Source of the DNA: a bacterium
GTDB taxonomy: Bacteria > Electryoneota > RPQS01
Direction: 5' to 3'
Assembly: GCA_036504735.1 (NCBI GenBank)
Contig: DASXUQ010000019.1
Coordinates: 62,001 to 126,000, forward strand
Length of the DNA stretch: 64,000 nucleotides
Shown piece by piece: positions 1 through 64,000 of the stretch; the stretch's first letter is position 1, and the number at the start of each line of letters is the position of its first letter. A model generated the notes under the pieces. The model was not told the DNA's origin, made no database searches, and saw only the letters and a program-made list of their open reading frames with translations. Both the position numbers and the translations under genes were made by a program.

Positions 1-623
1 TATGGCTCCAAGCCCGGCAGTCAGAGTGATGCGGGATCGGATGCAGACCTCATCGGACGCACCCTAAGCGGCGATGAGTCGGCCTTTCGCGTGCTTGTTG
101 AACGCTATCAGGCGCAAGTGGCGGCGACCGTGATTGGAATATTGGGGTCCGGAACAGAGGCGGAGGACGCAGGCCAGGAGACGTTTATCCGCCTGTTCCG
201 GTCACTCAGCAGGATTCGCGGCGAATCGTCACTGGGGACGTATGTGACGCGGATTGCCATTAATCTGAGTCTGGATGCGGCGCGGAGGCGGCACAGGCGA
301 CGATTCTGGCTGCGAATCGATGACGAAGATGAAGCGCTGCCGGAAGCGTTAATCGTGGAAAGCGGTCAGAATGCCGAGAGCAACGAACGGCGGGAGCGAG
401 TGCAGCGGGCGGTGCGGGCACTCGATCCCAAGCACCGCGCGGTGGTGGTGCTGCGCATGATTCGCGGCTTCTCGACGAAAGAGACAGCGGTGTTGCTGGG
501 AATTCCCGCAGGGACAGTATTGTCACGACTGCCCGGGCACAAGAGAAGCTGCGGCCTATGCTGCAGTCCCTGATGGACGATGAACGGATTGACGGAGGAG
601 AGCGGATTGAAATCAAAGGTTAA
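1..623 (+). CDS. ECF-type RNA polymerase sigma factor, 5'-truncated by the window edge and frameshifted near 531
   Basis: This is a sigma-70 family ECF regulator that would direct RNA polymerase to stress or envelope promoters. The reading frame is open to base 1, and sigma region 2 (DADLIGRTLSGDESAF, then the EAEDAGQETFIRLFRSL helix) begins upstream of the first in-frame GTG at 91, so the true start lies outside the window. Region 4 follows (LDPKHRAVVVLRMIRGFSTKETA, then GIPAGTVLSRL). Immediately after SRL the frame goes wrong: it reads PGHKRS and stops at 573. The adjacent frame restores the expected ending (RAQEKLRPMLQSLM) and runs to TAA at 621-623. One base appears to be missing between CTG and CCC around 531. 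Either the gene is truly broken or the sequence has a one-base error. The restored end overlaps the RBS and start of the next gene, as expected of an intact operon, which favours an error or very recent damage. Confidence 0.85.
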
Positions 624-951
624 CATTTCGGAGAAGGCGCGGAACGCCGGCGAGGAGCGCAGGCTTTGGATGCTGCTGGCCGGGAGTGCGGGAACGTTTG
701 ATACGTACTTTCCGGCGCGGGTGATGGCACGGCTCCACTCCCGGCAACCGGAGGACGAATGGATTGCCGGGCTGCTTGTCGCCTTCCGCCGGGTGGCGCT
801 GGTGGCAACGATTCTCACAGGTTTGCTGGTCAGCTACAATATCGTCACGCAATGGGAAGCACGGCGGGATTTGAATGCGGTGGAAATTACTCTGGCGATA
901 CCTCCGGCCACGATTCAAAGCTCCCTTGACCACATGGACTTCGGCTTATGA
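607..951 (+). CDS. Small single-pass membrane protein of the sigma-factor operon (possible anti-sigma)
   Basis: A 114-aa protein with about 60 charged N-terminal residues, one hydrophobic segment (VALVATILTGLLVSYNIV) and a short extracytoplasmic tail. Its place directly after an ECF sigma gene fits an anti-sigma factor or a partner, but I see no zinc-binding anti-sigma motif (HxxxCxxC), so the role is inferred from context. An ATG exists at 580, but the restored sigma reading frame extends to 623. The TTG at 607 is preceded by GGAGGAG (594-600) with 6 bases of spacing, so 607 is the better start. The stop overlaps the next start as ATGA at 948-951, indicating translational coupling. Confidence 0.6.
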   Translation: MKSKVNISEKARNAGEERRLWMLLAGSAGTFDTYFPARVMARLHSRQPEDEWIAGLLVAFRRVALVATILTGLLVSYNIVTQWEARRDLNAVEITLAIPPATIQSSLDHMDFGL

Positions 952-1403
952 AACTGGAACCCAAACCTGCGCTAGTGGTGATCGGTACGCTGTTGATCGG
1001 CATGGCACTCGGCGCGCTGCTGCTTTCGGTGGTGATGCGGTTCCGGATGGAGCGTCTGCACCACATGATGGGGCATGGCGGCTTTCAGCAGAGTTTAATC
1101 GAAGCCATCGGGCCGATGAACGATACGCAGCGCACGGCGGTTGAAGAAGAAATCCGGCAGTCTTCGGTGCGGATCGACTCCACGATGAACGCAAGCCGCG
1201 GGCAAATCGACGCGATGATCGATTCGATGAATGTGCGCCTCGATTCGCTGCTGACGCCGGAGCAAAGAACGCGGCTGCACCAGGAGATAGGCCGCCGCCC
1301 GCACGGGCGTGGTGGTCCCCCTTTCGGCGGGCCCCGTTTCGGAGGTCTTCCCCCACCCGATGGCCGCCACAACGGTTCGCCGCATGAGCATGACGAACGA
1401 TAG
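948..1403 (+). CDS. Membrane-anchored Spy/CpxP-like periplasmic protein
   Basis: A 151-aa protein with an N-terminal transmembrane anchor (VVIGTLLIGMALGALLLSVV), a helical periplasmic region and a Gly/Pro/His/Arg-rich tail. The motif LTPEQR matches the LTxxQ signature of CpxP/Spy-type periplasmic chaperones and of the 'periplasmic heavy-metal sensor' proteins often encoded with ECF sigma factors. The likely role is sensing or buffering misfolded protein or metal stress in the periplasm, feeding back to the sigma factor of the operon. The start overlaps the preceding stop (ATGA). The H-rich segments (HHMMGHGG near residue 35 and HEHDER at the end) could bind metal; that is inference. Confidence 0.65.
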   Translation: MKLEPKPALVVIGTLLIGMALGALLLSVVMRFRMERLHHMMGHGGFQQSLIEAIGPMNDTQRTAVEEEIRQSSVRIDSTMNASRGQIDAMIDSMNVRLDSLLTPEQRTRLHQEIGRRPHGRGGPPFGGPRFGGLPPPDGRHNGSPHEHDER

Positions 1404-1438
1404 CGTTGTCAGGTTGAAATGATCATAGAATTTCCAGC

Positions 1439-2341
1439 GTGAAAATGAACCGAAACATGAGAGTCCCGGTAGCAGCCGCACTGGCGCTGCTGGCGATACT
1501 GAGTATTATGGTATTGACCGGCTGCAAAGGCGAACGCATTGCGGCCACGTGGCGGAGCGATAGTATTCGGGTTGACGGACGGTCCGGCGACTGGGACAAG
1601 TACCCGCGCACCGTGTTCAAGAATCCCCACCTCGCCCTGGCGGCATGCAACGATTCGCAACGCGTCTTCCTGCTGTTCCACGTCAATGATCCGGATCTGG
1701 TGCTGGCTGCCCAGCGCCGTGGAGCGACCGTGTGGTTCTCCACCGGCGGCCAGAAGAAGACGTTCGGCGTCACCCTCAGGGGAAACGGTCCCGACTGGCG
1801 CGGTGAACGGCCACCGAATAGAGGAAACGACGATGCGATGCCGCCGGACTCCGAGCCAACAGATTTCGCGCCGCCGGCGCTGCCGGGTCTGGCTGTGCTG
1901 TACGGAACAGAGCGGAAGCGAATTCCCGTTCGTGATCAGGACGTGGGAATGCCCGCGGGAGAATCATCTCAGGAAGGCGGTGGAATCACCTTCGAATTCT
2001 CGGTGCCTTTGGCCGGCGCGGAGGCCCAATACGGCATTGACGCTTTCCCGGGATCGGTGATCATGGTAGGCGTGGAGATGAGCGGCAGAGGCGCCGGTAA
2101 CATGGGGCGGCACATGCGGGACAGGCAGAACGGTGGTGAAGGCCGTGGTCCCGGCGGCATGGGCGGACCGGAAGGCGAACCGCCAGGGGAAGGCATGGGC
2201 GGCGAAATGCCCGCCAGAGGTCAAGGCGGCAGGCCGGGAATGCGCGGTCAACATAAGGGCGGCAACGAACAGGAATCTGCGTCTCCCCAGGAGATCTGGT
2301 TCGAACTGTCACTGGCCAAGCCAGCCGTGGCAATGCAATAA
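1439..2341 (+). CDS. Lipoprotein with CBM9/DOMON-like beta-sandwich and Gly/Met/Arg-rich tail
   Basis: A 300-aa secreted lipoprotein. The N-terminus has a hydrophobic signal ending in a lipobox (LTGC at about residue 29), so it should be lipidated and held in the envelope. Residues about 35-215 resemble a carbohydrate-binding or DOMON-like sandwich (SIRVDGRSGDWD near the start, then FLLFHVNDPDL). Residues about 215-275 are low-complexity with repeated GGMGG/GEGMGGEM blocks, followed by a final strand (IWFELSLAKP). Translation may start at GTG 1439 or ATG 1445. It is probably the last gene of the sigma operon, 35 bases after the Spy-like gene. The ligand is unknown. Confidence 0.6.
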   Translation: MKMNRNMRVPVAAALALLAILSIMVLTGCKGERIAATWRSDSIRVDGRSGDWDKYPRTVFKNPHLALAACNDSQRVFLLFHVNDPDLVLAAQRRGATVWFSTGGQKKTFGVTLRGNGPDWRGERPPNRGNDDAMPPDSEPTDFAPPALPGLAVLYGTERKRIPVRDQDVGMPAGESSQEGGGITFEFSVPLAGAEAQYGIDAFPGSVIMVGVEMSGRGAGNMGRHMRDRQNGGEGRGPGGMGGPEGEPPGEGMGGEMPARGQGGRPGMRGQHKGGNEQESASPQEIWFELSLAKPAVAMQ

Positions 2342-2386
2342 GTGAACATAGTGTCACGACCCTATTCAAACAACGGAATTCAAGCC

Positions 2387-2995
2387 ATGGGATATTTCAG
2401 GCGAGACGAGTTGGACGCCTATGCGGACACAGCGCAGCGTAGCGACCGTATGGGTCCACCCAAGGCTGAGGATCTTTGTCCCGGAGTCACAGCCTATGTG
2501 TCACATCACCGCGCGGATCACGTCGCGGCGGCCGGTCTGAGGGCGCTCCTGATGGCACAGGGAGTGACGGTGCGCACGGAGGCGGTGCCGGATGGACTCG
2601 ATCCCACGGCGACCGACCAGTGCAAGCAGGGAATTCGGGACTGCACGGTTTTCCTGCTGCTGGTTTCACATCACTCGCTCCAGTCGTTGTGGCTGCCGTG
2701 GGAACTGGGTCTGGCCGAGAGCCTGAAGCCGGCGATGGCCATTGCGCTTGTGCCCTTGGAGGAGGTCACCGGAACGGCGGCCTGCGAAGCTTTGCTCCGG
2801 CGTTACCACACCTTGCGCCCGGACGAACATCAGGCCGCCGTACTTTTTTCTCCTATGGGCTTTGTGGCGGAACTCTCGGACTGGTTGCGCGGCAGGCAAA
2901 GAGATTTTGGAGCCAGTGCATCCCGGCTCAGCACCGTCCAGACTGCCCAGCGCGAGGTTCATCCCTTCCACCAGCGCGGGTGCGGGGGATTGTGA
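2387..2995 (+). CDS. TIR-domain protein
   Basis: A 202-aa protein dominated by a Toll/interleukin-1 receptor-like fold. It has the first strand VTAYVSHHRADHVAA, the middle strand/loop CTVFLLLVSHHSL, and the helix LWLPWELGLAE, whose Glu is in the position of the catalytic residue of TIR NADases. Bacterial TIR proteins either hydrolyse NAD+ (often in anti-phage defence) or act as adaptors. An open frame begins at GTG 2342, directly after the lipoprotein stop, but the ATG at 2387 (MGYFRRDELDAYA) matches the N-terminus typical of this TIR subfamily and is preferred, although the Shine-Dalgarno is poor. No defence partner (Sir2, SAVED/SMODS, Argonaute) lies nearby. The C-terminal 30 residues are unrelated to TIR. 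Confidence 0.75.
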   Translation: MGYFRRDELDAYADTAQRSDRMGPPKAEDLCPGVTAYVSHHRADHVAAAGLRALLMAQGVTVRTEAVPDGLDPTATDQCKQGIRDCTVFLLLVSHHSLQSLWLPWELGLAESLKPAMAIALVPLEEVTGTAACEALLRRYHTLRPDEHQAAVLFSPMGFVAELSDWLRGRQRDFGASASRLSTVQTAQREVHPFHQRGCGGL

Positions 2996-3022
2996 GGCAA
3001 GTTAATACTCTGGAATTTAATT

Positions 3023-3057
3023 GAAGCCCGTGAGTCCGTAGCTTACGGGCTTCTATT
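3023..3057 (+). terminator. Intrinsic terminator after the TIR gene
   Basis: A 9-bp perfect inverted repeat, GAAGCCCGT (3023-3031) and ACGGGCTTC (3045-3053), has a 13-base loop and is followed by the short T-rich run TATTT. Confidence 0.65.
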
Positions 3058-3190
3058 TAGGCCGACATTGAACAGATGGGCCGATCCCGCCTGCTGCGGG
3101 ATGAGATTTTGTCCGGCAAAATTCGTATCTTATTGCTCTTCATTTTCCGCCACGCCAATCCGGTCAAGAGCAACCCAACACGATAGACTC

Positions 3191-5605
3191 ATGCATCTCA
3201 TTAGACGAGTTCTTTTCCTTCTCAGCTTCGCCTCCGCAGTCAGCGCACTGTGGGCGGAAGACAGTTCGCTGGGCAATATTCAGGGAGTGGTGATTGACGA
3301 AGCCACACGGCTTCCCCTGCAATTTGTGAATGTCACACTGCGAAAGAGCGGGGACAGCACCGCCGTTACGGGACAGATCACCGACTCGGCAGGGGTCTTT
3401 GCCATGCATGGAGTTCCGGCAGGGGAATACTATGTGACTCAGCAGATGATCGGTTACCGGCCACGCAAGAGCCCTGCCTTCCGGATCAGTCCGGATCGAT
3501 TGACCGTGAACTTGGGAAAGATTGCCCTTGCTACCAGCGAAATTCAGATGGATGAGGTGCAAATTTCGGCGGAGAAGATGCTGTTCACGACGTCGATCGA
3601 CCGCAAGATCTACAATGTGGAGCGGGATTTGACGGGGAAGTCGGGATCGGTCAGTGAACTGCTGCAGCATGTGCCGTCGGTGCAGGTGGATATTGACGGA
3701 AATGTGAGTCTGCGCGGCTCGTCGAATGTCATGTTTATGGTGAACGGACGCCCGTCGCCGCTGGTCAACCGGAACAGTTCAACCGTGCTGGAGCAGATGC
3801 CTGCCAATTCCATCGAGCGCATCGAGGTGCTCACCAATCCCAGCGCGGAGTTCAAACCGGATGCCGCCGCAGGAATCATCAATATTGTGATGAAGAAGAA
3901 CACGACCGCCGGCATGAACGGCAGCGTGGCGGGCAATATGGGAGACAGCGAACGGTACAATTCGAATCTCAGTTTGAACTACAATCCCGGAAAGTACAAT
4001 CTGTACGGGAGCTATGGGATTCGCCGCAACAACCGGAATCGCACCACCACGGATGACCGCCAGCAGGCGGACACGAGCTTTGCCTTCTTGAGCCAGAGGA
4101 CCAGCGGACATGCCCGGCCCTTAATGCAGACGGCGTCGGGCGGATGGGATTATCAGGCCGGCAAGCACGACCAGTTCGGACTCTCCGGCAGTTACTTCGG
4201 GAGCGGCGTTGACCGTACGGAGAATGCCGACAACATCTTATCTGACGCGAACCGGACCTTGACCAGCAGCTATGTCCGCAACCGGAATCAGGATCAGTCG
4301 TACAAGGAAGCCGAGGTGACCGGGTTCTACGAGCACGGTTTTGCCAAGGAAGAGCACAGCCTGCGGTTCGAATTCACGTCATCCTATGCACCGGAGCGGG
4401 AAGACAACCAGTTCACCAATATCTATCGCACGCCGGCCATATCGAACACCTTCGACAAGTCCCGCCTGAAGGAGACCGAAAGCAATCACCAGGTGTCGGT
4501 AGACTATGCGAATCCCCTTTCGGAAACAACCTCGCTGAAGGCCGGATATTCGGCGGAAATTCAAACCGGTGATTTCGACAACCACATCGAGAACTTCGAC
4601 GCAGCGCAGCAGGTCTACGTCGTGGATACCGCCAAAACCAACCGGTTTCGCAGCCACCAGATAACGCATGCGCTTTACAGCACGTGGCGGCAGTCTTTCG
4701 GAAAGCTCGGCGTACTGGCGGGATTGCGCGGAGAATACGTGGATCTCACGTCCAATCTGGTAACGCTGGATTCTTCAATCTCCCAGTCTTATGCCAACGT
4801 CTACCCTTCTCTGCATCTGTCCTATGGAGTGAGCAAACCCGTCGAACTGCAATTGAGCTACAGCAAGCGGACCCGCAGGCCGGACATTGACGATCTGAAT
4901 CCGTTTCCCGAATATTCCGATCCGCGCAACGTGCGCTCGGGCAATCCGAAACTGCGGCCCGAGTATGTCCATTCCTTGGAACTGGGCTGCCAATACCGTC
5001 AAGGGGAAATCAGCGTGACACCGGCCCTGTTCTACCGTTACACCTACAACCGCTTCACGTGGGTGACAAGAGCGCTGAACGACAGCGTGCTGCTGACGAC
5101 CCACGACAACCTCTCGAATGATCAGGCCGGCGGCCTTGAGGTGAATGTAACCGCCGGCGTGGCGAAGGTGGTGTCGTTGCATGGCACGGCGAGCGTGTAC
5201 GAAAATCAGATTGACGCCTCCAACCTGACGGGCGGGCGAAGAACCGTGAACACATGGAGCAGCAATCTGACCATGGACATTAATGCAACGGAGACCACTC
5301 GGCTGCAGTTAAGTTCCAACTACCGCTCCTCGATGCTGACCGCGCAGGGGCACATGTCTCCAAGCTACACACTGAACGCGGGCTTCAGACAGCAGTTTTA
5401 CAACGGCAAGCTATCGTTACTGGTTACCGTCACGGATATTTTCCATACCATGAAGCGCGAGTTTACCGTGGACACGGCAACGCTGCACGAGACCGCCGTC
5501 ACAACCTTCGACTCCCGCGTCATCTATGCGGGTTTGACCTTCCGGTTCGGAAAGGCACCGAAGAAGTCGCGTGACGAGCAGATCAGGTACGACTCGGGAG
5601 AATAG
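3191..5605 (+). CDS. TonB-dependent receptor-type outer-membrane barrel protein
   Basis: An 804-aa outer-membrane protein. A signal peptide (about 21 residues, ending SALWAED) leads into a CarboxypepD_reg-like domain (GNIQGVVIDEATRLPLQFVNV to about residue 105). A plug domain follows, with LRGSSNVMFMVNGRPSPL and SIERIEVLTNPSAEF, and then a long beta-barrel ending in the typical ...VIYAGLTFRFGK strand. Proteins of this architecture (outer membrane beta-barrel family 3) import or export an unknown ligand with TonB energy. The open frame extends to 3068, but that segment is unlike a leader; ATG 3191 gives a clean signal peptide. It stands alone between two terminators, with no SusD partner, so the ligand cannot be inferred. 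Confidence 0.85.
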   Translation: MHLIRRVLFLLSFASAVSALWAEDSSLGNIQGVVIDEATRLPLQFVNVTLRKSGDSTAVTGQITDSAGVFAMHGVPAGEYYVTQQMIGYRPRKSPAFRISPDRLTVNLGKIALATSEIQMDEVQISAEKMLFTTSIDRKIYNVERDLTGKSGSVSELLQHVPSVQVDIDGNVSLRGSSNVMFMVNGRPSPLVNRNSSTVLEQMPANSIERIEVLTNPSAEFKPDAAAGIINIVMKKNTTAGMNGSVAGNMGDSERYNSNLSLNYNPGKYNLYGSYGIRRNNRNRTTTDDRQQADTSFAFLSQRTSGHARPLMQTASGGWDYQAGKHDQFGLSGSYFGSGVDRTENADNILSDANRTLTSSYVRNRNQDQSYKEAEVTGFYEHGFAKEEHSLRFEFTSSYAPEREDNQFTNIYRTPAISNTFDKSRLKETESNHQVSVDYANPLSETTSLKAGYSAEIQTGDFDNHIENFDAAQQVYVVDTAKTNRFRSHQITHALYSTWRQSFGKLGVLAGLRGEYVDLTSNLVTLDSSISQSYANVYPSLHLSYGVSKPVELQLSYSKRTRRPDIDDLNPFPEYSDPRNVRSGNPKLRPEYVHSLELGCQYRQGEISVTPALFYRYTYNRFTWVTRALNDSVLLTTHDNLSNDQAGGLEVNVTAGVAKVVSLHGTASVYENQIDASNLTGGRRTVNTWSSNLTMDINATETTRLQLSSNYRSSMLTAQGHMSPSYTLNAGFRQQFYNGKLSLLVTVTDIFHTMKREFTVDTATLHETAVTTFDSRVIYAGLTFRFGKAPKKSRDEQIRYDSGE

Positions 5606-5667
5606 AAGAACTTCAGGCGCGGGAGAAAGGACACCTTGCGCAGCGCGAGAGCGCACAGAATAAAAGG

Positions 5668-5708
5668 CAGGGGGCCGACCCAGTACTTCTGAGTCGGCCC
5701 CCTGTTTC
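5668..5708 (+). terminator. Strong intrinsic terminator after the receptor gene
   Basis: A 12-bp perfect stem, CAGGGGGCCGAC (5668-5679) with GTCGGCCCCCTG (5693-5704), has a 13-base loop and is followed by TTT. Confidence 0.85.
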
Positions 5709-5859
5709 ATTTTCCACCGGACCGTTGTACATAGCAGACGCCCATGCCTCCCTTCTCTATATGCCGCCCGTTGAACACATGAGCCGGGCGATTGATGTGT
5801 CTTTATAGTTTTCAATAGGATATGTTAATCAGACTCTTTTAGGAGTGGAAAGGAAATCG

Positions 5860-5888
5860 TTGACATACTCTCGGTAATGCTGTAACTT
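5860..5888 (+). promoter_or_regulatory. Candidate promoter for the giant secreted protein
   Basis: A consensus -35 TTGACA at 5860-5865 is followed 17 bases later by a poor -10 (TAACTT, 5883-5888). It lies in the only A+T-rich part of the 372-base gap and is the one candidate upstream of the RBS GAGGAG (5967-5972) of the next gene. Confidence 0.4.
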
Positions 5889-5978
5889 AATAACTTAAGC
5901 GTGGGCTGCCGACAATTTTGATCGGCCCGTAAGTTGTAAAATACAGGAAATGTTGCCACCAACATTGAGGAGTCAGCT

Positions 5979-8900
5979 ATGAGACGACTTGTTAAGGTTT
6001 GGGTGTGGGCACTGGCATTGTTGACGCTGGCCGGCGCGGTAGTGGTGATGGGCGCCACCGGAAGTCGAAGCGTTACCCACCAGACCGAGACCGGGAGGCC
6101 GGTTAATCCTGCGCTGAGCGAAGCTTTCGCCAGGATGCAGGAGAAAGTTCACCGTGGAATCCCGCTGAATGATCAGGACAAGCAATTGACGGCCGAGATG
6201 ATGGCCGCAACATCCGGGCGCGAGTCACGGCGTCCGCTGGATAACCAGGGCGGGCCGGATGCGTTCGGTTACATGTTTGTGGATAATCAGGGCGGCGACA
6301 CGGCGACATACTCCTGGATCGAATTACGGGGAGACGATAACGCAACGTGGCTGAACGCCGCGGATTTCACCAGCGTCGACGACGGCATGACGAATGCCCC
6401 TGTGGAAATCGGCTTCAACTTCCCCTTCTACGGCCAGACCTATTCGCAGTGCTCTTTCGGAACGAACGGCGATGTGCAGTTCGCCACGAGCTATGCGTAT
6501 GAATACACCCAGTGCCTGCCCCGCATGCAGTCGGGTGCAATGGTAACGGCCTTCGCCACGGACTTGCATTTGTTGAATGGCGGCATCCCGACCGGCGACG
6601 GTGTGGTAGGTTACAAGAATTTCGGCACCTATTTCGTCGTGGAATGGGATTCGGTTGGGTTCTACAATACGGGCATCTGCCCGAATGGCTCTTTGAAGTT
6701 TCAGGCCATTCTGTACAACTCGGGGCGGATCAAATTCCAGTATAATCAGTTGATCGTCCCGACGGGATGTTTCGGCACGTACGCTCCGAATATCGGTATC
6801 CAGCAGAACGGCACAACGGGCACCAGCCTGGTGTACGCCTGCGGTCAGGCCGGGATCTTCCCGGTGGACGGCCAAGCCACGTGGTTTGTGCTGCCCAACG
6901 GTGTGCCACGGCCTGTGACCAATTTGCAAAGCGCCGTGAATGGACATGACGTCACGCTGACGTGGGTGGATCCGACGCAGGACACCAACGGCAACCCGAT
7001 GGCCGTAGACAGCGTGCAGATCTGGATGGGCGCTCCCGGACAGGGTACTCGCGTCGGCGTGGTCAGCCCCGGTGTTCAGACGTTTGTACACTCCAACGCG
7101 CCGGACGGCAACCTCGTGTATTATGTTCGCGCCGCCAACGAAGGCTGGTTCAGCCCCTCGGTCACAGCGAACGCCATGGTGGGGACTCCGACGTACAGTC
7201 AGGATTTTGAAATCGACAACGGCGCATGGGTTGCGGACAACGGCTGGGCCTGGGGAACGCCGACGTTTGCTCAGGCTCCCGCGCCGCACAGTGGCACCAA
7301 TGTGTGGGGTACCGTCCTGGATGGACCGGTTCCTGCCAATGCATGCTACCATCTCGACTTGGATCTCGGTTTGGAAGTGATCAGTCCCGCAGCTACGTTG
7401 GAATTTTGGGGATGGTGGAGCATGTATCCGGCCAACGGGTATGACGCCTGCCATTTCGAAGTCAGCGTGGATGGCGGCACAACGTGGGAGCTGATCACCC
7501 CGGTGGACGGCTATACGGGAATGATATGGAATAATCAGACCTGTATTCCGAATCAGAATGCGTGGAGCAACACCAGCAACGGCTGGCGGCATATCGTTCT
7601 GCCTATCGGTGCCTACCTCGGCCAGACTCCGATGTACCGTTTCACCTTCGGGTCCGTGTCCTGGAGCAGCACCTATGCCGGTTTCTACATCGACGACATG
7701 ATGATCTGGGGACTTCACCCGGCGCAGCAGGCCAACATTGCAGGAACCATTACCCTGAATGGCGGCACAGGCAACGTGACTCAGGCGCTGGTAGCGACCG
7801 ACGGATTGGGAAGCCCGACGGCTCACCCCGCGGCGAACGGAACCTACACACTGACCAACGCTCAGGTCGGACACCGCCGCATTGTGGCCAGCCTGGCCGG
7901 TTATGTTCCCGATACCCTGCTGGTCCTGCTGGACAGCACGGGCTACACCGGCGCGAACATCACGCTGCGCCGCGTGGCTCCGCCTGCTCCGACAGGTTTG
8001 ACAGGCACCGTCCGTACCACCGCTCGCATAGACAGCCTGCATTGGGACGTGTCTCCCGATGTGCTGGTGGACGGCTACAAACTCTATCGCCGCCCGGACG
8101 GGACCCCGACGTGGCAATATCGCCGTACTGTCACTGGACGCGCGACGCAGTGGGTACTGGATACGCTGGAAACGGAGGGCGTTTATCAGTACGTGATTAC
8201 CGCGATTGACAACGACGTTACCGATCCTCCCGTAGAATCGGACTATTCGAACACGATCACCAAGGCTTTCGGACATCAGCCGCCGGCCCTGCTGACGGCC
8301 AATGGCAATTTCGATAACCGGATTCACCTCTCATGGGTTGCGCCCGGTGCGCCGCTCGAGCGGGAAGTGTATTACGACAACGGCGTCAACTCGCCGGCCG
8401 TGTTCGATATCCGCTGGCTCGGTCAGGTGTCTTTCGGCTACTTCGTGTCCCACTTCCAGACGAACAATGGACCGGCCACGATTACCCGGATCAAGATCTA
8501 CTACACCCACAATGCGACCCTCGGAGATCCCATCGAAGTGGCGGTGTTTGCCGACACCGGCGATGGAACACCGACCTTCACTCCGCTGGGTCTGATCTCC
8601 ACTCAGCAGGAAGAGCCGTTCGACTCTTTCCGCACCTTTATCGTGGATCCTCCGGTGACGATTCCCAGTGGATCGTTCTTTGTGGGAACACGCCAGGTTA
8701 CGGCCAATGGCATCTGTATTGGCGGTGATCAGGTCGATCCCATGATCAACAACACGTTCTTCTGCGCGCCGGATGTGTTCAGTTGGTATACCTTCGAGTG
8801 GGAAGGGTTGATGGCCATTCCGATGATTCGAGCGCTGGTCGTTGGTGATATCGGCGATGGCTTGGCGTCGGAGACCGAGCTGGCACCGTCGCCTTCGCGG

Positions 8901-11003
8901 ATCACGGCGCCGGTTCCCGCGTTCCTCGCGCATCCTTCCAAGACCATGCAGGCGCTCAGCGGTTCGGTCCCGGGCAAGAAGTCGATGACGCAACCGGCGG
9001 TCGCCCTGTGCGGTGCGCCCGGTTATCGCGGCATGCAGATGGGTGACATGGCCGACCGCCGGCGCACGAGCTTGCCTTATCGCGCACCCTACATGGAAGC
9101 CGCGGGAAGCGTCAATCCGGGACGCCACGGTCACTCGCTGGACGACGTGGTGCGATTCGTAATCTACCGGGACAATGCCGTGCGCGATTCGGTTGGGCCG
9201 AACGTGACTCAATATGACGACGCGACCCCGCCGCTGCAGGAGAACGTTCCGCATACCTACTGGGTCAAAGCCCGCTGGGATGACAACGCCTTGTCGGTGA
9301 ACTCGGACACGGTTACGGCGCGATGCAACATGGCGCCGGGCGCACCGACCAATGTCACGGTGACGCCGGTCGGTCTGTCTCAGATGCATGTGACGTGGAC
9401 GGATCCAACGATAAACGCCGACGGAACACCCTGCACCGATTTGGACAGCCTGCGTGTTTATCGCGACGGAACGTATATCGGACACGTCCTGCATGGTGTA
9501 CAGACCTACACCGATACTCCGCCTGATCCCATGATGATCTACTCATGGACGGTCAAGGCGATTGACGAAGTACCCAATGAAGGAGCCGGCGCGAGCGCCA
9601 GCGGTTCGGTGGTCAGCCCGTGGCATACGGTGGAACTGCAGTGGGTGGACATCACCACGAACGGCACCGTGGCCGCGCAGAGTGACGACATCGTGACCGG
9701 TCCGTACGATCTGGGATTCAATTTCCCCTATTACGGCCAGACCTACACATCGGTGATGGTGGGTTCCAATGGCTACATCACCTTCGGTGACCAAACGGTG
9801 ACGCTCGGGGCTCCGTGCCCGCCCAATGTCGGCGTGCCCAACGGTGTGGTGTTTGCTTTTGCAGCGGATCTTTGGCCGACCGCAGGCCAGTGCAAGTACT
9901 ATGCGGACGCCGCCAACCAACGGTTCATCGTGAGTTGGGACCATTGCCCGCCGTGCTGTTCCGACAACAGTCCGTACCGTACTTTCCAGATTATTCTCGA
10001 TTCGAACGGTGGCGTCACGCTGCAATATGGTCAGATGGATAACAACAGCGGCGTGGTGGGTTTGGAAAACGCGGATGGATCCGATGGTGTCAGCCTGTGG
10101 TGCAATAATACCGGGCCGTTTACGCCGGGCAATAATGCCGTTCAGTTCTGGGGCGGTCCGCGCCAGGCGATTGACGGCACGATCCGCCATCTGGGCGGTT
10201 CCAATCCGTTCCTCGAAAATGCCCACGTGTGGGTGACCGGTTTGCCCGATACGATGCTGACCGATGCCAATGGCCATTATCAGATGCCGGTGGATCCGGG
10301 CACGTACACGGTGCATTTCCAGCACGCGACGCATTGTGATTCGGTGCGGGCTAACGTGGTGGTGGAACCCAATGTGAACTCTACCATCAATATGTCGCTG
10401 CGTTCGCCGAATGCCACGCTCTCGGCCAGTTCGCTGACGTTTGTGGTGCGCCGCTTCCAGACGGTCCCGCAATCGTTCACGATCACAAATACTGCGGGCA
10501 ACTGTCCGTTGAGCTATGAGGTACTCGATAGCGTGGCATGGCTGACGAGCGATCCGGCAAGTGGCACGGTGAATCCGAATGAGACAACCACCATTACGGT
10601 CACTGCCGCTCCGGGAACCTTGCAGCCGAACGAGTACCACACCACCATGCGGGTGCTGTGCAACGCGCCGGGCAGTCCGTTCCTGCTTCAGGTGGATATG
10701 AACGTGCTGTCGGTGGACCAGATCCCCGGCCTGCTGCCGACGGAGTTTGCCCTGCACGCCAACTATCCGAATCCCTTCAACCCGACGACGCTGCTGCCCT
10801 TCGACGTGCCGCAGAACAGTCAGGTGGCTATCATCGTCTACAATGTGATGGGGCAGGAAGTGGCCACGCTGGTCAACGGCAAGTACGCCGCGGGCCGCTA
10901 TCAGGTCAGCTTCGATGCCGGAAACCTTCCCTCGGGTCTTTACCTTGTGAAGATGACCGCCGGAAACTACACCGCCATGAACAAGATGATGATGCTGAAG
11001 TAA
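5979..11003 (+). CDS. Giant multidomain secreted protein with type IX (Por) C-terminal sorting domain
   Basis: A 1674-aa surface or secreted protein. A signal peptide (LALLTLAGAVVVMGA) is followed by a nidogen-like beta domain (FNFPFYGQTYS, about residues 90-310), a fibronectin-III domain (about 315-405), a MAM/jelly-roll-like domain (SQDFEIDNGAW to YIDDMMIWG, about 410-580) and a carboxypeptidase-regulatory-like fold (about 585-660). More FnIII domains flank a charged, low-complexity linker near residues 965-1050. A second copy of the nidogen-like domain (FNFPYYGQTYTSVMVGSNGYI) lies at about 1215-1390, followed by another regulatory-like fold, a BACON-like domain (about 1470-1580) and the C-terminal sorting domain (NYPNPFNP, then VYNVMGQEVATL and LPSGLYLVKM). 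That tail is known to target proteins to the type IX secretion system. ATG 5979 has RBS GAGGAG six bases upstream. No enzyme active site was recognised; adhesion or sheath formation is a guess. Confidence 0.85.
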   Translation: MRRLVKVWVWALALLTLAGAVVVMGATGSRSVTHQTETGRPVNPALSEAFARMQEKVHRGIPLNDQDKQLTAEMMAATSGRESRRPLDNQGGPDAFGYMFVDNQGGDTATYSWIELRGDDNATWLNAADFTSVDDGMTNAPVEIGFNFPFYGQTYSQCSFGTNGDVQFATSYAYEYTQCLPRMQSGAMVTAFATDLHLLNGGIPTGDGVVGYKNFGTYFVVEWDSVGFYNTGICPNGSLKFQAILYNSGRIKFQYNQLIVPTGCFGTYAPNIGIQQNGTTGTSLVYACGQAGIFPVDGQATWFVLPNGVPRPVTNLQSAVNGHDVTLTWVDPTQDTNGNPMAVDSVQIWMGAPGQGTRVGVVSPGVQTFVHSNAPDGNLVYYVRAANEGWFSPSVTANAMVGTPTYSQDFEIDNGAWVADNGWAWGTPTFAQAPAPHSGTNVWGTVLDGPVPANACYHLDLDLGLEVISPAATLEFWGWWSMYPANGYDACHFEVSVDGGTTWELITPVDGYTGMIWNNQTCIPNQNAWSNTSNGWRHIVLPIGAYLGQTPMYRFTFGSVSWSSTYAGFYIDDMMIWGLHPAQQANIAGTITLNGGTGNVTQALVATDGLGSPTAHPAANGTYTLTNAQVGHRRIVASLAGYVPDTLLVLLDSTGYTGANITLRRVAPPAPTGLTGTVRTTARIDSLHWDVSPDVLVDGYKLYRRPDGTPTWQYRRTVTGRATQWVLDTLETEGVYQYVITAIDNDVTDPPVESDYSNTITKAFGHQPPALLTANGNFDNRIHLSWVAPGAPLEREVYYDNGVNSPAVFDIRWLGQVSFGYFVSHFQTNNGPATITRIKIYYTHNATLGDPIEVAVFADTGDGTPTFTPLGLISTQQEEPFDSFRTFIVDPPVTIPSGSFFVGTRQVTANGICIGGDQVDPMINNTFFCAPDVFSWYTFEWEGLMAIPMIRALVVGDIGDGLASETELAPSPSRITAPVPAFLAHPSKTMQALSGSVPGKKSMTQPAVALCGAPGYRGMQMGDMADRRRTSLPYRAPYMEAAGSVNPGRHGHSLDDVVRFVIYRDNAVRDSVGPNVTQYDDATPPLQENVPHTYWVKARWDDNALSVNSDTVTARCNMAPGAPTNVTVTPVGLSQMHVTWTDPTINADGTPCTDLDSLRVYRDGTYIGHVLHGVQTYTDTPPDPMMIYSWTVKAIDEVPNEGAGASASGSVVSPWHTVELQWVDITTNGTVAAQSDDIVTGPYDLGFNFPYYGQTYTSVMVGSNGYITFGDQTVTLGAPCPPNVGVPNGVVFAFAADLWPTAGQCKYYADAANQRFIVSWDHCPPCCSDNSPYRTFQIILDSNGGVTLQYGQMDNNSGVVGLENADGSDGVSLWCNNTGPFTPGNNAVQFWGGPRQAIDGTIRHLGGSNPFLENAHVWVTGLPDTMLTDANGHYQMPVDPGTYTVHFQHATHCDSVRANVVVEPNVNSTINMSLRSPNATLSASSLTFVVRRFQTVPQSFTITNTAGNCPLSYEVLDSVAWLTSDPASGTVNPNETTTITVTAAPGTLQPNEYHTTMRVLCNAPGSPFLLQVDMNVLSVDQIPGLLPTEFALHANYPNPFNPTTLLPFDVPQNSQVAIIVYNVMGQEVATLVNGKYAAGRYQVSFDAGNLPSGLYLVKMTAGNYTAMNKMMMLK

Positions 11004-11018
11004 GAACGCTACCCCCAT

Positions 11019-11056
11019 CTAACTTCCCCCACCCAGTGGGGGAAGGACTGGGTTAG
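11019..11056. repeat. Small palindromic intergenic repeat
   Basis: The nested palindrome has an inner stem CTTCCCCCAC (11023-11032) and GTGGGGGAAG (11036-11045) with a 3-base loop, enclosed by CTAAC (11019-11023) and GTTAG (11052-11056). It sits just ahead of the terminator. It has the look of a REP-like dispersed element, but only this copy is present in the window. Confidence 0.5.
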
Positions 11057-11081
11057 TAGTGTAGGTGAAGGAAGACGAAAA

Positions 11082-11121
11082 AGAAGAGGGCGATCCACGA
11101 GGGTCGCCCTCTTCTTTTTTT
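11082..11121 (+). terminator. Intrinsic terminator after the giant secreted protein
   Basis: A 12-bp perfect stem, AGAAGAGGGCGA (11082-11093) with TCGCCCTCTTCT (11104-11115), is followed by seven T (11115-11121). Confidence 0.9.
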
Positions 11122-11241
11122 AGTTTTGGAAAGGAGGTACGGAACCGAATGCTTACCTTTCGAGTCTTATAGGGGCTGTTGATATGCATCGCTAATCCTC
11201 CGGCAAATACGGCATAATTAAGTCACATAGAGTAGTAGCCC

Positions 11242-12441
11242 GTGTTAATCGGCATCTTAAAAGAAACCGCTATCCATGAGCGCCGGGTGAGCATCGTGCC
11301 CGACGGAGCCGCTGCGCTGATTGCGAAGGGAATAGAGGTTGTTATCGAATCCGGCGCGGGGGAAAGTGCGTACTACCCCGACCGGGCTTATCAGGACAAA
11401 GGCGCACGTATCGCCGCCACTCGGGAAACGGTGCTGGCGGCGGATGTGCTGGCCACGGTAAATTTGCCGGGAGTGCCACTTGCAGATCGGCGCGCAATTA
11501 TTGAACGGCTTCACCCGCAGCAGATTATGATGGGGCTCTTGAATCCGCTGGGTGATCCAAAGCTGATGGATGCACTGGCGGCGCGCAACGTCACCGCCTT
11601 TGCCCTTGAACTGGTGCCACGGATTACGCGCGCACAGAGTATGGATGCGCTCTCGTCGATGGCTACGGTAGCCGGATATTCGGCGGTGCTGATTGCCGCG
11701 CGGACTCTGCCGCGATTCTTCCCGATGCTGATGACCGCCGCGGGCACGGTGACTCCGGCGCGGGTGTTCGTCATCGGCGCGGGCGTCGCCGGATTGCAGG
11801 CGATTGCCACGGCACGGCGGCTGGGCGCGGTCGTACATGCCTATGACGTGCGGCCTGCCGTCAAGCAGGAAGTGCAAAGCCTCGGCGCGAAGTTCGTCGA
11901 ACTGGACCTGGAAACGCGCGCCGCGGCGGACAGCGGCGGCTATGCCCGTGCGATGGATGAACGTTTCTATGCCAGACAGCGGGAACTGATGAGCCGAGTA
12001 TTGGCCCATAGCGACGTAGTGATCTCCACGGCGGCTGTTCCGGGAAAGAAGGCTCCGGTGCTGATCACGCGGCAGATGGTGAGCCTTATGCCGCCGGGTT
12101 CGGTGATTGTGGATCTGGCCGCGGAGCAGGGCGGCAACTGCGAAGCTACGAAGCCGGGGGGCACGGTCGTCGAGCGGGACGTGACGATTCTTGGGCCGCA
12201 GAATCTGCCCTCTTCCCTTCCCTACCACGCCAGCCAGATGTACTCGAAGAACATCACGTCCTTTCTGCTGTATGTACAGAAGGAACTGCCTGAGGAAGGC
12301 ACTGGCGAGCGTCTGGTCTTGGCGGAGGATGAGATTATCCACGACACACTGGTGATGCACGGCGGTCGGATAGTGAACGCGAGAGTCCGCGAGGCGTTGG
12401 GCAATTCCGCCCTGCCTGCAGAAGAAAGGCAAACGGTGTAA
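11242..12441 (+). CDS. pntAA: NAD(P) transhydrogenase subunit alpha, part 1 (NAD(H)-binding)
   Basis: A 399-aa soluble dI component of proton-translocating transhydrogenase, which binds NAD(H) and passes hydride to NADP+ using the proton gradient. Family features seen are the N-terminal IGILKET...ERRVSIVPD, the nucleotide-binding FVIGAGVAGLQAIATARRLGA (about residues 175-195), the RQRELMSRVLAHSDVVI region and PGSVIVDLAAEQGGN. The start is GTG 11242. The stop overlaps the next ATG by one base (12441). The split alpha subunit (two genes rather than one) is the arrangement common in alphaproteobacteria and many deeper lineages. Expected to supply NADPH. Confidence 0.95.
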   Translation: MLIGILKETAIHERRVSIVPDGAAALIAKGIEVVIESGAGESAYYPDRAYQDKGARIAATRETVLAADVLATVNLPGVPLADRRAIIERLHPQQIMMGLLNPLGDPKLMDALAARNVTAFALELVPRITRAQSMDALSSMATVAGYSAVLIAARTLPRFFPMLMTAAGTVTPARVFVIGAGVAGLQAIATARRLGAVVHAYDVRPAVKQEVQSLGAKFVELDLETRAAADSGGYARAMDERFYARQRELMSRVLAHSDVVISTAAVPGKKAPVLITRQMVSLMPPGSVIVDLAAEQGGNCEATKPGGTVVERDVTILGPQNLPSSLPYHASQMYSKNITSFLLYVQKELPEEGTGERLVLAEDEIIHDTLVMHGGRIVNARVREALGNSALPAEERQTV

Positions 12442-12728
12442 TGGAAACTCTGGTTACGGCGATTACGGTGTTTGTACTCGCGACGTTTGTAGGTTTTGAA
12501 ATCATCCACCGGGTACCGCCACTGCTGCATACGCCACTGGTCTCGGGCACGAATGCGATTTCCGGCATCACTGTCGTCGGAGCAATCGTGACGGCGGGGA
12601 CAGGACACGACACGATCACGGCGGTTCTGGGGTTTGTGGCCGTGGCTTTCGCGACGATTAATGTGGTCGGTGGGTACGTGGTGACGCACCGCATGCTGAA
12701 ATCCTTCAAGAAGAGCCGTGAACGGTGA
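12441..12728 (+). CDS. pntAB: NAD(P) transhydrogenase subunit alpha, part 2 (membrane)
   Basis: A 95-aa membrane subunit with about three transmembrane helices (VTAITVFVLATFVGFEII; SGTNAISGITVVGAIVTAG; FVAVAFATINVVGGYVV). It forms part of the proton channel (dII) together with the N-terminal half of PntB. The sequence HTPLVSGTNAISG is characteristic of the family. It overlaps the upstream gene by one base and the downstream GTG start by four (GTGA), so all three genes should be co-translated. Confidence 0.93.
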   Translation: METLVTAITVFVLATFVGFEIIHRVPPLLHTPLVSGTNAISGITVVGAIVTAGTGHDTITAVLGFVAVAFATINVVGGYVVTHRMLKSFKKSRER

Positions 12729-14116
12729 ATCTCAGTATTGTCAACTTCGCCTACCTGGTGTCCGCCGTACTCTTTATCCTCGGACTGAAGATGATGGCGC
12801 ATCCCAGCACAGCGGCGCGTGGAAACCTCTACAGCGCCGTGGGCATGCTCATCGCCATTGTGTTTACCCTGTGGGGCTGGGAGATCCTCAGTTATGAGCT
12901 GATCCTGATTGGAATTCTGATCGGGTCCACCATCGGGGTCGTCCTTGCGCTGCGGATCAAGATGACGGCGATGCCGCAGATGGTCGCGTTCCTGCACGGT
13001 TTTGGCGGTGCGGCGTCCACACTTGTGGCCGGAAGCGAACTGATTCGGACACAAGGCGATCCGGTGGCGCTCAGTAATCAATTTACCATATCTGTCGCGG
13101 CTACCGGTCTGATCGGCACGGTAACGTTCTGGGGCAGCCTTGTGGCTTTCGGGAAACTCCAGGAGTTTGTTCTGCGAGGCGATCCCATTCACTTCCCCGG
13201 GCAACAGCCGCTGAATGTGGCCTTGCTGATGGTATGCGTCGCCATTGGCGCCATGCTCGTTCTGAATCCTCAGCCCAATCTGTATTGGCTGCTGGTAGCC
13301 GTGGCCTCCGTGCTGGGGATCCTCGTGGTGCTTCCGGTGGGGGGCGCGGATATGCCCGTTGCCATCTGCGTCTTGAACTCTTCGTCCGGTCTGGCAGGCT
13401 GCGCCACTGGTTTTGCGATCCACAACAATGCCTTGATTATATCGGGAGCGCTGGTGGGCTCATCCGGCATGATCCTGGCGGACATCATGTGCAAGGCGAT
13501 GAACCGCTCTCTGATAAGCGTGCTGTTGGGGACTTTGGGGCCAACGGCAGGATCCCCCACGGCGGATGCGGTGTATGACGGGAAGATCAAGAGCGCTTCC
13601 CCCGACGAGATCGCCATGCTCTTCGAAGCGGCGCAGCGCGTGGTGATTGTCCCCGGCTACGGTATGGCCGTCTCGCAGGCACAGCATGCGGTGAAGGAAC
13701 TCGAGCAATTGCTCGAATCCCACGGCGTAGAGGTGGAGTACGCGATTCATCCCGTGGCCGGAAGAATGCCCGGCCACATGAACGTGCTGCTGGCGGAAGC
13801 GAATGTTCCCTATGACAAGCTGCGTGAGATGGACGATATCAATCCCACGATGGGAACGGCGGACATCGCGCTGATTATCGGAGCCAACGATGTGGTCAAT
13901 CCCATGGCGCGCACCGATCCGAAAAGCGTGATCGGCGGAATGCCGATTATCGACGCGGATAAGGCACACACGGTGGTGGTAATTAAGCGCAGTCTCAGCC
14001 CGGGCTTCGCTGGGATTCCCAATCCGCTGTTTGCCGCACCGAATACGCTGATGTTTTTCGCCGACGGCAAGAAGGCTATTTCCGATCTGATTCACGCCAT
14101 CAAGGAAAGCCAATAG
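12725..14116 (+). CDS. pntB: NAD(P) transhydrogenase subunit beta
   Basis: A 463-aa membrane protein. Residues 1 to about 265 carry some eight to nine transmembrane helices of the proton channel. Residues about 290-463 form the NADP(H)-binding dIII domain, with GYGMAVSQAQHAVKEL, HPVAGRMPGHMNVLLAEA, GANDVVNPMA and KRSLSPGFAGIPN all recognisable. The GTG start overlaps the pntAB stop (GTGA). Together with pntAA and pntAB it completes the enzyme. The operon is closed by a strong terminator 33 bases downstream. Confidence 0.95.
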   Translation: MNLSIVNFAYLVSAVLFILGLKMMAHPSTAARGNLYSAVGMLIAIVFTLWGWEILSYELILIGILIGSTIGVVLALRIKMTAMPQMVAFLHGFGGAASTLVAGSELIRTQGDPVALSNQFTISVAATGLIGTVTFWGSLVAFGKLQEFVLRGDPIHFPGQQPLNVALLMVCVAIGAMLVLNPQPNLYWLLVAVASVLGILVVLPVGGADMPVAICVLNSSSGLAGCATGFAIHNNALIISGALVGSSGMILADIMCKAMNRSLISVLLGTLGPTAGSPTADAVYDGKIKSASPDEIAMLFEAAQRVVIVPGYGMAVSQAQHAVKELEQLLESHGVEVEYAIHPVAGRMPGHMNVLLAEANVPYDKLREMDDINPTMGTADIALIIGANDVVNPMARTDPKSVIGGMPIIDADKAHTVVVIKRSLSPGFAGIPNPLFAAPNTLMFFADGKKAISDLIHAIKESQ

Positions 14117-14149
14117 GCATCCTCTGACGTTCTGCAAGCGAGTGCAGTG

Positions 14150-14186
14150 AAACCCTGACACACATAGTGTGGTCAGGGTTTTTCTT
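14150..14186 (+). terminator. Intrinsic terminator of the pnt operon
   Basis: AAACCCTGAC (14150-14159) pairs with GTCAGGGTTT (14172-14181). An inner ACAC/GTGT helix extends the stem, and TTTCTTT follows. Confidence 0.9.
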
Positions 14187-14457
14187 TAGGGCAGATCGGA
14201 ATCTTTGCCGGCAGACCCCTTTGGCGCGAGGGCGATTACCTCTTTGGAAGTCCGCTAACGCAGGATCATTTAGAGAAACAGCTTTTCCGGATTTGAACAC
14301 GCTGTTTTTACTATGTTATGCAATCTTATCTATAATTTTATGTTTATTAAGGCATTATTAAGAAGCACCTTGCTTTTCGCCGAAGGCACATTAAATTGAT
14401 ATTGTAGATATGCAAGTCGACAAGTCGTGACTGGAGTTCAATCGAAAGGGACCCTCT
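14187..14457. other. A+T-rich intergenic region upstream of the cysteine-rich repeat protein
   Basis: There is no coding signal here. The stretch from about 14300 to 14410 is unusually A+T-rich for this window and should hold the promoter of the next gene. The best -35/-10 pair I can find (TTGCTT at 14370, TAAATT at 14392, 16-base spacing) is weak. Confidence 0.4.
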
Positions 14458-17400
14458 ATGCAAAGATCTTTAGTTGTTTTGCTACTGGGAGCGTTGAGCT
14501 TGCAGCTTAGTTTTGCCACACCGTCTCAGAGCCAGAGTGCTGGCGACAATGAAACGCAACGATTACAGGCGCAGATTACTTCTCTGCGTCAGCAAATGCA
14601 GATCGCATCATCTGCCTGCCGCGGCGAACAGGTCATCCGGGAATTGCAGAGCCGGATTGACAGGCTGACCGCGCAATGGACGGCAGCACGCGGACGCGGT
14701 GGCGAAGGGCTCGATCAGGGCGGTCAAACGTGCACCGATGCGCGTGTGATCAGTGTCATTCCATTCTGCGACACCGGTTCAACCACCACCGCTCTCAACG
14801 TGTTCTCGCCGCCATCGTCCTGCGGTGGCAGCAACGCTCCGGACGCAGTCTACAGTTACACGCCGGAGGCTACTACGTCGGCGTCGGTGTCCCTGTGCGG
14901 CTCGGATTTCAATACAATCCTCCATATCTGGAACGGCTGCCCGGGGCAACCGGGATCCCAGCCCGTCGCCTGCAACGATGACGGCGCCGCCTGTCCGCCT
15001 GCGAGCTGTTTGCCCGCGGTGGATTTTCTGGCGGGCAATACCTACTACATCGTCGTCGACGGCAGCGGAACAGAGCACGGCAACTACCGCTTGAGCATTG
15101 GCGGATCGGGCACATGCCCGGTGAATCCGTGTCCCTGTCCCTGGACCTGTCCGCCGAATGCGCTGCTCGAGCCGGAGCCTTGCCCCAACACCGGTCCGGA
15201 CGTCAATGCCGGATGCCATGGCTATCCGGTGCTGTTCACACCGATCTCCTGCGGACAGACCTACTGCGGTACCGCGCCGTGGACGCCCTCGCGGCAGGAC
15301 TTCGACGCCTATTCCGTGACATTGACGCAGCGCGACAGTTTACGCTGGTGCGTGTATTCCAAATTCGCGCCGAGCATCAGCGTCTACCAGTATTTCGCCG
15401 CCGGTTGAAGCCCCACACTGATCCAGACCGTAGGTCTGGCTTGTGACACGACCTGCGTCGCCGGTTGCTTCGACGCCGGTACGTATTACATTTTGATTAC
15501 CCCCTCCGGCCCTGCGGCCGGTGTGCCCTGCAGCGACGCGAACTACAGCGTCTCCCTGCAATGCCAGCCTTGCCTTCCCTGCCCCGAGTGTCCACCGACC
15601 GCCATTCGCGAAAACGAACCCTGCCCCAACTATCCGGACAACTTCAATAGTGGCTGCGCCAGCGACGGTTCGGTACACGTGACGCCGATCCAGTGCAACG
15701 AGGATATCTGCGGCACGCTCTGGACCGTAGCTGCACAGAGCGCCTACGACCGGGATGTGTACCAGATTACGACTACAGCGTACGACAGCATCACATGGAA
15801 TGTGGTGTCGAACGTGATGACCGAGGTGCAGATTCTGGAACCGCTGGGGTGCTCCGGAGTGATTACCCACGCGCAGTTGTATACGGCCAAGTGTGTCCCG
15901 CTGTTTGTCGGCAAGTGCCTGCCGCCGGGAACATACTGGCTGACGGTATCCACACTACAGCAGATTAACGTCCCGTGCGAACCCTATACGGCCAGCGTGC
16001 GCTGCATTCCCTGTCAGCCGGCGTGTGCGATCTGCCCGCCAACGGCGATCCACGAGAATGAACCGTGTCCCGGGTACAATTTGAATTTCAACGACGGCTG
16101 CAATCATTCGCCGGTGCATGTGTCGCACATTGCCTGCGGAGACACCATTTGCGGCACGTCCAATTTCTATGATCTCCCCGATCCTGATTTCTTTGAATTC
16201 ACCATCACACAGCGGGATACCGTCCGCTGGTGCGTGACGGCGATGTTCGATGTGGCCGCGGCGATCTACACGCCCGATCCGGTTTGCGCCAACATGATCA
16301 GCCATGCCAGCGGAAATGCCCCGCCGTGTACGCCGCTCTGCGTGGCGGCTTGTCTTCCGCCGGGCACCTACTGGGCGGTTGTGCGGCCAACCGTTTCCAT
16401 GGGAAGTCCGGTCTGTCAGCCCTATGTAGCATCCTTGCACTGCGCTCCGTGTCCATCGGGCAATGTGTGCAATTATGCCAGCTTCGACTTTGATCCGACC
16501 AATGACAGTTGCCGGTACAACAACATTCAGCTTTCTTGCGGCGACACTGTCTGTGGCAACATCATCACACCGAACGACCGCGACTGGTATGTGCTCGACA
16601 TTCCCAATGGCACACCCTGCTCGCAGGTTACCATAAACGTCTTCGGGAATGATACGCCCGGCATGTTCCCCTATGGGCAAGGACTCGATCCGGGGGTTGG
16701 CCTGTACAGCGGCGACTGCATCACGCAGTTTGGAGTGGACAATAATGGCGGCGTGGGCAATGACGCCCAACTGGTGTCGGCCTGTCTGCGTCCCGGAATG
16801 TACCATATTCAGGTCGGAGGCTTTGGAGGAACACATGGGCCGTACATTCTTGCGCTGACCTGCACGCCGTGTCCGTGTCCTCCGCCTTGCCCGTATCCTG
16901 ATCGCGAGTCGGAGCCGTTGAATAACACCTGCCACTCGGGTAACCCGCAGCTCTCGTGCCCGGATACCGTGTGCGGTGACATTCACCAGAGCAATGGCGT
17001 GGCAGATGTGGACTGGTACAACCTGACCATTCCCTCCCCGGGATGCACCCGGGTGACCATTAATGTGTTCGGCAACGACACCCCGGGACAGTACCCGTAT
17101 TTGCAGGGGCTGAATCCGGCAGTGGCGCTGTTCGACGCGAGCTGCGGCATACAACTGGCCTTCGATGACTCCTCCGGCGTGGGCAACGATGCCCGGCTGG
17201 TGTCGGCCTGCCTGAATCCGGGCGTGTACAACATCCGGGTCACCGGCGTCGGCACCGAAGGACCGTATGTGTTGGCCACATCGTGTGCGCCATGCATCTG
17301 TCCCAATATCTGCCCGTTCCCCAATCTGGACTTCGATCCGGCCAATGATGTGTGCGCTCAGGCCAACGTCACGTTAGCCTGTGGCGATACGCTCTGCGGC

Positions 17401-18426
17401 GATATTCTGCCGCCGAATGCGGCGGGTCTGTCCGACGTCGACTGGTACATTGTGCAGATTCCGGGGCACGACTGCGGGATCATTCAAGTGGATGTCTATG
17501 GCAATGACACTCCGGGATGGTATCCGTTCGGCGGCGGTCTGAATCCGAAGGTCTGGCTCTATGCGGCAGACTGCACGACACTGCTGGCGTTCGATGACAG
17601 TTCCGGTGTGGGCAATGATGCCAGTCTGACTACTTCCTGCCTGCCGGCCGGTTCATACCGGATCAAGGTGGAAGGAGTCAGCGGCAGCCACGGGCCGTAT
17701 GTGCTGGCAACACTCTGCGCGAGCTGCATCTGCGGGTGCAGCGTGACGTGTCCGACCGGCTATGTGGCGGAAGGTGAAGCCTGTCCGAATTTGGGACCGG
17801 ACACCTACAACGGCGGCTGCTCGATGATTCCGCCTTCCTTCAGCACCATCACCTGCGGCAGCCGCATCTGCGGCACGTCGTTCGCGATGGGCGGCATCAA
17901 AGACAGTGATTGGTACCGGTTCAACCTGACGACACCGCGCCGCATTCTATGGGTTGTGCGGGCAGGCTTCCCGTTCGAGATGGGCATCTACAGCCCGGTG
18001 AATGTGTGCGACAGTCTGCTTACGGTGCGCTACAATACCGGACAGAGTTGCCAGACGCGCTTCATCTTCACTCCATGTCTGCCCATCGGCACATACTACT
18101 TCAAGATTGCGCCCACGGTGACCAACGGAGTACCGTGTTCCAATTATTACACGTCGCTTTCCTGCGGCCACTGTATAGTCCACGCGGTCACGATTGATCT
18201 GTTCAACCAGAATGTGCGCTTGACCTGGGCCGCCGACGAAACTATGCCCGTCTACAACATTTACCGCAGCAGTTCACTGTTGGCCGATCCAAGCCCCGCA
18301 AACCTGATTGGCTCCACCTCAGACAGCACATTCCTCGATCCCGTGCGGTTGCCGGACGGCGGTCCGAAGGCCTTCTATACGGTCACCATGCAGGATCCAC
18401 CGGATAGCTTAGGCACTACCCCCTAA
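14458..18426 (+). CDS. Cysteine-rich secreted protein with eight PPC-like repeats, interrupted by in-frame TGA at codon 317
   Basis: One continuous frame of 1322 codons, with ATG 14458, a signal peptide (LVVLLLGALSLQLSFA), a short coiled coil (about residues 35-75), then eight repeats of roughly 120-150 aa and a terminal FnIII-like domain (about 1240-1322). Approximate repeat starts are 14734, 15124, 15580, 16015, 16450, 16875, 17300 and 17730. Each resembles a bacterial pre-peptidase C-terminal (PPC) sandwich stapled by cysteines, with recurring CGDTxCG and LPPGTYW motifs. The frame is broken once, by TGA at 15406-15408. Aligning the repeats puts this codon exactly where all seven others have cysteine, always TGC. 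No other stop occurs in the following 3 kb. A perfect 7-bp hairpin starts 15 bases after the TGA (15423-15439). The options are a nonsense mutation or sequence error (product 316 aa), or recoding as selenocysteine. No type IX sorting domain is present. Confidence 0.75.
15423..15439 (+). promoter_or_regulatory. Hairpin just after the in-frame TGA (SECIS-like geometry)
   Basis: CCAGACC (15423-15429), loop GTA, GGTCTGG (15433-15439). The loop begins 22 bases after the TGA and its first base is G. As I recall the bacterial SECIS model, it asks for a 4-16-bp stem, a G in the first two loop bases and a TGA-to-loop distance of about 16-37, and this hairpin satisfies all three. It lacks the bulged U of the E. 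coli fdhF element, and a hairpin of this size can also arise by chance. Confidence 0.35.
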
Positions 18427-18451
18427 GCGATACCACGTTTGAAAGACATGT

Positions 18452-18479
18452 ACAGGCTCTTCAGTGATGGGGAGCCTGT
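18452..18479 (+). terminator. Hairpin after the cysteine-rich gene, weak terminator
   Basis: ACAGGCTC (18452-18459) pairs with GAGCCTGT (18472-18479), with a 12-base loop. No T run follows, so termination would be weak or factor-dependent. Confidence 0.45.
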
Positions 18480-18739
18480 GCTCTATTGGGGGGTACTATG
18501 GGTACTTTGCCTCCCGAAAAAGCCTTGGGCCGCTTTTTTTGGCACAACCACCGGACGACTGTGAAAGCGTATGTGCATTCTTACGTATGCATTTAGCTCA
18601 TCCTGCGGATCGGGGCCTGTATGGCTAAAGAAATCCGCGATTGTGCCGATAATCTCAGTAATACATTAATATTCAAGTGATAAAACGCTACTTTGTTCTC
18701 ATGTGAACTGTAATAAATTGGCAGGCCGATTTATAACTG

Positions 18740-18855
18740 GCCTCTCATCGATCTTTTGATCGAGGTCTTGCTTTTCGAAGCAAGCTTGGCTACATTGGGA
18801 CGTGGGGGTGAACGTCTGATGTTTGGACGGGGAGGTACGACGGTCGGACCATTGC
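18740..18855 (+). other. Stem-loop-rich leader upstream of the small regulator gene
   Basis: Consecutive hairpins are visible: TCGATC-TTTT-GATCGA (18748-18763); CTTGCTT-TTCG-AAGCAAG (18767-18784), with a stable UUCG loop; and GGT-a-CGA-cgg-TCG-g-ACC just before the RBS (about 18834-18850). The region is non-coding in all frames I could support. It may be a structured 5' leader or a small RNA. Confidence 0.4.
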
Positions 18856-18865
18856 AGGAGGTCGT

Positions 18866-19387
18866 GTGTCTCATTCAATCTCGGAAATTTTGTACCAGTG
18901 GATGAACAAGAGGCGGATCGAATCGGAAGTAGCCCGCGAGATGGATGTTCCGGTTGCAACCCTATCCGCCAAGCTCTCTCCAAAGCGGCCTCAGGCAAAA
19001 TTGGCGGCAGATGAACTGCTCCCCCTGTTTGAAGCTATTCGCCGCATCGGGTACGGAAGTGAGTTGCGGGGAGTTGTCTATCGCTTTCTGCGTGATTTGC
19101 GCGGCGATGAGCAGGAAGCAGTAGCAGAGGAGAAGAATCTTGTTCCGCAAATTCTGACCCTTGTGAAGTGCCTGGGGATGATGAGCGAGTGCGCCAACGG
19201 GATTCACAGCAGCACCAATGTGGCGGAATTGGACAAGATGCGGATCATGCTGCGCACGGAAGTTCTTCCGGTAGTGCTGCAAATGGAGAGCATCCTCGCT
19301 TCGCGCGTTGAAACATTGCGTCCACCGCATAAGCTCCCGCTGCCACAACGTAAACCGGATTTGGCGCCGTCCGTCAATCGGTCTTAG
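18866..19387 (+). CDS. Small helical protein, possible phage CII/CP76-like DNA-binding regulator
   Basis: A 173-aa soluble protein. Residues about 5-75 could form a helix-turn-helix of the phage regulatory CP76/CII type (AREMDVPVATLSAKLSP, then ELLPLFEAIRRIG). The rest is alpha-helical with a proline-rich tail. The similarity is to pattern rather than to a recognised signature, so the function is uncertain. GTG 18866 follows an excellent AGGAGGT (18856-18862), although the spacing is only 3 bases; GTG 18864 is out of frame. No other phage genes are adjacent. A perfect terminator follows at 19491. Confidence 0.5.
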   Translation: MSHSISEILYQWMNKRRIESEVAREMDVPVATLSAKLSPKRPQAKLAADELLPLFEAIRRIGYGSELRGVVYRFLRDLRGDEQEAVAEEKNLVPQILTLVKCLGMMSECANGIHSSTNVAELDKMRIMLRTEVLPVVLQMESILASRVETLRPPHKLPLPQRKPDLAPSVNRS

Positions 19388-19490
19388 GTGGAATAGCCGG
19401 CCAAGGAATCATCCATCGACTTGTGGAGACTCAGAACATGTGTCTGGGGCAGGAGTTCACATGGCAAAAGTTTTCTTTCGGATCGCACCC

Positions 19491-19524
19491 AAAAGCCCTC
19501 AGGAGTCTGAGGGCTTTTTCTTTG
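19491..19524 (+). terminator. Intrinsic terminator after the CP76-like gene
   Basis: A 12-bp perfect stem, AAAAGCCCTCAG (19491-19502) with CTGAGGGCTTTT (19507-19518), has a 4-base loop and is followed by TCTTT. Confidence 0.85.
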
Positions 19525-19624
19525 GAACTCCTTGCGATAAATTACGCGAGCAATTATGAAGATAGAGTTAACACTGTGTTTGAATTCCTTATGGCAGTCA
19601 CACTGAATAACCTGAGGATATGTT

Positions 19625-19957
19625 TTGCCTGACCTCAGTCCTGCAGACCTGGCCGAGCGGATGCTGAAAGCCGCCGAGGAAGTGCTCAATGATAAGCATC
19701 CCGACGCTCATGTGTATGCTCAAGGCGCTTTCCAGATGCTGGCCGAAGCCATATTCGATATTCATACGAAGACGATGCTGGGGCGGATCACCCCCGAGCA
19801 CGCGCGGGTTATGCTGCGCATTGGCCGGAACACAGCTCTGGCGGTCCTGCTGGCCGTAAAAGGGCTGTCGCACGGGGCAGCCGAAGCCACCGTGAGCGCT
19901 GCCCTGGCGACTGTGCGTGCCGATGTAAATGAAGCCATCGGCTGGCGGCTCCTGTAA
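19625..19957 (+). CDS. Hypothetical helical protein, 110 aa
   Basis: I do not recognise this protein. It is soluble, alanine-rich and mostly helical (AERMLKAAEEVLND, EHARVMLRIGRNTALAVLLAVKGL), with no cysteines and no signal peptide. The start proposed is TTG 19625, with a GAGGAT-like Shine-Dalgarno about 8 bases upstream; other starts are possible. It stands alone between two intrinsic terminators, so it is a separate transcription unit. Confidence 0.45.
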   Translation: MPDLSPADLAERMLKAAEEVLNDKHPDAHVYAQGAFQMLAEAIFDIHTKTMLGRITPEHARVMLRIGRNTALAVLLAVKGLSHGAAEATVSAALATVRADVNEAIGWRLL

Positions 19958-20002
19958 TCTGCCGCCGTGTTTATTTATCAAATTATGAATATCGAGTCAC
20001 GC

Positions 20003-20029
20003 AAGAGAGGCATTGGGCCTCTTTTTTTG
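20003..20029 (+). terminator. Intrinsic terminator after the 110-aa gene
   Basis: AGAGGC (20006-20011) pairs with GCCTCT (20017-20022), and seven T follow. Confidence 0.75.
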
Positions 20030-20326
20030 CATAAAAGCCGACCTCGAGCATCAACTGTGGAATGGGGATTATAGAGATTACGGCCCGGACGGCAACTTAG
20101 GCTCAGGATATTCGCTACACGGCGGACTGTTTTTGTTGCGCTTGTCGGCGCACACACCCTACTGTACCCCCGTTTCTCGTCGATGGCTATTCCCCTCGAG
20201 CGGTCAGAGTGTTCGTGAACGAAATCGCGGCTTGCGCGTAAAAAGCATCTGTGGGCAGGATTCCCACGCAACTCCGCTCCGAATCTGGAGCATAGAATAT
20301 CACCCAGAACAGGCGAGCCCCTACGT
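20030..20326. other. Intergenic region upstream of the SET-domain gene
   Basis: No gene, RNA or strong promoter could be supported in this stretch. A short imperfect hairpin (TGTGGG...CCCACGCA, about 20250-20273) is the only structure seen. Confidence 0.3.
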
Positions 20327-20812
20327 ATGTCCAAAATCGCGCACGAACCGTATTTTGTCGTCAGCCGCTCAGGAATCCATGGCAAGGGAGCATTTGCCAT
20401 GCGGCGCATCCGCAAAGGCACCCGCATTGTCGAATATGTCGGAGAGCGCGTTCCGCACTCTGTGGGCGACCAGCGCTATCCTGATGTCGGACAAAGGCAC
20501 TATCACACCTTTCTGTTTGCCGTGGATGACGAGATCTGTATTGATGCCGGACGACAGGGCAATGATGCCCGATTCATCAACCATTCCTGCGATCCAAACT
20601 GTCAGGCCGTGGATGATGGCGGCAGGATCTTTATCGAGGCCCTGCGCAATATCCAGCCGGGAGCGGAATTGACCTATGACTATTCCCTCGTTGGCCCGAG
20701 GCCTCGCACCAAGGCTGATAAGGCCCGCTACGCATGCTTCTGCGGTTCAGAGAACTGCCGGGGCACCATGCTGGCCCCTTTCCCAGCGAGGAATGGCCAC
20801 GTGCCGCGCTGA
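20327..20812 (+). CDS. SET-domain protein lysine methyltransferase with post-SET cysteines
   Basis: A 161-aa protein consisting almost entirely of a SET domain, the SAM-dependent lysine methyltransferase fold best known from eukaryotic histone modifiers. All hallmarks are present: SGIHGKGAFA (N-terminal strand), the pseudoknot sequence RFINHSCDPNC (residues about 84-94), ELTYDY (about 114-119) and a post-SET zinc motif CFCGSENCRG near the C-terminus. Bacterial SET proteins are known in Chlamydia, Legionella and various environmental bacteria; some act on host or on bacterial DNA-binding proteins. There are no linked histone-like genes here, so the substrate is unknown. ATG 20327 has no clear RBS. 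It is flanked by terminators on both sides and is probably an acquired single-gene unit. Confidence 0.9.
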   Translation: MSKIAHEPYFVVSRSGIHGKGAFAMRRIRKGTRIVEYVGERVPHSVGDQRYPDVGQRHYHTFLFAVDDEICIDAGRQGNDARFINHSCDPNCQAVDDGGRIFIEALRNIQPGAELTYDYSLVGPRPRTKADKARYACFCGSENCRGTMLAPFPARNGHVPR

Positions 20813-20833
20813 AAGCAGCTGCTACAATCAGGT

Positions 20834-20867
20834 AAGCTCCTCAAATTTCTGAGGAGCTTTTCTTTTT
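20834..20867 (+). terminator. Intrinsic terminator after the SET gene
   Basis: A 10-bp stem, AAGCTCCTCA (20834-20843) with TGAGGAGCTT (20850-20859), has a 6-base loop and is followed by TTCTTTTT. Confidence 0.88.
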
Positions 20868-21027
20868 GAACGTTTGCGCAATTGAAGTTTGCGACTTTAC
20901 TTCTTCAACGAAAGGAACTAAATTACCGTCACAAGTTTAAAGAGATGAACGGTTTCAACCGCATTCTCCAAGCCACCTACTCAAATTTTATCTTAGTTTC
21001 CTGCAATCGCCGCGGATGGAGCGCATA

Positions 21028-24000
21028 ATGACCAGACTGCACGCACTTCTCCTGACTGTCTTCGTAGCCGCTGCGGCGGCTTTCGGCCAGTTCGGACAGA
21101 ACAAAGTTCAGTACGAGTCCTTTCACTGGCGGTACATATCGTCGGAGCATTTCGATGTGTACTTCCCCGAAGGCAACGACCGCATCGCGGAGTTCACGGC
21201 AGAGACCGCCGAGAACTCTCTCAAGCTGATCGAGCACAGTTTCAACTACCAACTCGAAGGGCGCGTGACGATTGTAACCTATCAATCGCACAACGCCTTT
21301 GAGCAGACCAATGTCTCGGGGGAGATCCCTGAAGAGTCGGTGGGCGGCTTCACCGAGTTCCTGAAGAATCGCATGGTGTTTCCCTTCACCGGAAATTATG
21401 AAGACTTCCGGCACGTCATCCATCATGAGTTGACTCACGCCGTGAATATGCGCATGTTCTACGGCACGGGATTTCAGTCGATTCTGATGGGGGCCATTAC
21501 CTCGGATATCCCACTGTGGTTCACGGAAGGCCTGGCGGAATATGAATCCCGCTTCGGATGGGATATCGAAGCGGACATGTTTTTGCGCGACGCCACCATC
21601 ACCGGCTATCTGCCGCCGATGAATGGGCTGGGCGGCTACATGGCCTATAAAGGCGGCCAGTCCGTCTTCTACTATGTCGACCGCAAATACGGCTGGCAGA
21701 AGGTCAGCGAATTCATCCGCGAGGTCAAGAAGTCCCGCAGTGTAGAGCGAGCGGTCAAGGCGACGCTGTCGCTGGACATGAAGGACTTCAACCGCGAATG
21801 GCAAAACTGGCTTAAGCAGACTTACTGGCCGCAAGTGGCGGACCTGCGCGCTCCGGCGGATTTTTCCGAACGGCTGACCAATCATGAGGATTGGGGCAAC
21901 TTCGTCAACACCGGCGCGGGGATCTCGCCCGATGGAACGCAGATTGCTTTTGTGTCGGACCGCACGGATTACTTCGATGTGTGGAGCCTGGACATCGAGT
22001 CGGGCAAGCTGAAGCGGCTGCTCAGCGGCGCGCGCAGCCCCGGGTTTGAAGAGTTGAAATGGCTGGACACGCGGGTCTCCTGGTCGCCGGACGGCAAGCT
22101 GGTGACCTTCGCCTCCAAATCCGGCGCGCGCGACGCGATCAATATTCTGGACGTGCGCAAACGCAAGATCAAGCGGCGCTTGCGTCTCGATTTCGACGGC
22201 ATTTTCAATCCCACCTTCTCGCCCGACGGAACCAAGATCGCTTTCAGCGGCATGCGTCAGGGAGAGTCCGACGTCTATTACTATGATCTGGTCACCGGCA
22301 AGGTGGTGCAGGTCACGGCGGATATTTTCTCGGATGATGACCCTGTCTGGAGTCCCGATGGCAAGCGGATTGTCTTCTCTTCGGATCGCGGGGATTCGCT
22401 GCGGGTCAGCGGGTATCCGGCCACGATGAACATGTGGAAAGAGGATTACCATCTGAGTCATCTGTACGGCGTCACCCTTGGCAGCGACGTTGCGACGAAG
22501 ATCACGTCATCTCCTTACAACGAGCGCACGGCCACGTTTACATCCGATGGGAAGTTCCTGATTTACGTTTCGGACGCAAACGGCATCGACAATCTCTACC
22601 GTCTGAACCTGGCCACCGATTCGGCGGAGGCGATTACCAACTGCCTGACCGGATGCCTGCGGCCGAGCTGCTCGATGCAGACTCAGCGGCTGGTGTTCAC
22701 CTCCCTGAGCAAGGGCGGCTACGACATCTTCATGATCAAGAATCCGCAGGACCTGGCGGCGCAGAAGCTGAAGCCTACCAACTTCCGCGCGACGGGAACT
22801 CCGGAACTCCCGCAGGCCGACACGACGCACACGCAGGGCGACTCGGCGCGGGTCAGCGAGTCCCGCTATGGCGGCAACTACCAGCACTATGTGTTCGGCC
22901 AGTCGATGCCTGCGGAGACGACCGCCGTCAGGGTGGACACGGCCACGACGCGCAGCTCCGGCGGCGGCTTCTACAGCAAGAAATACAAAACGAAATTCAC
23001 GCCGGACTTTTTCTTCGCCAATGCGGGTTACAGCTCGTTCTTCGGCGCGCAGGGTTCCGGGCAGTTGCTGTTCTCGGATGTGCTGGGCAATCATATGATC
23101 GGCGTTACCACCGATCTGTACTATGATTTCCAGAATCTCAAGAATACCAATTTTTCGGTGATCTACCTGTATCTGCCGCACCGCATCAATTACGCCGCGG
23201 GGATTTTCCGCAACGTCTACTATCTGAACAGCGGCAACTGGCAGGACCAGGTCAATGTGATGCAGCTTGCCGCGGCGTATCCGTTCTCGAGGTTTACGCG
23301 GGCGGAACTCAATCTGAACGGATTTATCATCGATCGCGGTCTCTGGACAGACGCCGCCCAGGACTGGCTGGGCTTTGAGCATAAACGCGTGCTGCTCCCC
23401 GAGCTGGCCTATGTGCACGACACGGCGCTCTGGGGTTACACCGGTCCGGTCAACGGCTCACGGTACCGGGTCTCCATTTCCTACAGTCCGCCGCTGGGAA
23501 AGAATACCCCGGATAATCAGCGGTACGCCGACTTCTATGTGGCGATGGCCGATTTTCGCAACTATCTGCGTGTCGCGCGGGACTTCAGCCTTGCGTCCCG
23601 CGTGACGGCGGGTCTGACGGGCGGTCCGGACGCGCCGAACTTTTACGTCGGCGGCACCGACAACTGGATCAACCGCCGTTATCTGAACGACCGGATTCCA
23701 TCCGGCATCAACAACTTCTATTTCTCGGATATCATTACTCCCTTCCGCGGCGCGGACTTCTTCGAAGCGCGCGGCACCGGCAAGCGGTTCTTCCTCACCA
23801 ATCAGGAATTCCGCTTCCCGCTCATCCAAACGCTGCAAATGCGTTTTCCGCTGCAGATCGGGCTCTATGACATCCGGGGCGCGATGTTTACGGATATCGG
23901 CGCCGCATGGAACGACAACGAGTTCAAGCTCACGAAAGTGGACAGTGCCGGAAAGCGGCGGCTGTTCGATCCCCGCGTGGCATTCGGTTTCGGCGTGCGG

Positions 24001-24105
24001 GCCAACCTCGGCATCTTCGTGCTGAGCTGGGATACCGGCTGGCTGACGGACTTCGTGAATACCGGGAAACCGCGCTACTATGTTTCCATCGGACCGGAAT
24101 TCTAA
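21028..24105 (+). CDS. Fusion of gluzincin-type metalloprotease, PD40/TolB-like propeller and outer-membrane barrel
   Basis: A 1025-aa envelope protein. A signal peptide (LLLTVFVAAAAAFGQ) is followed by an MA-type peptidase domain with HHELTHAVN (zinc-binding HExxH, about residues 135-143) and the downstream WFTEGLAEYE glutamate. Residues about 290-570 contain five or six PD40 blades (ISPDGTQIAFVSDR, WSPDGKLVTFAS, FSPDGTKIAFSG, WSPDGKRIVFSSDR). The remaining 400 or so residues are a beta-barrel like BamA/surface antigens, ending in RYYVSIGPEF. The combination would place a protease and a protein-interaction propeller on the periplasmic or outer face of a barrel. The first ATG is 21016, but ATG 21028 has GGAG at proper spacing and a better signal peptide. 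Similar fusions occur in Bacteroidota/Ignavibacteria; the function is not established. Confidence 0.8.
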   Translation: MTRLHALLLTVFVAAAAAFGQFGQNKVQYESFHWRYISSEHFDVYFPEGNDRIAEFTAETAENSLKLIEHSFNYQLEGRVTIVTYQSHNAFEQTNVSGEIPEESVGGFTEFLKNRMVFPFTGNYEDFRHVIHHELTHAVNMRMFYGTGFQSILMGAITSDIPLWFTEGLAEYESRFGWDIEADMFLRDATITGYLPPMNGLGGYMAYKGGQSVFYYVDRKYGWQKVSEFIREVKKSRSVERAVKATLSLDMKDFNREWQNWLKQTYWPQVADLRAPADFSERLTNHEDWGNFVNTGAGISPDGTQIAFVSDRTDYFDVWSLDIESGKLKRLLSGARSPGFEELKWLDTRVSWSPDGKLVTFASKSGARDAINILDVRKRKIKRRLRLDFDGIFNPTFSPDGTKIAFSGMRQGESDVYYYDLVTGKVVQVTADIFSDDDPVWSPDGKRIVFSSDRGDSLRVSGYPATMNMWKEDYHLSHLYGVTLGSDVATKITSSPYNERTATFTSDGKFLIYVSDANGIDNLYRLNLATDSAEAITNCLTGCLRPSCSMQTQRLVFTSLSKGGYDIFMIKNPQDLAAQKLKPTNFRATGTPELPQADTTHTQGDSARVSESRYGGNYQHYVFGQSMPAETTAVRVDTATTRSSGGGFYSKKYKTKFTPDFFFANAGYSSFFGAQGSGQLLFSDVLGNHMIGVTTDLYYDFQNLKNTNFSVIYLYLPHRINYAAGIFRNVYYLNSGNWQDQVNVMQLAAAYPFSRFTRAELNLNGFIIDRGLWTDAAQDWLGFEHKRVLLPELAYVHDTALWGYTGPVNGSRYRVSISYSPPLGKNTPDNQRYADFYVAMADFRNYLRVARDFSLASRVTAGLTGGPDAPNFYVGGTDNWINRRYLNDRIPSGINNFYFSDIITPFRGADFFEARGTGKRFFLTNQEFRFPLIQTLQMRFPLQIGLYDIRGAMFTDIGAAWNDNEFKLTKVDSAGKRRLFDPRVAFGFGVRANLGIFVLSWDTGWLTDFVNTGKPRYYVSIGPEF

Positions 24106-24128
24106 ACCGCATCCTGTTTTTGCAAACG

Positions 24129-24168
24129 AAAGCGGGCCCTTCACAATGAAGAGCCCGCTTTTGGTTTT
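24129..24168. terminator. Bidirectional terminator between convergent genes
   Basis: AAAGCGGGC (24129-24137) pairs with GCCCGCTTT (24153-24161), with an inner CTTC/GAAG helix. A T-rich tail follows on the plus strand. It separates the plus-strand fusion gene from the minus-strand polysaccharide locus. Confidence 0.8.
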
Positions 24169-24198
24169 GGATGACGTTTCATCCGTCTGGGTCAGGGA

Positions 24199-25389
24199 CT
24201 ACTTGTGCAGAGATTCCACAATGGACGCAATCCAGTCGAGCTGGTCTTCGGTCAGAGCGGTACCGCTGGGCAGACAAAGCCCTTGGTCAAACAACTGCTC
24301 GGACACGGCGCCGCCCACGCTGCGGCAACCGGCGAATACCGGCTGTAAATGGAGCGGTTTCCAAAGGGGCCGGGATTCGATATTGTACGTTTCGAGCGCG
24401 AGCCGGATCTCTTCGGCGCTGACGCCAAACCGGTGCGGATCGACCTGAATGCAGGTCAACCAGTGGTTGCTCGCGCCAAAGTCCGCTTCAGGCATAAACC
24501 GGACTCCGGGCAGCGACTCCAGCCGCGCGCGGTACCATGCGAAAATCTCTCGCTTACGCGCCAGTCGCTGGGGCAGCACGCGCAGTTGCCCGCGCACGAT
24601 GCCGGCCACAACGTTGCTCATGCGGTAGTTGTAACCGATCTCTTCATGCTGATAATACGGCGCGGGCATGCGTGCCTGTGTGGACAGGTTGCGCACTTTG
24701 GTGATCAGCTCCTCATTGGCCGACACCAGCAGGCCGCCGCCCGAGCCGGTGATAATCTTATTGCCGTTGAAGGAGAAGACTCCCGCGTAGCCGAAATTGC
24801 CCGTCCGGACGCCACGATACGTCGCCCCCAACGCCTCGGCGGCATCTTCCAGCACAGGAACCGCATAGCTGTTGCACACGTCGAGGATCGGATCCCAGTC
24901 GGCGCTTTGCCCATAGAGATCCACCACAATCACGGCCCTCGGCAGGCGGTTGATCCGGGCGCAACGCTTCAACTCAGCGGCAAGCAGATTCGCGTCCATG
25001 TTCCACGTGCGCGCATCGGCGTCGATGAAAACCGGCGCGGCTCCTTCATAGATGATCGGATTGGCGCTGGCGCAAAAGGTCAGCGAGGAGCAGAACACTT
25101 CTTCGCCCGGCTTCAGATCGAGCATTCGCAGCGCAAGATGCAGGGCGGCGGTTCCCGTGCTCAGCGCCGCGGCGTGGAGCGAGCCGTTCTGGCGCGCGAA
25201 TTCCTTCTCCAGTTCATTGACATGCGGACCGATGGGCGCAATCCAGTTGCTGTCGAAGGCCTCCTGTACGAATGCACGTTCAAAGCCTTCCTCCGACATG
25301 TGCGGTGGCGACAGATAGATGCGCTCGTGCGACTCTTGTGCCGCAGCAGGCATTGGGCGGCTTACCTTTCGGGCCATAACTTCACTCAC
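24199..25389 (-). CDS. pglE: PglE-like PLP-dependent sugar aminotransferase (DegT/DnrJ/EryC1)
   Basis: A 396-aa aminotransferase expected to convert a UDP-4-keto-6-deoxy-GlcNAc into the 4-amino sugar. Features seen are the N-terminal IYLSPPHMSEEG...FVQEAFDSNWIAPIGP typical of PglE/PerA-type enzymes, LSTGTAALHLAL, DLYGQSADWDPI with EDAAEALGA, and the PLP-lysine segment FSFNGNKIITGSGGG (about residues 205-219). The GTG start at 25389 has an AGGAG upstream. It is the last gene of a long minus-strand locus that also encodes PglD-, PglC- and PglF-like enzymes, which supports the bacillosamine-type assignment over perosamine synthesis. Confidence 0.82.
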   Translation of the reverse strand: MSEVMARKVSRPMPAAAQESHERIYLSPPHMSEEGFERAFVQEAFDSNWIAPIGPHVNELEKEFARQNGSLHAAALSTGTAALHLALRMLDLKPGEEVFCSSLTFCASANPIIYEGAAPVFIDADARTWNMDANLLAAELKRCARINRLPRAVIVVDLYGQSADWDPILDVCNSYAVPVLEDAAEALGATYRGVRTGNFGYAGVFSFNGNKIITGSGGGLLVSANEELITKVRNLSTQARMPAPYYQHEEIGYNYRMSNVVAGIVRGQLRVLPQRLARKREIFAWYRARLESLPGVRFMPEADFGASNHWLTCIQVDPHRFGVSAEEIRLALETYNIESRPLWKPLHLQPVFAGCRSVGGAVSEQLFDQGLCLPSGTALTEDQLDWIASIVESLHK

Positions 25390-25412
25390 AATCCGTCTCC
25401 TCTATTCCGAGT

Positions 25413-26669
25413 TCAATCTGTTTCAAGCACTATTGGTCTGATGGGAAGTGCCGTTTCCGGCGCGGGCCGAGCTATCGATTCGAGGTACGGTCCGGACAGG
25501 AATTCCCGAGGCTTCAAGGATACCTCTCCCAGAATGTGGCGATAAATTTCGAAAACCTCACGACCCGTGCGCTGGACGTTGAACATGGCGCGCACGAGGT
25601 TTCTGCCGCGTGCCGCCAACGTTTGTCCTGTCAGCGGATCGGCAATAGCGCGTGAAATGGCAGCGGCGAGTGCCTGTGGATCACGCGGCGGAACAAGCCA
25701 GCCAGTCTTCTCGTTGACGATGACTTCCGGCAGACCGCCGACCCGGCTGGCAATGACCGGAATTCCGGCCAGCAGAGGTTCGATGACCCCACCGCAATTC
25801 TCTGAAATGGGCACGTGTACCGCCAGATCGAACCCGCGCCATGCGTCGTGCGCAATGCCGTAGGGCAATTCGCCAAGGAAGCGAATACGGTCTCCAGCAA
25901 CCTCGTGCGCCAGTTTGCGCAGTCGGTGTTCATAGCGCGCCGCGCCGCCCCACGCCCCGCCGGCAAACACTCCCAGCACACGCGGATGCCTTTTGATCAC
26001 CAGCCCCAGCGCAGCGATAATATCCTCGTGCGCCTTCAGACCGATCCGCTGCCCCAGAAAGCGCTTGGGCGGATACATCCAACTGATGTTGCCGACAATA
26101 AAATCTTCGGGCCTGGCGCACGCCAGATCCCGCACCGTTATGCCGCACGGCGGAGTGTTTGACGGCAACTCGTCGCCGTAATAGGACAGATAGACGCGGT
26201 CCGCAGGAACTCCCGCGCGGCGGTAATGCTCGCCGATGCAGCGGCTGGAACCAATCCAGTAATCGGCGGCGCCCGCCGAACGAATTTCGAGATTGCGGTA
26301 CAGCGCGTGTTCAAGATGCAGCGGCCCGGCCACGTGGTAAAGGCGGGGAATGAAATGCTGCTTGCCAAGCGCCCAACGCAAAGCGAGCGTCGTGCCCACG
26401 AAATGACTGTGAATCAGGTCGGGCTGCACAGCGGCAACAAGGTCTCTGACGCGCGCGAGTGTTTTAGGCAACTGCAAAGGATCGCGCACTGGCAGATTAA
26501 GATCGGCCTCATGCACGATGGCGCCTGAATCCTGCCAGTAGGGAGCGCAGCGGCCACTCAGGCGCGGCAGGGCGGCGTGAACCTCGACGCCGAAGTTGCA
26601 CAGAACCCGCGCCAGCTTTGCTGCCCAAGCGGCGCCGTCCGAAGTTTTGACCACATGCAGAACTTTCAC
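25413..26669 (-). CDS. Glycosyltransferase family 4
   Basis: A 418-aa GT-B fold enzyme. The N-terminal domain begins MKVLHVVKTSDGAAWAAKLA. The C-terminal nucleotide-sugar domain has the E-x7-E region (ENCGGVIEPLLAGIPVIASRVGGLPEVI, about residues 310-337) and GWLVPPRDPQALA. It should add one sugar of the repeat unit on the cytoplasmic face of the inner membrane. The GTG start at 26669 overlaps the stop of the upstream acetyltransferase gene by one base. Donor and acceptor cannot be told. Confidence 0.85.
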   Translation of the reverse strand: MKVLHVVKTSDGAAWAAKLARVLCNFGVEVHAALPRLSGRCAPYWQDSGAIVHEADLNLPVRDPLQLPKTLARVRDLVAAVQPDLIHSHFVGTTLALRWALGKQHFIPRLYHVAGPLHLEHALYRNLEIRSAGAADYWIGSSRCIGEHYRRAGVPADRVYLSYYGDELPSNTPPCGITVRDLACARPEDFIVGNISWMYPPKRFLGQRIGLKAHEDIIAALGLVIKRHPRVLGVFAGGAWGGAARYEHRLRKLAHEVAGDRIRFLGELPYGIAHDAWRGFDLAVHVPISENCGGVIEPLLAGIPVIASRVGGLPEVIVNEKTGWLVPPRDPQALAAAISRAIADPLTGQTLAARGRNLVRAMFNVQRTGREVFEIYRHILGEVSLKPREFLSGPYLESIARPAPETALPIRPIVLETD

Positions 26670-27328
26670 TATACACCCGCTTTCGCAGCGGCGCTACCGC
26701 GCCGGATTGCCCGAGCAGGAACTCCCACCGCCGTAGTGTCATCCGCCACGTCGTCGATCACCACCGCGCCGCCGCCGATCATACAACGGCAACCGATGGT
26801 CCGCCCTTCAATAATACTGCTGCCGATGCCCACCCAGCTTCCTTCCCCGACCGAAACATTTCCTGCAAGGCGCGCGCCGGGAGATACGTGCACGGCTTCG
26901 CCGATGCGGCCATCATGATCCACGGAACAGCAGGTATTCAGAATGCACAGCGATCCGATGACCGTAGCCGGATTGACCACTACGCCGGCCATGATCACGG
27001 TACCCTGTCCTATCATCACCTCGCGCCCGATGACTGCCGCAGGATGAACCAGAGCAGGCAGCGCGAAGCCGGCGGCAATCAGCCGCCGGCCAATGCGTTG
27101 CCGAACGGTGTTGGAACCGATGGCCACAAAGATACGATCACGCTTTGGGTCAAGCGATGTGAGAATCTCCGCACCGCCCAGCACCGGATAGCCCATTACG
27201 CATGAGCCCGTTGCCACGGGGTTGTCGTCGAGCATACCGCGAATGTCGAAGCCACCCATCTTCTCGGCGACATCGATGACGACCTTCGCATGGCCGCTGC
27301 TTCCATAGATGAACAAGGGTGTGCTCAT
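26669..27328 (-). CDS. pglD: PglD/NeuD-like sugar O/N-acetyltransferase
   Basis: A 219-aa protein with the two-domain NeuD/PglD layout. The N-terminal UDP-sugar-binding Rossmann-like part is LFIYGSSGHAKVVIDVAEKMG. The left-handed beta-helix follows, with hexapeptide repeats (VIGREVMIGQGTVIMAG to VGIGSSIIEG) and the catalytic-type histidine in CSVDHDGRIG. Expected to acetylate the 4-amino group made by the PglE-like enzyme, giving a di-N-acetylated sugar. A longer open frame reaches 27508, but the ATG at 27328 overlaps the stop of the PglC gene (ATGA) and matches the family N-terminus. Confidence 0.82.
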   Translation of the reverse strand: MSTPLFIYGSSGHAKVVIDVAEKMGGFDIRGMLDDNPVATGSCVMGYPVLGGAEILTSLDPKRDRIFVAIGSNTVRQRIGRRLIAAGFALPALVHPAAVIGREVMIGQGTVIMAGVVVNPATVIGSLCILNTCCSVDHDGRIGEAVHVSPGARLAGNVSVGEGSWVGIGSSIIEGRTIGCRCMIGGGAVVIDDVADDTTAVGVPARAIRRGSAAAKAGV

Positions 27329-27954
27329 GCGGCGCTGATCCTTCGGTCGTCGCCGTTGCCTCGAAACTCCGGCATGGTGGCCGCGCCTTCTGCATGAATG
27401 CCCCGGCGGAACAGCACCGCGCCAAACGTGCGGACCAGAATGGTCAGATCGAGCCTCAAGGACAGATGGTCCACATACCAGACATCGAGCGCGAACTTGC
27501 CCTGCCATGATAGTGCGTTCCGGCCATGAATCTGCGCCCAGCCGGTGATACCCGGAAGCACCTCGTGGCGCCGCTTCTGGTCATGGTCATAACGGGACAA
27601 ATAGGCCATCAGCAAGGGCCTCGGACCGATCAGGCTCATGGATCCGGCGATGACATTCAGCAATTCCGGCAACTCATCGAGGCTGGTACTGCGCAGAAAC
27701 GTGCCCCAGCGCGACAGACGCCGGTCATCCGGCAACAGATTGCCGGCCGCATCGCGCGCAATCGACATCGTGCGGAACTTGATAAGACGGAAGGCTCGCC
27801 CGCCTCTTCCGGGGCGTTCCTGAGTGAACAACACGGGCGCGCCCAGCGCTGCCCACGTGCCCAGAGCAATCAGGACAAGCAATGGGAAAAGCAGAACCAG
27901 CGCAGGTACCGCCACGCACAGATCCAGCAGCCGTTTTCCAAAGGCACGGTACAT
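27325..27954 (-). CDS. pglC: PglC-like initiating phosphoglycosyltransferase
   Basis: A 209-aa monotopic sugar-phosphate transferase that would start glycan assembly by moving a sugar-1-phosphate onto undecaprenyl phosphate. The N-terminus is KRLLDLCVAVPALVLLFPLL (re-entrant membrane helix), followed by RPGRGGRAFRLIKFRTM, the catalytic Asp-Glu in TSLDELPELLNVIAGSMSLIGPRPLL, and GITGWAQIHGRN. The length matches the small single-domain PglC type rather than the long WbaP type. Coupling to the PglD-like gene (ATGA overlap at 27325-27328) supports a shared substrate. Confidence 0.87.
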   Translation of the reverse strand: MYRAFGKRLLDLCVAVPALVLLFPLLVLIALGTWAALGAPVLFTQERPGRGGRAFRLIKFRTMSIARDAAGNLLPDDRRLSRWGTFLRSTSLDELPELLNVIAGSMSLIGPRPLLMAYLSRYDHDQKRRHEVLPGITGWAQIHGRNALSWQGKFALDVWYVDHLSLRLDLTILVRTFGAVLFRRGIHAEGAATMPEFRGNGDDRRISAA

Positions 27955-27957
27955 GGC

Positions 27958-29175
27958 TTAGGCCGTCACCTCTGTTGGACGCGCCTGTCGGATGCTCTGG
28001 ACAAGGCTCATATCATAAATATAGCGGCAGAAGCTCACTTTCCGTTCCATCATGATCTCCGTGCGGAAATCGGCAGCCCGTTTCAGGTTGCGCGCGGACA
28101 TGCGGTTGCGGCGGGCTGAATCGGCGGACACCTCTATGATCTTATCCGCCAGAGCCTTCGGATCATTAGGCGGCACCAGATCCTCCGGCGCAAGCAATTC
28201 GGGAATCCCATCCACATCCGAGCCAATGCACGGCAGAGCCCGGGCCATCGCCTCCATCATCGCTCGCGGCAGTCCTTCGGCGCGGGAAGGCAGCACGAAC
28301 ACGTCGGCCTCATCGAGCAGACGCGTCAACGCCGCCGGATCACCGACGTGTCCCAGAAAGCGAATGTGACCGGACAATCCATACCGCGCGGCCTGAGCCT
28401 CGAGTGCCGGGCGGCAGGCGCCGTCTCCGGCAAAAGCAAGGGATACGTTCAGACCGCGCTGATGACAGAGGTGAACGGCATCGATCAACACATCCGGAGC
28501 TTTATAGAGTTGCGCCAGAGTGCCGATGAAGATCAATTTGAACGTGTCACCTCTTTGGATCCCGTTGCGCGGGGCGGATGCATACGCCTGCGCCGGCAAT
28601 TCCACATCCGAATAGTGAGTCGTAAAGACCTGCGGCGAGGGCGGATAGCGCCGCTGCAAGGCTGCCGCCGTAACATACATCGTCGCCGATGCGTTCTGAC
28701 AGCACGACCGCAGACTCCGCGCGTGCCATTGGCGGAAGAAAGCGCGCATGGGATGCTTCACCGATCCCGCCGTAAATACGTCATACGGATCGCCGACCAC
28801 CTCCAGCGCATACGGCTTGCCCTGTTTCTGCAACTCTTTTGCACCCAGGTAGCCCATAGTGCCGGGCACGCGGAACAGGTAGGCGTCGCATTTGGAAATC
28901 GCTTCCTTCATGATACGCTGCACGGCATGCGATTTCCGGAGATAATCTTCCGGGCCGCGAAAATCGGGCAGCGGTTCAAACCGGACGCCGGGACCTTCCG
29001 CCAGACTTTCCGCCGGGTACATCTCCGCGACCTGCTTCATGCGGGCCACGACCAGCACTTCATCGAAGACGGCAAGGTAATCCACCCACCACGCGTAGTT
29101 CGCAACCGCCGTCGCATAGACGCGGCCATCGGGGCAGCGGACAAAGTGCATTTCATTTCCGTGCAGCAGTCTCAT
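27958..29175 (-). CDS. Glycosyltransferase family 4
   Basis: A 405-aa GT-B enzyme. The C-terminal domain shows KLIFIGTLAQLYKAPDVLIDAV (about residues 215-236), then FVLPSRAEGLPRAMMEAMARALPCIGSDVDGIPELL with the E-x7-E pattern. The N-terminal part (VYATAVANYAWWVDYLAVFDEVLVVARM) is typical of transferases in surface-polysaccharide clusters. The open frame extends far upstream, but ATG 29175 overlaps the stop of the next gene (29172-29174) and starts the fold properly. Confidence 0.85.
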   Translation of the reverse strand: MRLLHGNEMHFVRCPDGRVYATAVANYAWWVDYLAVFDEVLVVARMKQVAEMYPAESLAEGPGVRFEPLPDFRGPEDYLRKSHAVQRIMKEAISKCDAYLFRVPGTMGYLGAKELQKQGKPYALEVVGDPYDVFTAGSVKHPMRAFFRQWHARSLRSCCQNASATMYVTAAALQRRYPPSPQVFTTHYSDVELPAQAYASAPRNGIQRGDTFKLIFIGTLAQLYKAPDVLIDAVHLCHQRGLNVSLAFAGDGACRPALEAQAARYGLSGHIRFLGHVGDPAALTRLLDEADVFVLPSRAEGLPRAMMEAMARALPCIGSDVDGIPELLAPEDLVPPNDPKALADKIIEVSADSARRNRMSARNLKRAADFRTEIMMERKVSFCRYIYDMSLVQSIRQARPTEVTA

Positions 29176-30542
29176 GATTTGCCAGTCCTCGAAGATGATG
29201 GAATGTAGAAGTAAGAGAGTCCGCGCCGTCCGGTGGCGCGATGCGGCGCCAGACGGACCAGATAGTCGACGACATACGCTGCGATCAGCGGCTGCAGGAT
29301 CAGCATCGCTTCGCCGGGAAAGTAGAAGATGGTCGCGCGTGTGGCAAAAATGAACAGCGGCGCGCTGATGACGTAGATCACAAGCCGCAGGCCGCTGCGA
29401 GTACGGCCATTGTACAGCCAGACCACTATGCCCGCCATGATGGCGTACCACAGTGCGACCCCCGGCAATCCGAAGTTGATGTAGCCGTCGCCGGCAAGAG
29501 TGAAACCGTATCCGCCGACCATCGCCTGCCAGTCGGGCAGGAACTGCTGGTGAAACCATGTCAGCGAATTGCGGGCTTCCACCAGCACGCCGGGAAAAAA
29601 CTTGTGCTCGAACACCCACCACACGGTGTGGCCGTAAAAGTAGTGCCACCACTGCTGATTACTGAGCAAAATGTCGATGTTGCGTCCCGCCGCGATGAAC
29701 TCCCCATACAGAAAGGAGAGCATCATTCCCTGCTCGCCAAAGGCACTGAAATCCGACATATCCCGCGAAAACACGTTGCGCAGGTTGTGCAGGACCGAAA
29801 TCATCGGACCGACAATCACCACTCCCGCGCCATAAAGCAACAGTTTGCCGGGACGGTAGTAATGGTAAACCAGGAACAGCGACACCGCGCAAAAATTGAG
29901 AAAGATGTCCCGCTCGCCAAGGGCAAGGGTTGCAAACAGCGTGAAGGCTCCCGTCAGAGTGAACAGTGGCCAATGAAACGGTCCGCCCGCGTCCTGCCGC
30001 TTGACCATCCAGAACCCGTAAAACATCAGCAGCCACATCGGCACATAATCCAGGCCGGGCAGCGCACCGGTGACGTAGAAGTCAATCTTGTTTGAGAATC
30101 CGGATCCAAAATAGGCGACACACAGTTTGAGCAGCCAGAGCAGCATCACCGTATAGCCAAGGCAGATCGTGACCAGCGTCAGATCCAGCGGTCTGGGCGG
30201 TGCGCCGCCATCCCGTACTGTTTTGGTGCGGCACATGCCGAGGAACATCAGTTCGCTCACCGCAAGGCAGATCCACCCGATCCACACGATCATCAGCGGA
30301 TGCTCGATGTGCTCGTAACCCGTCAGGTGCAGCACAATGACGTTGTAATGATAGACATAAATGAACGGCGGGAGCCAGACGGCAGGGTGCGTGATATCGA
30401 ACCGCACCGCCTTCATCGCGGCAATAACAAAGAGCCCCACCAGCACCAGATCCAGCGTCATGCTGGGGCTGACCGCCAGGACAATGGTGATCCCCGCTGC
30501 CGCCAGAACCATTCTGGGAAAGGGACGCACGCGCGGTTTCAT
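29172..30542 (-). CDS. Multi-pass membrane protein, probable Wzy-like polysaccharide polymerase
   Basis: A 456-aa integral membrane protein with about ten to twelve hydrophobic helices and a large periplasmic loop in the middle (FSRDMSDFSAFGEQGMM through the WWHYFYGHTVWW region). In a locus with Wzx, Wzz and Wza homologues and no other candidate, this is the likely O-antigen/EPS polymerase. Polymerases have almost no conserved signature, so the call rests on topology and context. ATG 30542 overlaps the stop of the upstream glycosyltransferase gene. Confidence 0.65.
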   Translation of the reverse strand: MKPRVRPFPRMVLAAAGITIVLAVSPSMTLDLVLVGLFVIAAMKAVRFDITHPAVWLPPFIYVYHYNVIVLHLTGYEHIEHPLMIVWIGWICLAVSELMFLGMCRTKTVRDGGAPPRPLDLTLVTICLGYTVMLLWLLKLCVAYFGSGFSNKIDFYVTGALPGLDYVPMWLLMFYGFWMVKRQDAGGPFHWPLFTLTGAFTLFATLALGERDIFLNFCAVSLFLVYHYYRPGKLLLYGAGVVIVGPMISVLHNLRNVFSRDMSDFSAFGEQGMMLSFLYGEFIAAGRNIDILLSNQQWWHYFYGHTVWWVFEHKFFPGVLVEARNSLTWFHQQFLPDWQAMVGGYGFTLAGDGYINFGLPGVALWYAIMAGIVVWLYNGRTRSGLRLVIYVISAPLFIFATRATIFYFPGEAMLILQPLIAAYVVDYLVRLAPHRATGRRGLSYFYIPSSSRTGKS

Positions 30543-31732
30543 GTCCGCACCGGAACGCGACGCGATGTGACCTGTGCGGTTCGCAGCGGGCCCAACGCGG
30601 AAAGGTATACCCGGGCCAGATTCACCTTCGCATTCTCCAGATGGAAAGGGCTCGCCGCAATTTCGGCCAGCGCCTGCGCCGGTTCCGGTTTGTCCCGCCG
30701 CCGCCACGAAAGCATTTCAGCGGCCCATTCGGCGGCGCTCTGCGAAAGCGACAGCCTGCTCACCAGCGGCTTCACCACTCCCGCCTCCGGGGTGATCACA
30801 TCGGAAATGATTACCGGCAACCCGGCCGCTTGCGCTTCTACCAGCACAAGGGGCAGCCCCTCGTGCAGCGACGGCAGCGCGAACACGTCCATCGCACCCA
30901 GCATCAGGCGCGGAACATCGGAACGCGATCCGGCGAAAACGATTCGGTGCCGATAGGGCGAATGCGCCGCCTTCTGTTGAATCTCCGTCCGCCGCGGTCC
31001 GTCGCCCACCAGCAGAAACCACGCGTTCTCATCTTGCCGCAGAGTCTCCTCGGCCATCGCGATCACAAAGGGATGGTTTTTTTGATGGTCAAAGCGGCCC
31101 ACATGTCCAATCACAAAGGCATCTTCCGGGATTCCAAACTCAACGCGCACCGACGCTCTGTCTACGCTCTGCCGGAACGGGCTCAAATCCGTGCTGGGAT
31201 AATGCACACGCCAGCGCGGGTCGGCCAGCCAATTCTCTCCAAATAGCGCCGCCGCGGCAGGGGATGAGCAGGCCAGGCCTGCCGTGGCATATTTTCGGAC
31301 CCAATGCTCCATCACGCCGAAATACAATCGCCGCGTCAGGCGGTTCGGCGTGTCCATGCCGGACGAGCTGTTGTGGCTGTGGGCGATCCGCCCGGGAATG
31401 CCGCAGTGAGCGGCCAGCCGCAGTACGTAGCCGCTGAAGTGATGGACGGCGCTGTGCACAATGTCATACGGTCCATGTTCGGCGGCAATGCGGCGGAAGT
31501 TGGCGGCGTACACCAGCGGCTGATGCGGGTGCATGCAGGGAATCACCTGCGAGCCCAGTGCGCGAATCTCTTCGTCAAAGGCGCAGGGCTTTTCGGTATG
31601 AACCAGAAAATCCATCCGGAAGTGCGAGCGGTCCATGCCGCGCAGCATGTGCATCAGCCACATTTCCGCGCCGCCCCGGCCCATGCCGCCCACCACATGC
31701 AGGATGCGCAGCGGTCTACGCATATCAGGCAT
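30539..31732 (-). CDS. Glycosyltransferase family 4
   Basis: A GT-B enzyme of about 397 aa. Features are LRILHVVGGMGRGGAEMWLMHML at the N-terminus (donor-side loop GGAE), IGHVGRFDHQKNHPFVIAMA in the linker to the second domain, and FALPSLHEGLPLVLVEAQAAGLPVIISD with the E-x7-E motif. It resembles EpsF/WcaL-like transferases of exopolysaccharide clusters. Possible starts lie at 31747, 31732 and 31723; 31732 gives a small overlap with the flippase gene, consistent with the tight coupling seen throughout the locus. Confidence 0.85.
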   Translation of the reverse strand: MPDMRRPLRILHVVGGMGRGGAEMWLMHMLRGMDRSHFRMDFLVHTEKPCAFDEEIRALGSQVIPCMHPHQPLVYAANFRRIAAEHGPYDIVHSAVHHFSGYVLRLAAHCGIPGRIAHSHNSSSGMDTPNRLTRRLYFGVMEHWVRKYATAGLACSSPAAAALFGENWLADPRWRVHYPSTDLSPFRQSVDRASVRVEFGIPEDAFVIGHVGRFDHQKNHPFVIAMAEETLRQDENAWFLLVGDGPRRTEIQQKAAHSPYRHRIVFAGSRSDVPRLMLGAMDVFALPSLHEGLPLVLVEAQAAGLPVIISDVITPEAGVVKPLVSRLSLSQSAAEWAAEMLSWRRRDKPEPAQALAEIAASPFHLENAKVNLARVYLSALGPLRTAQVTSRRVPVRT

Positions 31733-33053
31733 GAGAGGCCTCCTCACCGGCGCCAGTCAACCCGGCGACACTCTTCACCGCATGCCGCAGGGCAAGTGCG
31801 CTAAACACAATCAGGCATCCTTTCGCAATCACATAGGCGATGGCCGCACCCATCAGGCCCGACACAGGAACCAGCAAAAAACAGGCGGCCGTCAGCACCA
31901 GAGACTCTCCAATCAAGAGCGGCATCTGCACTCGAAAGCACTTGGCCGCGGTTAGTCCGTAACCGATGAATCCCGCCACGTTGGAAAGCGCCGCGCCCGC
32001 CATCAGCCAGACGAACACCGAGGAGTATTCGGCATACTCGGGCCGGTAGATCAGCGTCAGGATGAAGTGGCCGCAGCCAAGAGCCACGGCGACTCCAGCG
32101 GCGCCCATTCCAATGCCCATCAGCAGCAAACGGCGATTCAGAAGGTTGAATAACGGCATTTGCCGCTGCATGAAATACGCCGCCAGCCGTGGCGTTGCCG
32201 ATTGACCGAGAGCATTGATTACGGTGCTTTCGGCAATCTGCAAATACGCCAGCGCCGCAAAAATACCCAACTCCCATTGCCCAAGACGCTGCTCGACGGC
32301 ATAACGCGGTATGTTGGCATTCAGCGAATTGAGCATCATCACCACGCCGAGCGGCAAAGCCAGCCACGCAAGCCGGCGCAGGACCGCCCCATTCCAGAGC
32401 GGTTTGCCGTCTACTCGCGCGCCATTCGCTTTCAGAATCATCCTGCCGCTGCGCATATCATACAGGACAAGCACGCCAAGCCATACGACGGCCATGGCCG
32501 CAACGCCGATTGCGACGCTGCGGGTAACATAGGTGCCGGCCGCCAGCGCCGCGAGGGACAGCGGACCCTTGATCATCATCGATTTGGCAATGCGGTCCAT
32601 GCGCTCGTGCTTCTGCATCAAGCCATAGTAGACGTCACTGATGGACTCGAAACTCTTAGCCAGCCCTACCGCCGCCACAACCAGCGCGGCTTGTCTGCCG
32701 AAACCGCTGATCAGAATCACACCGGCGATGCATAGGACCGCCAGACCGAGCATCAGCAACCGCAACGCAAGGAAATGGCCGAAGCGGTACTGATCTTCGA
32801 CGTCGGTGGCCTGCACGGAACGCAGTTGCAGATTTGCAAAGAGCAGAACAGGAGCCGTGACCGCCAGACCCAGCGCGAACTGCCCTACCCATTCGGGAGT
32901 TCCCAATTTGGCCAGTGCCACCAGCATTCCCCACTGGCACCCGGCGTAGACGACATTCCCGGAAAGCGTCCACGCAAAATTCGCGCGGAGGCTTAAGCGC
33001 GCAGCCGGACGCTCCAGCGGCAGCGCGGCATTCCCTGTAAGCGGTGCGGCCAT
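31725..33053 (-). CDS. wzx: Wzx-like oligosaccharide flippase (MOP superfamily)
   Basis: A 442-aa membrane protein with about twelve to fourteen helices, consistent with the polysaccharide transporter branch of the MOP family. It would flip undecaprenyl-linked repeat units to the periplasm. Family-like features are the N-terminal FAWTLSGNVVYAGCQWGMLVALAKLGTPEWVGQFAL and the MQKHERMDRIAKSMMIKG cytoplasmic loop. The gene is 4 bases from the Wzz-like gene upstream and overlaps the glycosyltransferase downstream. Confidence 0.82.
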   Translation of the reverse strand: MAAPLTGNAALPLERPAARLSLRANFAWTLSGNVVYAGCQWGMLVALAKLGTPEWVGQFALGLAVTAPVLLFANLQLRSVQATDVEDQYRFGHFLALRLLMLGLAVLCIAGVILISGFGRQAALVVAAVGLAKSFESISDVYYGLMQKHERMDRIAKSMMIKGPLSLAALAAGTYVTRSVAIGVAAMAVVWLGVLVLYDMRSGRMILKANGARVDGKPLWNGAVLRRLAWLALPLGVVMMLNSLNANIPRYAVEQRLGQWELGIFAALAYLQIAESTVINALGQSATPRLAAYFMQRQMPLFNLLNRRLLLMGIGMGAAGVAVALGCGHFILTLIYRPEYAEYSSVFVWLMAGAALSNVAGFIGYGLTAAKCFRVQMPLLIGESLVLTAACFLLVPVSGLMGAAIAYVIAKGCLIVFSALALRHAVKSVAGLTGAGEEASHA

Positions 33054-33057
33054 CGCG

Positions 33058-34119
33058 TCACCCGTGAACGGCAGCGGACTTCACACCCGCCAGGCGGTCC
33101 ATCACCGCACGCAGCGGACGCGGCATATGGTTCAGAAACCGCAAATAGACAAACGTAAGGCCAAAGCCTATGGCCAGCGCGGAAAGCACAATCATCGCTC
33201 GCGAGGGCCCGGAGCGCTTTTCGGGCGGTGCCGCATAGTCCAGCACATTGAGCACCGGCTGGTTTTCGGCTTCGCTGATCTTCGCCAGCTCGAGTTGCTT
33301 GGTCAGTTCCACATAAATGGCATTGTCGATTTCCACCTGACGCATCAGCCGGCCCTCATCCAGCATCAGCCGGGGCGCAATCATCGTGTTACGGTTGCTT
33401 TCCTTGAACTGACGGAGCTGATCTTCCGCCATGTGCAGGGAATCGGAAACCTCGCCGATGCGGGTCTCGATCATCTTCCGCTGCATATTCTGGCTGGTGG
33501 CCATGCGATAGCGGAAGAAGCTGTCCATCTCCTTCAGCATCTGATTCAACACCGCGGCCGCGAGATCCCGGTCATGCAGGGTCAATTCAAACATCACCAA
33601 CTGCGTGCGCGGATGCTTGGAACCTGCAAAGGACAGGCGCAGATCCTCAAGGATCTTCCAATCCGGAGTGCCCGAAGAAGTGCGCAGGGCATCCCGAATC
33701 GTTTCATCCTTGTAGACGGCATTCAAGACGTGGCCGAGCACACTCTCGCTTTTGGCAATGTCCACATAGAGTTCAATCATCTTCGAATCGCCCGAAGATC
33801 CGAGCATCTGCGCGGCGGCCATGGGCAACGCCGACAACAGGCTTGACAGGCCGGTACGGGAATTCTCCGGCGGCAGAATTGTGGCTCGCGCCGTATAATG
33901 AGCAGGCATCAGCAGTGCCGCCGCAATGCCCAGAACCAGAAACAAGCTGAGCATCCGCGCGAAGGCCTTACGCCAGTCCCAAAGGAACCGGAACCAGGAC
34001 GCCACGACATCGGCGACGGTCAACTCGGCGGGATTGTCCCCTGCGGTTACTGCTTTCAGCGCCTGCTGCGCCGCGCTCAGACGTGAGAGCGCATCATTGA
34101 GTTCGGATTGGTCGTTCAT
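33058..34119 (-). CDS. wzz: Wzz-type polysaccharide co-polymerase / chain-length determinant
   Basis: A 353-aa inner-membrane protein with two transmembrane segments (LSLFLVLGIAAALLMPAHYTA near residue 58 and AMIVLSALAIGFGLTFVYL near 310) flanking a long periplasmic helical region (residues about 80-300). The proline/glycine-rich stretch before the second helix (LDYAAPPEKRSGPSRAM) is the classic PCP motif. There is no tyrosine-kinase domain, so it is a PCP1/2a-type without a fused kinase. ATGA overlap with the Wza-like gene shows coupled expression. It sets chain length by acting with the polymerase. Confidence 0.88.
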   Translation of the reverse strand: MNDQSELNDALSRLSAAQQALKAVTAGDNPAELTVADVVASWFRFLWDWRKAFARMLSLFLVLGIAAALLMPAHYTARATILPPENSRTGLSSLLSALPMAAAQMLGSSGDSKMIELYVDIAKSESVLGHVLNAVYKDETIRDALRTSSGTPDWKILEDLRLSFAGSKHPRTQLVMFELTLHDRDLAAAVLNQMLKEMDSFFRYRMATSQNMQRKMIETRIGEVSDSLHMAEDQLRQFKESNRNTMIAPRLMLDEGRLMRQVEIDNAIYVELTKQLELAKISEAENQPVLNVLDYAAPPEKRSGPSRAMIVLSALAIGFGLTFVYLRFLNHMPRPLRAVMDRLAGVKSAAVHG

Positions 34120-36893
34120 TTGATTTGCTTGACAAGCACCATGACGGTGGCGGCGCTGGCGGTGATGGCAAAGGAATCCTTGATAATGGCAGCCCAGTCG
34201 GTCGGCGTGCCCTTGATTTCCGGCGGTTTGTCATAGATCGTGATCACCGCCCCATCCAAAGGCTTAGGATGACTCCAGAAGGTGCATTCGTAGGTGCGCC
34301 CCGATGGCTGCTGCACGAGCATCTTGCCCGCGGCCTCGGTTTTTCCGCCCGCCATTTGAACATAATCCGTAGCTTTCCATCCCGGCACATACTTGAAATA
34401 GCCCGGGTTCATCACGGCCCCTTTTACTTCCACCACGTTGGGACGTGTGGGAATATAGATGCTGTCTCCGGGCTGGAGAATGACGTTTTCGCGCTTCCGG
34501 CCATGAATAAGGAGATCCTCGAAATTGAGGAACAGCCGCTGGCCGTTGCGGATGAGTTGCCCGCCGCCGGCGTAGCCATTGGGTTTCAGGCCATTGGCCC
34601 GCTTTATGATGTCCCGCAAAGTTTCATTGCGATTGCGCAGGGTATACGAACCCGGCAACTGCACCTCACCGGCGACGCACACATTCCCCAAGGGCGCACA
34701 ATCCGGATTGCTGCGCACAAAAATGCGGTCTCCCGGTTCGAGCAGGAAGCGGTTGGCGCCGGTCTCTCCCCGTAGAATCGCCGATGACGCGCTCTCCAGG
34801 TCGTCCGGGTCGATCGCGGTATCCACCAGCGGAACCCGCAGGATATTGGCCAGCGAATCCCCCTTGAGTCCCATAGGTGGCGTCCGGGCAACTTCCGCTT
34901 CCAACAGCATGGCATCCTCGCGGAACCCGCCGCTTTCCCGCAGCAGGTCGCTCAAGGACATCCCCTTCTTCCATTCGTACAGACCCGGATTGTTGACGGC
35001 GCCGTATGCCCATACTTCGCGACGCAGCACTTCGGTCACCGCCGCGTCATAGATGACGATCTCATCCTTCGTCTGCAGCTTGACATTCACGGCGGCCTTG
35101 CGCTGCCAGACATCCCGCACGCTGAAGGGAACCAGCTTGCGAGTGCGGCCATCCGGCTCAAGGCGCACAATGTCGCCGCGCTGCATGAACGTCTGCGCCT
35201 GCCACAGACTGTCCTGCAATCCCGCATAGTTGAACAGCAGGGAATACAGATCAAGGCTGTCGGACATGGAGTACACGCCCGGCTTCTTGACATGGCCGCG
35301 CAGCGTCACCGTCGCGGAATCCACAAGGTCGTGCATCGAGAAGATGTGGACCTGATCCCGCTTCTGCAGCGTCAGATCGAAGGCCGGATCTCCGGACAGC
35401 GCGGCCTTGGGATTGACCTCCAGATGCTCGCTGGTCAAATTGTCGTAGGTGCGGGTAATTTCCGCCCGGTCCGTTACGGCCCACGGAGTCAGTCCGTCCG
35501 CCGCCGCAATGAGCTGCGAGAGGGTTTTGATGTGGCTGAGTTCGAAGCGTCCGGGCCGGTAGACGCCCCCGCCGGTAATCTCGACAAAATTTTCCACCTT
35601 GTCGAGAATCGGGAAAATCATCACGAGGTCGCCATCCGCGAGCAGTTGCGCGCTGACGTCGGCGGTGAGATCTATGTCCACCAATTTCTTATCGGACTCT
35701 CCCCGCACGCGCTGGGACATCGGCACAATCCGCTGAATCTGCGCGCGAAAGGTGTAGGCGGTCGGCTTCAGTTTCCCGGCAAAGGACACCAGATCCTGAA
35801 TCGTCTCACCTTCCTTCAGCTCGTAAACTCCCGGGCGGTTGACTTCACCGCTGATGCCGACCGTCTTGCCGCGCGGCGGCACAAACACGATATCGTTGTG
35901 CAGCAGGTGGCGGTCATCGGTCGAGAGTCCCTTGACCAGATAATCATAGAGGTCGATATTCGCCGTTACATGTCCGTCGCGCAGGATGCGTACGTCGCGC
36001 AGGCTGCCCGTAAGCTTGGGGCCGCCAATCGTGTACATGGCGTTGAAGGCCGTTGCATAGCTCGACAAGGTGTAGGAGCCGGGCCGCTCGATTTCGCCCA
36101 TGATGTAGATCTGACTGCCGCGCAGATTCGACATCGTCACATCAAGAAAAACCGTGGGCGGATTGCCCGCCAGACCGGCGTAAAATTTCGAGAGATAGTT
36201 GCGAAGCTGATCCTTGAGATCCTTCAGCTCGGTTCCGGCGACGAAGACCTGCCCCACGCTGGGGATCAGAATATCGCCTTCCTTGCTGACTTCGAGCTGG
36301 TACTGGTACTCGACTTCACCCCAGAGCGTGAGCATCAACGCATCGCCTGAACTCACCAGATAGCCGGGATCCACGGGGCCGACTTCCGCGGGAGTTGCAA
36401 GATCCTTGCCCGCGCGGAAAATGTCGTAACCGAAATAGTTCAGGCCCTCCCATTGGGCATCGGCAGGCTGTGGCACGGGCACGGCTGGGACCTTGGCGAC
36501 CGTATCAGCCGGAGTCGCGCCGGATTTTGTCGAAACGGATGGCACTGTCTCCAAACCTGTCCGCTGGGCGCGGTTTTCCGGATATCCGGTGGGAGTCACG
36601 GGAGTGCCGGTGGTTCGCACCGAGTCATGCCGTGCCAGCGCCTTCTGAATATCTTCTTCGGAAACCCCCATGGCGCGAGCGCGGCCAATGGCTGCCGCGG
36701 TATCGGACGGATCAATCCCGTAGGCGCGCAGCAAGTCGGGCGACAGATTGCCATTCTTGGCCATCTCGCGAATCTGTGCCACTCGCGGATCGCCGGTCTG
36801 CGCTCCGGCCTGAATGGTGAAAAGTGCCATGCTGAAAAACAAGAGCATCGTGAGCGGGGTCTTGCCTCGCCCCAGCGGCCATGCTGAAATCAT
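34116..36893 (-). CDS. Wza-like outer-membrane polysaccharide export protein with multiple SLBB domains
   Basis: A 925-aa exporter. A signal peptide (LLFFSMALFTIQAGA) is followed by a Pro/Thr-rich region (about residues 95-160). Then come the polysaccharide-export domain (YLVSSGDALMLTLWGEVEYQYQLEVSKEGDILIPSVG) and at least five SLBB beta-grasp repeats, each with a G-x-V-x-x-PG-Y/R-like core (GEIERPGSYTL, GEVNRPGVYEL, GGVYRPGRFEL, GHVKKPGVYSM, GAVNNPGLYEW, GEVQLPGSYTL, GAVMNPGYFKY). Such long SLBB proteins are the FCB counterpart of Wza. A hydrophobic C-terminal helix (AITASAATVMVLV) could span the outer membrane. The upstream ATG at 36986 is rejected: ATG 36893 has AAGGA about eight bases before it and a clean signal. 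Confidence 0.87.
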   Translation of the reverse strand: MISAWPLGRGKTPLTMLLFFSMALFTIQAGAQTGDPRVAQIREMAKNGNLSPDLLRAYGIDPSDTAAAIGRARAMGVSEEDIQKALARHDSVRTTGTPVTPTGYPENRAQRTGLETVPSVSTKSGATPADTVAKVPAVPVPQPADAQWEGLNYFGYDIFRAGKDLATPAEVGPVDPGYLVSSGDALMLTLWGEVEYQYQLEVSKEGDILIPSVGQVFVAGTELKDLKDQLRNYLSKFYAGLAGNPPTVFLDVTMSNLRGSQIYIMGEIERPGSYTLSSYATAFNAMYTIGGPKLTGSLRDVRILRDGHVTANIDLYDYLVKGLSTDDRHLLHNDIVFVPPRGKTVGISGEVNRPGVYELKEGETIQDLVSFAGKLKPTAYTFRAQIQRIVPMSQRVRGESDKKLVDIDLTADVSAQLLADGDLVMIFPILDKVENFVEITGGGVYRPGRFELSHIKTLSQLIAAADGLTPWAVTDRAEITRTYDNLTSEHLEVNPKAALSGDPAFDLTLQKRDQVHIFSMHDLVDSATVTLRGHVKKPGVYSMSDSLDLYSLLFNYAGLQDSLWQAQTFMQRGDIVRLEPDGRTRKLVPFSVRDVWQRKAAVNVKLQTKDEIVIYDAAVTEVLRREVWAYGAVNNPGLYEWKKGMSLSDLLRESGGFREDAMLLEAEVARTPPMGLKGDSLANILRVPLVDTAIDPDDLESASSAILRGETGANRFLLEPGDRIFVRSNPDCAPLGNVCVAGEVQLPGSYTLRNRNETLRDIIKRANGLKPNGYAGGGQLIRNGQRLFLNFEDLLIHGRKRENVILQPGDSIYIPTRPNVVEVKGAVMNPGYFKYVPGWKATDYVQMAGGKTEAAGKMLVQQPSGRTYECTFWSHPKPLDGAVITIYDKPPEIKGTPTDWAAIIKDSFAITASAATVMVLVKQIK

Positions 36894-37026
36894 GTGAGAG
36901 TTCCTTCGGTCCTGATACATCGGAGTGCGGTTGCGACGTGTGACATCGCATTCGTCACAGCAACTTTTTGCAAACCCCGTGCCCATCCGGCCTCACTGCG
37001 GCACAGCAGCGGCAACGGACGAACGC

Positions 37027-37205
37027 GGGGTCTTTAGCACTAAGGTTCGTATTGATTTAGCAGGTCACTTGCCACAGCAAGTTATGAGACTTTGTGATCT
37101 ATTACGCAGGAAGGGGATAGGTCAGGCAGGTCAGTTTTCGCAGGTAGGCAAAAGTGGCTATGAGGAGCTACCGCAGGCTCTGTTATACTCGATGCTATAA
37201 CAGAG
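37027..37205. promoter_or_regulatory. Dyad-rich region upstream of the export gene
   Basis: Two clear inverted repeats and one imperfect one lie in this 331-base gap: CTTTAG/CTAAGG (about 37032-37045), ACTTGC/GCAAGT (37067-37072, 37077-37082), and a perfect 10-bp arm pair CTCTGTTATA (37178-37187) with TATAACAGAG (37196-37205). The last begins 20 bases past the Wzi stop but has no T run on the minus strand, so it could be an operator, or a hairpin marking the end of the Wzi transcript. Confidence 0.4.
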
Positions 37206-37224
37206 TGTAGAACAGGCGGGGATC

Positions 37225-38901
37225 TTACCAGGGGTTCCAGCGCAACTCTGCCATGCCAAGGCTGCGGGTCTCGCTGCGTTTTCCACCTGCCATGAAACGG
37301 GTGTCGGACGACGTAACGCTGGCCGAAGCGGCGACGTACAGATCGTGGATCATTTCTACGCGGCCTTGCAGCCCCACGGTACGGAAGGTCTCTTTATCGC
37401 CATCGAGGAAATGCACGTGCTGTGCGTCTCCCGGCCCCCAGGGTCGGCGGGGATCGCCACCTACGTTGGTGCCGGAGGCCGGATTGGCTCCGTGACGCCG
37501 CCATTGTGTCCAGACTTCCAATTGCACAGGCCGCGATACGGTCCACGCCAGTGATGCGGTCAGCACGTCGGAGTTGGGACCGGTGGATGCGCCCAGCACG
37601 GATCCGTAATGCTGGTAGGAGTTGATGGCAAATTTGTGGGAGTAGACATAGGGCTCGATGCGGGTATACTCGCACACCAGCCGCGTGTTGGATAGACCTG
37701 CCGGATCATACCACTCTGCCCCGCCCTGAAAGCCGAGTTTATTGCCGAAGAAGCCCTCGCCGAGGTGTGTCGTACTGACATCATCGATCAGCAAATCCCC
37801 GTGCAGCAGGACGTCACGCAGGGGACGCCACTTCAGATCAAAACCCATCAACGCGTTGTCGCGGTCATCGGCGTAATGCTCCGCCGAACGCAGGAACATC
37901 ATCGGATTCACGTAGTCCAGATCGAAGCTGCGTTCGCCATAGACCACGGCTTCGTAAATGCCCACCTGCAGCCATCGGGAAACGTTGACCTGCAGCCGGT
38001 GGGCCGCCAGAAACTTTTCCGCATAGTCGCGGCGTACAATTCCCTCTGCGGTGGTATCGGTGCCCACCACCACCGGCGGCCGTTGCTGCAGTTTTGCCTG
38101 CAAAGCGGTCAGCTCCACCGGACCGAGTGTGAACCTGCCGCGGAACTGGGTGTATGACGTCGGCTGGTCGGAGAGGATCAACGACTCAAAACGGCCGGAT
38201 CCCCAGTGATTGCGGGCCTTGCCGAAGAACAGCGCGGCGTGTGGCACTTCGTAACTTATGCCCGCGTCGGCTTCATCGTAGTCAAAACCGCTGGGGCGCA
38301 CATCATAGCGATAAGGAAAATCCGTCCGGTCGGCGAGTTTTGCGTCACCCCGCACATGAGCGTCCGTGGCGCGCACGGAAAAACCGAAATGGCGCAGCAC
38401 ACCGTGCACTTCAAAGCCGCTGGCCCATACCGACATCGCTCCGTTCGAATCCGCGCTGAGACGGTGGAACTCCTGCCGCGCTTCGAATACTGGATTGCCC
38501 GCGACCCGCCATGCCGGCCCGCGCAGCTCCGCCAGATCATGGCCGTTGCGGTAGAACGCCAGAGGCCCGGAGCCGTTCCCATCGGCATCGTCTCCGGTAC
38601 TGTCCGCCAGTTGAGACAAATACTCCCCGGCCTCCCGCTTTTCAAGTCCGTTCAAAGCCTCCCAGTGCCCGCGCAGCAGCGTCAGGCGGCGCACCACATC
38701 CTCACGCGTGTAAGGCATGGTTTGCGGCAGCGGGCTCTCAAACAGGCCGCGTGCTTCCATGCGCAGCAGGAAATCGTAGACCGGATGCTTGGGCGGCACA
38801 TCCACGGCGGTTGCCGTCTGCCAGAGCACCGGACACAAAAAGAGCGCGAGCACGATTGCGCGCGTCCACGCTCTTGAGTCATTCGGGTTCAACATGTTCA
38901 C
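37225..38901 (-). CDS. Wzi-like outer-membrane capsule assembly protein
   Basis: A 558-aa outer-membrane barrel. It has a signal peptide (IVLALFLCPVLWQTATA), then PKHPVYDFLLRMEARGLF and the FGKARNHWGSGRFESLILSDQP motif that is typical of the Wzi capsule-assembly family, and a terminal strand SLGMAELRWNPW. Wzi proteins anchor or organise the exported polysaccharide at the cell surface. The start may be GTG 38901 or ATG 38895; neither has a strong RBS. The gene is 9 bases from the PglF-like gene upstream, so both belong to one transcript. Confidence 0.82.
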   Translation of the reverse strand: MNMLNPNDSRAWTRAIVLALFLCPVLWQTATAVDVPPKHPVYDFLLRMEARGLFESPLPQTMPYTREDVVRRLTLLRGHWEALNGLEKREAGEYLSQLADSTGDDADGNGSGPLAFYRNGHDLAELRGPAWRVAGNPVFEARQEFHRLSADSNGAMSVWASGFEVHGVLRHFGFSVRATDAHVRGDAKLADRTDFPYRYDVRPSGFDYDEADAGISYEVPHAALFFGKARNHWGSGRFESLILSDQPTSYTQFRGRFTLGPVELTALQAKLQQRPPVVVGTDTTAEGIVRRDYAEKFLAAHRLQVNVSRWLQVGIYEAVVYGERSFDLDYVNPMMFLRSAEHYADDRDNALMGFDLKWRPLRDVLLHGDLLIDDVSTTHLGEGFFGNKLGFQGGAEWYDPAGLSNTRLVCEYTRIEPYVYSHKFAINSYQHYGSVLGASTGPNSDVLTASLAWTVSRPVQLEVWTQWRRHGANPASGTNVGGDPRRPWGPGDAQHVHFLDGDKETFRTVGLQGRVEMIHDLYVAASASVTSSDTRFMAGGKRSETRSLGMAELRWNPW

Positions 38902-38910
38902 AGTGATGGC

Positions 38911-40860
38911 CTATACTTGCAGCGGTGCCGCGGCAACGGGTGTCTCCGAGACCACTCGAAGAGAAGTCTCCAAAACCCGTGCGGGACTGTTTTCCGGAAA
39001 CTGCGGCTGGTATTCCGGCGCAAACTGTTTGATGGAGAGCATGAGCTGGGTCTGATCCAGATCGCAGGCTCGCTCCACAAAACCGTTCACCCGCGACAGA
39101 AAGGCCGCGTCCCCTACGTTCTTCGGCTGAATCACAAACAGGTTCGGAATCTGCGTTGCCGATTCATCCCCTTCGAAGTACAGGCTTTCATGCAGCTTTT
39201 CGCCGGGTCGCAGCCCCGTGTAGACAATCTTGATATCCTTCTCCTTGTCGGCACAGGCAAGGTTGATCATCGATTGTGCCAACTCGGCGATGCGGATGGG
39301 CTTGCCCATGTCCAGCACGTACAAATTGCCGCGCTGGCCGATGGCCGACACTTGCAGCACCAACTCCACGGCTTCGGGAATCAGCATGAAATAGCGCGTA
39401 ATGTCCGGATGAGTGACTGTTACGGGACCCCCGTGGGCGATCTGCTCGGCGAATTTGGGAATGACACTCCCCGAACTGCCCAGCACGTTGCCGAAGCGCA
39501 CAGCCGTGAAACTCGTGGAGCTGATGCGATTGTGTGCCAGCACCATCAGTTCACAGATGCGTTTGGTCGCGCCCATGACGTTGGTCGGACGCACGGCCTT
39601 GTCCGAAGAAATCAGGATAAAGCGCTGCACGCCGAACTGCCCGGCCAGCTCGGCCAGGGTCTGGGTGCACCGCAGATTATTCACCACCGCCGCCCAGGGA
39701 TGCGCTTCCATCAGGGGCACGTGTTTGTAGGCCGCCGCGTGAAAGACAAAATCGGGCCGGTACTGCGAGAAGATCCGGCGCATCATCGCCTTGTTGCCGC
39801 CGTCCGCCACAAGACACGTGAGTTGCAGATTCGGGAAATCCTTGCGCAGTTCGTCGTCAATCAAGTAGGTGTTGAACTCGCAACTGTCCACCACCACCAG
39901 TTGCTTTGGCTTGTGTCGCGCAATCTGTTTGCACAGTTCGCGTCCGATGCTGCCGCCGCCGCCGACCACCATCACCGGATGGTCCTGCAGCATATCACGC
40001 ACGATGGTTTCATCGAGCTGCACGCGCTCGCGGCGCAGCAGGTCGCTGATCTCTACCTTGCGGATCTGATCTATGGACACAAGGCCATTGGCCACTCGGG
40101 TGACTCCCGGCAGCGTGCGGATCTGAACTCGATGCCCCGCCTGACTGCGAACTTTGTCGAGAAGGGTTCGAAAGCTCACGCCCGACAGCGAAGGAATCGC
40201 GACAAAGATCGAGTTGATCTGGTGCTCTTCAACCAGCCGCCCGATATCGTCGCCTGTCCCCAGCACTCGCCGTCCGTGAATGGTCAGCCCCTGCTTGGCC
40301 ATGCGGTCGTCCACAAAGCCCACCACCTCGATATGAATGTCCGCCGCCTGATTAATGCTGCGCAGCATAAGTTCGCCGGCGTTTCCGGCGCCATAGATCA
40401 AAATCTTCTGATCCGGTTCCTCGGAACGCTGACGCAAAGCCCTCAGCACGTGAATGCGCCGCGCCAATAGCCGCGCTCCGGCGCACAGAAAGTTGGCCAG
40501 AAACCAGTCCAGCACAATCACCGAACGCGGCAGGTGGGGCAGATCGAGAAGCTGCTGCGCTAAGGACGTCACAATCAAACTGACGGTCGTCACCGAGGCC
40601 AGCTTGAAGATGGTATGCAGGCTGGTATAGCGCCACATCGCCGAATACAATCCGAGGAGCGTCAGACCGATGACTTGCAGTCCAACCGCCATCAGGATGA
40701 TTTCGTATTCCCGGGTAACATAGAAGAGAACGGTACTCGTGGAAAAGCGGAGCGCAAAGCTGGCGACAATGGCAGCGGTGCAGGCCGTCACATCCACAAG
40801 AACCTTGCCCAATCGCGTCAAAGACGTGTCCATAAAGTCGTGCGGGAGAGAGGAGTTCAT
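38911..40860 (-). CDS. pglF: PglF/CapD-like UDP-GlcNAc 4,6-dehydratase
   Basis: A 649-aa membrane-bound nucleotide-sugar dehydratase. Four N-terminal transmembrane helices (about residues 10-135) are followed by a CoA-binding-like Rossmann domain (ILIYGAGNAGELMLRSI) and the catalytic SDR domain (VMVVGGGGSIGRELCKQI; FHAAAYKHVPLMEAHP; SSDKAVRPTNVMGATKR). The SSDK/MGATK pattern corresponds to the Thr/Ser-Asp-Lys active site of PglF, which lacks the usual SDR tyrosine. It would supply the 4-keto sugar for the PglE-like enzyme, completing a PglF-E-D-C route. The start is uncertain (40983, 40908 or 40860), and no RBS decides it. Confidence 0.85.
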   Translation of the reverse strand: MNSSLPHDFMDTSLTRLGKVLVDVTACTAAIVASFALRFSTSTVLFYVTREYEIILMAVGLQVIGLTLLGLYSAMWRYTSLHTIFKLASVTTVSLIVTSLAQQLLDLPHLPRSVIVLDWFLANFLCAGARLLARRIHVLRALRQRSEEPDQKILIYGAGNAGELMLRSINQAADIHIEVVGFVDDRMAKQGLTIHGRRVLGTGDDIGRLVEEHQINSIFVAIPSLSGVSFRTLLDKVRSQAGHRVQIRTLPGVTRVANGLVSIDQIRKVEISDLLRRERVQLDETIVRDMLQDHPVMVVGGGGSIGRELCKQIARHKPKQLVVVDSCEFNTYLIDDELRKDFPNLQLTCLVADGGNKAMMRRIFSQYRPDFVFHAAAYKHVPLMEAHPWAAVVNNLRCTQTLAELAGQFGVQRFILISSDKAVRPTNVMGATKRICELMVLAHNRISSTSFTAVRFGNVLGSSGSVIPKFAEQIAHGGPVTVTHPDITRYFMLIPEAVELVLQVSAIGQRGNLYVLDMGKPIRIAELAQSMINLACADKEKDIKIVYTGLRPGEKLHESLYFEGDESATQIPNLFVIQPKNVGDAAFLSRVNGFVERACDLDQTQLMLSIKQFAPEYQPQFPENSPARVLETSLRVVSETPVAAAPLQV

Positions 40861-41453
40861 CGCGAATTCTTGGCTAACTTTGGAAATAGGAGGACGGGTT
40901 CGATCCATCAGTTGCTCGTGTAAAACACCTTCGGATATGTATCGGCAATCCAAGTGTCGCAGGTCAATGCAACGTATTCGCAAAATGCGTTCCGTTCAAC
41001 TTCGCCTGTTTCTATTGCATATTGCCTGCAATTCGACGGAATATCTTTCCGCCTTCGCGGGCAGGGAGCGCAATCTGCCGGACGAAATGCCACATGAGAT
41101 GCCGCAGAATTCGCGGCGGCGGTTTCGGACATGTGTTCGAACGGCCACCTCCCCGCAAAGCATTGCATGACGTCGCACATCGGCGTGGAGGCATCGCGTT
41201 TTAATCCTGCAACTTCGCCGGATCGTGTGTCCCGCATGTCCGGCAGCGCGTGTCCCGAAGGGACAGCTTCACGCCTGACGATTTCCGGCAGGTTGGGATC
41301 CGAGTTGTATTTATCTCCGTAAACGGAATGTGCTCTGCTATGGTGTCTGTCACGTCGAGTTGGACAGTGATTCTGATTTGCAGAAGCCGCACTACAGTTA
41401 GTATATTGAGGCTGTGTTTCAAAGCGGCCCGAAGTAATGACACGGAGGAATTC
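40861..41453. other. Divergent intergenic region between the polysaccharide locus and a small membrane gene
   Basis: 593 bases without a supportable gene. It must hold the promoter of the minus-strand locus. On the plus strand a weak candidate (TTGCAG 41378-41383, 18 bases, TATATT 41402-41407) precedes the RBS GGAGGAA at 41444. Confidence 0.35.
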
Positions 41454-41966
41454 ATGATCGGTCAGATGCTATTAATTGTCGGCCTGCTGGGTGCGTGGTC
41501 AAGTGACGGTGTGCGCGACGGTTTTCATGTTGCACAAGCAGGACAACGTACCTTCTGGCCCAAGACCCACGGACACATCGTCAATTACGCCAATTATCAT
41601 GATTTCGTGACCTATGAAACCGTCGGCGTCGCGATGGCCGGAGCCGGTGCATATCTTTGGGGAAAGGAAAACCCGGAATGGTGGCGCGTGGCGGGGGTGA
41701 CCGTCGGCACCAGCCTCGTCGGGTGGATGGGCCGCGAGTGGCTGATCAAGTATGTGCCTACGGGGAGACCCTTTCTCAAGAGCGTCCCCTGGCACTCATC
41801 AATTTTTGGAAATGTCCATGACAGGTCTACTGCGTTTCAAATCGGAGGGGGGGTGCTGGGAGCGGGATTAACCACCGCGGCCCTCGTCTGGCCAAAGCAC
41901 AAAGGCAAATGGGACGTCAAAGTCATACCCACAACCAATGGAGTAGATCTCGCCCTGAACTTCTAA
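41454..41966 (+). CDS. Hypothetical membrane-associated protein, 170 aa
   Basis: I do not recognise this family with certainty. It has an N-terminal hydrophobic segment (MLLIVGLLGAWSSDGV), a middle segment VGVAMAGAGAYLWG, another VAGVTVGTSLVGWMGREWLI and a last VLGAGLTTAALVW, so it is a small integral or inner-membrane-attached protein. HGHIVNYANYHDFVTYE lies between the first two. ATG 41454 has a strong GGAGGAA RBS at 41444-41450. It stands alone, with its own terminator. Confidence 0.55.
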   Translation: MIGQMLLIVGLLGAWSSDGVRDGFHVAQAGQRTFWPKTHGHIVNYANYHDFVTYETVGVAMAGAGAYLWGKENPEWWRVAGVTVGTSLVGWMGREWLIKYVPTGRPFLKSVPWHSSIFGNVHDRSTAFQIGGGVLGAGLTTAALVWPKHKGKWDVKVIPTTNGVDLALNF

Positions 41967-42029
41967 AGATTTGTTCCGCGACAATCCGCGCCTGCCTCAC
42001 AAATCATCGAAGCTTGAACCCAATCAACA

Positions 42030-42060
42030 GAGCCACCCGCAAGGTGGCTCCTCTTTTGTT
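42030..42060 (+). terminator. Intrinsic terminator after the 170-aa gene
   Basis: GAGCCACC (42030-42037) pairs with GGTGGCTC (42043-42050), with a 5-base loop, and CTCTTTTGTT follows. Confidence 0.8.
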
Positions 42061-42258
42061 GTCCCCGCCCCTGCGCCATGCTATGCTCAGTGAATCTCTA
42101 TTTATCAACAATGCCCATCTTCTGTTGGTGATGATCGGCGATGAACCGCTATAAGTTTTCCACAATTGTGATCCTTTCCGGCGCTGCCGAGTTAAATCAA
42201 GTGAAGAGAAACGCGTTGTTCACGCTGCATCGCGGCGAAACTTGCCGGAACCCTGCCA

Positions 42259-45210
42259 ATGACAATTTCCCTGCCCGCCTTTCGCACATGGAAACCGGAT
42301 CTGCACAGGCTATGTGCCTTTGCCGTTTTTGTAATCGCGCTGATTGTGTATCGAATCACCATGGCGCCCAGCGTCTCCTTCTGGGATGTGGGCGAGTTCG
42401 TGACCGTGTCCACCATTTTGGGAGTATCACATCCGCCCGGCGCGCCGCTCTTCATTCTATGGATGCACCTTCTCTCCCTGCTGCCACTCTCCACAGACAT
42501 TGCGGTGCGCTGCTCCTATCTGGCCACAGTAACGGGCGCGTTTGTGGTAACGTTCGCCTATCTGATTATCGTCCGCCTGCTTCACCACCTCCACGGGCCG
42601 GATGAGTCCATACCGCATCGCATTGCCCTCTGTGCCGGCGGCGTCATTGGGGCGTTGTCTCTGGCATGGTCTTACTCTATGTGGTTCAACTCGGTGGAAG
42701 CGATTCTCTTTACGCCGAGCCTGTTTTGCACGACGCTCTGTGTCTGGCTGGCATTGGTGTGGTATGAGAAGGCCGATGAACCGGACAGCGCTCGTTATCT
42801 GCTGTTGATTGCCCTGATTGTCGGTCTGGCCATTGGCGTACATTTACTGTCCGTGCTGTCCATTCCCGCCATGGTGCTGATTATCTACTTTCGACTGCGC
42901 CGGCCAACGGCGGGGTCTTTCATCGGCTGGCTGATCCTCGCCATGCTGATCACCCTTGTGGTCTACCCGGGTGTGGTCAAGTACCTGCCGGCCCTTGCCA
43001 GCCGCATCAGCCTGGTCATGCCGCTGGTAGTCCTCGCCGCACTGGCCTACGGTTTCAACTGGGCCCGGCGAAAGGGACACGGATTGACCGGCGTCGTCAT
43101 GGCCGCCGCCCTTCTGATTCTGGTCGGCTGCTCCACGTACGCCTATGTTTTTATCCGCGCCGAAAGAAATCCGGCAGTGAACGAAAACAATCCCAGCAAT
43201 CCCGCCCGTTTCTTTTCCTATATGAACCGCGAGCAGTACGGCAGCCGCCCCATCTTTCCGCGCATCTGGAACAACGACCCGGCCTATCACAGCGCCGGCG
43301 ATTTTTTCTGGCGCTATCAGGTCAACAAGATGTACTTTCGGTATCTCTGGTGGCAGTTCATTGGCCGGGAAGGCGCGCCCGAACGCGAGTATCAGGATGC
43401 GGGGGTGTCTCCCCAATACTCGGTGCTGGGACTATTGGCAGACCAACCCAGCGGCGTTCTGCGGCTGCTGGCCCTGCTGACCTGCGCGCCCTTCATGCTG
43501 GGACTGCTGGGCTTTGTCCACCAGTACATGAAGGACAAACCCGGCTGGGTGATTGTCTTCACCCTATTCTTTATGACCGGGCTGGCGATTGTGCTCTATT
43601 TGAATCAGGAGGACCCCCAGCCCCGCGAACGGGACTACTCGTATGTCGGCTCCTTCTTTGCGTTTGCCCTCTGGATCGGCATCGGCTCCATGGCCGCGAT
43701 TGAATGGTTCGTCCGCAAGACGCAGGCGGCGAACCGTCCCGTGCTTTCCGCCGCGCTCTTCTCCGTTCTGCTGCTGATGCTCAGCCCGGTCATGCTGCTG
43801 GGGAAAAATTATCACATGGATTCCCGCCGCGGCAATTACGTAGCCGAAGATTACACCTACAACATGCTGAACTCCTGTGCGCCCAACGCGATTCTGATCA
43901 CCAATGGCGATAATGACACGTTTCCGGTATGGTACATGCAGGAGGTCAAACAGGTGCGGCGCGACGTGCGGATTGTCAATTTGAGTCTGGTCAACACAGG
44001 CTGGTACATCAAGCAGCTTCGGGACAATCAGCCGCGCGTACCCATCTCCTTCAGCGACAACTACATTGACCGTTATTTCGACGCCGAGGACGTCCAGGCC
44101 CTGTTATCCCGCTACTGGCCGCCCGACAAGCAGAAAGTGGAACTGACAACTCCGCAGGGAAAGATGCAATGGGTGATGCCCGCCACCATGTATGTTCCCA
44201 TCCGGGATCAACCCTCCGAAGAGCGAACGTCCAATTTCCTGCGCGTACAGGACATCATGATGCTGGACATCCTGCGGAGCAATTTCGATCCTGCCAAGAC
44301 ACCCGTGCCCAAACCGTTCTACTTTGCGGTAACGGTGCCCTCCTCCAGCATGATCGGTCTGAAAGACTTTCTCAGTATGGATGGACTGGTGTTCCGGCTG
44401 GATCCCAAAGGGGATTCCCCTCTCGATCCTGATATGCTGAAGCGGAACGTGCTGGAGGTCTATGACCGGCACATGCGAGGCATCAATGACCCGCGCGTAC
44501 ACTACGACGATAATGTGGACCGCCTGCTGTCCAACTACCGCTCTGCCTTTCTCCAACTGGCATATTACTACATGACTCAGCCTGACAGCATGGTTGTACC
44601 TGCCGTTGATAGAGGCTCGAACCTTGAAGGGCGCTTAACTGGCTTCGACAGGCTCGGCAATTCGCAAAAGGCGCTCACATTGCTCGAAGAGATGGAGCGC
44701 CGGATCCCCGAAGATGTCCGCCCCAGCTACAGTCCTGAATTGGAAGTCCAAATCGGGAAAATGTATGAGGAACTGGGCCGAACCGGAGAATTGCGCCTGC
44801 GGCTGGACCGCCTTGTCCGTCAGAAAGACCTGCCGCCTGAGACCCAGGCGTTAGTGGCCGCGACCTATTACACCGTGCTGAACGATACCGCGCGGGGCAC
44901 AGCTATGCTGGACAGTATTGTCAGCCGAAATCCTACGCGGGATGTGCTGTATGCTGTCGGTGTGCAGTTGGCTTCTGCTCGCGCCTATGAGCCCGCCACG
45001 CGCTATCTGGAGCGTGCCTTGGAGTACAATGCGGATGACGGCGAAGTTGTGGGCGCTCTGCTGCAGGTCTATGCGGCGTCCGGAGCGCTGCCGAAGGCTC
45101 GCACATTCTTGGAAAGCTGGATGTCGCGTCACCCTTCCGACAAGGGCGCGAAATCGCGTCTCGATGCCCTGTTAGCGGATAGCGCCAGCCATCCCGTTCC
45201 TGCCAAGTAG
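42259..45210 (+). CDS. DUF2723-family membrane glycosyltransferase with C-terminal TPR region
   Basis: A 983-aa protein. Residues 1 to about 500 hold ten or more transmembrane helices, with the DUF2723 signature near the N-terminus (TMAPSVSFWDVGEFVTVSTILGVSHPPGAPLF). The acidic SFWDVGEF loop is the presumed catalytic site, as in GT-C transferases. Residues about 500-770 are periplasmic (NAILITNGDNDTFPVWYMQEV), and residues about 790-980 are TPR-like helices. The family is GT117-like and includes human TMEM260, an O-mannosyltransferase, so protein glycosylation is plausible. ATG 42259 lacks a good RBS. It lies next to the polysaccharide locus but on the opposite strand, in its own unit. Confidence 0.8.
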   Translation: MTISLPAFRTWKPDLHRLCAFAVFVIALIVYRITMAPSVSFWDVGEFVTVSTILGVSHPPGAPLFILWMHLLSLLPLSTDIAVRCSYLATVTGAFVVTFAYLIIVRLLHHLHGPDESIPHRIALCAGGVIGALSLAWSYSMWFNSVEAILFTPSLFCTTLCVWLALVWYEKADEPDSARYLLLIALIVGLAIGVHLLSVLSIPAMVLIIYFRLRRPTAGSFIGWLILAMLITLVVYPGVVKYLPALASRISLVMPLVVLAALAYGFNWARRKGHGLTGVVMAAALLILVGCSTYAYVFIRAERNPAVNENNPSNPARFFSYMNREQYGSRPIFPRIWNNDPAYHSAGDFFWRYQVNKMYFRYLWWQFIGREGAPEREYQDAGVSPQYSVLGLLADQPSGVLRLLALLTCAPFMLGLLGFVHQYMKDKPGWVIVFTLFFMTGLAIVLYLNQEDPQPRERDYSYVGSFFAFALWIGIGSMAAIEWFVRKTQAANRPVLSAALFSVLLLMLSPVMLLGKNYHMDSRRGNYVAEDYTYNMLNSCAPNAILITNGDNDTFPVWYMQEVKQVRRDVRIVNLSLVNTGWYIKQLRDNQPRVPISFSDNYIDRYFDAEDVQALLSRYWPPDKQKVELTTPQGKMQWVMPATMYVPIRDQPSEERTSNFLRVQDIMMLDILRSNFDPAKTPVPKPFYFAVTVPSSSMIGLKDFLSMDGLVFRLDPKGDSPLDPDMLKRNVLEVYDRHMRGINDPRVHYDDNVDRLLSNYRSAFLQLAYYYMTQPDSMVVPAVDRGSNLEGRLTGFDRLGNSQKALTLLEEMERRIPEDVRPSYSPELEVQIGKMYEELGRTGELRLRLDRLVRQKDLPPETQALVAATYYTVLNDTARGTAMLDSIVSRNPTRDVLYAVGVQLASARAYEPATRYLERALEYNADDGEVVGALLQVYAASGALPKARTFLESWMSRHPSDKGAKSRLDALLADSASHPVPAK

Positions 45211-45308
45211 CCCATTGAAAGGGCTGATAATCAAAAGGGAGGCTTAAGACGACTTTCAGGTCATAATTCGCCTCCCCGCAGGAACTTGGGAATTCGCTTG
45301 CAAAACTG

Positions 45309-45332
45309 AAAGGGCCATTTCCCTTCTTAACT
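45309..45332 (+). terminator. Possible weak terminator after the DUF2723 gene
   Basis: The short hairpin AAGGG...CCCTT is followed by CTTAAC. A longer GGGAGGC/GCCTCCC pair with a large loop lies just upstream (about 45238-45280). Neither has a good T run. Confidence 0.3.
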
Positions 45333-45437
45333 GACACTCATAACAGGAAGTTTTATAAGATCCTAATATATAGGACTTTTTGTGTCTGTTTTGTAACATC
45401 GTGATGTTTTTAACTTTCATGATGTTATTCTAAACTC

Positions 45438-45468
45438 TTGACACTAAGATCCCGAATTCGTATATATT
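45438..45468 (+). promoter_or_regulatory. Near-consensus sigma-70 promoter
   Basis: TTGACA (45438-45443), 17 bases, TATATA (45461-45466). This is the best promoter in the window. Transcription should start around 45474 and run into the structured leader and the cytochrome operon. Confidence 0.8.
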
Positions 45469-45473
45469 CCACG

Positions 45474-45618
45474 AGCCGTCACGTGAATGGTTTTTACCCT
45501 CGAGGTAGTGCCGTGGACGAAGTTCGGTGGCTATACTGCTCATGGCGCTTGCACGCCGGAGAGGTTTTGAAGCGGGAAGACTGAAGCCTTGCCAGATCGT
45601 AAATGGCGAGGTTTTTTT
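45474..45618 (+). ncRNA. Structured leader or small RNA ending in an intrinsic terminator
   Basis: A transcript of about 145 bases bounded by the strong promoter and a strong terminator, with no ORF preceded by an RBS. Hairpin 1 has GAG/CTC, TAGT/ACTG and GCC/GGC helices (45502-45512 with 45529-45541), with bulges. Hairpin 2 is GGCG-cttgca-CGCC (45544-45557). The terminator stem is CCTTGCCA (45587-45594) with TGGCGAGG (45604-45611), then seven T (45612-45618). The cytochrome gene begins 90 bases further on, so this could be a riboswitch or attenuator controlling it, or an independent sRNA. I could not match it to 6S, SRP RNA or any riboswitch consensus I know. Confidence 0.6.
45587..45618 (+). 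terminator. Terminator at the end of the structured leader
   Basis: An 8-bp stem with one G-U pair, a 9-base loop and seven T. It lies upstream of, not after, the cytochrome operon, so it must be read through or bypassed for that operon to be expressed from the 45438 promoter. Confidence 0.85.
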
Positions 45619-45707
45619 GTGCTCCCAATTTCACCTCGCAACTCTTGTGTTTAACGTACATTAACCATAAAAAATCGAATCTGCCGCAATCTTTTTTAAG
45701 GTAGTCC

Positions 45708-46184
45708 ATGCCTCCACAGCTTTCGCGTTTGATGATTGCCTTTGGACTCCTTGTTGTGCTGTTCATTGTGGTTCGATGGGTAGCACAGCCGGACTCCTTT
45801 TACCAGTACGGGCATTACCGCGGTAAGGCCCTGTCCGAGTTGGCATCGGCTCCCGTGAAATTCATTCCCCGTGCAACCTGCGCGGAATGCCACGAGGACC
45901 AGGCCAAGCAAAATGCCGCCGGCCCGCATGTGCACATCTCGTGTCAGAGTTGCCATGGTCCGGGAAGTGATCACGTGGACAACCCCACAGCGGAGAACAT
46001 TATCCTCCCGGTTGTCGGTCAGACGTGTGTGCGTTGTCACGCTCAAAATGCGGCGCGCCCCGCCAGCTTTCCGCAAATCGATGTTAAGGACCATGCGGGA
46101 AAGAAACAGTGCACCGATTGTCATGTTACTCACAACCCGCAGGAATTCCGGGAAGAAGATAAGAAGGCTGACCATGCCGAATAA
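45708..46184 (+). CDS. Membrane-anchored tetrahaem cytochrome c
   Basis: A 158-aa protein with an N-terminal transmembrane anchor (LMIAFGLLVVLFIVVRWVA) and four CxxCH haem-binding motifs: CAECH (about residue 60), CQSCH (about 79), CVRCH (about 107) and CTDCH (about 137). The arrangement (single anchor plus small tetrahaem domain) recalls NrfH/NapC-like quinol-to-cytochrome electron carriers, but the sequence is not clearly of that family. It is the first gene of an operon with NrfC- and NrfD-like subunits and probably passes electrons between them and a periplasmic partner. Its stop lies within the start region of the next gene. Confidence 0.85.
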   Translation: MPPQLSRLMIAFGLLVVLFIVVRWVAQPDSFYQYGHYRGKALSELASAPVKFIPRATCAECHEDQAKQNAAGPHVHISCQSCHGPGSDHVDNPTAENIILPVVGQTCVRCHAQNAARPASFPQIDVKDHAGKKQCTDCHVTHNPQEFREEDKKADHAE

Positions 46185-47007
46185 TGATCATCAGGACCTC
46201 ATCCTTCCCGAAGGCTGCGATACCTGTGCCGCCAAGACCGGGAGTGGCAAAACGCGGCGTGACTTCCTGAAGCTCCTCGGCCAGGCCACCGTTGTGCTTA
46301 CCGCCGCTCGCTTCGGCGCAAGCGCCGCCGGGGCCACCGAGACGCCACCCGCCGAGGCGCACGTGGCAGAACAATGGGACCTGCATAAATGGGGCATGGC
46401 CGTCGATGTGGAGAAATGCATCGGCTGTGGCCGCTGCGTCGTCGCCTGCAAAGCGGAGAATAGCGTACCTAAGGAGCCCACCTATTTCCGCACGTGGGTG
46501 GAGCGATACCGGGAGTATGAGGACGACGTCGTGGTGGATTCTCCCAACGGCGGCTATGACGGCTTCCCCGCAGATGACGGTGGCCGCACACCGGATCGTG
46601 CGTTCTTCGTGCCCAAGCTCTGCAACCATTGCGACAAGGCGCCGTGTGTGCAAGTATGCCCGGTGGGCGCAACCTTTAAGACACCGGACGGCGCGGTGCT
46701 GGTGGATGCGTCGTATTGCATTGGCTGCCGCTACTGCATTCAAGCCTGCCCTTACGGCGCGCGCTATCTGAATCCGGTCACCCAGACCGCGGACAAGTGC
46801 ACGCTCTGTTATCACCGCATTCATAAAGGATTGAAACCTGCCTGTGTGGAGAACTGCCCGACCGGCGCCCGCATCTTCGGCGACCTGAAAGATCCGAACG
46901 ACCCGTTGCGCAAGTACCTGCATGACCACAAGGTGTTCGTCCTCAAGCAGCAGCTCAACACGTATCCCAAGGTGTTTTATTACGGCATCGACAAGGAGGT
47001 GCGCTGA
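46174..47007 (+). CDS. NrfC/PsrB-like periplasmic four-cluster Fe-S protein with Tat signal
   Basis: A 277-aa protein. A twin-arginine signal (KTRRDFLKLLGQA, about residues 27-39) directs folded export. Four [4Fe-4S] motifs follow: CIGCGRCVVAC, CNHCDKAPCVQVCP, CIGCRYCIQACP and CTLCYHR...CVENCP. It is the electron-wire subunit of complex-iron-sulfur type oxidoreductases, sitting between NrfD in the membrane and a redox partner. The much longer open frame upstream is the shadow of the cytochrome gene; ATG 46174 with AAGAAGG just before it is the start. A cysteine pair (CDTC) precedes the Tat motif, which is unusual. Confidence 0.9.
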   Translation: MPNNDHQDLILPEGCDTCAAKTGSGKTRRDFLKLLGQATVVLTAARFGASAAGATETPPAEAHVAEQWDLHKWGMAVDVEKCIGCGRCVVACKAENSVPKEPTYFRTWVERYREYEDDVVVDSPNGGYDGFPADDGGRTPDRAFFVPKLCNHCDKAPCVQVCPVGATFKTPDGAVLVDASYCIGCRYCIQACPYGARYLNPVTQTADKCTLCYHRIHKGLKPACVENCPTGARIFGDLKDPNDPLRKYLHDHKVFVLKQQLNTYPKVFYYGIDKEVR

Positions 47008-48251
47008 TGACGGAGACACTTGCCGTAATTCAACATGCCGCTGAAGGTGTGGTCGGCTACATCTATCCCAATGAGTCCGAACTCCACTGGAGCATTCTCA
47101 TTGTCCTCTACCCCTATCTGACCGGACTTGTAGCCGGTGCCTTCATCCTTGCGTCTCTCGAGCGGGTCTTCAGTGTCAGCGCGGTGCGGCCCACGTACCG
47201 CCTGGCCCTGATCACCGCGCTCTCCTTTCTGATTGCCGCGCCCTTGCCGCTGCTGGCGCATCTCTCCAAGCCGTGGCGCTTCTGGGAGGTGTTGGTCACA
47301 CCCCATGTCACCTCCGCGATGGCGATGTTCGGCTTCGTGTATATGTGGTATCTGCTGGTGGTGCTGATCCTCGAGATCTGGTTTGAGTACCGGCGGGACT
47401 TTGTGGTGTGGTCCAATGCCGGGTCGGGGGGCAAACGCAGACTCTACGGGTGGCTGACGCTGGGAGTGCGCGATGTCTCCGAGCCGGTCGTTCGCTTCGA
47501 TGAGACCGCGATTCGCGTCATCTCCGTCATCGGCATCCCCTCCGCCTTCCTGCTGCATGGCTATGTGGGGTTCATCTTTGGGTCCATCAAGGCCAACCCG
47601 TGGTGGTCCAGCGTGCTCATGCCGGTCATCTTCCTCTTCTCCGCCATCGTCTCGGGCATTGCGCTGGTGATGCTGATCTTCCTCGTCTCGAATGTTTTGC
47701 GCAAAATAACACCCGACATGGAGTGCATTGACACTCTGGGCCGCTATCTGTTCTATGCCTTCATTGTAGACTTTGCGCTGGAAGGGCTCGACGTGATTCA
47801 GCGCACGTATGCATCTGAAGAGTCCTTCGATGTACTTTATGCGCTGGTCCACGGCCGCCTATTCGAAACCCACATCATCTTCCAGATATTGCTGGGCACA
47901 CTGATACCGATTGCCTTGCTGGGCATCATTCAGGTCACGCGGGTTTCGAAGCCCATTCGTCTCGCAATCTATTGGTTCGTGGGCTTTCTCGTGCAAGTCG
48001 GTATCTTCTTCATGCGCTGGAACGTGGTGATCGGCGGCCAGCTTTTCTCCAAAAGCTTCCGCGGCTTTACAATTTACAAACTCGGGCTCATCGGACGGGA
48101 AGGCGGACTGGCCGCTCTTCTGCTGTTCCTGCTTCCCTTTGCAATCTTGATGTTTCTGATTTGGCTCCTGCCCCCTTGGCAGGAAACTCACCGGCCAACA
48201 ACAAATATTCCCTCAAGTGTAAGAGACGCTCAAGCGATTATCGAGAGCTGA
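47007..48251 (+). CDS. NrfD/PsrC-like membrane quinone-interacting subunit
   Basis: A 414-aa integral membrane protein with eight to ten helices. It begins with SELHWSILIVLYPYLTGLVAGAFILASL, the usual NrfD opening, and contains the LAHLSKPWRFWEVL loop and GGQLFSKSFRGF near the C-terminus. NrfD-type subunits exchange electrons with menaquinone/quinone. The start overlaps the Fe-S gene stop by one base and has a strong AAGGAGGTG RBS. No molybdopterin or other catalytic subunit follows, so the partner is unknown. The cytochrome, Fe-S and NrfD proteins may form a menaquinol:cytochrome-type module. Confidence 0.88.
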   Translation: MTETLAVIQHAAEGVVGYIYPNESELHWSILIVLYPYLTGLVAGAFILASLERVFSVSAVRPTYRLALITALSFLIAAPLPLLAHLSKPWRFWEVLVTPHVTSAMAMFGFVYMWYLLVVLILEIWFEYRRDFVVWSNAGSGGKRRLYGWLTLGVRDVSEPVVRFDETAIRVISVIGIPSAFLLHGYVGFIFGSIKANPWWSSVLMPVIFLFSAIVSGIALVMLIFLVSNVLRKITPDMECIDTLGRYLFYAFIVDFALEGLDVIQRTYASEESFDVLYALVHGRLFETHIIFQILLGTLIPIALLGIIQVTRVSKPIRLAIYWFVGFLVQVGIFFMRWNVVIGGQLFSKSFRGFTIYKLGLIGREGGLAALLLFLLPFAILMFLIWLLPPWQETHRPTTNIPSSVRDAQAIIES

Positions 48252-48281
48252 CTTCCCACTTGCGCGGAAAAGGAGGTGGCT

Positions 48282-48572
48282 ATGGAAGAACCTTTTTCCT
48301 GGCAGCGATTTGACAGTATTGCCAAAGTCCTCGGGTCTCTGGGCTACCTGGCGGCGGTGTTCGGTCCACTGACCGGCATTGCCATGCTGGTCCTGGGGTC
48401 AACCGCCGTCCGCCTCGCTGGTATCGTGGTGATCGGAGCCAGTGTTCTGATCGCGGCATATCACATCAGCTTCTCTCTGCTTATGAACGCCGTTCACGAC
48501 ATTACCCGGCATCTTGAACTGCACGAGCATGAGCAGGTCGAAACTCCGACTGCGGGTCACGTCGTGCACTGA
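48282..48572 (+). CDS. Small two-helix membrane protein of the NrfCD operon
   Basis: A 96-aa protein with hydrophobic segments LGYLAAVFGPLTGIAMLVLG and AGIVVIGASVLIAAYHISFSLLM, then a His/Glu-rich tail (HDITRHLELHEHEQVE). ATG 48282 follows AGGAGG (48271-48276); the GTG at 48276 would overlap the RBS and is rejected. Co-transcription with NrfD, 30 bases upstream, suggests an accessory subunit. The His-rich tail could bind haem or metal, but that is inference. Confidence 0.6.
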   Translation: MEEPFSWQRFDSIAKVLGSLGYLAAVFGPLTGIAMLVLGSTAVRLAGIVVIGASVLIAAYHISFSLLMNAVHDITRHLELHEHEQVETPTAGHVVH

Positions 48573-48638
48573 GCGCTGACGGCCCGCCAAAACAGGCGCG
48601 CTTCTCCTCGTCCAACACAGGAGGATCTCCCGGCCACA

Positions 48639-48675
48639 AGCAGGCTTCCCACCGCAGGAGAGCCTGCTCTTTTTT
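48639..48675 (+). terminator. Intrinsic terminator of the cytochrome/NrfCD operon
   Basis: AGCAGGCT (48639-48646) pairs with AGCCTGCT (48661-48668), with a 14-base loop, and CTTTTTT follows. Confidence 0.82.
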
Positions 48676-48770
48676 GCTCCCACCTGTGCCGCAGAGCTTG
48701 CGCGGAGAAAATAACGGTTCAGCAAGTTACACTGATGTGTAACCACTTCTCCCAACTCCAGCAGGACGTC

Positions 48771-49748
48771 ATGCTATCCCATGCCTTATGGTTTGAGGAC
48801 CGCCACACCGGAAAGATCATGGAAGAGACGGTCCCGCCTCTGGCAGCGGACATGTGTCTCGTAAAGGCACAGTTTTCCGCCATCAGCAGCGGCACCGAAC
48901 GCACGGTCTTTTCCGGGGATGTGCCTCCGGTGCTGCATGAGGAGATGCGTTGCCCCTATATGGGCGGCAGTTTTTCTTTTCCCGTCAAGTACGGTTACTC
49001 GCTGGTAGGAGAGGTCGTAGCCGGGCCGGAATCCCTCCTCTACAAACGCGTGCATGTGTTGCATCCGCATCAGACGCTGGCTGCGGTGCGTTGCGAGGAT
49101 CTGCTGGTGCTTCCGGAAAATCTCCCTCCTGCCCGGGCGACCTTGATCAGCAATCTGGAAACGGCGATCACCGCGGTATGGGATTCGGGCGTGCATGTCG
49201 GAGACCGCGCGCTTGTGGCAGGATTCGGCATCATCGGGTCACTGGTGGCGCGGCTGCTCTCTGGCATCCCCGGCACGGAAGTTTACGTCACCGACAGCGA
49301 TCCGCACAAGACCGGTCTGGCAACCCGTATGGGTTTCGCGCTCTATGAACCCCTTCAGCATCCCGATCTGGATGTGGCCTTCAACGCCAGCGCCACTGCC
49401 GAAGGCCTTCAGTCTGCCATCGACAGCCTCGGTACAGAAGGGCGGGTGATCGAACTCAGTTGGTACGGCACACACGATGTGCACCTGTGGCTGGGCGACA
49501 CCTTCCACAGCCGCCGCAAGGCTATTCTGTGCTCGCAGGTCTCCACCATTCCCGCTGCCATGAGAACCCGCTGGAGCCGCCAGCGCCGCCGGGAACTGGC
49601 CGCGCGGTTGCTTTGTGATCCGGTTTTCGATCAGCACATCAGCCATGTGGTGCGTTTCGAAGAACTGCCTGAAGTCTTCGACCGTCTCCTGACCATGCCG
49701 TCGGACTGCTTGTCTATCCTCGTGGAATATCCCCAGAGAGGTGACTGA
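48771..49748 (+). CDS. MDR-family dehydrogenase without the usual zinc cysteines
   Basis: A 325-aa medium-chain dehydrogenase/reductase. The catalytic-domain sequence AISSGTERTVFSGDVPP, then GYSLVGEVVAGP, resembles the BchC-like branch rather than classic alcohol dehydrogenases, and the CGTD/GHE zinc motifs are absent. The nucleotide site is ALVAGFGIIGSLVARLLS, with VTDSDPHK after strand two. ATG 48771 has AGGA five to six bases upstream; the earlier ATG 48735 has none. It forms a tight set with a pterin-synthase homologue and a glycosyltransferase, so it may oxidise or reduce the product of that set. The substrate is unknown. Confidence 0.72.
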   Translation: MLSHALWFEDRHTGKIMEETVPPLAADMCLVKAQFSAISSGTERTVFSGDVPPVLHEEMRCPYMGGSFSFPVKYGYSLVGEVVAGPESLLYKRVHVLHPHQTLAAVRCEDLLVLPENLPPARATLISNLETAITAVWDSGVHVGDRALVAGFGIIGSLVARLLSGIPGTEVYVTDSDPHKTGLATRMGFALYEPLQHPDLDVAFNASATAEGLQSAIDSLGTEGRVIELSWYGTHDVHLWLGDTFHSRRKAILCSQVSTIPAAMRTRWSRQRRRELAARLLCDPVFDQHISHVVRFEELPEVFDRLLTMPSDCLSILVEYPQRGD

Positions 49749-50128
49749 TGTACAGTGTCTGTGTCCGCGACCGGATGTTCATCGCGCACTCACTCAAAGG
49801 TGACGTCTTCGGACCCGCAAGCAATCTGCACGGCGCAACCTACGTGGTGGACGCCGAATTCTTCAGTCCGCAGCTTAATGAAGATAATGTGGTAGTCGAA
49901 ATCGGCCATGCCGGCCAGGCGCTGCGTGATGTATTGGCCCGCATGAACTATCACTGCCTCGATGATCTGCCTGAATTCAAGGGAATAAATACCACAACGG
50001 AATGTCTGGCCCGCTATGTCCACGACGAACTGCTCCGACGGGTGTCCGTGAAGTTCAAGGGCTCTTGCAAGATTACCCTGCATGAATCCGACCTCGGCTC
50101 TGCCAGTTACACCGCGCCCGTTGCCTGA
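49748..50128 (+). CDS. Divergent 6-pyruvoyl-tetrahydropterin synthase/QueD-like protein
   Basis: A 126-aa T-fold protein. RMFIAHSLKGDVFGPASNLHGATYVVDAEF aligns with the PTPS opening, but the catalytic Cys is Ala/Ser (GPASN) and the HGH zinc pair is reduced to HGA. Later landmarks are kept: NYHCLDDLPEFKGINTTTECLARYV in place of LDH...NPTAENLA, and ITLHESD with the substrate-binding Glu. The altered residues suggest different chemistry or a binding role. From memory, this HGA variant recurs elsewhere beside the same kinds of neighbour, which would make it a conserved subfamily. It overlaps the dehydrogenase stop by one base and the glycosyltransferase start by 47. Confidence 0.72.
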   Translation: MYSVCVRDRMFIAHSLKGDVFGPASNLHGATYVVDAEFFSPQLNEDNVVVEIGHAGQALRDVLARMNYHCLDDLPEFKGINTTTECLARYVHDELLRRVSVKFKGSCKITLHESDLGSASYTAPVA

Positions 50129-51137
50129 GAGCGGCTTGGCCTTTGTGCTGCCCGGGCACAATGACCTGCCGACCGGCGGCAATCTGTTCAACCGGCATCT
50201 CCTCGCGGCGTTGCGTGCGCGCGGGCTGAGCATCCGGGAAGTGGATTCGGCTGCGTTCGCCGCTCATCCACCGTCCAAAACCGCGTTTGTAGACAGTTTG
50301 CTGCTCGATGCGCTGCATGACTATCTTCCTGTGGCTCCCCCCTCCCCATCGCTGTTCCTGATTCTCCACCTTCTGCCCAGTATGCTGCACGACTTGCCCA
50401 AGCCCGTGCGGCTCAGGCTTCTGGATCGTGAGCGGTTTGTCCTTACGCGGCTCAATGGTGTGCTCGTGACCAGCGACTTCAGCAGAGACTACTTGACTCG
50501 CGTTCACCATTTTACGAAACCCATTCTCGTCGTTCGGCCTGCATTGGTCATAACCCCCGGCGGTGCACGGGCAAGCCGGGAGGGCTTTCACGGCTTGATA
50601 GTTTCCAATCTCGTTCGCAGCAAAGGATTGCGGGAGTTCCTCGGGGCATTTGGAGAAGAGCTGTTGCCGCGTGATAAACTGGAGTTGGTCATTGCCGGAC
50701 GCGCCGACATGGAGCCGGACTACGCACAGTCGTGCCTGAGGCTGATCCGTGAACGGCCATCACTGAGCAGTCGCGTACGCCACGCTGGTGCTATGCAGCC
50801 AGAGCAATTGCAGATGCTCTATTCGCAAAGCACCGTGTTCATCTCCGCTGCCCCAATGGAGACCTACGGCATGGCCCTTGCCGAGGCGCGCGCATTTGGC
50901 CTGCCCATCCTGGCCTGCAACGGCGGCAATGTTCGCGCACATGTAGACCACGGCATAAACGGCTGGCTATGGGATTCCCCTCAGGAATTGGCGCAAGCCT
51001 GCGTGCGGTTATCGCGCCGGCAAGAAGAGCTGCAATGGCTTGCCGCGGGCGCACTGTCAAGGATTCCGCAGGACCACTACACATGGGATAATGCGGCCAC
51101 GTCCTTTATCACCCAACTGCGCGCTGCGCAAACATAA
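50082..51137 (+). CDS. Glycosyltransferase family 4
   Basis: A 351-aa GT-B enzyme. It has FVLPGHNDLPTGGNLFNRHLLAAL at the N-terminus, GLIVSNLVRSKGLREFLGAF at the second-domain entry, and AAPMETYGMALAEARAFGLPILACNGGNVRAHV with the E-x7-E-like motif. Its start lies inside the pterin-synthase-like gene (47-base overlap), a sign of tight co-translation. In this context it may glycosylate the small molecule made by its two neighbours rather than a polysaccharide; that is inference. Confidence 0.8.
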   Translation: MNPTSALPVTPRPLPESGLAFVLPGHNDLPTGGNLFNRHLLAALRARGLSIREVDSAAFAAHPPSKTAFVDSLLLDALHDYLPVAPPSPSLFLILHLLPSMLHDLPKPVRLRLLDRERFVLTRLNGVLVTSDFSRDYLTRVHHFTKPILVVRPALVITPGGARASREGFHGLIVSNLVRSKGLREFLGAFGEELLPRDKLELVIAGRADMEPDYAQSCLRLIRERPSLSSRVRHAGAMQPEQLQMLYSQSTVFISAAPMETYGMALAEARAFGLPILACNGGNVRAHVDHGINGWLWDSPQELAQACVRLSRRQEELQWLAAGALSRIPQDHYTWDNAATSFITQLRAAQT

Positions 51138-51139
51138 GA

Positions 51140-51176
51140 GAGGCGAACGTCACCGTTCGCCTCCGCTGCTTTTATC
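51140..51176. terminator. Bidirectional terminator between convergent genes
   Basis: A 10-bp perfect stem, GAGGCGAACG (51140-51149) with CGTTCGCCTC (51154-51163), has a 4-base loop; GCTTTTATCT follows on the plus strand. Confidence 0.82.
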
Positions 51177-51191
51177 TCTCACTGTGTGCCG

Positions 51192-52601
51192 CTATTTCAG
51201 CGCGTCCATCATGTTGTCTACAATAGTGTCGTAGTCGCGGTTGAAGTGATGCCCGCCCTTGAGAATTACCGCCTGCGCCGCGTCCGGAGGCAGGTCATTG
51301 CACAACGAATCCGAATCCTTTTCATCGCAAATGGCCAGCACGCGCATGCCTTTAAGCTTTTGCACCTCCGGCAGCGTGAGCCAGCGCGTTTTGCCTTCCA
51401 CGTGCATCCAGTAGGTGACATGGAACTCAAAGTCCGCATTATGGGATGGGCCGATCAGCGACACCAGTGCCACGCGGCTGCGTAAATCCTCCGGCAGGCG
51501 GCTGACCATGAACGGCATCACGTCCGCGCCGAAGGAGTAGCCGGCCGTCACCACCCGGGTCTTGTGCCATGTGGCCATGTAGTAGCGCATGATCCGCGCC
51601 AGATCCGTCGAGGACTCTTCGGGGCTGCGCTTCTTCCAGAAGTATTTCAGCGCATTCACACCCACCACCGGAATTCCGCGCTTGGCAAACTCATCCGATA
51701 CTCCCTGATCGAATCCCGACCAGCCGCCATCACCCGACAGCATAATAGCCATCGTGCTGCCGCTGGTATCGGTTGCCAGAGTCTCCACCAGCGGCAGATT
51801 CTTCAGGCTGTCACTGCTGACCGCCGCGGGAATGGCCGGTGCCGTACTCGCCTGCGCGGCGCTCAAGTCTCTGAAAGCCTGAAGGTACTGCGGCATCCAA
51901 TTCTTCTCTACGGAAAAGCCGTGCCCGACGTGCTCCAAGGTAACGATCTTCGAGTGCGGCACCGAATTGACAAACTTTTGCGTGGCCGGATAATCGCACA
52001 CCTGGTCAATCACACCCTCCAGCACGTACCACGGGTGCGAGAGTTTGGGAGCCGGAAGCAAATTGTAACCGTTGCCCTTGGGCAACGGCTCCCATTCAAG
52101 GCCTTCGCCCTTGCACAGCGGTTTGTTGATTTCGATATCCGGGCAAAATCCGAGACTAAGCGCACCGCCGAATGTGTTCGCCGGCGCCTGAGCCAGCAGC
52201 CCATACACCAGCGTTGCTCCCGAAGAATAGCCGATGAGCAGCGGCGTGCGATAGGTTTCCAGTCCGTAATTCTTCTGCACAAATTGGCTGAGCGCTTCGA
52301 AGTCTGCGGCGGGATACAGGCATGGGGCATCGGAGGCCTGAAGCTGCTTGAAGTAGTGCCGGATGTCGATGCCGATGACCATCGCCCCTTCCAGCTTGAC
52401 AAGTTGCGCCGCCATGTCCACGACGCCAAGATTCCATCCGCCGTCACCCGAGACAAACAGCACCACGTCCTTCGGCGGATTGTCTTCGCGATAAATATGC
52501 ACCGTTCCGAAGCGGCCAAAACTCAAGGTGTCGGTAGTCATGGCCTGAACGGCACCCAGACACAGCAACAGCAGAACCGCGCACGCAGACAGGTATTTCA
52601 T
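51192..52601 (-). CDS. acvB: AcvB/VirJ-like periplasmic lysyl-phosphatidylglycerol hydrolase
   Basis: A 469-aa secreted alpha/beta-hydrolase. The signal peptide is LSACAVLLLLCLGAVQA. Two VirJ-like halves follow: residues about 20-250 (LFVSGDGGWNLGVVDMA; GYSSGATLVYGLL) and about 275-469 (LSGDGGWSGFDQGVSDEFAKRG; GYSFGADVMPFMV; the final GGHHFNRDYD). The GxSxG serine in the second half and the following His are the expected catalytic residues. In Agrobacterium, AcvB cleaves aminoacyl-PG made by the neighbouring MprF-type enzyme. The same pairing here, with an ATGA overlap, supports that role. Confidence 0.88.
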   Translation of the reverse strand: MKYLSACAVLLLLCLGAVQAMTTDTLSFGRFGTVHIYREDNPPKDVVLFVSGDGGWNLGVVDMAAQLVKLEGAMVIGIDIRHYFKQLQASDAPCLYPAADFEALSQFVQKNYGLETYRTPLLIGYSSGATLVYGLLAQAPANTFGGALSLGFCPDIEINKPLCKGEGLEWEPLPKGNGYNLLPAPKLSHPWYVLEGVIDQVCDYPATQKFVNSVPHSKIVTLEHVGHGFSVEKNWMPQYLQAFRDLSAAQASTAPAIPAAVSSDSLKNLPLVETLATDTSGSTMAIMLSGDGGWSGFDQGVSDEFAKRGIPVVGVNALKYFWKKRSPEESSTDLARIMRYYMATWHKTRVVTAGYSFGADVMPFMVSRLPEDLRSRVALVSLIGPSHNADFEFHVTYWMHVEGKTRWLTLPEVQKLKGMRVLAICDEKDSDSLCNDLPPDAAQAVILKGGHHFNRDYDTIVDNMMDALK

Positions 52602-55156
52602 TTTGAAACGACTCCTTTAATGCCCCCTGAAATCAGGGATGCCAGATTGGTGACCACGATGGGCAGAGCCAATCCGCCCGGCGAGGCCAGGTAGCGTGGC
52701 CGCCAGACCGGCCTGAACTTTTCTTTGTAGCGGCGCAGACCCTTGAAGTTGTAGAAATTCTCGCCGTGCCGGAACACAAACGCTCCCGCTTTGGCCCACA
52801 ACGGCGTCAACGCATGGTCCCCCAGGCCGGAAAGCGGCGCCATGCCCAGATTGAACCAGCGATACCCTTCGTTCTTGCCCCACAGCATCAGGGAGATCAG
52901 CAGAAAGTCCATGGCACTGGGCGGCGCCTCCAGGGTCTGGCGCATCAGGTCAACCGAAATCTCGTCGTGATCCGATCCGAGTAAAACGTTAGCAAAGGCG
53001 ACAATGTTTCCCTCAACCCGCACGACGGCTACCGGAAACAGCTTGAGGTAGGTTTCATCGAAAACCCCGAGCGAAAATCCCTTTTCCCGCGTGTTCTTCG
53101 CCGCCAACCAGGAATCGGAGACCTTTTTCAGTTCCGGCAGCAAATCCGGCACCGCCGCGACTGGAAACACTTCGAATGCGCAACCCTCGTCCTGACCATT
53201 CTGGTACGTGTGCCGCAAATTCTTGTTCGTCCGTCCTTCAAGCGCAAATTCGGCCAAGGGGACGCGCGCCTCTTCGCCGAGTTTAGTAAAGGTCAGACCC
53301 AAATCAATATAGAGCGGCAGAGTGTCCTGGCTGACTTGGTAGAAAGCCGGCCAGCCGTCGTTGCGTTCGACCATCTCGCGGAATTGCCACGCCAGTTCCG
53401 CGGCTTCGTCGGTCGGTCCCACCGGATCTCCCAGCACCACCCAGCTTCGCCCTTCCACCTGATACATCAGAAATGCCGTCTTGCTCTCATTGAACAGCAG
53501 CGACTTATCTCCCATGAGGGCAAGCCATGCCGTGGTTGAAGGAGACTTCTCCGCGATCTGCCGGGCTGTCTCCAACTCCTCCGGCGTGGGCCGAGCAGGC
53601 TCACCCGGCGCGGTGCGCATCAAGCGGGCCAGAGCAAACAACACGAGGACAATCATGGCACCCACCTCAGCGCGCAAGGCTCCCTGCGCGGTCGGCCTGA
53701 GCGCAAACTGCCACCAGAGGAAGGTCGTATATCCCGAATGACGATAGGAAAAGAACGTCAGCCAGACCGATCCGATCAGAATGGCTCCCACCAGCACGAG
53801 CCAGCCCGGAGTGAATCTCTGACTGGTCAGCGATGACTTTCGATAGAAGTAACGCCGGCACGGGAGGAGAGCCAGCAGCATCACCAGCAGGATCGTCGCT
53901 TCTTCATAGTCCAAACCCTTCAGCAGGGAAAAGACAATTCCGGCGGCGAGCAGCGCAAGGGTCAGCACATAGGAGATATCCAACCGCCGCTGAATTCCCC
54001 GCGCCAGCACCAGCAAGCCTGCGCCCACAACGCTGCTGAAGAAATGCGAGAACTGAATCACGGGCAGAGGCAGAAAATCCCGCAGCCACGACAATCTCCC
54101 ATGCACCGGAGGAGTGGCGCCGGAAAACAGCAGCACCGCACCGCCCACGAATGTCGCCCAGCCGAGAATCTGTGGCACAATTCCCGGAAGCCATTGACCC
54201 ACCTTACGCGCAACCCACTTCACCCGCTCAACATGCACCAGAAATTCATTGACGCCCGCAAACAGCACCGCCGCCGACAAGGGAATCAGATAGTAAATCA
54301 CGCGGTACAGAACAAGCGTCGCCAGCAAATTCGTGGCGGGAATAGCGGGCGAGAGTGTGTGAACCAGAATGGTCTCGAAGACGCCCAGTCCACCGGGAAC
54401 ATGGCTGATGACTCCCGCCGTTTGACCGATCACAAACACCGCAAAGAAGGCCGGATAGGTAATGTGAGCATCGGCGGGCAGCAAGGCATAAAGCACCGCG
54501 CCCGCACACAGCCAGTCGCAGCATCCTACGGCAACCTGTGCCAGCCCCAACCGCAACGGTGGCATGGGAATCTTCTCGCCGCGAATCCGTAGCGGCTTCA
54601 CCCGCAACCCGCCGATGGTCAGATAACCACCAACCACCAGCAGTAGCAGAACGCCAATTCCCAGCACGCCCCCCACGGGAAACCCGAGAATATCGGAGAC
54701 CGCAGCAGGATGCGTCAACAACGTTGCACCCGAAACCGTGAACAGACCTACCCAATAAGTCAGTACGGCAAATCCCACCAGTTTGCTGACCTCAAAGGCC
54801 GACAGTCCCCACGATGTATAGAACCGGAATCGCAGCGGCGCACCGGTCAGCAAGGTATAGCCCACTGTATTGCTGAAGGCATAGCTGACAAACCCAGCCA
54901 GACTGGTACGCGCAATCGGCAGCGGATGTCGAATGTACCGCGTACCAAGCAGGTCATAGAGCGTGAGAAAGAAGTAGCTAAGCACCATGAACAAAATGGC
55001 CAGCCACCGGGATCCGTACGGGATTTCCTGAAGCTGCGCCATGATATCATGATAATGAACCGTCTTCAGTTCATGGTCCAGCACCCAGATGGCCAGAGCA
55101 AACAGCAGGACACTGAATACGGGGCCAAGACGGCTAAGTAGTCGTCTAAGCGTCAT
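52598..55156 (-). CDS. mprF: MprF/LpiA-like phosphatidylglycerol aminoacyltransferase and flippase
   Basis: An 852-aa membrane enzyme. An N-terminal flippase region of about fourteen helices (residues 1 to about 510) includes FVSYAFSNTVGYTLLTGAPLRFRFYTSWG and ISHVPGGLGVFETI, both MprF hallmarks. The C-terminal aminoacyltransferase domain (about 540-850) contains FLMYQVEGRSWVVLGDPVG, NKNLRHTYQNG and FNLGMAPLSGLG. It transfers Lys (or Ala) from aminoacyl-tRNA to PG, lowering surface charge and giving resistance to cationic peptides or acid. ATG 55156 is preferred over GTG 55180. A good minus-strand promoter lies about 82-117 bases upstream. Confidence 0.92.
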   Translation of the reverse strand: MTLRRLLSRLGPVFSVLLFALAIWVLDHELKTVHYHDIMAQLQEIPYGSRWLAILFMVLSYFFLTLYDLLGTRYIRHPLPIARTSLAGFVSYAFSNTVGYTLLTGAPLRFRFYTSWGLSAFEVSKLVGFAVLTYWVGLFTVSGATLLTHPAAVSDILGFPVGGVLGIGVLLLLVVGGYLTIGGLRVKPLRIRGEKIPMPPLRLGLAQVAVGCCDWLCAGAVLYALLPADAHITYPAFFAVFVIGQTAGVISHVPGGLGVFETILVHTLSPAIPATNLLATLVLYRVIYYLIPLSAAVLFAGVNEFLVHVERVKWVARKVGQWLPGIVPQILGWATFVGGAVLLFSGATPPVHGRLSWLRDFLPLPVIQFSHFFSSVVGAGLLVLARGIQRRLDISYVLTLALLAAGIVFSLLKGLDYEEATILLVMLLALLPCRRYFYRKSSLTSQRFTPGWLVLVGAILIGSVWLTFFSYRHSGYTTFLWWQFALRPTAQGALRAEVGAMIVLVLFALARLMRTAPGEPARPTPEELETARQIAEKSPSTTAWLALMGDKSLLFNESKTAFLMYQVEGRSWVVLGDPVGPTDEAAELAWQFREMVERNDGWPAFYQVSQDTLPLYIDLGLTFTKLGEEARVPLAEFALEGRTNKNLRHTYQNGQDEGCAFEVFPVAAVPDLLPELKKVSDSWLAAKNTREKGFSLGVFDETYLKLFPVAVVRVEGNIVAFANVLLGSDHDEISVDLMRQTLEAPPSAMDFLLISLMLWGKNEGYRWFNLGMAPLSGLGDHALTPLWAKAGAFVFRHGENFYNFKGLRRYKEKFRPVWRPRYLASPGGLALPIVVTNLASLISGGIKGVVSK

Positions 55157-55244
55157 GCCTGAAACCGTCCTTGCCACCACTTGCCATGTCGGAAGTTACC
55201 ACTTTTGCACTCAATCCCTACGCAATTCACCGGCTGACCATGAC

Positions 55245-55273
55245 AAGATAGTGTAAAACCAATAGATTGTCAA
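55245..55273 (-). promoter_or_regulatory. Sigma-70-like promoter of the mprF/acvB operon
   Basis: Read on the minus strand: TTGACA (55273-55268), 17 bases, TATCTT (55250-55245). It lies in the 352-base divergent gap between mprF and the glucose dehydrogenase gene. No comparably good plus-strand promoter was seen there. Confidence 0.6.
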
Positions 55274-55508
55274 CACCAAACACGGCATTGCGCGGCTGAT
55301 GTGACACATCGGCTTACCTGGCAACCAAAACACCTGATCTTACCCCTTCAACGAGCGATGAAGCGCTTTAGCTCCACAGATTCTGTCTGTTGCCGACCGG
55401 AAACTTCCGCGCGGAAAACCTTGCTGAAACTCCTGCACGTGAAATCGTGTATAAAATTGATGACGGTTCCGATCAAAATGGAAGCAACCAGAGGGAGTAC
55501 CTCCGCTC

Positions 55509-56621
55509 ATGAAGGCTATAGCCATAACGCCCTCTGTCGCCGGAGTCAAGCTGGTGGAACGCGACGAGCCGCGCGTGGAGGCGGAGGATGACATCAAGAT
55601 CAAGGTGCTTCGCGTAGGAATCTGTGGCACGGATCGCGAAGAAGACGCGGGAGGACGCGCCCAAGCGCCTTCCGGCCAGCAGGATCTGGTGATCGGCCAC
55701 GAAATGTTCGGTTTGGTGGAAGAGACAGGCGGCGCCGTTACCAGAGTTCAGAAGGGCGACTATGCCGTCTTCACCGTGCGTCGCGGGTGTGGCAACTGCC
55801 TTCCTTGCCTCATGAACCGCCCGGACATGTGCCGCACGGGTAAATACACGGAACGCGGCATCTGGGGACAGGATGGCTATCAGACCGAACATGTCGTCGA
55901 CAAGGAACAGTACATTGTGCGCGTGCCGCGAGACCTTGAGTCCGTGGGTGTGTTGCTCGAACCACTCTCGGTTTCCGAAAAGGCCATTGATGAAGCCGTG
56001 CGTGTGCAATCCGCGCGTCTTCCCGATTTTCAATCGACCCCACTCTGGCTGTTCGGCAAGCGCTGCCTTGTCGCCGGGCTCGGCCCCATCGGTCTCCTGG
56101 CGGCCATGACGCTGCGATTGCGCGGCGCGATAGTCTACGGCTTGGATGTCGTCGACAGTTCCACCACACGCCCTCAATGGCTCACCGCCATCGGCGGCCA
56201 ATACGTCAATGGCAAAACGATTACCCCGGCACAGCTTGGAAATACGACCGGCGGTATGGACCTGATTCTCGAAGCTACGGGCGTGCCGCTGGTAGAATTG
56301 AATCTGCTGGATGCTCTCGGCGACAATGGAGTCTATGTGCTGACCGGAATTCCCGGCGGAGACCGGCCGCTGCAAATCGACGGCGCGGAGATTATCCGCC
56401 GCCTCGTCCTGAAGAATCAGGTGATGCTGGGCAGCGTCAATGCCGCGCGGGACCATTTCCAGATGGCCGTAGAGGATTTACAATCCGCCATGCGCTCCTG
56501 GCAGAGTCTCGTCCAGGCCCTGATCACCCACCGGTACACGCCCGGACAAAGTACGCAGGCCTTCGAGAGCCACGAGGCTGATGAAATCAAGACCGTAATC
56601 GAGTGGTCAGAAACCTCTTAG
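55509..56621 (+). CDS. gdh: Zinc-dependent glucose 1-dehydrogenase (MDR family)
   Basis: A 370-aa enzyme oxidising D-glucose to gluconolactone with NAD(P)+. It keeps the archaeal-type GlcDH pattern: VLRVGICGTDREE (catalytic-zinc Cys about residue 39), VIGHEMFG (His-Glu pair), four structural-zinc cysteines in CGNCLPCLMNRPDMC, the substrate-side GIWGQDGYQTEHV and LLEPLSVSEKA, and the cofactor site CLVAGLGPIGLLAAM. ATG 55509 has GAGGGAG about fifteen bases upstream and weaker purines closer. It is followed after 24 bases by a glucoamylase, so the pair could release and then oxidise glucose. Confidence 0.85.
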   Translation: MKAIAITPSVAGVKLVERDEPRVEAEDDIKIKVLRVGICGTDREEDAGGRAQAPSGQQDLVIGHEMFGLVEETGGAVTRVQKGDYAVFTVRRGCGNCLPCLMNRPDMCRTGKYTERGIWGQDGYQTEHVVDKEQYIVRVPRDLESVGVLLEPLSVSEKAIDEAVRVQSARLPDFQSTPLWLFGKRCLVAGLGPIGLLAAMTLRLRGAIVYGLDVVDSSTTRPQWLTAIGGQYVNGKTITPAQLGNTTGGMDLILEATGVPLVELNLLDALGDNGVYVLTGIPGGDRPLQIDGAEIIRRLVLKNQVMLGSVNAARDHFQMAVEDLQSAMRSWQSLVQALITHRYTPGQSTQAFESHEADEIKTVIEWSETS

Positions 56622-56645
56622 TCCCACTTCAGGAGGACATTATCC

Positions 56646-59054
56646 ATGTCCGACGGCATTTCGCTTGCCCCCGGCTGGCCGGGCATCACGCCCCGCTGGA
56701 CGTCCAGCAACAAATCGGGCGTCGGGACATCGCTCAGCCCGTTCAGCCACGTCACCTTTACCCTCAGCCACGGCATTCTGAACGAAATTTACTATCCGCA
56801 AAGCGACCTCGCCTGCACCCGCGACATGGGTCTGCTGATTGTCGACGGTCAGAACTACTTTTCCGAAGAGAAGCGCCATTGCTCCTTCACGGTGAATCTG
56901 ATGCGCGAGGGAGTCCCTGCCTATCATCTGGTCAATACCAGTCTGGACGGGGAATATGTCATCGAGAAAGAATGCATCGGCGACCCTTGGCGCGACGTCG
57001 TTTTGCAACACATCCGTTTTCGCCCGCTGCGCCGCGCCATCAAGGACTTCACTCTGCTGGCCTTGCTTGCACCCCATATCGCCAACCGTGGCATGGGTAA
57101 CACCGCGTGGGTTGGCGATTACAAAGGGACACCCATGCTGTTTGCCGAGCGCAATGAAATCGCGCTGGCCATGGCCTGCTCTCTGCCCTTCACCAAAAGA
57201 TCCGTAGGCTTTGTCGGATATTCCGACGGCTGGCAGGACGCGGATCAGCATAAAAAAATGACGTGGGAATACCAGCGCGCCGAAGACGGTAATGTCGCCA
57301 TGACCGGCGAAATCGTTCCTGATGCATGTGACGGCGAGTTTACCATTGCCATCGGTTTCGGGCGAAACCACACCGAGGCCGCCTTGCGCGCCCTGTCCTC
57401 CATCCAATCCGACTTCGACAACCTCCGCGACATTTACGTCCGCCAGTGGGAAGACTGGTTCAACTCCCATGAGCAGACCGGCAGTCGCGCCGGCAAAGAG
57501 GAGATGAGCAAACTTAGCCTCGCGGTGTCGCGTATACACTCGGATAAGATCGCCTGCGGCGCATCCATTGCCAGTCTTTCCGTTCCCTGGGGGCAGAACC
57601 GCGGCGATGACGATCTGGGCGGCTACCACCTCGTATGGGTGCGTGACCTGATTGAAACCGTGTGCGGCATGCTGGCAGCGGGCGTGCGCGAAGATGTCCG
57701 GCTGGCCCTCGAGTATCTGCGCGCAACTCAGGAAAAGGACGGTTTCTGGCCGCAGAACATGTGGCTGGATGGCCGCTCTTTTTGGACGGGCATCCAAATG
57801 GATGAGATCGGGCTGCCCATTCTGCTGTTGGAACTCGCTCGCCGGGAACACGCGATCCGCGAGGAAGATGTCGAGGCCTACCTGCAGATGGTGCACCACG
57901 CGGCATCCTTCATTGTGCGCAACGGGCCGGTGACGCAACAGGACCGCTGGGAAGAGGACGCGGGCTATTCGCCCTCCACGCTGGCCGTGGAAATTGCCGC
58001 GCTGCTGGTGGCCGCCGAGTATCTGGAAAGAATGAACCGCCCGGATGACGCGAAATATCTGCGCGAAACCGCCGATTGCTGGAACCAGAATATCGAACGC
58101 TGGTGTTACGTCAAAAACACAGGCTTTGCGCAAAAGGTCGGCGTAGACGGCTATTACGTGCGCATCGCGCCGCCGGATGTGGGGGAGGCCGCGTCGCCGC
58201 ATTCGGGATACGTCCCGATCAAAAACCGCCCGCCCGGACAGAGTATGATTCCAGCAGAAGACATCGTCAGCACCGACGCGCTGGCGCTCGTACGGTTTGG
58301 ATTGCGTGACGCCCATGACCCACGCATTGTCAATACGGTCAAGGTGATTGATCACCTGCTGAAAGTCAACACGCAGAACGGCCCGTGCTGGTACCGGTAT
58401 AACGGAGATGGCTACGGCGAACACGAGGACGGCAGCGCCTTCGACGGCACGGGGACGGGGCGGTTGTGGCCGCTCCTGACCGGTGAGCGCGGCCACTATG
58501 AACTGGAGGCGGGCAATGTGGAGGAAGCGACCCGCTTGCTCGACGCTATGGAAAAGTTCACCAGCGATGTCGGGCTGATTCCCGAGCAGATCTGGGACAC
58601 GGATGACCTTCCCGAACGGGAACTCTTCTTCGGCAGACCATCAGGGTCCGCCATGCCCCTCGTCTGGGCCCATTCCGAGCATATTCGGCTCACCCGTTCG
58701 ATCAGCGACGGCACAACGTTCGACATGCCGGCACACACTGTCGACCGCTATCGCCGCCACCAGACCAAAGCGAGTTTTGCCTGCTGGCGATTCAACAACA
58801 AGTTGCGCACCATGAATCCCGGCCTCAAGCTTCGCGTCGAACTGCTGGCTTCCGCCCGCGTGCGCTGGTCTCTCGATGACTGGGCCACCACGTCCGAGAC
58901 GGACACGACCGCCACATCCCTTGGCATTCACTACTGCGATCTTCCTGCCGACGCGCTCCAGGAAGGGCAAATGGTGCGCTTTACCATCTACTGGCAGGAA
59001 CCCGCCAAGTGGGAGGAGCGCAATTACGATATAAAGATTGAGCAGGACGGCTGA
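56646..59054 (+). CDS. GH15 glucoamylase-type alpha-glucan hydrolase
   Basis: An 802-aa prokaryotic GH15 enzyme. It has an N-terminal beta-sandwich (residues 1 to about 270, with LSPFSHVTFTLSHGILNEIYYP) and an (alpha/alpha)6 barrel (about 300-700). Catalytic candidates are the acid in DRWEEDAGYSP (about residue 438) and the base in LIPEQIWD (about 646). Substrate-pocket sequences such as GYHLVWVRDLIET and QNMWLDGRSFW are conserved. A C-terminal sandwich-like segment completes it. There is no signal peptide, so it acts in the cytoplasm on glycogen, maltodextrin or possibly trehalose. Co-transcription with glucose dehydrogenase argues for routing to gluconate rather than to glucose phosphorylation. 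Confidence 0.9.
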   Translation: MSDGISLAPGWPGITPRWTSSNKSGVGTSLSPFSHVTFTLSHGILNEIYYPQSDLACTRDMGLLIVDGQNYFSEEKRHCSFTVNLMREGVPAYHLVNTSLDGEYVIEKECIGDPWRDVVLQHIRFRPLRRAIKDFTLLALLAPHIANRGMGNTAWVGDYKGTPMLFAERNEIALAMACSLPFTKRSVGFVGYSDGWQDADQHKKMTWEYQRAEDGNVAMTGEIVPDACDGEFTIAIGFGRNHTEAALRALSSIQSDFDNLRDIYVRQWEDWFNSHEQTGSRAGKEEMSKLSLAVSRIHSDKIACGASIASLSVPWGQNRGDDDLGGYHLVWVRDLIETVCGMLAAGVREDVRLALEYLRATQEKDGFWPQNMWLDGRSFWTGIQMDEIGLPILLLELARREHAIREEDVEAYLQMVHHAASFIVRNGPVTQQDRWEEDAGYSPSTLAVEIAALLVAAEYLERMNRPDDAKYLRETADCWNQNIERWCYVKNTGFAQKVGVDGYYVRIAPPDVGEAASPHSGYVPIKNRPPGQSMIPAEDIVSTDALALVRFGLRDAHDPRIVNTVKVIDHLLKVNTQNGPCWYRYNGDGYGEHEDGSAFDGTGTGRLWPLLTGERGHYELEAGNVEEATRLLDAMEKFTSDVGLIPEQIWDTDDLPERELFFGRPSGSAMPLVWAHSEHIRLTRSISDGTTFDMPAHTVDRYRRHQTKASFACWRFNNKLRTMNPGLKLRVELLASARVRWSLDDWATTSETDTTATSLGIHYCDLPADALQEGQMVRFTIYWQEPAKWEERNYDIKIEQDG

Positions 59055-59082
59055 ACGCCGCCAGGCCTCCCCTTTCAAAAAT

Positions 59083-59117
59083 AAAGCGGGCCTCCTTGAA
59101 GGTGGCCCGCTTTCGCG
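59083..59117. terminator. Bidirectional terminator between the glucoamylase and usher-like genes
   Basis: A 10-bp perfect stem, AAAGCGGGCC (59083-59092) with GGCCCGCTTT (59104-59113). On the minus strand it is followed by TTTATTTTTG, so it mainly ends the minus-strand operon. Confidence 0.87.
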
Positions 59118-59141
59118 CATCCATCCCGCTTTCCCTGCTCA

Positions 59142-62100
59142 TCACTTTTTCTTGTCGCGCTCGATAACCGAACGGTCATAGTCTACGTGCAGCGTGATGC
59201 CGCTCCAATCCAGCTTGCCATGACTCCCGGCGCGGACTTGCAGCGGCTCCGTTGGTTTCCCCCGCACATATCCCTTCGCCAGCGTCACAGGATCCACATC
59301 CACCACGTAATCTCCCGGCATCAAGCTGCCCAGATAGAAAGATCCATCGATATAGGTAATGGACTCCTGTTTGGTCGCGCCGGTGCTGTCCCGGGCAATA
59401 ACCCGAACGCCGCCTAATCCGCGTGACTTGCTTGCATCCAGCATGTCGGTGCCATAGATGAAGCCCGAGATGGAACCCGGCTCCACAATCCCCAGCGACA
59501 CGGGGGTCAGCGTTCCCGGTTCAATCGCCGCCCATTGAGCCCCATTGGTCGCGCTGTAGGTGGCAGCCAGGGCGCGGGGGTCGAGACACACACGAACGCG
59601 CCGCCGCGCGCTGGTGGCGTTGATAACAAACTCTCCGTGATCTCCGGTGGTCACATGCCGCCCGCCTTCCGCCAGCACTTGAATATCGGGAACTCCGGGC
59701 TCATCCGCGTCTTGGCGGCCATTGCCGTTGGCATCAAGAAACACAATGCCCTTCACGCCGCCGTTCCCCGGGCTTAAGCGTGAGTGCGGAATGACCCACG
59801 GGCGCCCTCCCACAAAACTGATAATCGGTTGAAGCTGCAAACCGACCGAGAACATCCACGCATTGCGCTGGTAGCGCACCATGGCCGAGACGCGGCTGAA
59901 GCCGCTGCTCTCGAAGTAATACTCCGGCTGCACCTGAAAGTAGGGCTTCCGCACGTCCCATTCATATCCGCCGTCCAATCGCCACTGCCAGTGATTCTTC
60001 CCCGCGGCGCGCAGGATATGCGTCACCGAGGAGCGCTGCCGGTAGGGCGAAGCGTCGTGGCCGATCGTCAGGCGGCCATTGTCCATCAATGGACATCCCG
60101 CGGCCACGTTCCATCCTCGTTGAAAGGCGGTCGCGGAATAGGGCAGCGCCAACCCGCGCCGCAGATCGGTGATGGAGCCTTCATCCAGTTTGTCCCCCAC
60201 GGACACCTGCCCCAGCAGATCCACAAACCGCAGCAGCGTGGAACTCACACCGACCGTCGCGATGTTCCACGGCCCGCCGTCAAAGACGGTGCCTGTGGAC
60301 GACACCGAAGGCCGCTGCCACGCATTCAGCCTGTCGAGGCCGATCCGCATGGTCGAGCGCGGCACAATCCGTGGCACATTGAAATCCACGTGCTGCCAGG
60401 ACTCCCAGCGGGTCGCGTTGGCCCGGTGGCGAATATTGTCCTGCACCTGGCCGTGCATGGCGTTCAAGGACAACCCACCCCACAGCACGCGCCCCGCCAT
60501 CACATAGCCCTGCCGGTCCTGCACGGCAGGATTGGTGCCATCGAAGAAGCCCGGATCGAAGCGGAACACCTCAGGCTGGAACTTCAGGGCATCGGAGACA
60601 TGCATGTTCAGCCGGACACGCGCGCCGACAGCGGAATCCCCTGCCGCGGGATTGCGCACATCCTTGGTTCCGTAGAGCCTGTCGTAATCCGTGCGGCTGG
60701 CCGCCACATCCGCCGTCAGCAGGTGCTTTCTGAAAAGCAGCACCCGGTTTTCCACGCCGGCATGATAGCTCGAGGAAGGAAAAGGCTCCGTCAGCGTGAC
60801 ATGCAGCGTGTCCACACTGTTCCGCAGGTAGGGCAGGCTGAACAGGCTTTCGTAAGCCCCCGATACTCCCACACTCCAGTACGGCGTCAAGCCATACATG
60901 ACGCGTCCGCCATAGAACCGCCCCTGCAACGCCCAGAAGTCCTGCGTGGTGAAGCGGCGTGACCCCACACCCAGAATCACGGCGGTCTGGCCCTTCTGCA
61001 ACAGAGATCCCGCGCCGACCATCTCTTCGGTGTGCTCGGTGATCTTACCGTCGGGTTCGGTGACCACCGTGCGCGTATTGTTGAGCAGGTCGCGCGCAAG
61101 GTTGATTCCCCGGAACTGGTAAATGCCATCCCCTGCCGCGCCGCGCGGTTCTGTAACCTTCTGCTCGTCGATGAACCGGTCACCGACGTACAGTTCCACC
61201 TTGCTGCCCAGCGGAGCCGTTCCCCGGATGTCCGTCTGGGATAAATAGCGTTCCGTACGGCCAAAATTACTGCGGTCATCGTCGCGGCTCGAAGAATCCA
61301 GTCCGGCCAGACCGTTCAACTCCCATCCCGTCAGCCGCAGGTGTGGGAAGACCAGATCGCTCATTCCCAGGTCTACATCACCTACGGTGCTTTCGAAATC
61401 GCCGAGGCGATGCGTCAGCGTGAACTCATCGAGGCTGACCTGCGATTTGAAATCCGTGTTCCCTTGCCGCAGCCGCACTCCCCACCGTCCGCCGGCCAGC
61501 CGTCCGCGCCCTTCAAGGGTCTTCTGCATCAACAGATCACCGGAAGACATGCGGTTCATCACCAGGCTCGGCTGAATAAAATGGATCGACGGATCACCCA
61601 GTTTCCACGGACCCGAGGGCGGCTGGATTTCCGGCAGCTCCACGCCCACCATTTGCATCGACGTCCGGCCGCCGGTCTTGCGCCGCCGCGCCCCCGCATT
61701 GTCGCGCCAAACCGGATAGCTCCGCTGAGTCGTTCCGCTGTACTCGTAGCGCGATTCATCCCACTGCAACTGGACGTCGAAGATGCTGTCGATCGTCGCT
61801 TCAGCCAGATAGAAGTCCAATTGCCCGGTGACGTCAGACACCCCGTGCCGCACAGCCACCGCCTTGGTTTCGCCCGAGCAGCGAATGACCTTTGCCGCGG
61901 CAGTCAGCCAGCAGTCCCGCCCTTGAGCGTCGCGGAAAAACAGCGTGTCCCCGACCTCTTTGCTCCACAGGCCGGTTGCCGTTAGCAGCCGCCGCAGAGG
62001 TATTCCCCTCGTGGTGTCGTTGGCGATGACAATATCGAGATCCGTCAGCACAAGTTTTTCGTAGGGCTTCTGGCCGCGGATCTTCAGGCTGGCAATCGAG

Positions 62101-62234
62101 GTCTCGATCTTCTCGCTTCCTTCGCCGAACAGGCACGGTGCCCAGAGCGCAAGCGTCAGGCACAGCACGGCCAGCCCGCCGAGCGCGTTCCATTGCGCGC
62201 GCCCTGCGGCTGGCCGGTGGATCGGAAAGATCAC
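59142..62234 (-). CDS. Large outer-membrane protein with usher-like organisation
   Basis: A 1030-aa envelope protein. The signal peptide is NALGGLAVLCLTLALWAPCLFG. The N-terminal part (residues about 40-175) has paired beta motifs (LTDLDIVIANDTTRGIPLRRLLTATG). A long barrel follows (about 230-840) in which a plug-like segment (GTAPLGSKVELYVGDRFIDEQ, then IYQFRGINL and RTVVTEPDGK) resembles the plug of pilus ushers. The C-terminus has SdrD/CNA-B-like Ig domains (GVKGIVFLDANGNGRQDADEPGVPDIQV; SISGFIYGTDML; GSFYLGSLMPGDYVVDVDP). GTG 62234 directly follows the chaperone stop and has AGAGG four bases upstream; the longer frame to 62309 is rejected. It follows PapD-like and pilin-like genes, hence the usher inference. 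It is not a textbook usher. Confidence 0.65.
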   Translation of the reverse strand: MIFPIHRPAAGRAQWNALGGLAVLCLTLALWAPCLFGEGSEKIETSIASLKIRGQKPYEKLVLTDLDIVIANDTTRGIPLRRLLTATGLWSKEVGDTLFFRDAQGRDCWLTAAAKVIRCSGETKAVAVRHGVSDVTGQLDFYLAEATIDSIFDVQLQWDESRYEYSGTTQRSYPVWRDNAGARRRKTGGRTSMQMVGVELPEIQPPSGPWKLGDPSIHFIQPSLVMNRMSSGDLLMQKTLEGRGRLAGGRWGVRLRQGNTDFKSQVSLDEFTLTHRLGDFESTVGDVDLGMSDLVFPHLRLTGWELNGLAGLDSSSRDDDRSNFGRTERYLSQTDIRGTAPLGSKVELYVGDRFIDEQKVTEPRGAAGDGIYQFRGINLARDLLNNTRTVVTEPDGKITEHTEEMVGAGSLLQKGQTAVILGVGSRRFTTQDFWALQGRFYGGRVMYGLTPYWSVGVSGAYESLFSLPYLRNSVDTLHVTLTEPFPSSSYHAGVENRVLLFRKHLLTADVAASRTDYDRLYGTKDVRNPAAGDSAVGARVRLNMHVSDALKFQPEVFRFDPGFFDGTNPAVQDRQGYVMAGRVLWGGLSLNAMHGQVQDNIRHRANATRWESWQHVDFNVPRIVPRSTMRIGLDRLNAWQRPSVSSTGTVFDGGPWNIATVGVSSTLLRFVDLLGQVSVGDKLDEGSITDLRRGLALPYSATAFQRGWNVAAGCPLMDNGRLTIGHDASPYRQRSSVTHILRAAGKNHWQWRLDGGYEWDVRKPYFQVQPEYYFESSGFSRVSAMVRYQRNAWMFSVGLQLQPIISFVGGRPWVIPHSRLSPGNGGVKGIVFLDANGNGRQDADEPGVPDIQVLAEGGRHVTTGDHGEFVINATSARRRVRVCLDPRALAATYSATNGAQWAAIEPGTLTPVSLGIVEPGSISGFIYGTDMLDASKSRGLGGVRVIARDSTGATKQESITYIDGSFYLGSLMPGDYVVDVDPVTLAKGYVRGKPTEPLQVRAGSHGKLDWSGITLHVDYDRSVIERDKKK

Positions 62235-62235
62235 C

Positions 62236-63066
62236 TTACCTCTTCTGAGGCGGGTCGGGATACGTGTCCGGGACATCGAAGTGATACGCCCCCGTGAGCT
62301 TGCTGCCATCCACTTCGGACGTATACGTCACCATGTATTCATACTGCCCGGGCGGCAGTGTGCGTGGCAGCACCGTTTTCAGAAGCCGCTCGGAGTGCGG
62401 CAATACCGACAGGCGGTCCGTATCTCCGCTGTTGACCACGGCTCCACTTGCGTCGCGCACTTCGTACTTACCCTTCTGCGCAATCCGCCCCGTTCCACTG
62501 TTCTCCACCTTTGCGACGACCATGACGCCGCTGGGCGTCACAACGCTTCGCATGGAGTCCGGATCAAGGCTCCACTGATACGTTGGCCGGCCCTTATCCG
62601 CCATGATCGGCACAACCACAATGGCAATCGCTTTGATCCTGCTCTGAGCATCCAGCGAGTCTTGATGGGAGGGCAGCGGCAGAAACTCCAATCCGCCCCA
62701 GTAGGTTCCGTCGGGAACCGTATCCGGCGCCATGATCGCATAGCGCACCTGCCGCTCGGAGTTGGGCTCCAGCGTAAATTCGCGGGGGGTGATCTTCATC
62801 CACGGGGCCAGCGACGTCGAGTCCATCGGCACCAGCGAAAGATCCCCTGCCACGGTCAATTTGAAGTGCACCGGAAAGACGCGCAAGCGCACGGAGCGGG
62901 CATCGGTGCTGCTGATCGTAAAGGATCCCGAGGCGCGGCCATTTTCGAACTTCGCTTCGATAACGGCGGGCGACACACGCAGTACGGCAAACAGCGGCGT
63001 GGCCGCAAGGCAGAACAGTACCGCGAACAGGGCGCGGCGCGGAAACATCCATCGGCTGAACGGCAC
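62236..63066 (-). CDS. PapD-like periplasmic pilus chaperone
   Basis: A 276-aa secreted protein. The signal peptide (ALFAVLFCLAATPLFA) leads into a PapD-type N-terminal Ig domain (LRVSPAVIEAKFENGRASGSFTI, then MKITPREFTLEPNSERQVRYAI, the chaperone F1/G1 region, and GTYWGGLEFLPLP) and a second Ig domain (VVAKVENSGTGRIAQKGKYEV). In chaperone-usher systems such a protein caps folded subunits by strand donation. The GTG at 63066 has a perfect GGAGGAA six bases upstream and is chosen over the TTG at 63105 and the ATG at 63048. The gene is one base from the usher-like gene. Confidence 0.75.
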   Translation of the reverse strand: MPFSRWMFPRRALFAVLFCLAATPLFAVLRVSPAVIEAKFENGRASGSFTISSTDARSVRLRVFPVHFKLTVAGDLSLVPMDSTSLAPWMKITPREFTLEPNSERQVRYAIMAPDTVPDGTYWGGLEFLPLPSHQDSLDAQSRIKAIAIVVVPIMADKGRPTYQWSLDPDSMRSVVTPSGVMVVAKVENSGTGRIAQKGKYEVRDASGAVVNSGDTDRLSVLPHSERLLKTVLPRTLPPGQYEYMVTYTSEVDGSKLTGAYHFDVPDTYPDPPQKR

Positions 63067-63193
63067 GAAAAATTCCTCCAAGTATGGGACAGCCGGGAGG
63101 TGCAAACCTCTCCGGCTGACATAAAACCCTCACATTGTATCTCTATGCACCCTGGTCGGCACGGACAACTCAGCATGAGAGATTACAACCGGG

Positions 63194-63227
63194 GTGCGGG
63201 CCGCTGCCCGTGAACAGCGGCCCGCAC
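63194..63227 (-). promoter_or_regulatory. Intercistronic stem-loop between pilin-like and chaperone genes
   Basis: A 13-bp perfect stem, GTGCGGGCCGCTG (63194-63206) with CAGCGGCCCGCAC (63215-63227), has an 8-base loop and begins 6 bases after the subunit stop. There is no T run on the minus strand, so it is more likely an mRNA stabiliser or partial attenuator that keeps subunit mRNA in excess than a full terminator. Confidence 0.65.
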
Positions 63228-63233
63228 GTGGGA

Positions 63234-63794
63234 TTAAAACACGTGAACGGACGCGTACAGGCAGACAAAGCCCGAGTATTCGCCTGTGGGCATTTCGGGG
63301 TTCGCCTGGTTCCACGCGACGGTCACAAACACATCCTGCGAGAAGATGCCCATCTGGCTGGACTCGAAGGGGATGTAGTTCGTCTGCATTCCGAGGAAGC
63401 CGTCATAGTTGAACGGCGTCTCGTAGATACCGACATTGCTGCCGCCCTGAAGCGGGGAGGCATCCGTCGGCTCAATCAACGCGCCTGTGGTCAGCCACAG
63501 GGGGATCGGGGTTACGGTCGGGTCCGTGGGATCATCGCCCTTGTAAAGGGCCGTTGCCGCCGCGCTGAGGTTGACGGCTTCCGAATTCGCATCGACGCGG
63601 AAAGTAATTTCGCCCGGGAAGATACCAGTCTGGATCGAGCCCAGGTTGACATTGGCCGTCACCACCGACACTGCGATGTTGGAGACGACTGCGACATACA
63701 CATGACCCCAAGCTGCACTGGTGGTGTCCGCAAAGGCGGAACCCGTGATCAGCATCAGGCCAACGGCGATAAAGGTTACGAAGCGAGCCAGCAT
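63234..63794 (-). CDS. Secreted pilin-like subunit of the chaperone/usher-like locus
   Basis: A 186-aa protein with a clear signal peptide (FVTFIAVGLMLITGSAFA) and an all-beta mature part (HVYVAVVSNIAVSVVTANVNLG ... GEITFRVDANSEAVNLSAAATAL ... GEYSGFVCLYASVHVF). The size, Sec signal, beta pattern and first place in a chaperone/usher-like operon suggest the secreted fibre subunit; it resembles spore-coat-U/DUF4402-type fimbrial subunits in style. Only one Cys is visible, so no intradomain disulfide. The RBS AAGGAGG lies 7 bases before ATG 63794, the strongest of the operon. Confidence 0.65.
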   Translation of the reverse strand: MLARFVTFIAVGLMLITGSAFADTTSAAWGHVYVAVVSNIAVSVVTANVNLGSIQTGIFPGEITFRVDANSEAVNLSAAATALYKGDDPTDPTVTPIPLWLTTGALIEPTDASPLQGGSNVGIYETPFNYDGFLGMQTNYIPFESSQMGIFSQDVFVTVAWNQANPEMPTGEYSGFVCLYASVHVF

Positions 63795-63891
63795 GAGAAT
63801 GCCTCCTTAAATTATCACTTCTTCAATTTTTCGATCGGATGTCCGTGCCGACCGGTGTGCATACAAACACGCCTTGCTTGAATTATCGAAT

Positions 63892-63913
63892 GGTTACTAA
63901 TCGCGGTTACTAA
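63892..63913. repeat. Tandem 9-bp repeat upstream of the pilin-like gene
   Basis: GGTTACTAA occurs at 63892-63900 and again at 63905-63913 (13-base period), about 100 bases upstream of the pilin-like start. It could be a paired regulator site; the remaining upstream sequence to the window edge shows no clear promoter. Confidence 0.4.
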
Positions 63914-64000
63914 AGCCAGCGCCCCGCCGCATCGCCGTCCTCACCTGAAGAACCTACTTTGACGCGGGGTTATCCGCATGAAGGCGGAATTTGATGTCCT

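Follow-up and report, generated by a model that had tools for sequence, protein, structure and literature searches.

Predicted selenocysteine at an in-frame TGA in a secreted, cysteine-rich repeat protein gene of an Electryoneota bacterium

A cysteine-rich repeat gene with one in-frame TGA

The DNA analyzed here is a stretch of 64,000 nucleotides (the window) from a genome of 4.16 Mb that is 98% complete (G000). It carries a gene for a secreted, cysteine-rich protein, the reading frame of which comprises 1322 codons and includes one internal stop codon, a TGA at codon 317. Directly upstream lie the subunits of an NAD(P) transhydrogenase (AlaDh/PNT and PNTB, 11242-14116). Positions 5979-11003 encode a 1674-residue secreted protein with InhA-like MAM, fn3, and Por-type C-terminal sorting domains, and a TonB-dependent receptor gene (3068-5605) adjoins it. 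The features of the interrupted gene are as follows, each with the evidence on which it rests.

14458..18426, + strand: Cys-rich secreted-protein gene, 1322 codons, stop TAA, one TGA read through
14458..14520, + strand: probable signal peptide (MQRSLVVLLLGALSLQLSFA), from sequence inspection
15130..15576, + strand: second repeat, a PPC-like beta-sandwich containing codon 317, from repeat alignments, AF2, and Foldseek
15406..15408, + strand: predicted selenocysteine (Sec) codon, the in-frame TGA at codon 317, from the TGA in the other-genus orthologue and Cys in homologues
15423..15439, + strand: predicted bacterial SECIS hairpin CCAGACC-GTA-GGTCTGG, from its geometry, its counterpart in G005, and its likeness to that of SelD
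15442..15444, + strand: Cys329 codon, alternative partner of Sec317, from the presence of Cys at 329 or 337 in every domain examined
15466..15468, + strand: Cys337 codon, likely selenenylsulfide partner of Sec317, as suggested by its presence in 57 of 67 domains and by the predicted strands
15850..15852, + strand: Cys465 (TGC), the repeat 3 equivalent of codon 317, from repeat alignments
16285..16287, + strand: Cys610 (TGC), the repeat 4 equivalent of codon 317, from repeat alignments

The 1005 codons 3' of the TGA are open, which at the local GC content would arise by chance with a probability of approximately 2e-15, and the other two frames behind the TGA contain 32 and 26 stops. A preliminary description of this DNA had reported a single TGA at 15406-15408, placed at codon 317 of a 1322-codon gene, and we indeed find no other internal stop. 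It had further stated that the seven other repeats carry Cys at the equivalent position, which the repeat alignment bears out; of the Cys codons that it cited, those at 15850 and 16285 are right, while the first begins at 14938 and not at 14937. A standard gene caller would miss the protein, reporting a truncated 316-residue product and a separate 977-residue one.

Scanning the window for frames that span a TGA gave 20 matches, the codon 317 gene among them, and the others look like chance frames by their context. An Rfam search of the window returned no match. TGA is also the stop of 11 of the 26 open reading frames taken as genes in the window. A global reassignment of TGA in the host genome was considered and ruled out, since many genes end in TGA and the codon is thus an ordinary stop there.

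The 1322-residue product is built of eight Cys-rich repeats resembling the bacterial pre-peptidase C-terminal (PPC) domain, followed by a short C-terminal fn3-like stretch. The AF2 model of repeat 2 is a confident beta-sandwich (pLDDT, 83.7; pTM, 0.81), and Foldseek matches it with moderate scores to the collagen-binding and PPC domains 1nqd and 5sv5. TM values normalized by target length reach 0.75 for 5sv5 and 0.72-0.75 for 1nqd, and only 0.55-0.58 when normalized by query length. At the profile level, repeat 6 gives 25.4 bits against PF04151 (PPC; E value, 2.6e-5), which is below the Pfam cut-off of 25.9, and a weak match to NF038127 (E value, 6.7e-8).

Conservation of individual cysteines was counted in 67 well-covered domains from the order. 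With the TGA read as Cys, the codon 317 column holds Cys in 65 of the 66 domains that have a residue there. Cys298 and Cys333 co-occur almost without exception across the domains (p of about 2e-12, a value that ignores kinship), and this co-occurrence suggests that the two probably form a disulfide. In the AF2 model, antiparallel strands 92-101 and 106-114 place domain residues 93 (codon 317) and 113 (codon 337) face to face. Since a Cys at 329 or 337 is present in every domain and these strands face each other, the most likely partner of Sec317 in a selenenylsulfide is Cys337 (or else Cys329), as judged from conservation and the predicted fold.

The same TGA in an orthologue from another genus

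A search of 61 genomes yielded one clear orthologue, L045 (JADLDM010000187.1), in the metagenome-assembled genome SJ276 (G005; 80% complete), which belongs to another genus of the same family. The two proteins are 53% identical over residues 155-1317, the start of L045 being lost at the contig end. Its sole internal stop is a TGA, and among 1154 aligned codons this TGA aligns with codon 317. Behind it 1000 codons are open, and the other two frames hold 34 and 42 stops. The preliminary description had pointed to an alignment of orthologues, and the only clear orthologue keeps both the TGA at codon 317 and a hairpin in the same register.

Behind the TGA, the window protein and L045 share 55% amino acid identity, with 288 of the 544 identical residues using a different codon, and third codon positions change the most (approximately 60% differ). 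Between the TGA and the first possible restart in the window lie 28 codons; 14 of their residues are identical in L045, nine of these by another codon. As this stretch is conserved as protein, the region right behind the TGA appears to be translated, and by these comparisons protein-level selection acts on both sides of the TGA. The codon has been kept while silent sites were largely scrambled and the protein was constrained, so that an error, a private mutation, or a pseudogene does not fit. Examination of 20 kb of G005 revealed no shared synteny 3' of the gene.

Among 13 genomes of the order and 39 of the phylum, only the window gene and L045 have TGA at codon 317. A contig scan for further TGA orthologues found none, returning only L045 again and remote relatives of 27-38% identity. 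In homologues aligned from elsewhere, TGC or TGT predominates in this column, and folding of the aligned Cys homologues revealed no hairpin of the same register; paralogues with Cys likewise lack it. A Cys/Sec pair pattern is a criterion by which new selenoproteins are recognized (PMC13188914), and the codon 317 column, with Cys in homologues and TGA here, displays this pattern.

The host genome also encodes a large paralogous set of Cys-rich, PPC-like proteins, with 36 matches on contigs C2, C5, C8-C11, C15, and C17-C19. At the codon 317 position, nearly all of these paralogous repeat proteins and those of the family have Cys. None of the other 35 matches contains an internal TGA, and one has a TAG. 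The match at G000:C18:59047-59400, which aligns with the gene's C-terminal portion, has one internal TAG and is possibly a decayed copy.

Selenocysteine machinery and the hairpin behind the TGA

The host, by all genomic signs, makes selenocysteine. The preliminary description had proposed a search for selA, selB, selC, and selD, and SelA, SelB, SelD, and tRNA-Sec all proved to be present in the host genome. Profile scores are 524 bits for SelA, 362 bits for SelB, and 345 bits for SelD; the tRNA-Sec scores above the Rfam cut-off and is assigned the anticodon TCA by ARAGORN. Contig C5 holds the genes for SelA, SelB, and tRNA-Sec in a cluster spanning no more than 20 kb. SelD itself has one in-frame TGA, and a Bcp-type peroxiredoxin has another (...DDTPGUTLEA; L148, G000:C5:623375-623749). 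In the latter, which we regard as a further selenoprotein of the host, the TGA sits at the cysteine of TPGCT and the downstream hairpin is weak. Across 15 genomes (the host and its relatives in the family, order, and phylum), tRNA-Sec was recovered in 11, SelB in 11, and SelA in 13.

G005 carries selA, and the same contig ends in the first ~100 codons of selB, in the gene order seen in the host. It also encodes an AhpC-type peroxiredoxin in which a TGA specifies the peroxidatic residue. tRNA-Sec and selD were not found in this 80% complete assembly; the presence of selA, the selB start, and the TGA-bearing peroxiredoxin nevertheless makes it very probable that G005 decodes Sec. In two AhpC-type peroxiredoxins, L149 (G005:C85:7651-8046) and L150 (G003:C267), TGA takes the place of the peroxidatic Cys codon (FTFVUATEF).

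The hairpin in the window has a 7-bp stem and a GTA loop, with the first loop base being the 22nd after the TGA (a spacing of 21 nt). This agrees with the preliminary description, which had placed a CCAGACC-GTA-GGTCTGG hairpin with its loop starting at that base, and we locate it at 15423-15439. The published rule for bacterial SECIS elements specifies a loop of 3-9 nt, a stem of 4-16 bp, and a distance of 16-37 nt from the UGA, as well as a G within the first two loop positions and a minimum free energy of -7.5 or less (PMC13188914). Our hairpin lies within these limits, with a local fold of -13.3 kcal/mol. A permissive version of the rule is also passed by 57 of the gene's 92 ordinary Cys codons. 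When synonymous codons were shuffled, an equal or better stem arose in 56 of 5000 trials at the same spacing and in 68 of 5000 at 16-37 nt. The 71-nt region around the hairpin folds no better than its shuffles (z, -0.58).

In G005, the hairpin in the same register forms six of seven pairs, versus seven of seven in the window. From the window to G005, an A-U pair is replaced by G-C (a compensatory change), a C-G pair becomes U-G, and one position is mismatched; the loops, GTA in the window and GTT in G005, both start with G-U at an equal distance from the TGA. Sliding the register by one base lowers pairing from 93% to 50%. The G005 pairing was matched in 4% of synonymous shuffles, or in 0.6% by pairing score. 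Strong hairpins elsewhere in the same gene are sometimes equally conserved, and the covariation count in the alignment was not above that of shuffles, covariation significance being out of reach with only two sequences. In the host, the SECIS of SelD has an 8-bp stem and a GGA triloop starting at the 21st base after the TGA, and the G005 peroxiredoxin has a GGC triloop at a SelD-like distance, one base nearer than in the window hairpin. Taken alone, the hairpin is weak and only modestly significant evidence; it fits with the other evidence but does not form the foundation of the case, whose strength rests on the comparative and genomic evidence.

Probable selenocysteine insertion, its alternatives, and its context

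We consider it highly likely, from the sequence comparisons and the genome content above, that the TGA at 15406 encodes selenocysteine. A SelB-like elongation factor carrying Sec-tRNA(Sec) would recognize the mRNA hairpin at 15423-15439, Sec would be inserted at codon 317, and the full 1322-residue protein would be made and then exported.

Very improbable, in our assessment, is a programmed readthrough in which the UGA would be decoded as a standard amino acid (Trp, Cys, or another) and a mix of short and long proteins would result. UGA is the leakiest stop codon, and sequence data leave the identity of the inserted residue unspecified, both of which favor such readthrough; however, codon 317 sits in a Cys column, the host genome has the full Sec machinery and other Sec proteins, and the hairpin matches both SECIS geometry and that of SelD. 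Still less credible is a true stop, with a 316-residue protein followed by a second protein made separately or by reinitiation. Such a division would fall in the middle of one PPC-like domain, and the downstream part would lack a signal peptide. Downstream starts do exist, namely, a TTG at 29 codons past the TGA in the window and an ATG at two codons past it in G005, but they differ in place between the two genes, and the 28 codons ahead of the first start in the window are conserved as protein. The least probable alternative is a nonsense mutation or a sequencing or assembly error in a gene otherwise with TGC or TGT: TGA is one base from the Cys codons and the known paralogues all have Cys or another residue at codon 317, but L045, which is 53% identical as protein and comes from a separately assembled genome of a different genus, has TGA at the same codon, with approximately 1000 open and constrained codons behind it in both genes. 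Unless an identical error entered both assemblies, the shared TGA essentially excludes a faulty base call as well as a nonsense mutation private to the window. Between mutation or error and selenocysteine, the two options named by the preliminary description, the sel genes and the TGA shared with L045 favor selenocysteine.

As for the role of the predicted selenocysteine, Sec317 would replace a nearly invariant Cys in a folded PPC-like domain, where it would probably be bonded to Cys337 (or Cys329) through a selenenylsulfide, as the conservation and predicted fold suggest. Such a bond would be re-reducible and less prone to over-oxidation than a disulfide and could thus provide a redox-active or repairable extracellular bond in one of the eight repeats. 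We tentatively propose, at somewhat less than even confidence, that the protein is an extracellular scaffold of tandem repeats or adhesin-like, and that its Sec, instead of sitting in an enzyme active site, contributes one partner of a conserved bond, a genetically encoded selenenylsulfide that would act at the cell surface as a structural or redox-switch element. To our knowledge, almost every known selenoprotein is a redox enzyme or a metal protein, and catalysis is therefore the usual explanation for Sec. Long retention of a Sec in one of eight secreted beta-sandwich repeats would raise the question of what role selenium has in a protein with no obvious catalytic function.

The selenoproteins SelD and peroxiredoxin resemble the 1322-residue protein in having UGA at a Cys position and a hairpin just downstream, and they share its genome and machinery; the SelD SECIS, with its 8-bp stem and GG triloop, lies at nearly the same distance as the window hairpin. 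They are enzymes with catalytic Sec, whereas the 1322-residue protein consists of large secreted repeats in which no enzyme domain was recognized. The predicted fold of repeat 2 is like that of PPC and collagen-binding beta-sandwiches (1nqd and 5sv5), and repeat 6 weakly matches the profile of the DVUA0089 family (NF038127). Unlike these, the protein is very Cys-rich and has eight tandem repeats, one copy of which carries a predicted Sec.

Extracytoplasmic selenoproteins in a 2026 catalogue include a TonB-dependent receptor of the FCYXU type, a UshA-like protein, the MtrB/PioB-type GSU2204 family, and the ExtKL cytochrome (PMC13188914). Earlier predictions have therefore already placed Sec in envelope or exported proteins, as ours does; however, none of these proteins is PPC-like or composed of tandem Cys-rich repeats, and many have CxxU, UxxC, or cofactor motifs (PMC13188914). 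A PPC-like or Cys-rich tandem-repeat type is likewise absent from the 119 catalogued prokaryotic families (Table 1 of PMC13188914), a comparison that covers the catalogue and not the groundwater candidates of Deng et al. 2026. A literature search found no paper joining "pre-peptidase C-terminal" with "selenocysteine." The carrier protein is new for Sec, and the decoding is standard.

Follow-up and report, generated by a model that had tools for sequence, protein, structure and literature searches.

The question raised by this locus is what precedes a redox operon in a 64,000-nucleotide stretch of bacterial DNA (the window): a leader RNA that governs the operon, an independent small RNA, or neither of the two. 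The initial annotation had offered a ligand- or redox-sensing leader and an independent sRNA side by side. The gene for a TMEM260-like membrane protein (42259-45210) and the cytochrome gene with which the operon begins (45708-46184) are separated by 497 bases, and the following features were recognized in this interval and in the operon behind it.

45438 to 45468, plus strand: putative sigma-70-type promoter (sequence, consensus count and shuffle controls)
45473 to 45583, plus strand: body of the predicted short RNA, with no above-chance structure, credible ORF or known family
45584 to 45618, plus strand: intrinsic terminator with an 11-bp stem, a 9-base loop and T7 (sequence, folding and shuffles)
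45619 to 45707, plus strand: gap of 89 bases from terminator to cytochrome ATG (promoter-site scan)
45708 to 46184, plus strand: tetrahaem c-type cytochrome, first operon gene (four CxxCH in the translation)
46174 to 47007, plus strand: Fe-S protein of the NrfC/DsrO type (family match, given from 46177)
47007 to 48251, plus strand: NrfD-like membrane subunit (PF03916, 6.1e-38)
48276 to 48572, plus strand: 98-aa protein with no family match, probable last operon gene (translation)
48639 to 48668, plus strand: terminator-like hairpin and T run behind the operon (terminator scan)

The near-consensus promoter described initially (TTGACA, 17 bases, TATATA) is indeed present in the sequence. Its −35 element TTGACA is located at 45438-45443 and its −10 element TATATA at 45461-45466, with a 17-bp spacer, and together they carry 10/12 consensus bases, though the −10 element alone matches at only 4/6; an alternative −10 element, TATATT at 45463-45468, would be placed behind a 19-bp spacer and raise the count to 11/12. 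Shuffling of the region 45211-45707 produced sites of at least 10/12 (spacing 16-18) in 76/1000 cases and sites of at least 11/12 (spacing 15-19) in 5/1000, and within the 497-bp intergenic region itself the site at 45438 was the top promoter-like site. A fixed-pattern scan listed neither this promoter nor the terminator at 45584-45618, because it required a T as the last base of the −10 element and allowed a loop of 8 bases at most.

The terminator is formed by arms at 45584-45594 and 45604-45614 and by the T7 run at 45612-45618, and exhibits the stable G+C-rich hairpin followed by a stretch of T residues that defines an intrinsic terminator. The predicted stability of the hairpin, −15.3 kcal/mol, was equalled by 0/500 shuffles and by 0/200 in a repeat run. 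The seven T residues reported before were thus found again, but the stem has 11 bp instead of 8 bp. Likewise, the cytochrome gene follows closely as had been stated, with its four CxxCH motifs evident in the translation, at a distance of 89 rather than 90 bases. The gap 45619-45707 contained no promoter-like site above 8/12, and the arms of a hairpin near 45664-45702 that could mask the RBS are visible but absent from the predicted fold. This anatomy lends good support to a short transcript that is terminated before the operon begins.

The body of the RNA provided no comparable signal. For 45473-45583 a fold of −31.8 kcal/mol was predicted, and 404/500 shuffles (161/200 in a repeat run) folded equally well or better. 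The ‘at least two extra hairpins’ of the initial annotation can be drawn, but are therefore no evidence for a structured RNA. A GTG ORF of 33 codons extends from 45483 to 45584, with a stop codon that reaches into the terminator stem by one base; its codon score of −0.043 per codon resembles that of wrong-frame sequence (mean −0.051) as against real 33-codon pieces (mean 0.19), and an ORF as long occurred in 303/2000 shuffles. No Pfam match and no clear Shine-Dalgarno sequence ahead of the ORF were found, and its best match in the 38 other genomes of the phylum had an E-value of 0.06, in line with the earlier view that no credible ORF is present. An Rfam search at gathering thresholds gave nothing credible in the whole window, and with E-values up to 10 the region 45200-45720 gave only mir-561 (E 7.7) and HYMAI (E 6.9), neither of which is credible, so that the RNA matches no Rfam family; the initial annotation had likewise been unable to assign it to an RNA class.

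We then considered whether the terminator could be switched. The segment 45557-45567 resembles the 3′ arm of the terminator at 10/13 bases, a likeness equalled by 89/2000 shuffles, and could pair with the 5′ arm; the resulting antiterminator duplex is weaker than the shuffle average, with 1616/2000 shuffles as good. Before the 3′ arm is made, the antiterminator fold is predicted to lie ∼1.1 kcal/mol above the best fold, and once it is made the terminator is predicted to be favoured by more than 8 kcal/mol. The conserved structured aptamer domain by which a riboswitch is recognized was not found by shuffles, Rfam or homologue searches. A ligand- or redox-sensing riboswitch is thus supported by none of the tests run, with no Rfam match, no structure or antiterminator above chance and no homologue to its credit, whereas the broader suggestion of a leader or an sRNA is in keeping with the promoter and terminator anatomy. 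It would be very improbable that a hitherto undescribed, genus-restricted attenuator responding to a ligand or to redox state, with 45557-45567 as its antiterminator strand, gates the cytochrome/NrfC/NrfD electron-transfer operon in this member of the Calditrichota.

Relatives of the RNA were sought in 39 genomes of the phylum, comprising its own and 38 others, none of the same genus. In blastn searches of its own family and of the phylum (39 genomes) the sole strong match was the window itself, and the best match outside (L148, E 0.0012) was discarded as 26 bases within a 639-codon open frame. A covariance model, built from this one sequence only, was run on the same 39 genomes; the second match that it gave in the own genome (C9:213619, E 0.026) proved to be a different terminator hairpin, nothing convincing was found elsewhere in the phylum (best E 0.68), and 77 operon loci yielded 0 matches up to an E-value of 5. 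Phage and plasmid records likewise contained no match to the RNA. The homology search suggested by the initial annotation thus revealed no homologue in the 38 other genomes of the phylum or in the operon loci, and no terminator that is conserved in relatives.

6S RNA (RF00013) is a small stable RNA similar in size to the predicted RNA at 45473-45618, and was considered as a candidate because RF00013 gave no score in the source genome. This identity was rejected, as RF00013 did not match here and the genome's own 6S RNA was located on another contig (G000:C5:355229-355432), using the same-family 6S RNA from L139. The own 6S RNA served as a yardstick of sensitivity, with 72-85% identity in genomes of the same family and order. 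By blastn it matched over most of its length in 4/14 6S loci (L133 and L137 at 85%, L135 at 77% and L139 at 72% identity); among the remaining ten, eight matched only weakly or over a short length and two did not match at all. Measured in this way, the blastn search covered the same family and order, and did not reach the whole phylum. As 6S RNA was found in the same family and order and the RNA studied here had no relatives there, an old and strongly constrained structure is argued against. It was also observed that the own 6S RNA corresponds to L140:1500-1720, and that RF00013 missed the same-family 6S RNA in 8/11 genomes, the own genome included (E 0.001); adding same-family 6S sequences to RF00013 would probably catch the missed copies.

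The operon offered a second route to relatives. Its cytochrome was present in 8/39 genomes (E up to 1e-8), and, with cytochrome starts estimated from tblastn alignments, the 400 bases ahead of it contained a terminator at 7/78 loci, its own included, counted whichever gene these terminators serve; two loci that were too short and three lacking a cytochrome match (L051, L065 and L076) were left out of this count, and the duplicate loci L032, L033 and L036-L041 were removed beforehand. The four nearest operon relatives (L034, L035, L042 and L043) keep the cytochrome start as MPPQ and had no terminator in this 400-base interval. A promoter-like site with TTGAC(A/T) was located 175-191 bases before the ATG in 3/4 of these relatives (L042 at −191, 10/12; L034 at −182, 9/12; L035 at −175, 9/12), as compared with 270 bases in the window. 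In L034 a farther site at −326 (10/12) outscores that at −182, and L043 had no promoter-like site above 7/12 upstream of the cytochrome. The own sequence and L035 have 12 bases in common around the −35 element (E 0.066), and the leaders of the relatives could not otherwise be aligned with the own leader. As far as the DNA sequence goes, promoter-like and terminator elements are thus present here in this order and at this spacing, and absent in this form from the relatives.

The gene on the other side was no better a guide. Ten informative genes related to 42259-45210 had no counterpart of the RNA downstream. The other TMEM260-like copy of the genome (G000:C5:55181-56059, with 47% identity across the part used in the search) precedes a different gene, which is the same one as follows in most same-family genomes. 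Since this copy and nearly all relatives precede a different gene, the RNA is not tied to the TMEM260-like gene. As an observation apart, 42259-45210 is itself a second copy of this TMEM260-like (protein O-mannosyltransferase-like) gene.

The explanation that we place first, at about an even chance of being correct, is that the operon's own promoter lies ahead of a lineage-specific terminator in its 5′ UTR, and would give rise to a short RNA together with partial read-through. The promoter at 45438 would then be that of the operon, with RNA polymerase starting near 45473 and reaching the intrinsic terminator 110-145 bases on, where most transcripts would stop as an RNA of ∼145 bases and a minority would continue into the cytochrome/NrfC/NrfD operon; premature termination in the 5′ UTR would in this way act as a brake on operon expression. 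From this arrangement we infer transcription, the efficiency of termination, read-through and the dependence of the operon on the 45438 promoter. In its favour were counted the strong terminator, the rank of 45438 as the best intergenic site and the hairpin at 48639-48668 that would close the operon, and against it the weak sites of the relatives, their unalignable leaders, the better site at −326 in L034 and the want of any site above 7/12 in L043. It is favoured, weakly, because of the TTGAC(A/T) sites of the relatives and the lack of a site above 8/12 in the gap. The main rival, possible but on the whole doubtful, takes the short RNA for the product of an independent sRNA gene and has the operon transcribed from a separate non-consensus promoter in the 89-base gap; if such a promoter exists, the short RNA would be a gene in its own right. 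Judged by its sequence, the unit would be complete and gene-like, with a promoter, ∼145 bases and a strong terminator, and the absence of the terminator in the four nearest operon relatives indicates that the operon does not always come with the RNA. However, neither blastn nor the covariance model found such a gene in the 38 other genomes of the phylum, in contrast to the own 6S RNA, which matches four genomes of the same family or order, and the promoter that the operon would need in the gap is not seen above 8/12.

The other readings have less to commend them. A terminator-type riboswitch or sensing attenuator, in which a ligand, a protein or a redox signal would flip the RNA between terminator and antiterminator, is suggested by the order of promoter, leader, terminator and operon and by the possible pairing of 45557-45567 with the 5′ arm, only ∼1.1 kcal/mol above the best early fold, but is unlikely, given that the sensor region 45473-45583 has no above-chance structure (404/500), the antiterminator duplex falls below the shuffle average (1616/2000) and neither an Rfam match nor a homologue was found. 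That the GTG ORF 45483-45584 encodes a small protein, acting as a microprotein by itself or as a leader peptide in attenuation, would accord with the overlap of its stop codon and the first terminator stem base; its wrong-frame-like codon score, the frequency of ORFs as long in shuffles (303/2000), the lack of a Pfam match and of a clear Shine-Dalgarno sequence, and a best E of 0.06 in 38 genomes make this quite improbable. We give very little credence to the terminator being a late one of the 42259-45210 gene, shielding the redox operon as an insulator, with the promoter-like site incidental. No T-rich terminator is found directly behind that gene, which speaks for such a role, but the structure lies 374 bases past its stop codon, the region's best promoter-like site intervenes, and the 10 informative related genes are without a downstream counterpart.

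In its layout alone, the preferred reading of a terminated operon leader would fit the well-documented short RNAs that arise by premature termination in 5′ UTRs. Work on E. coli describes short RNAs that end in 5′ UTRs, some of which act as small-RNA sponges (PMC7815308), and the likeness lies in a short RNA that ends in the 5′ UTR ahead of a gene; the E. coli 3′ ends were mapped by experiment, whereas here the end is predicted from sequence. Similarly, a report on Listeria monocytogenes describes Rli51 as a 121-nt RNA in the 5′ UTR of mpl with read-through into the gene (PMC11394854), to which the present RNA is alike in layout and size. The Rli51 antiterminator was predicted to be more stable than the terminator, whereas here it is weaker and at chance level. 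With terminator-type riboswitches (Rfam cis-regulatory) the locus shares the order of promoter, leader, terminator and operon, but the present leader has no recognizable aptamer, above-chance structure or conservation.

A terminated leader of this kind is probably ordinary. The phylum is known mostly from metagenomes, and a literature search on small RNA in the Calditrichota brought up no paper. A regulated terminator would offer a first lead on how respiratory operons are controlled at the RNA level in this phylum; an unregulated one would be another lineage-specific terminated leader.

Just upstream of the −35 element, at 45387-45426, lies the sole tandem repeat of the window (18-base period, 2.2 copies), which overlaps the palindrome AACATCGTGATGTT, unique in the genome as an exact site; a search of the genome for further exact copies of the palindrome AACATCNNGATGTT likewise found none. 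For a tracrRNA or another CRISPR-linked RNA, which would call for the complement of a CRISPR repeat close by, the window thus offers no further tandem array. An operator-like inverted repeat at 45394-45427 was equalled in 16/200 shuffles and a 16-base repeat at 45405/45646 in 55/200, on which grounds both were dropped as real elements. The stretch 45387-45426 is possibly an operator, but its repeats do not rise above chance. Tandem arrays were also observed in another genome (G026), at L124:1046-1607 (a 53-base unit, 10.7 copies) and 2190-2496 (a 55-base unit, 5.6 copies), and the two units share a stretch that is nearly reverse-complementary.
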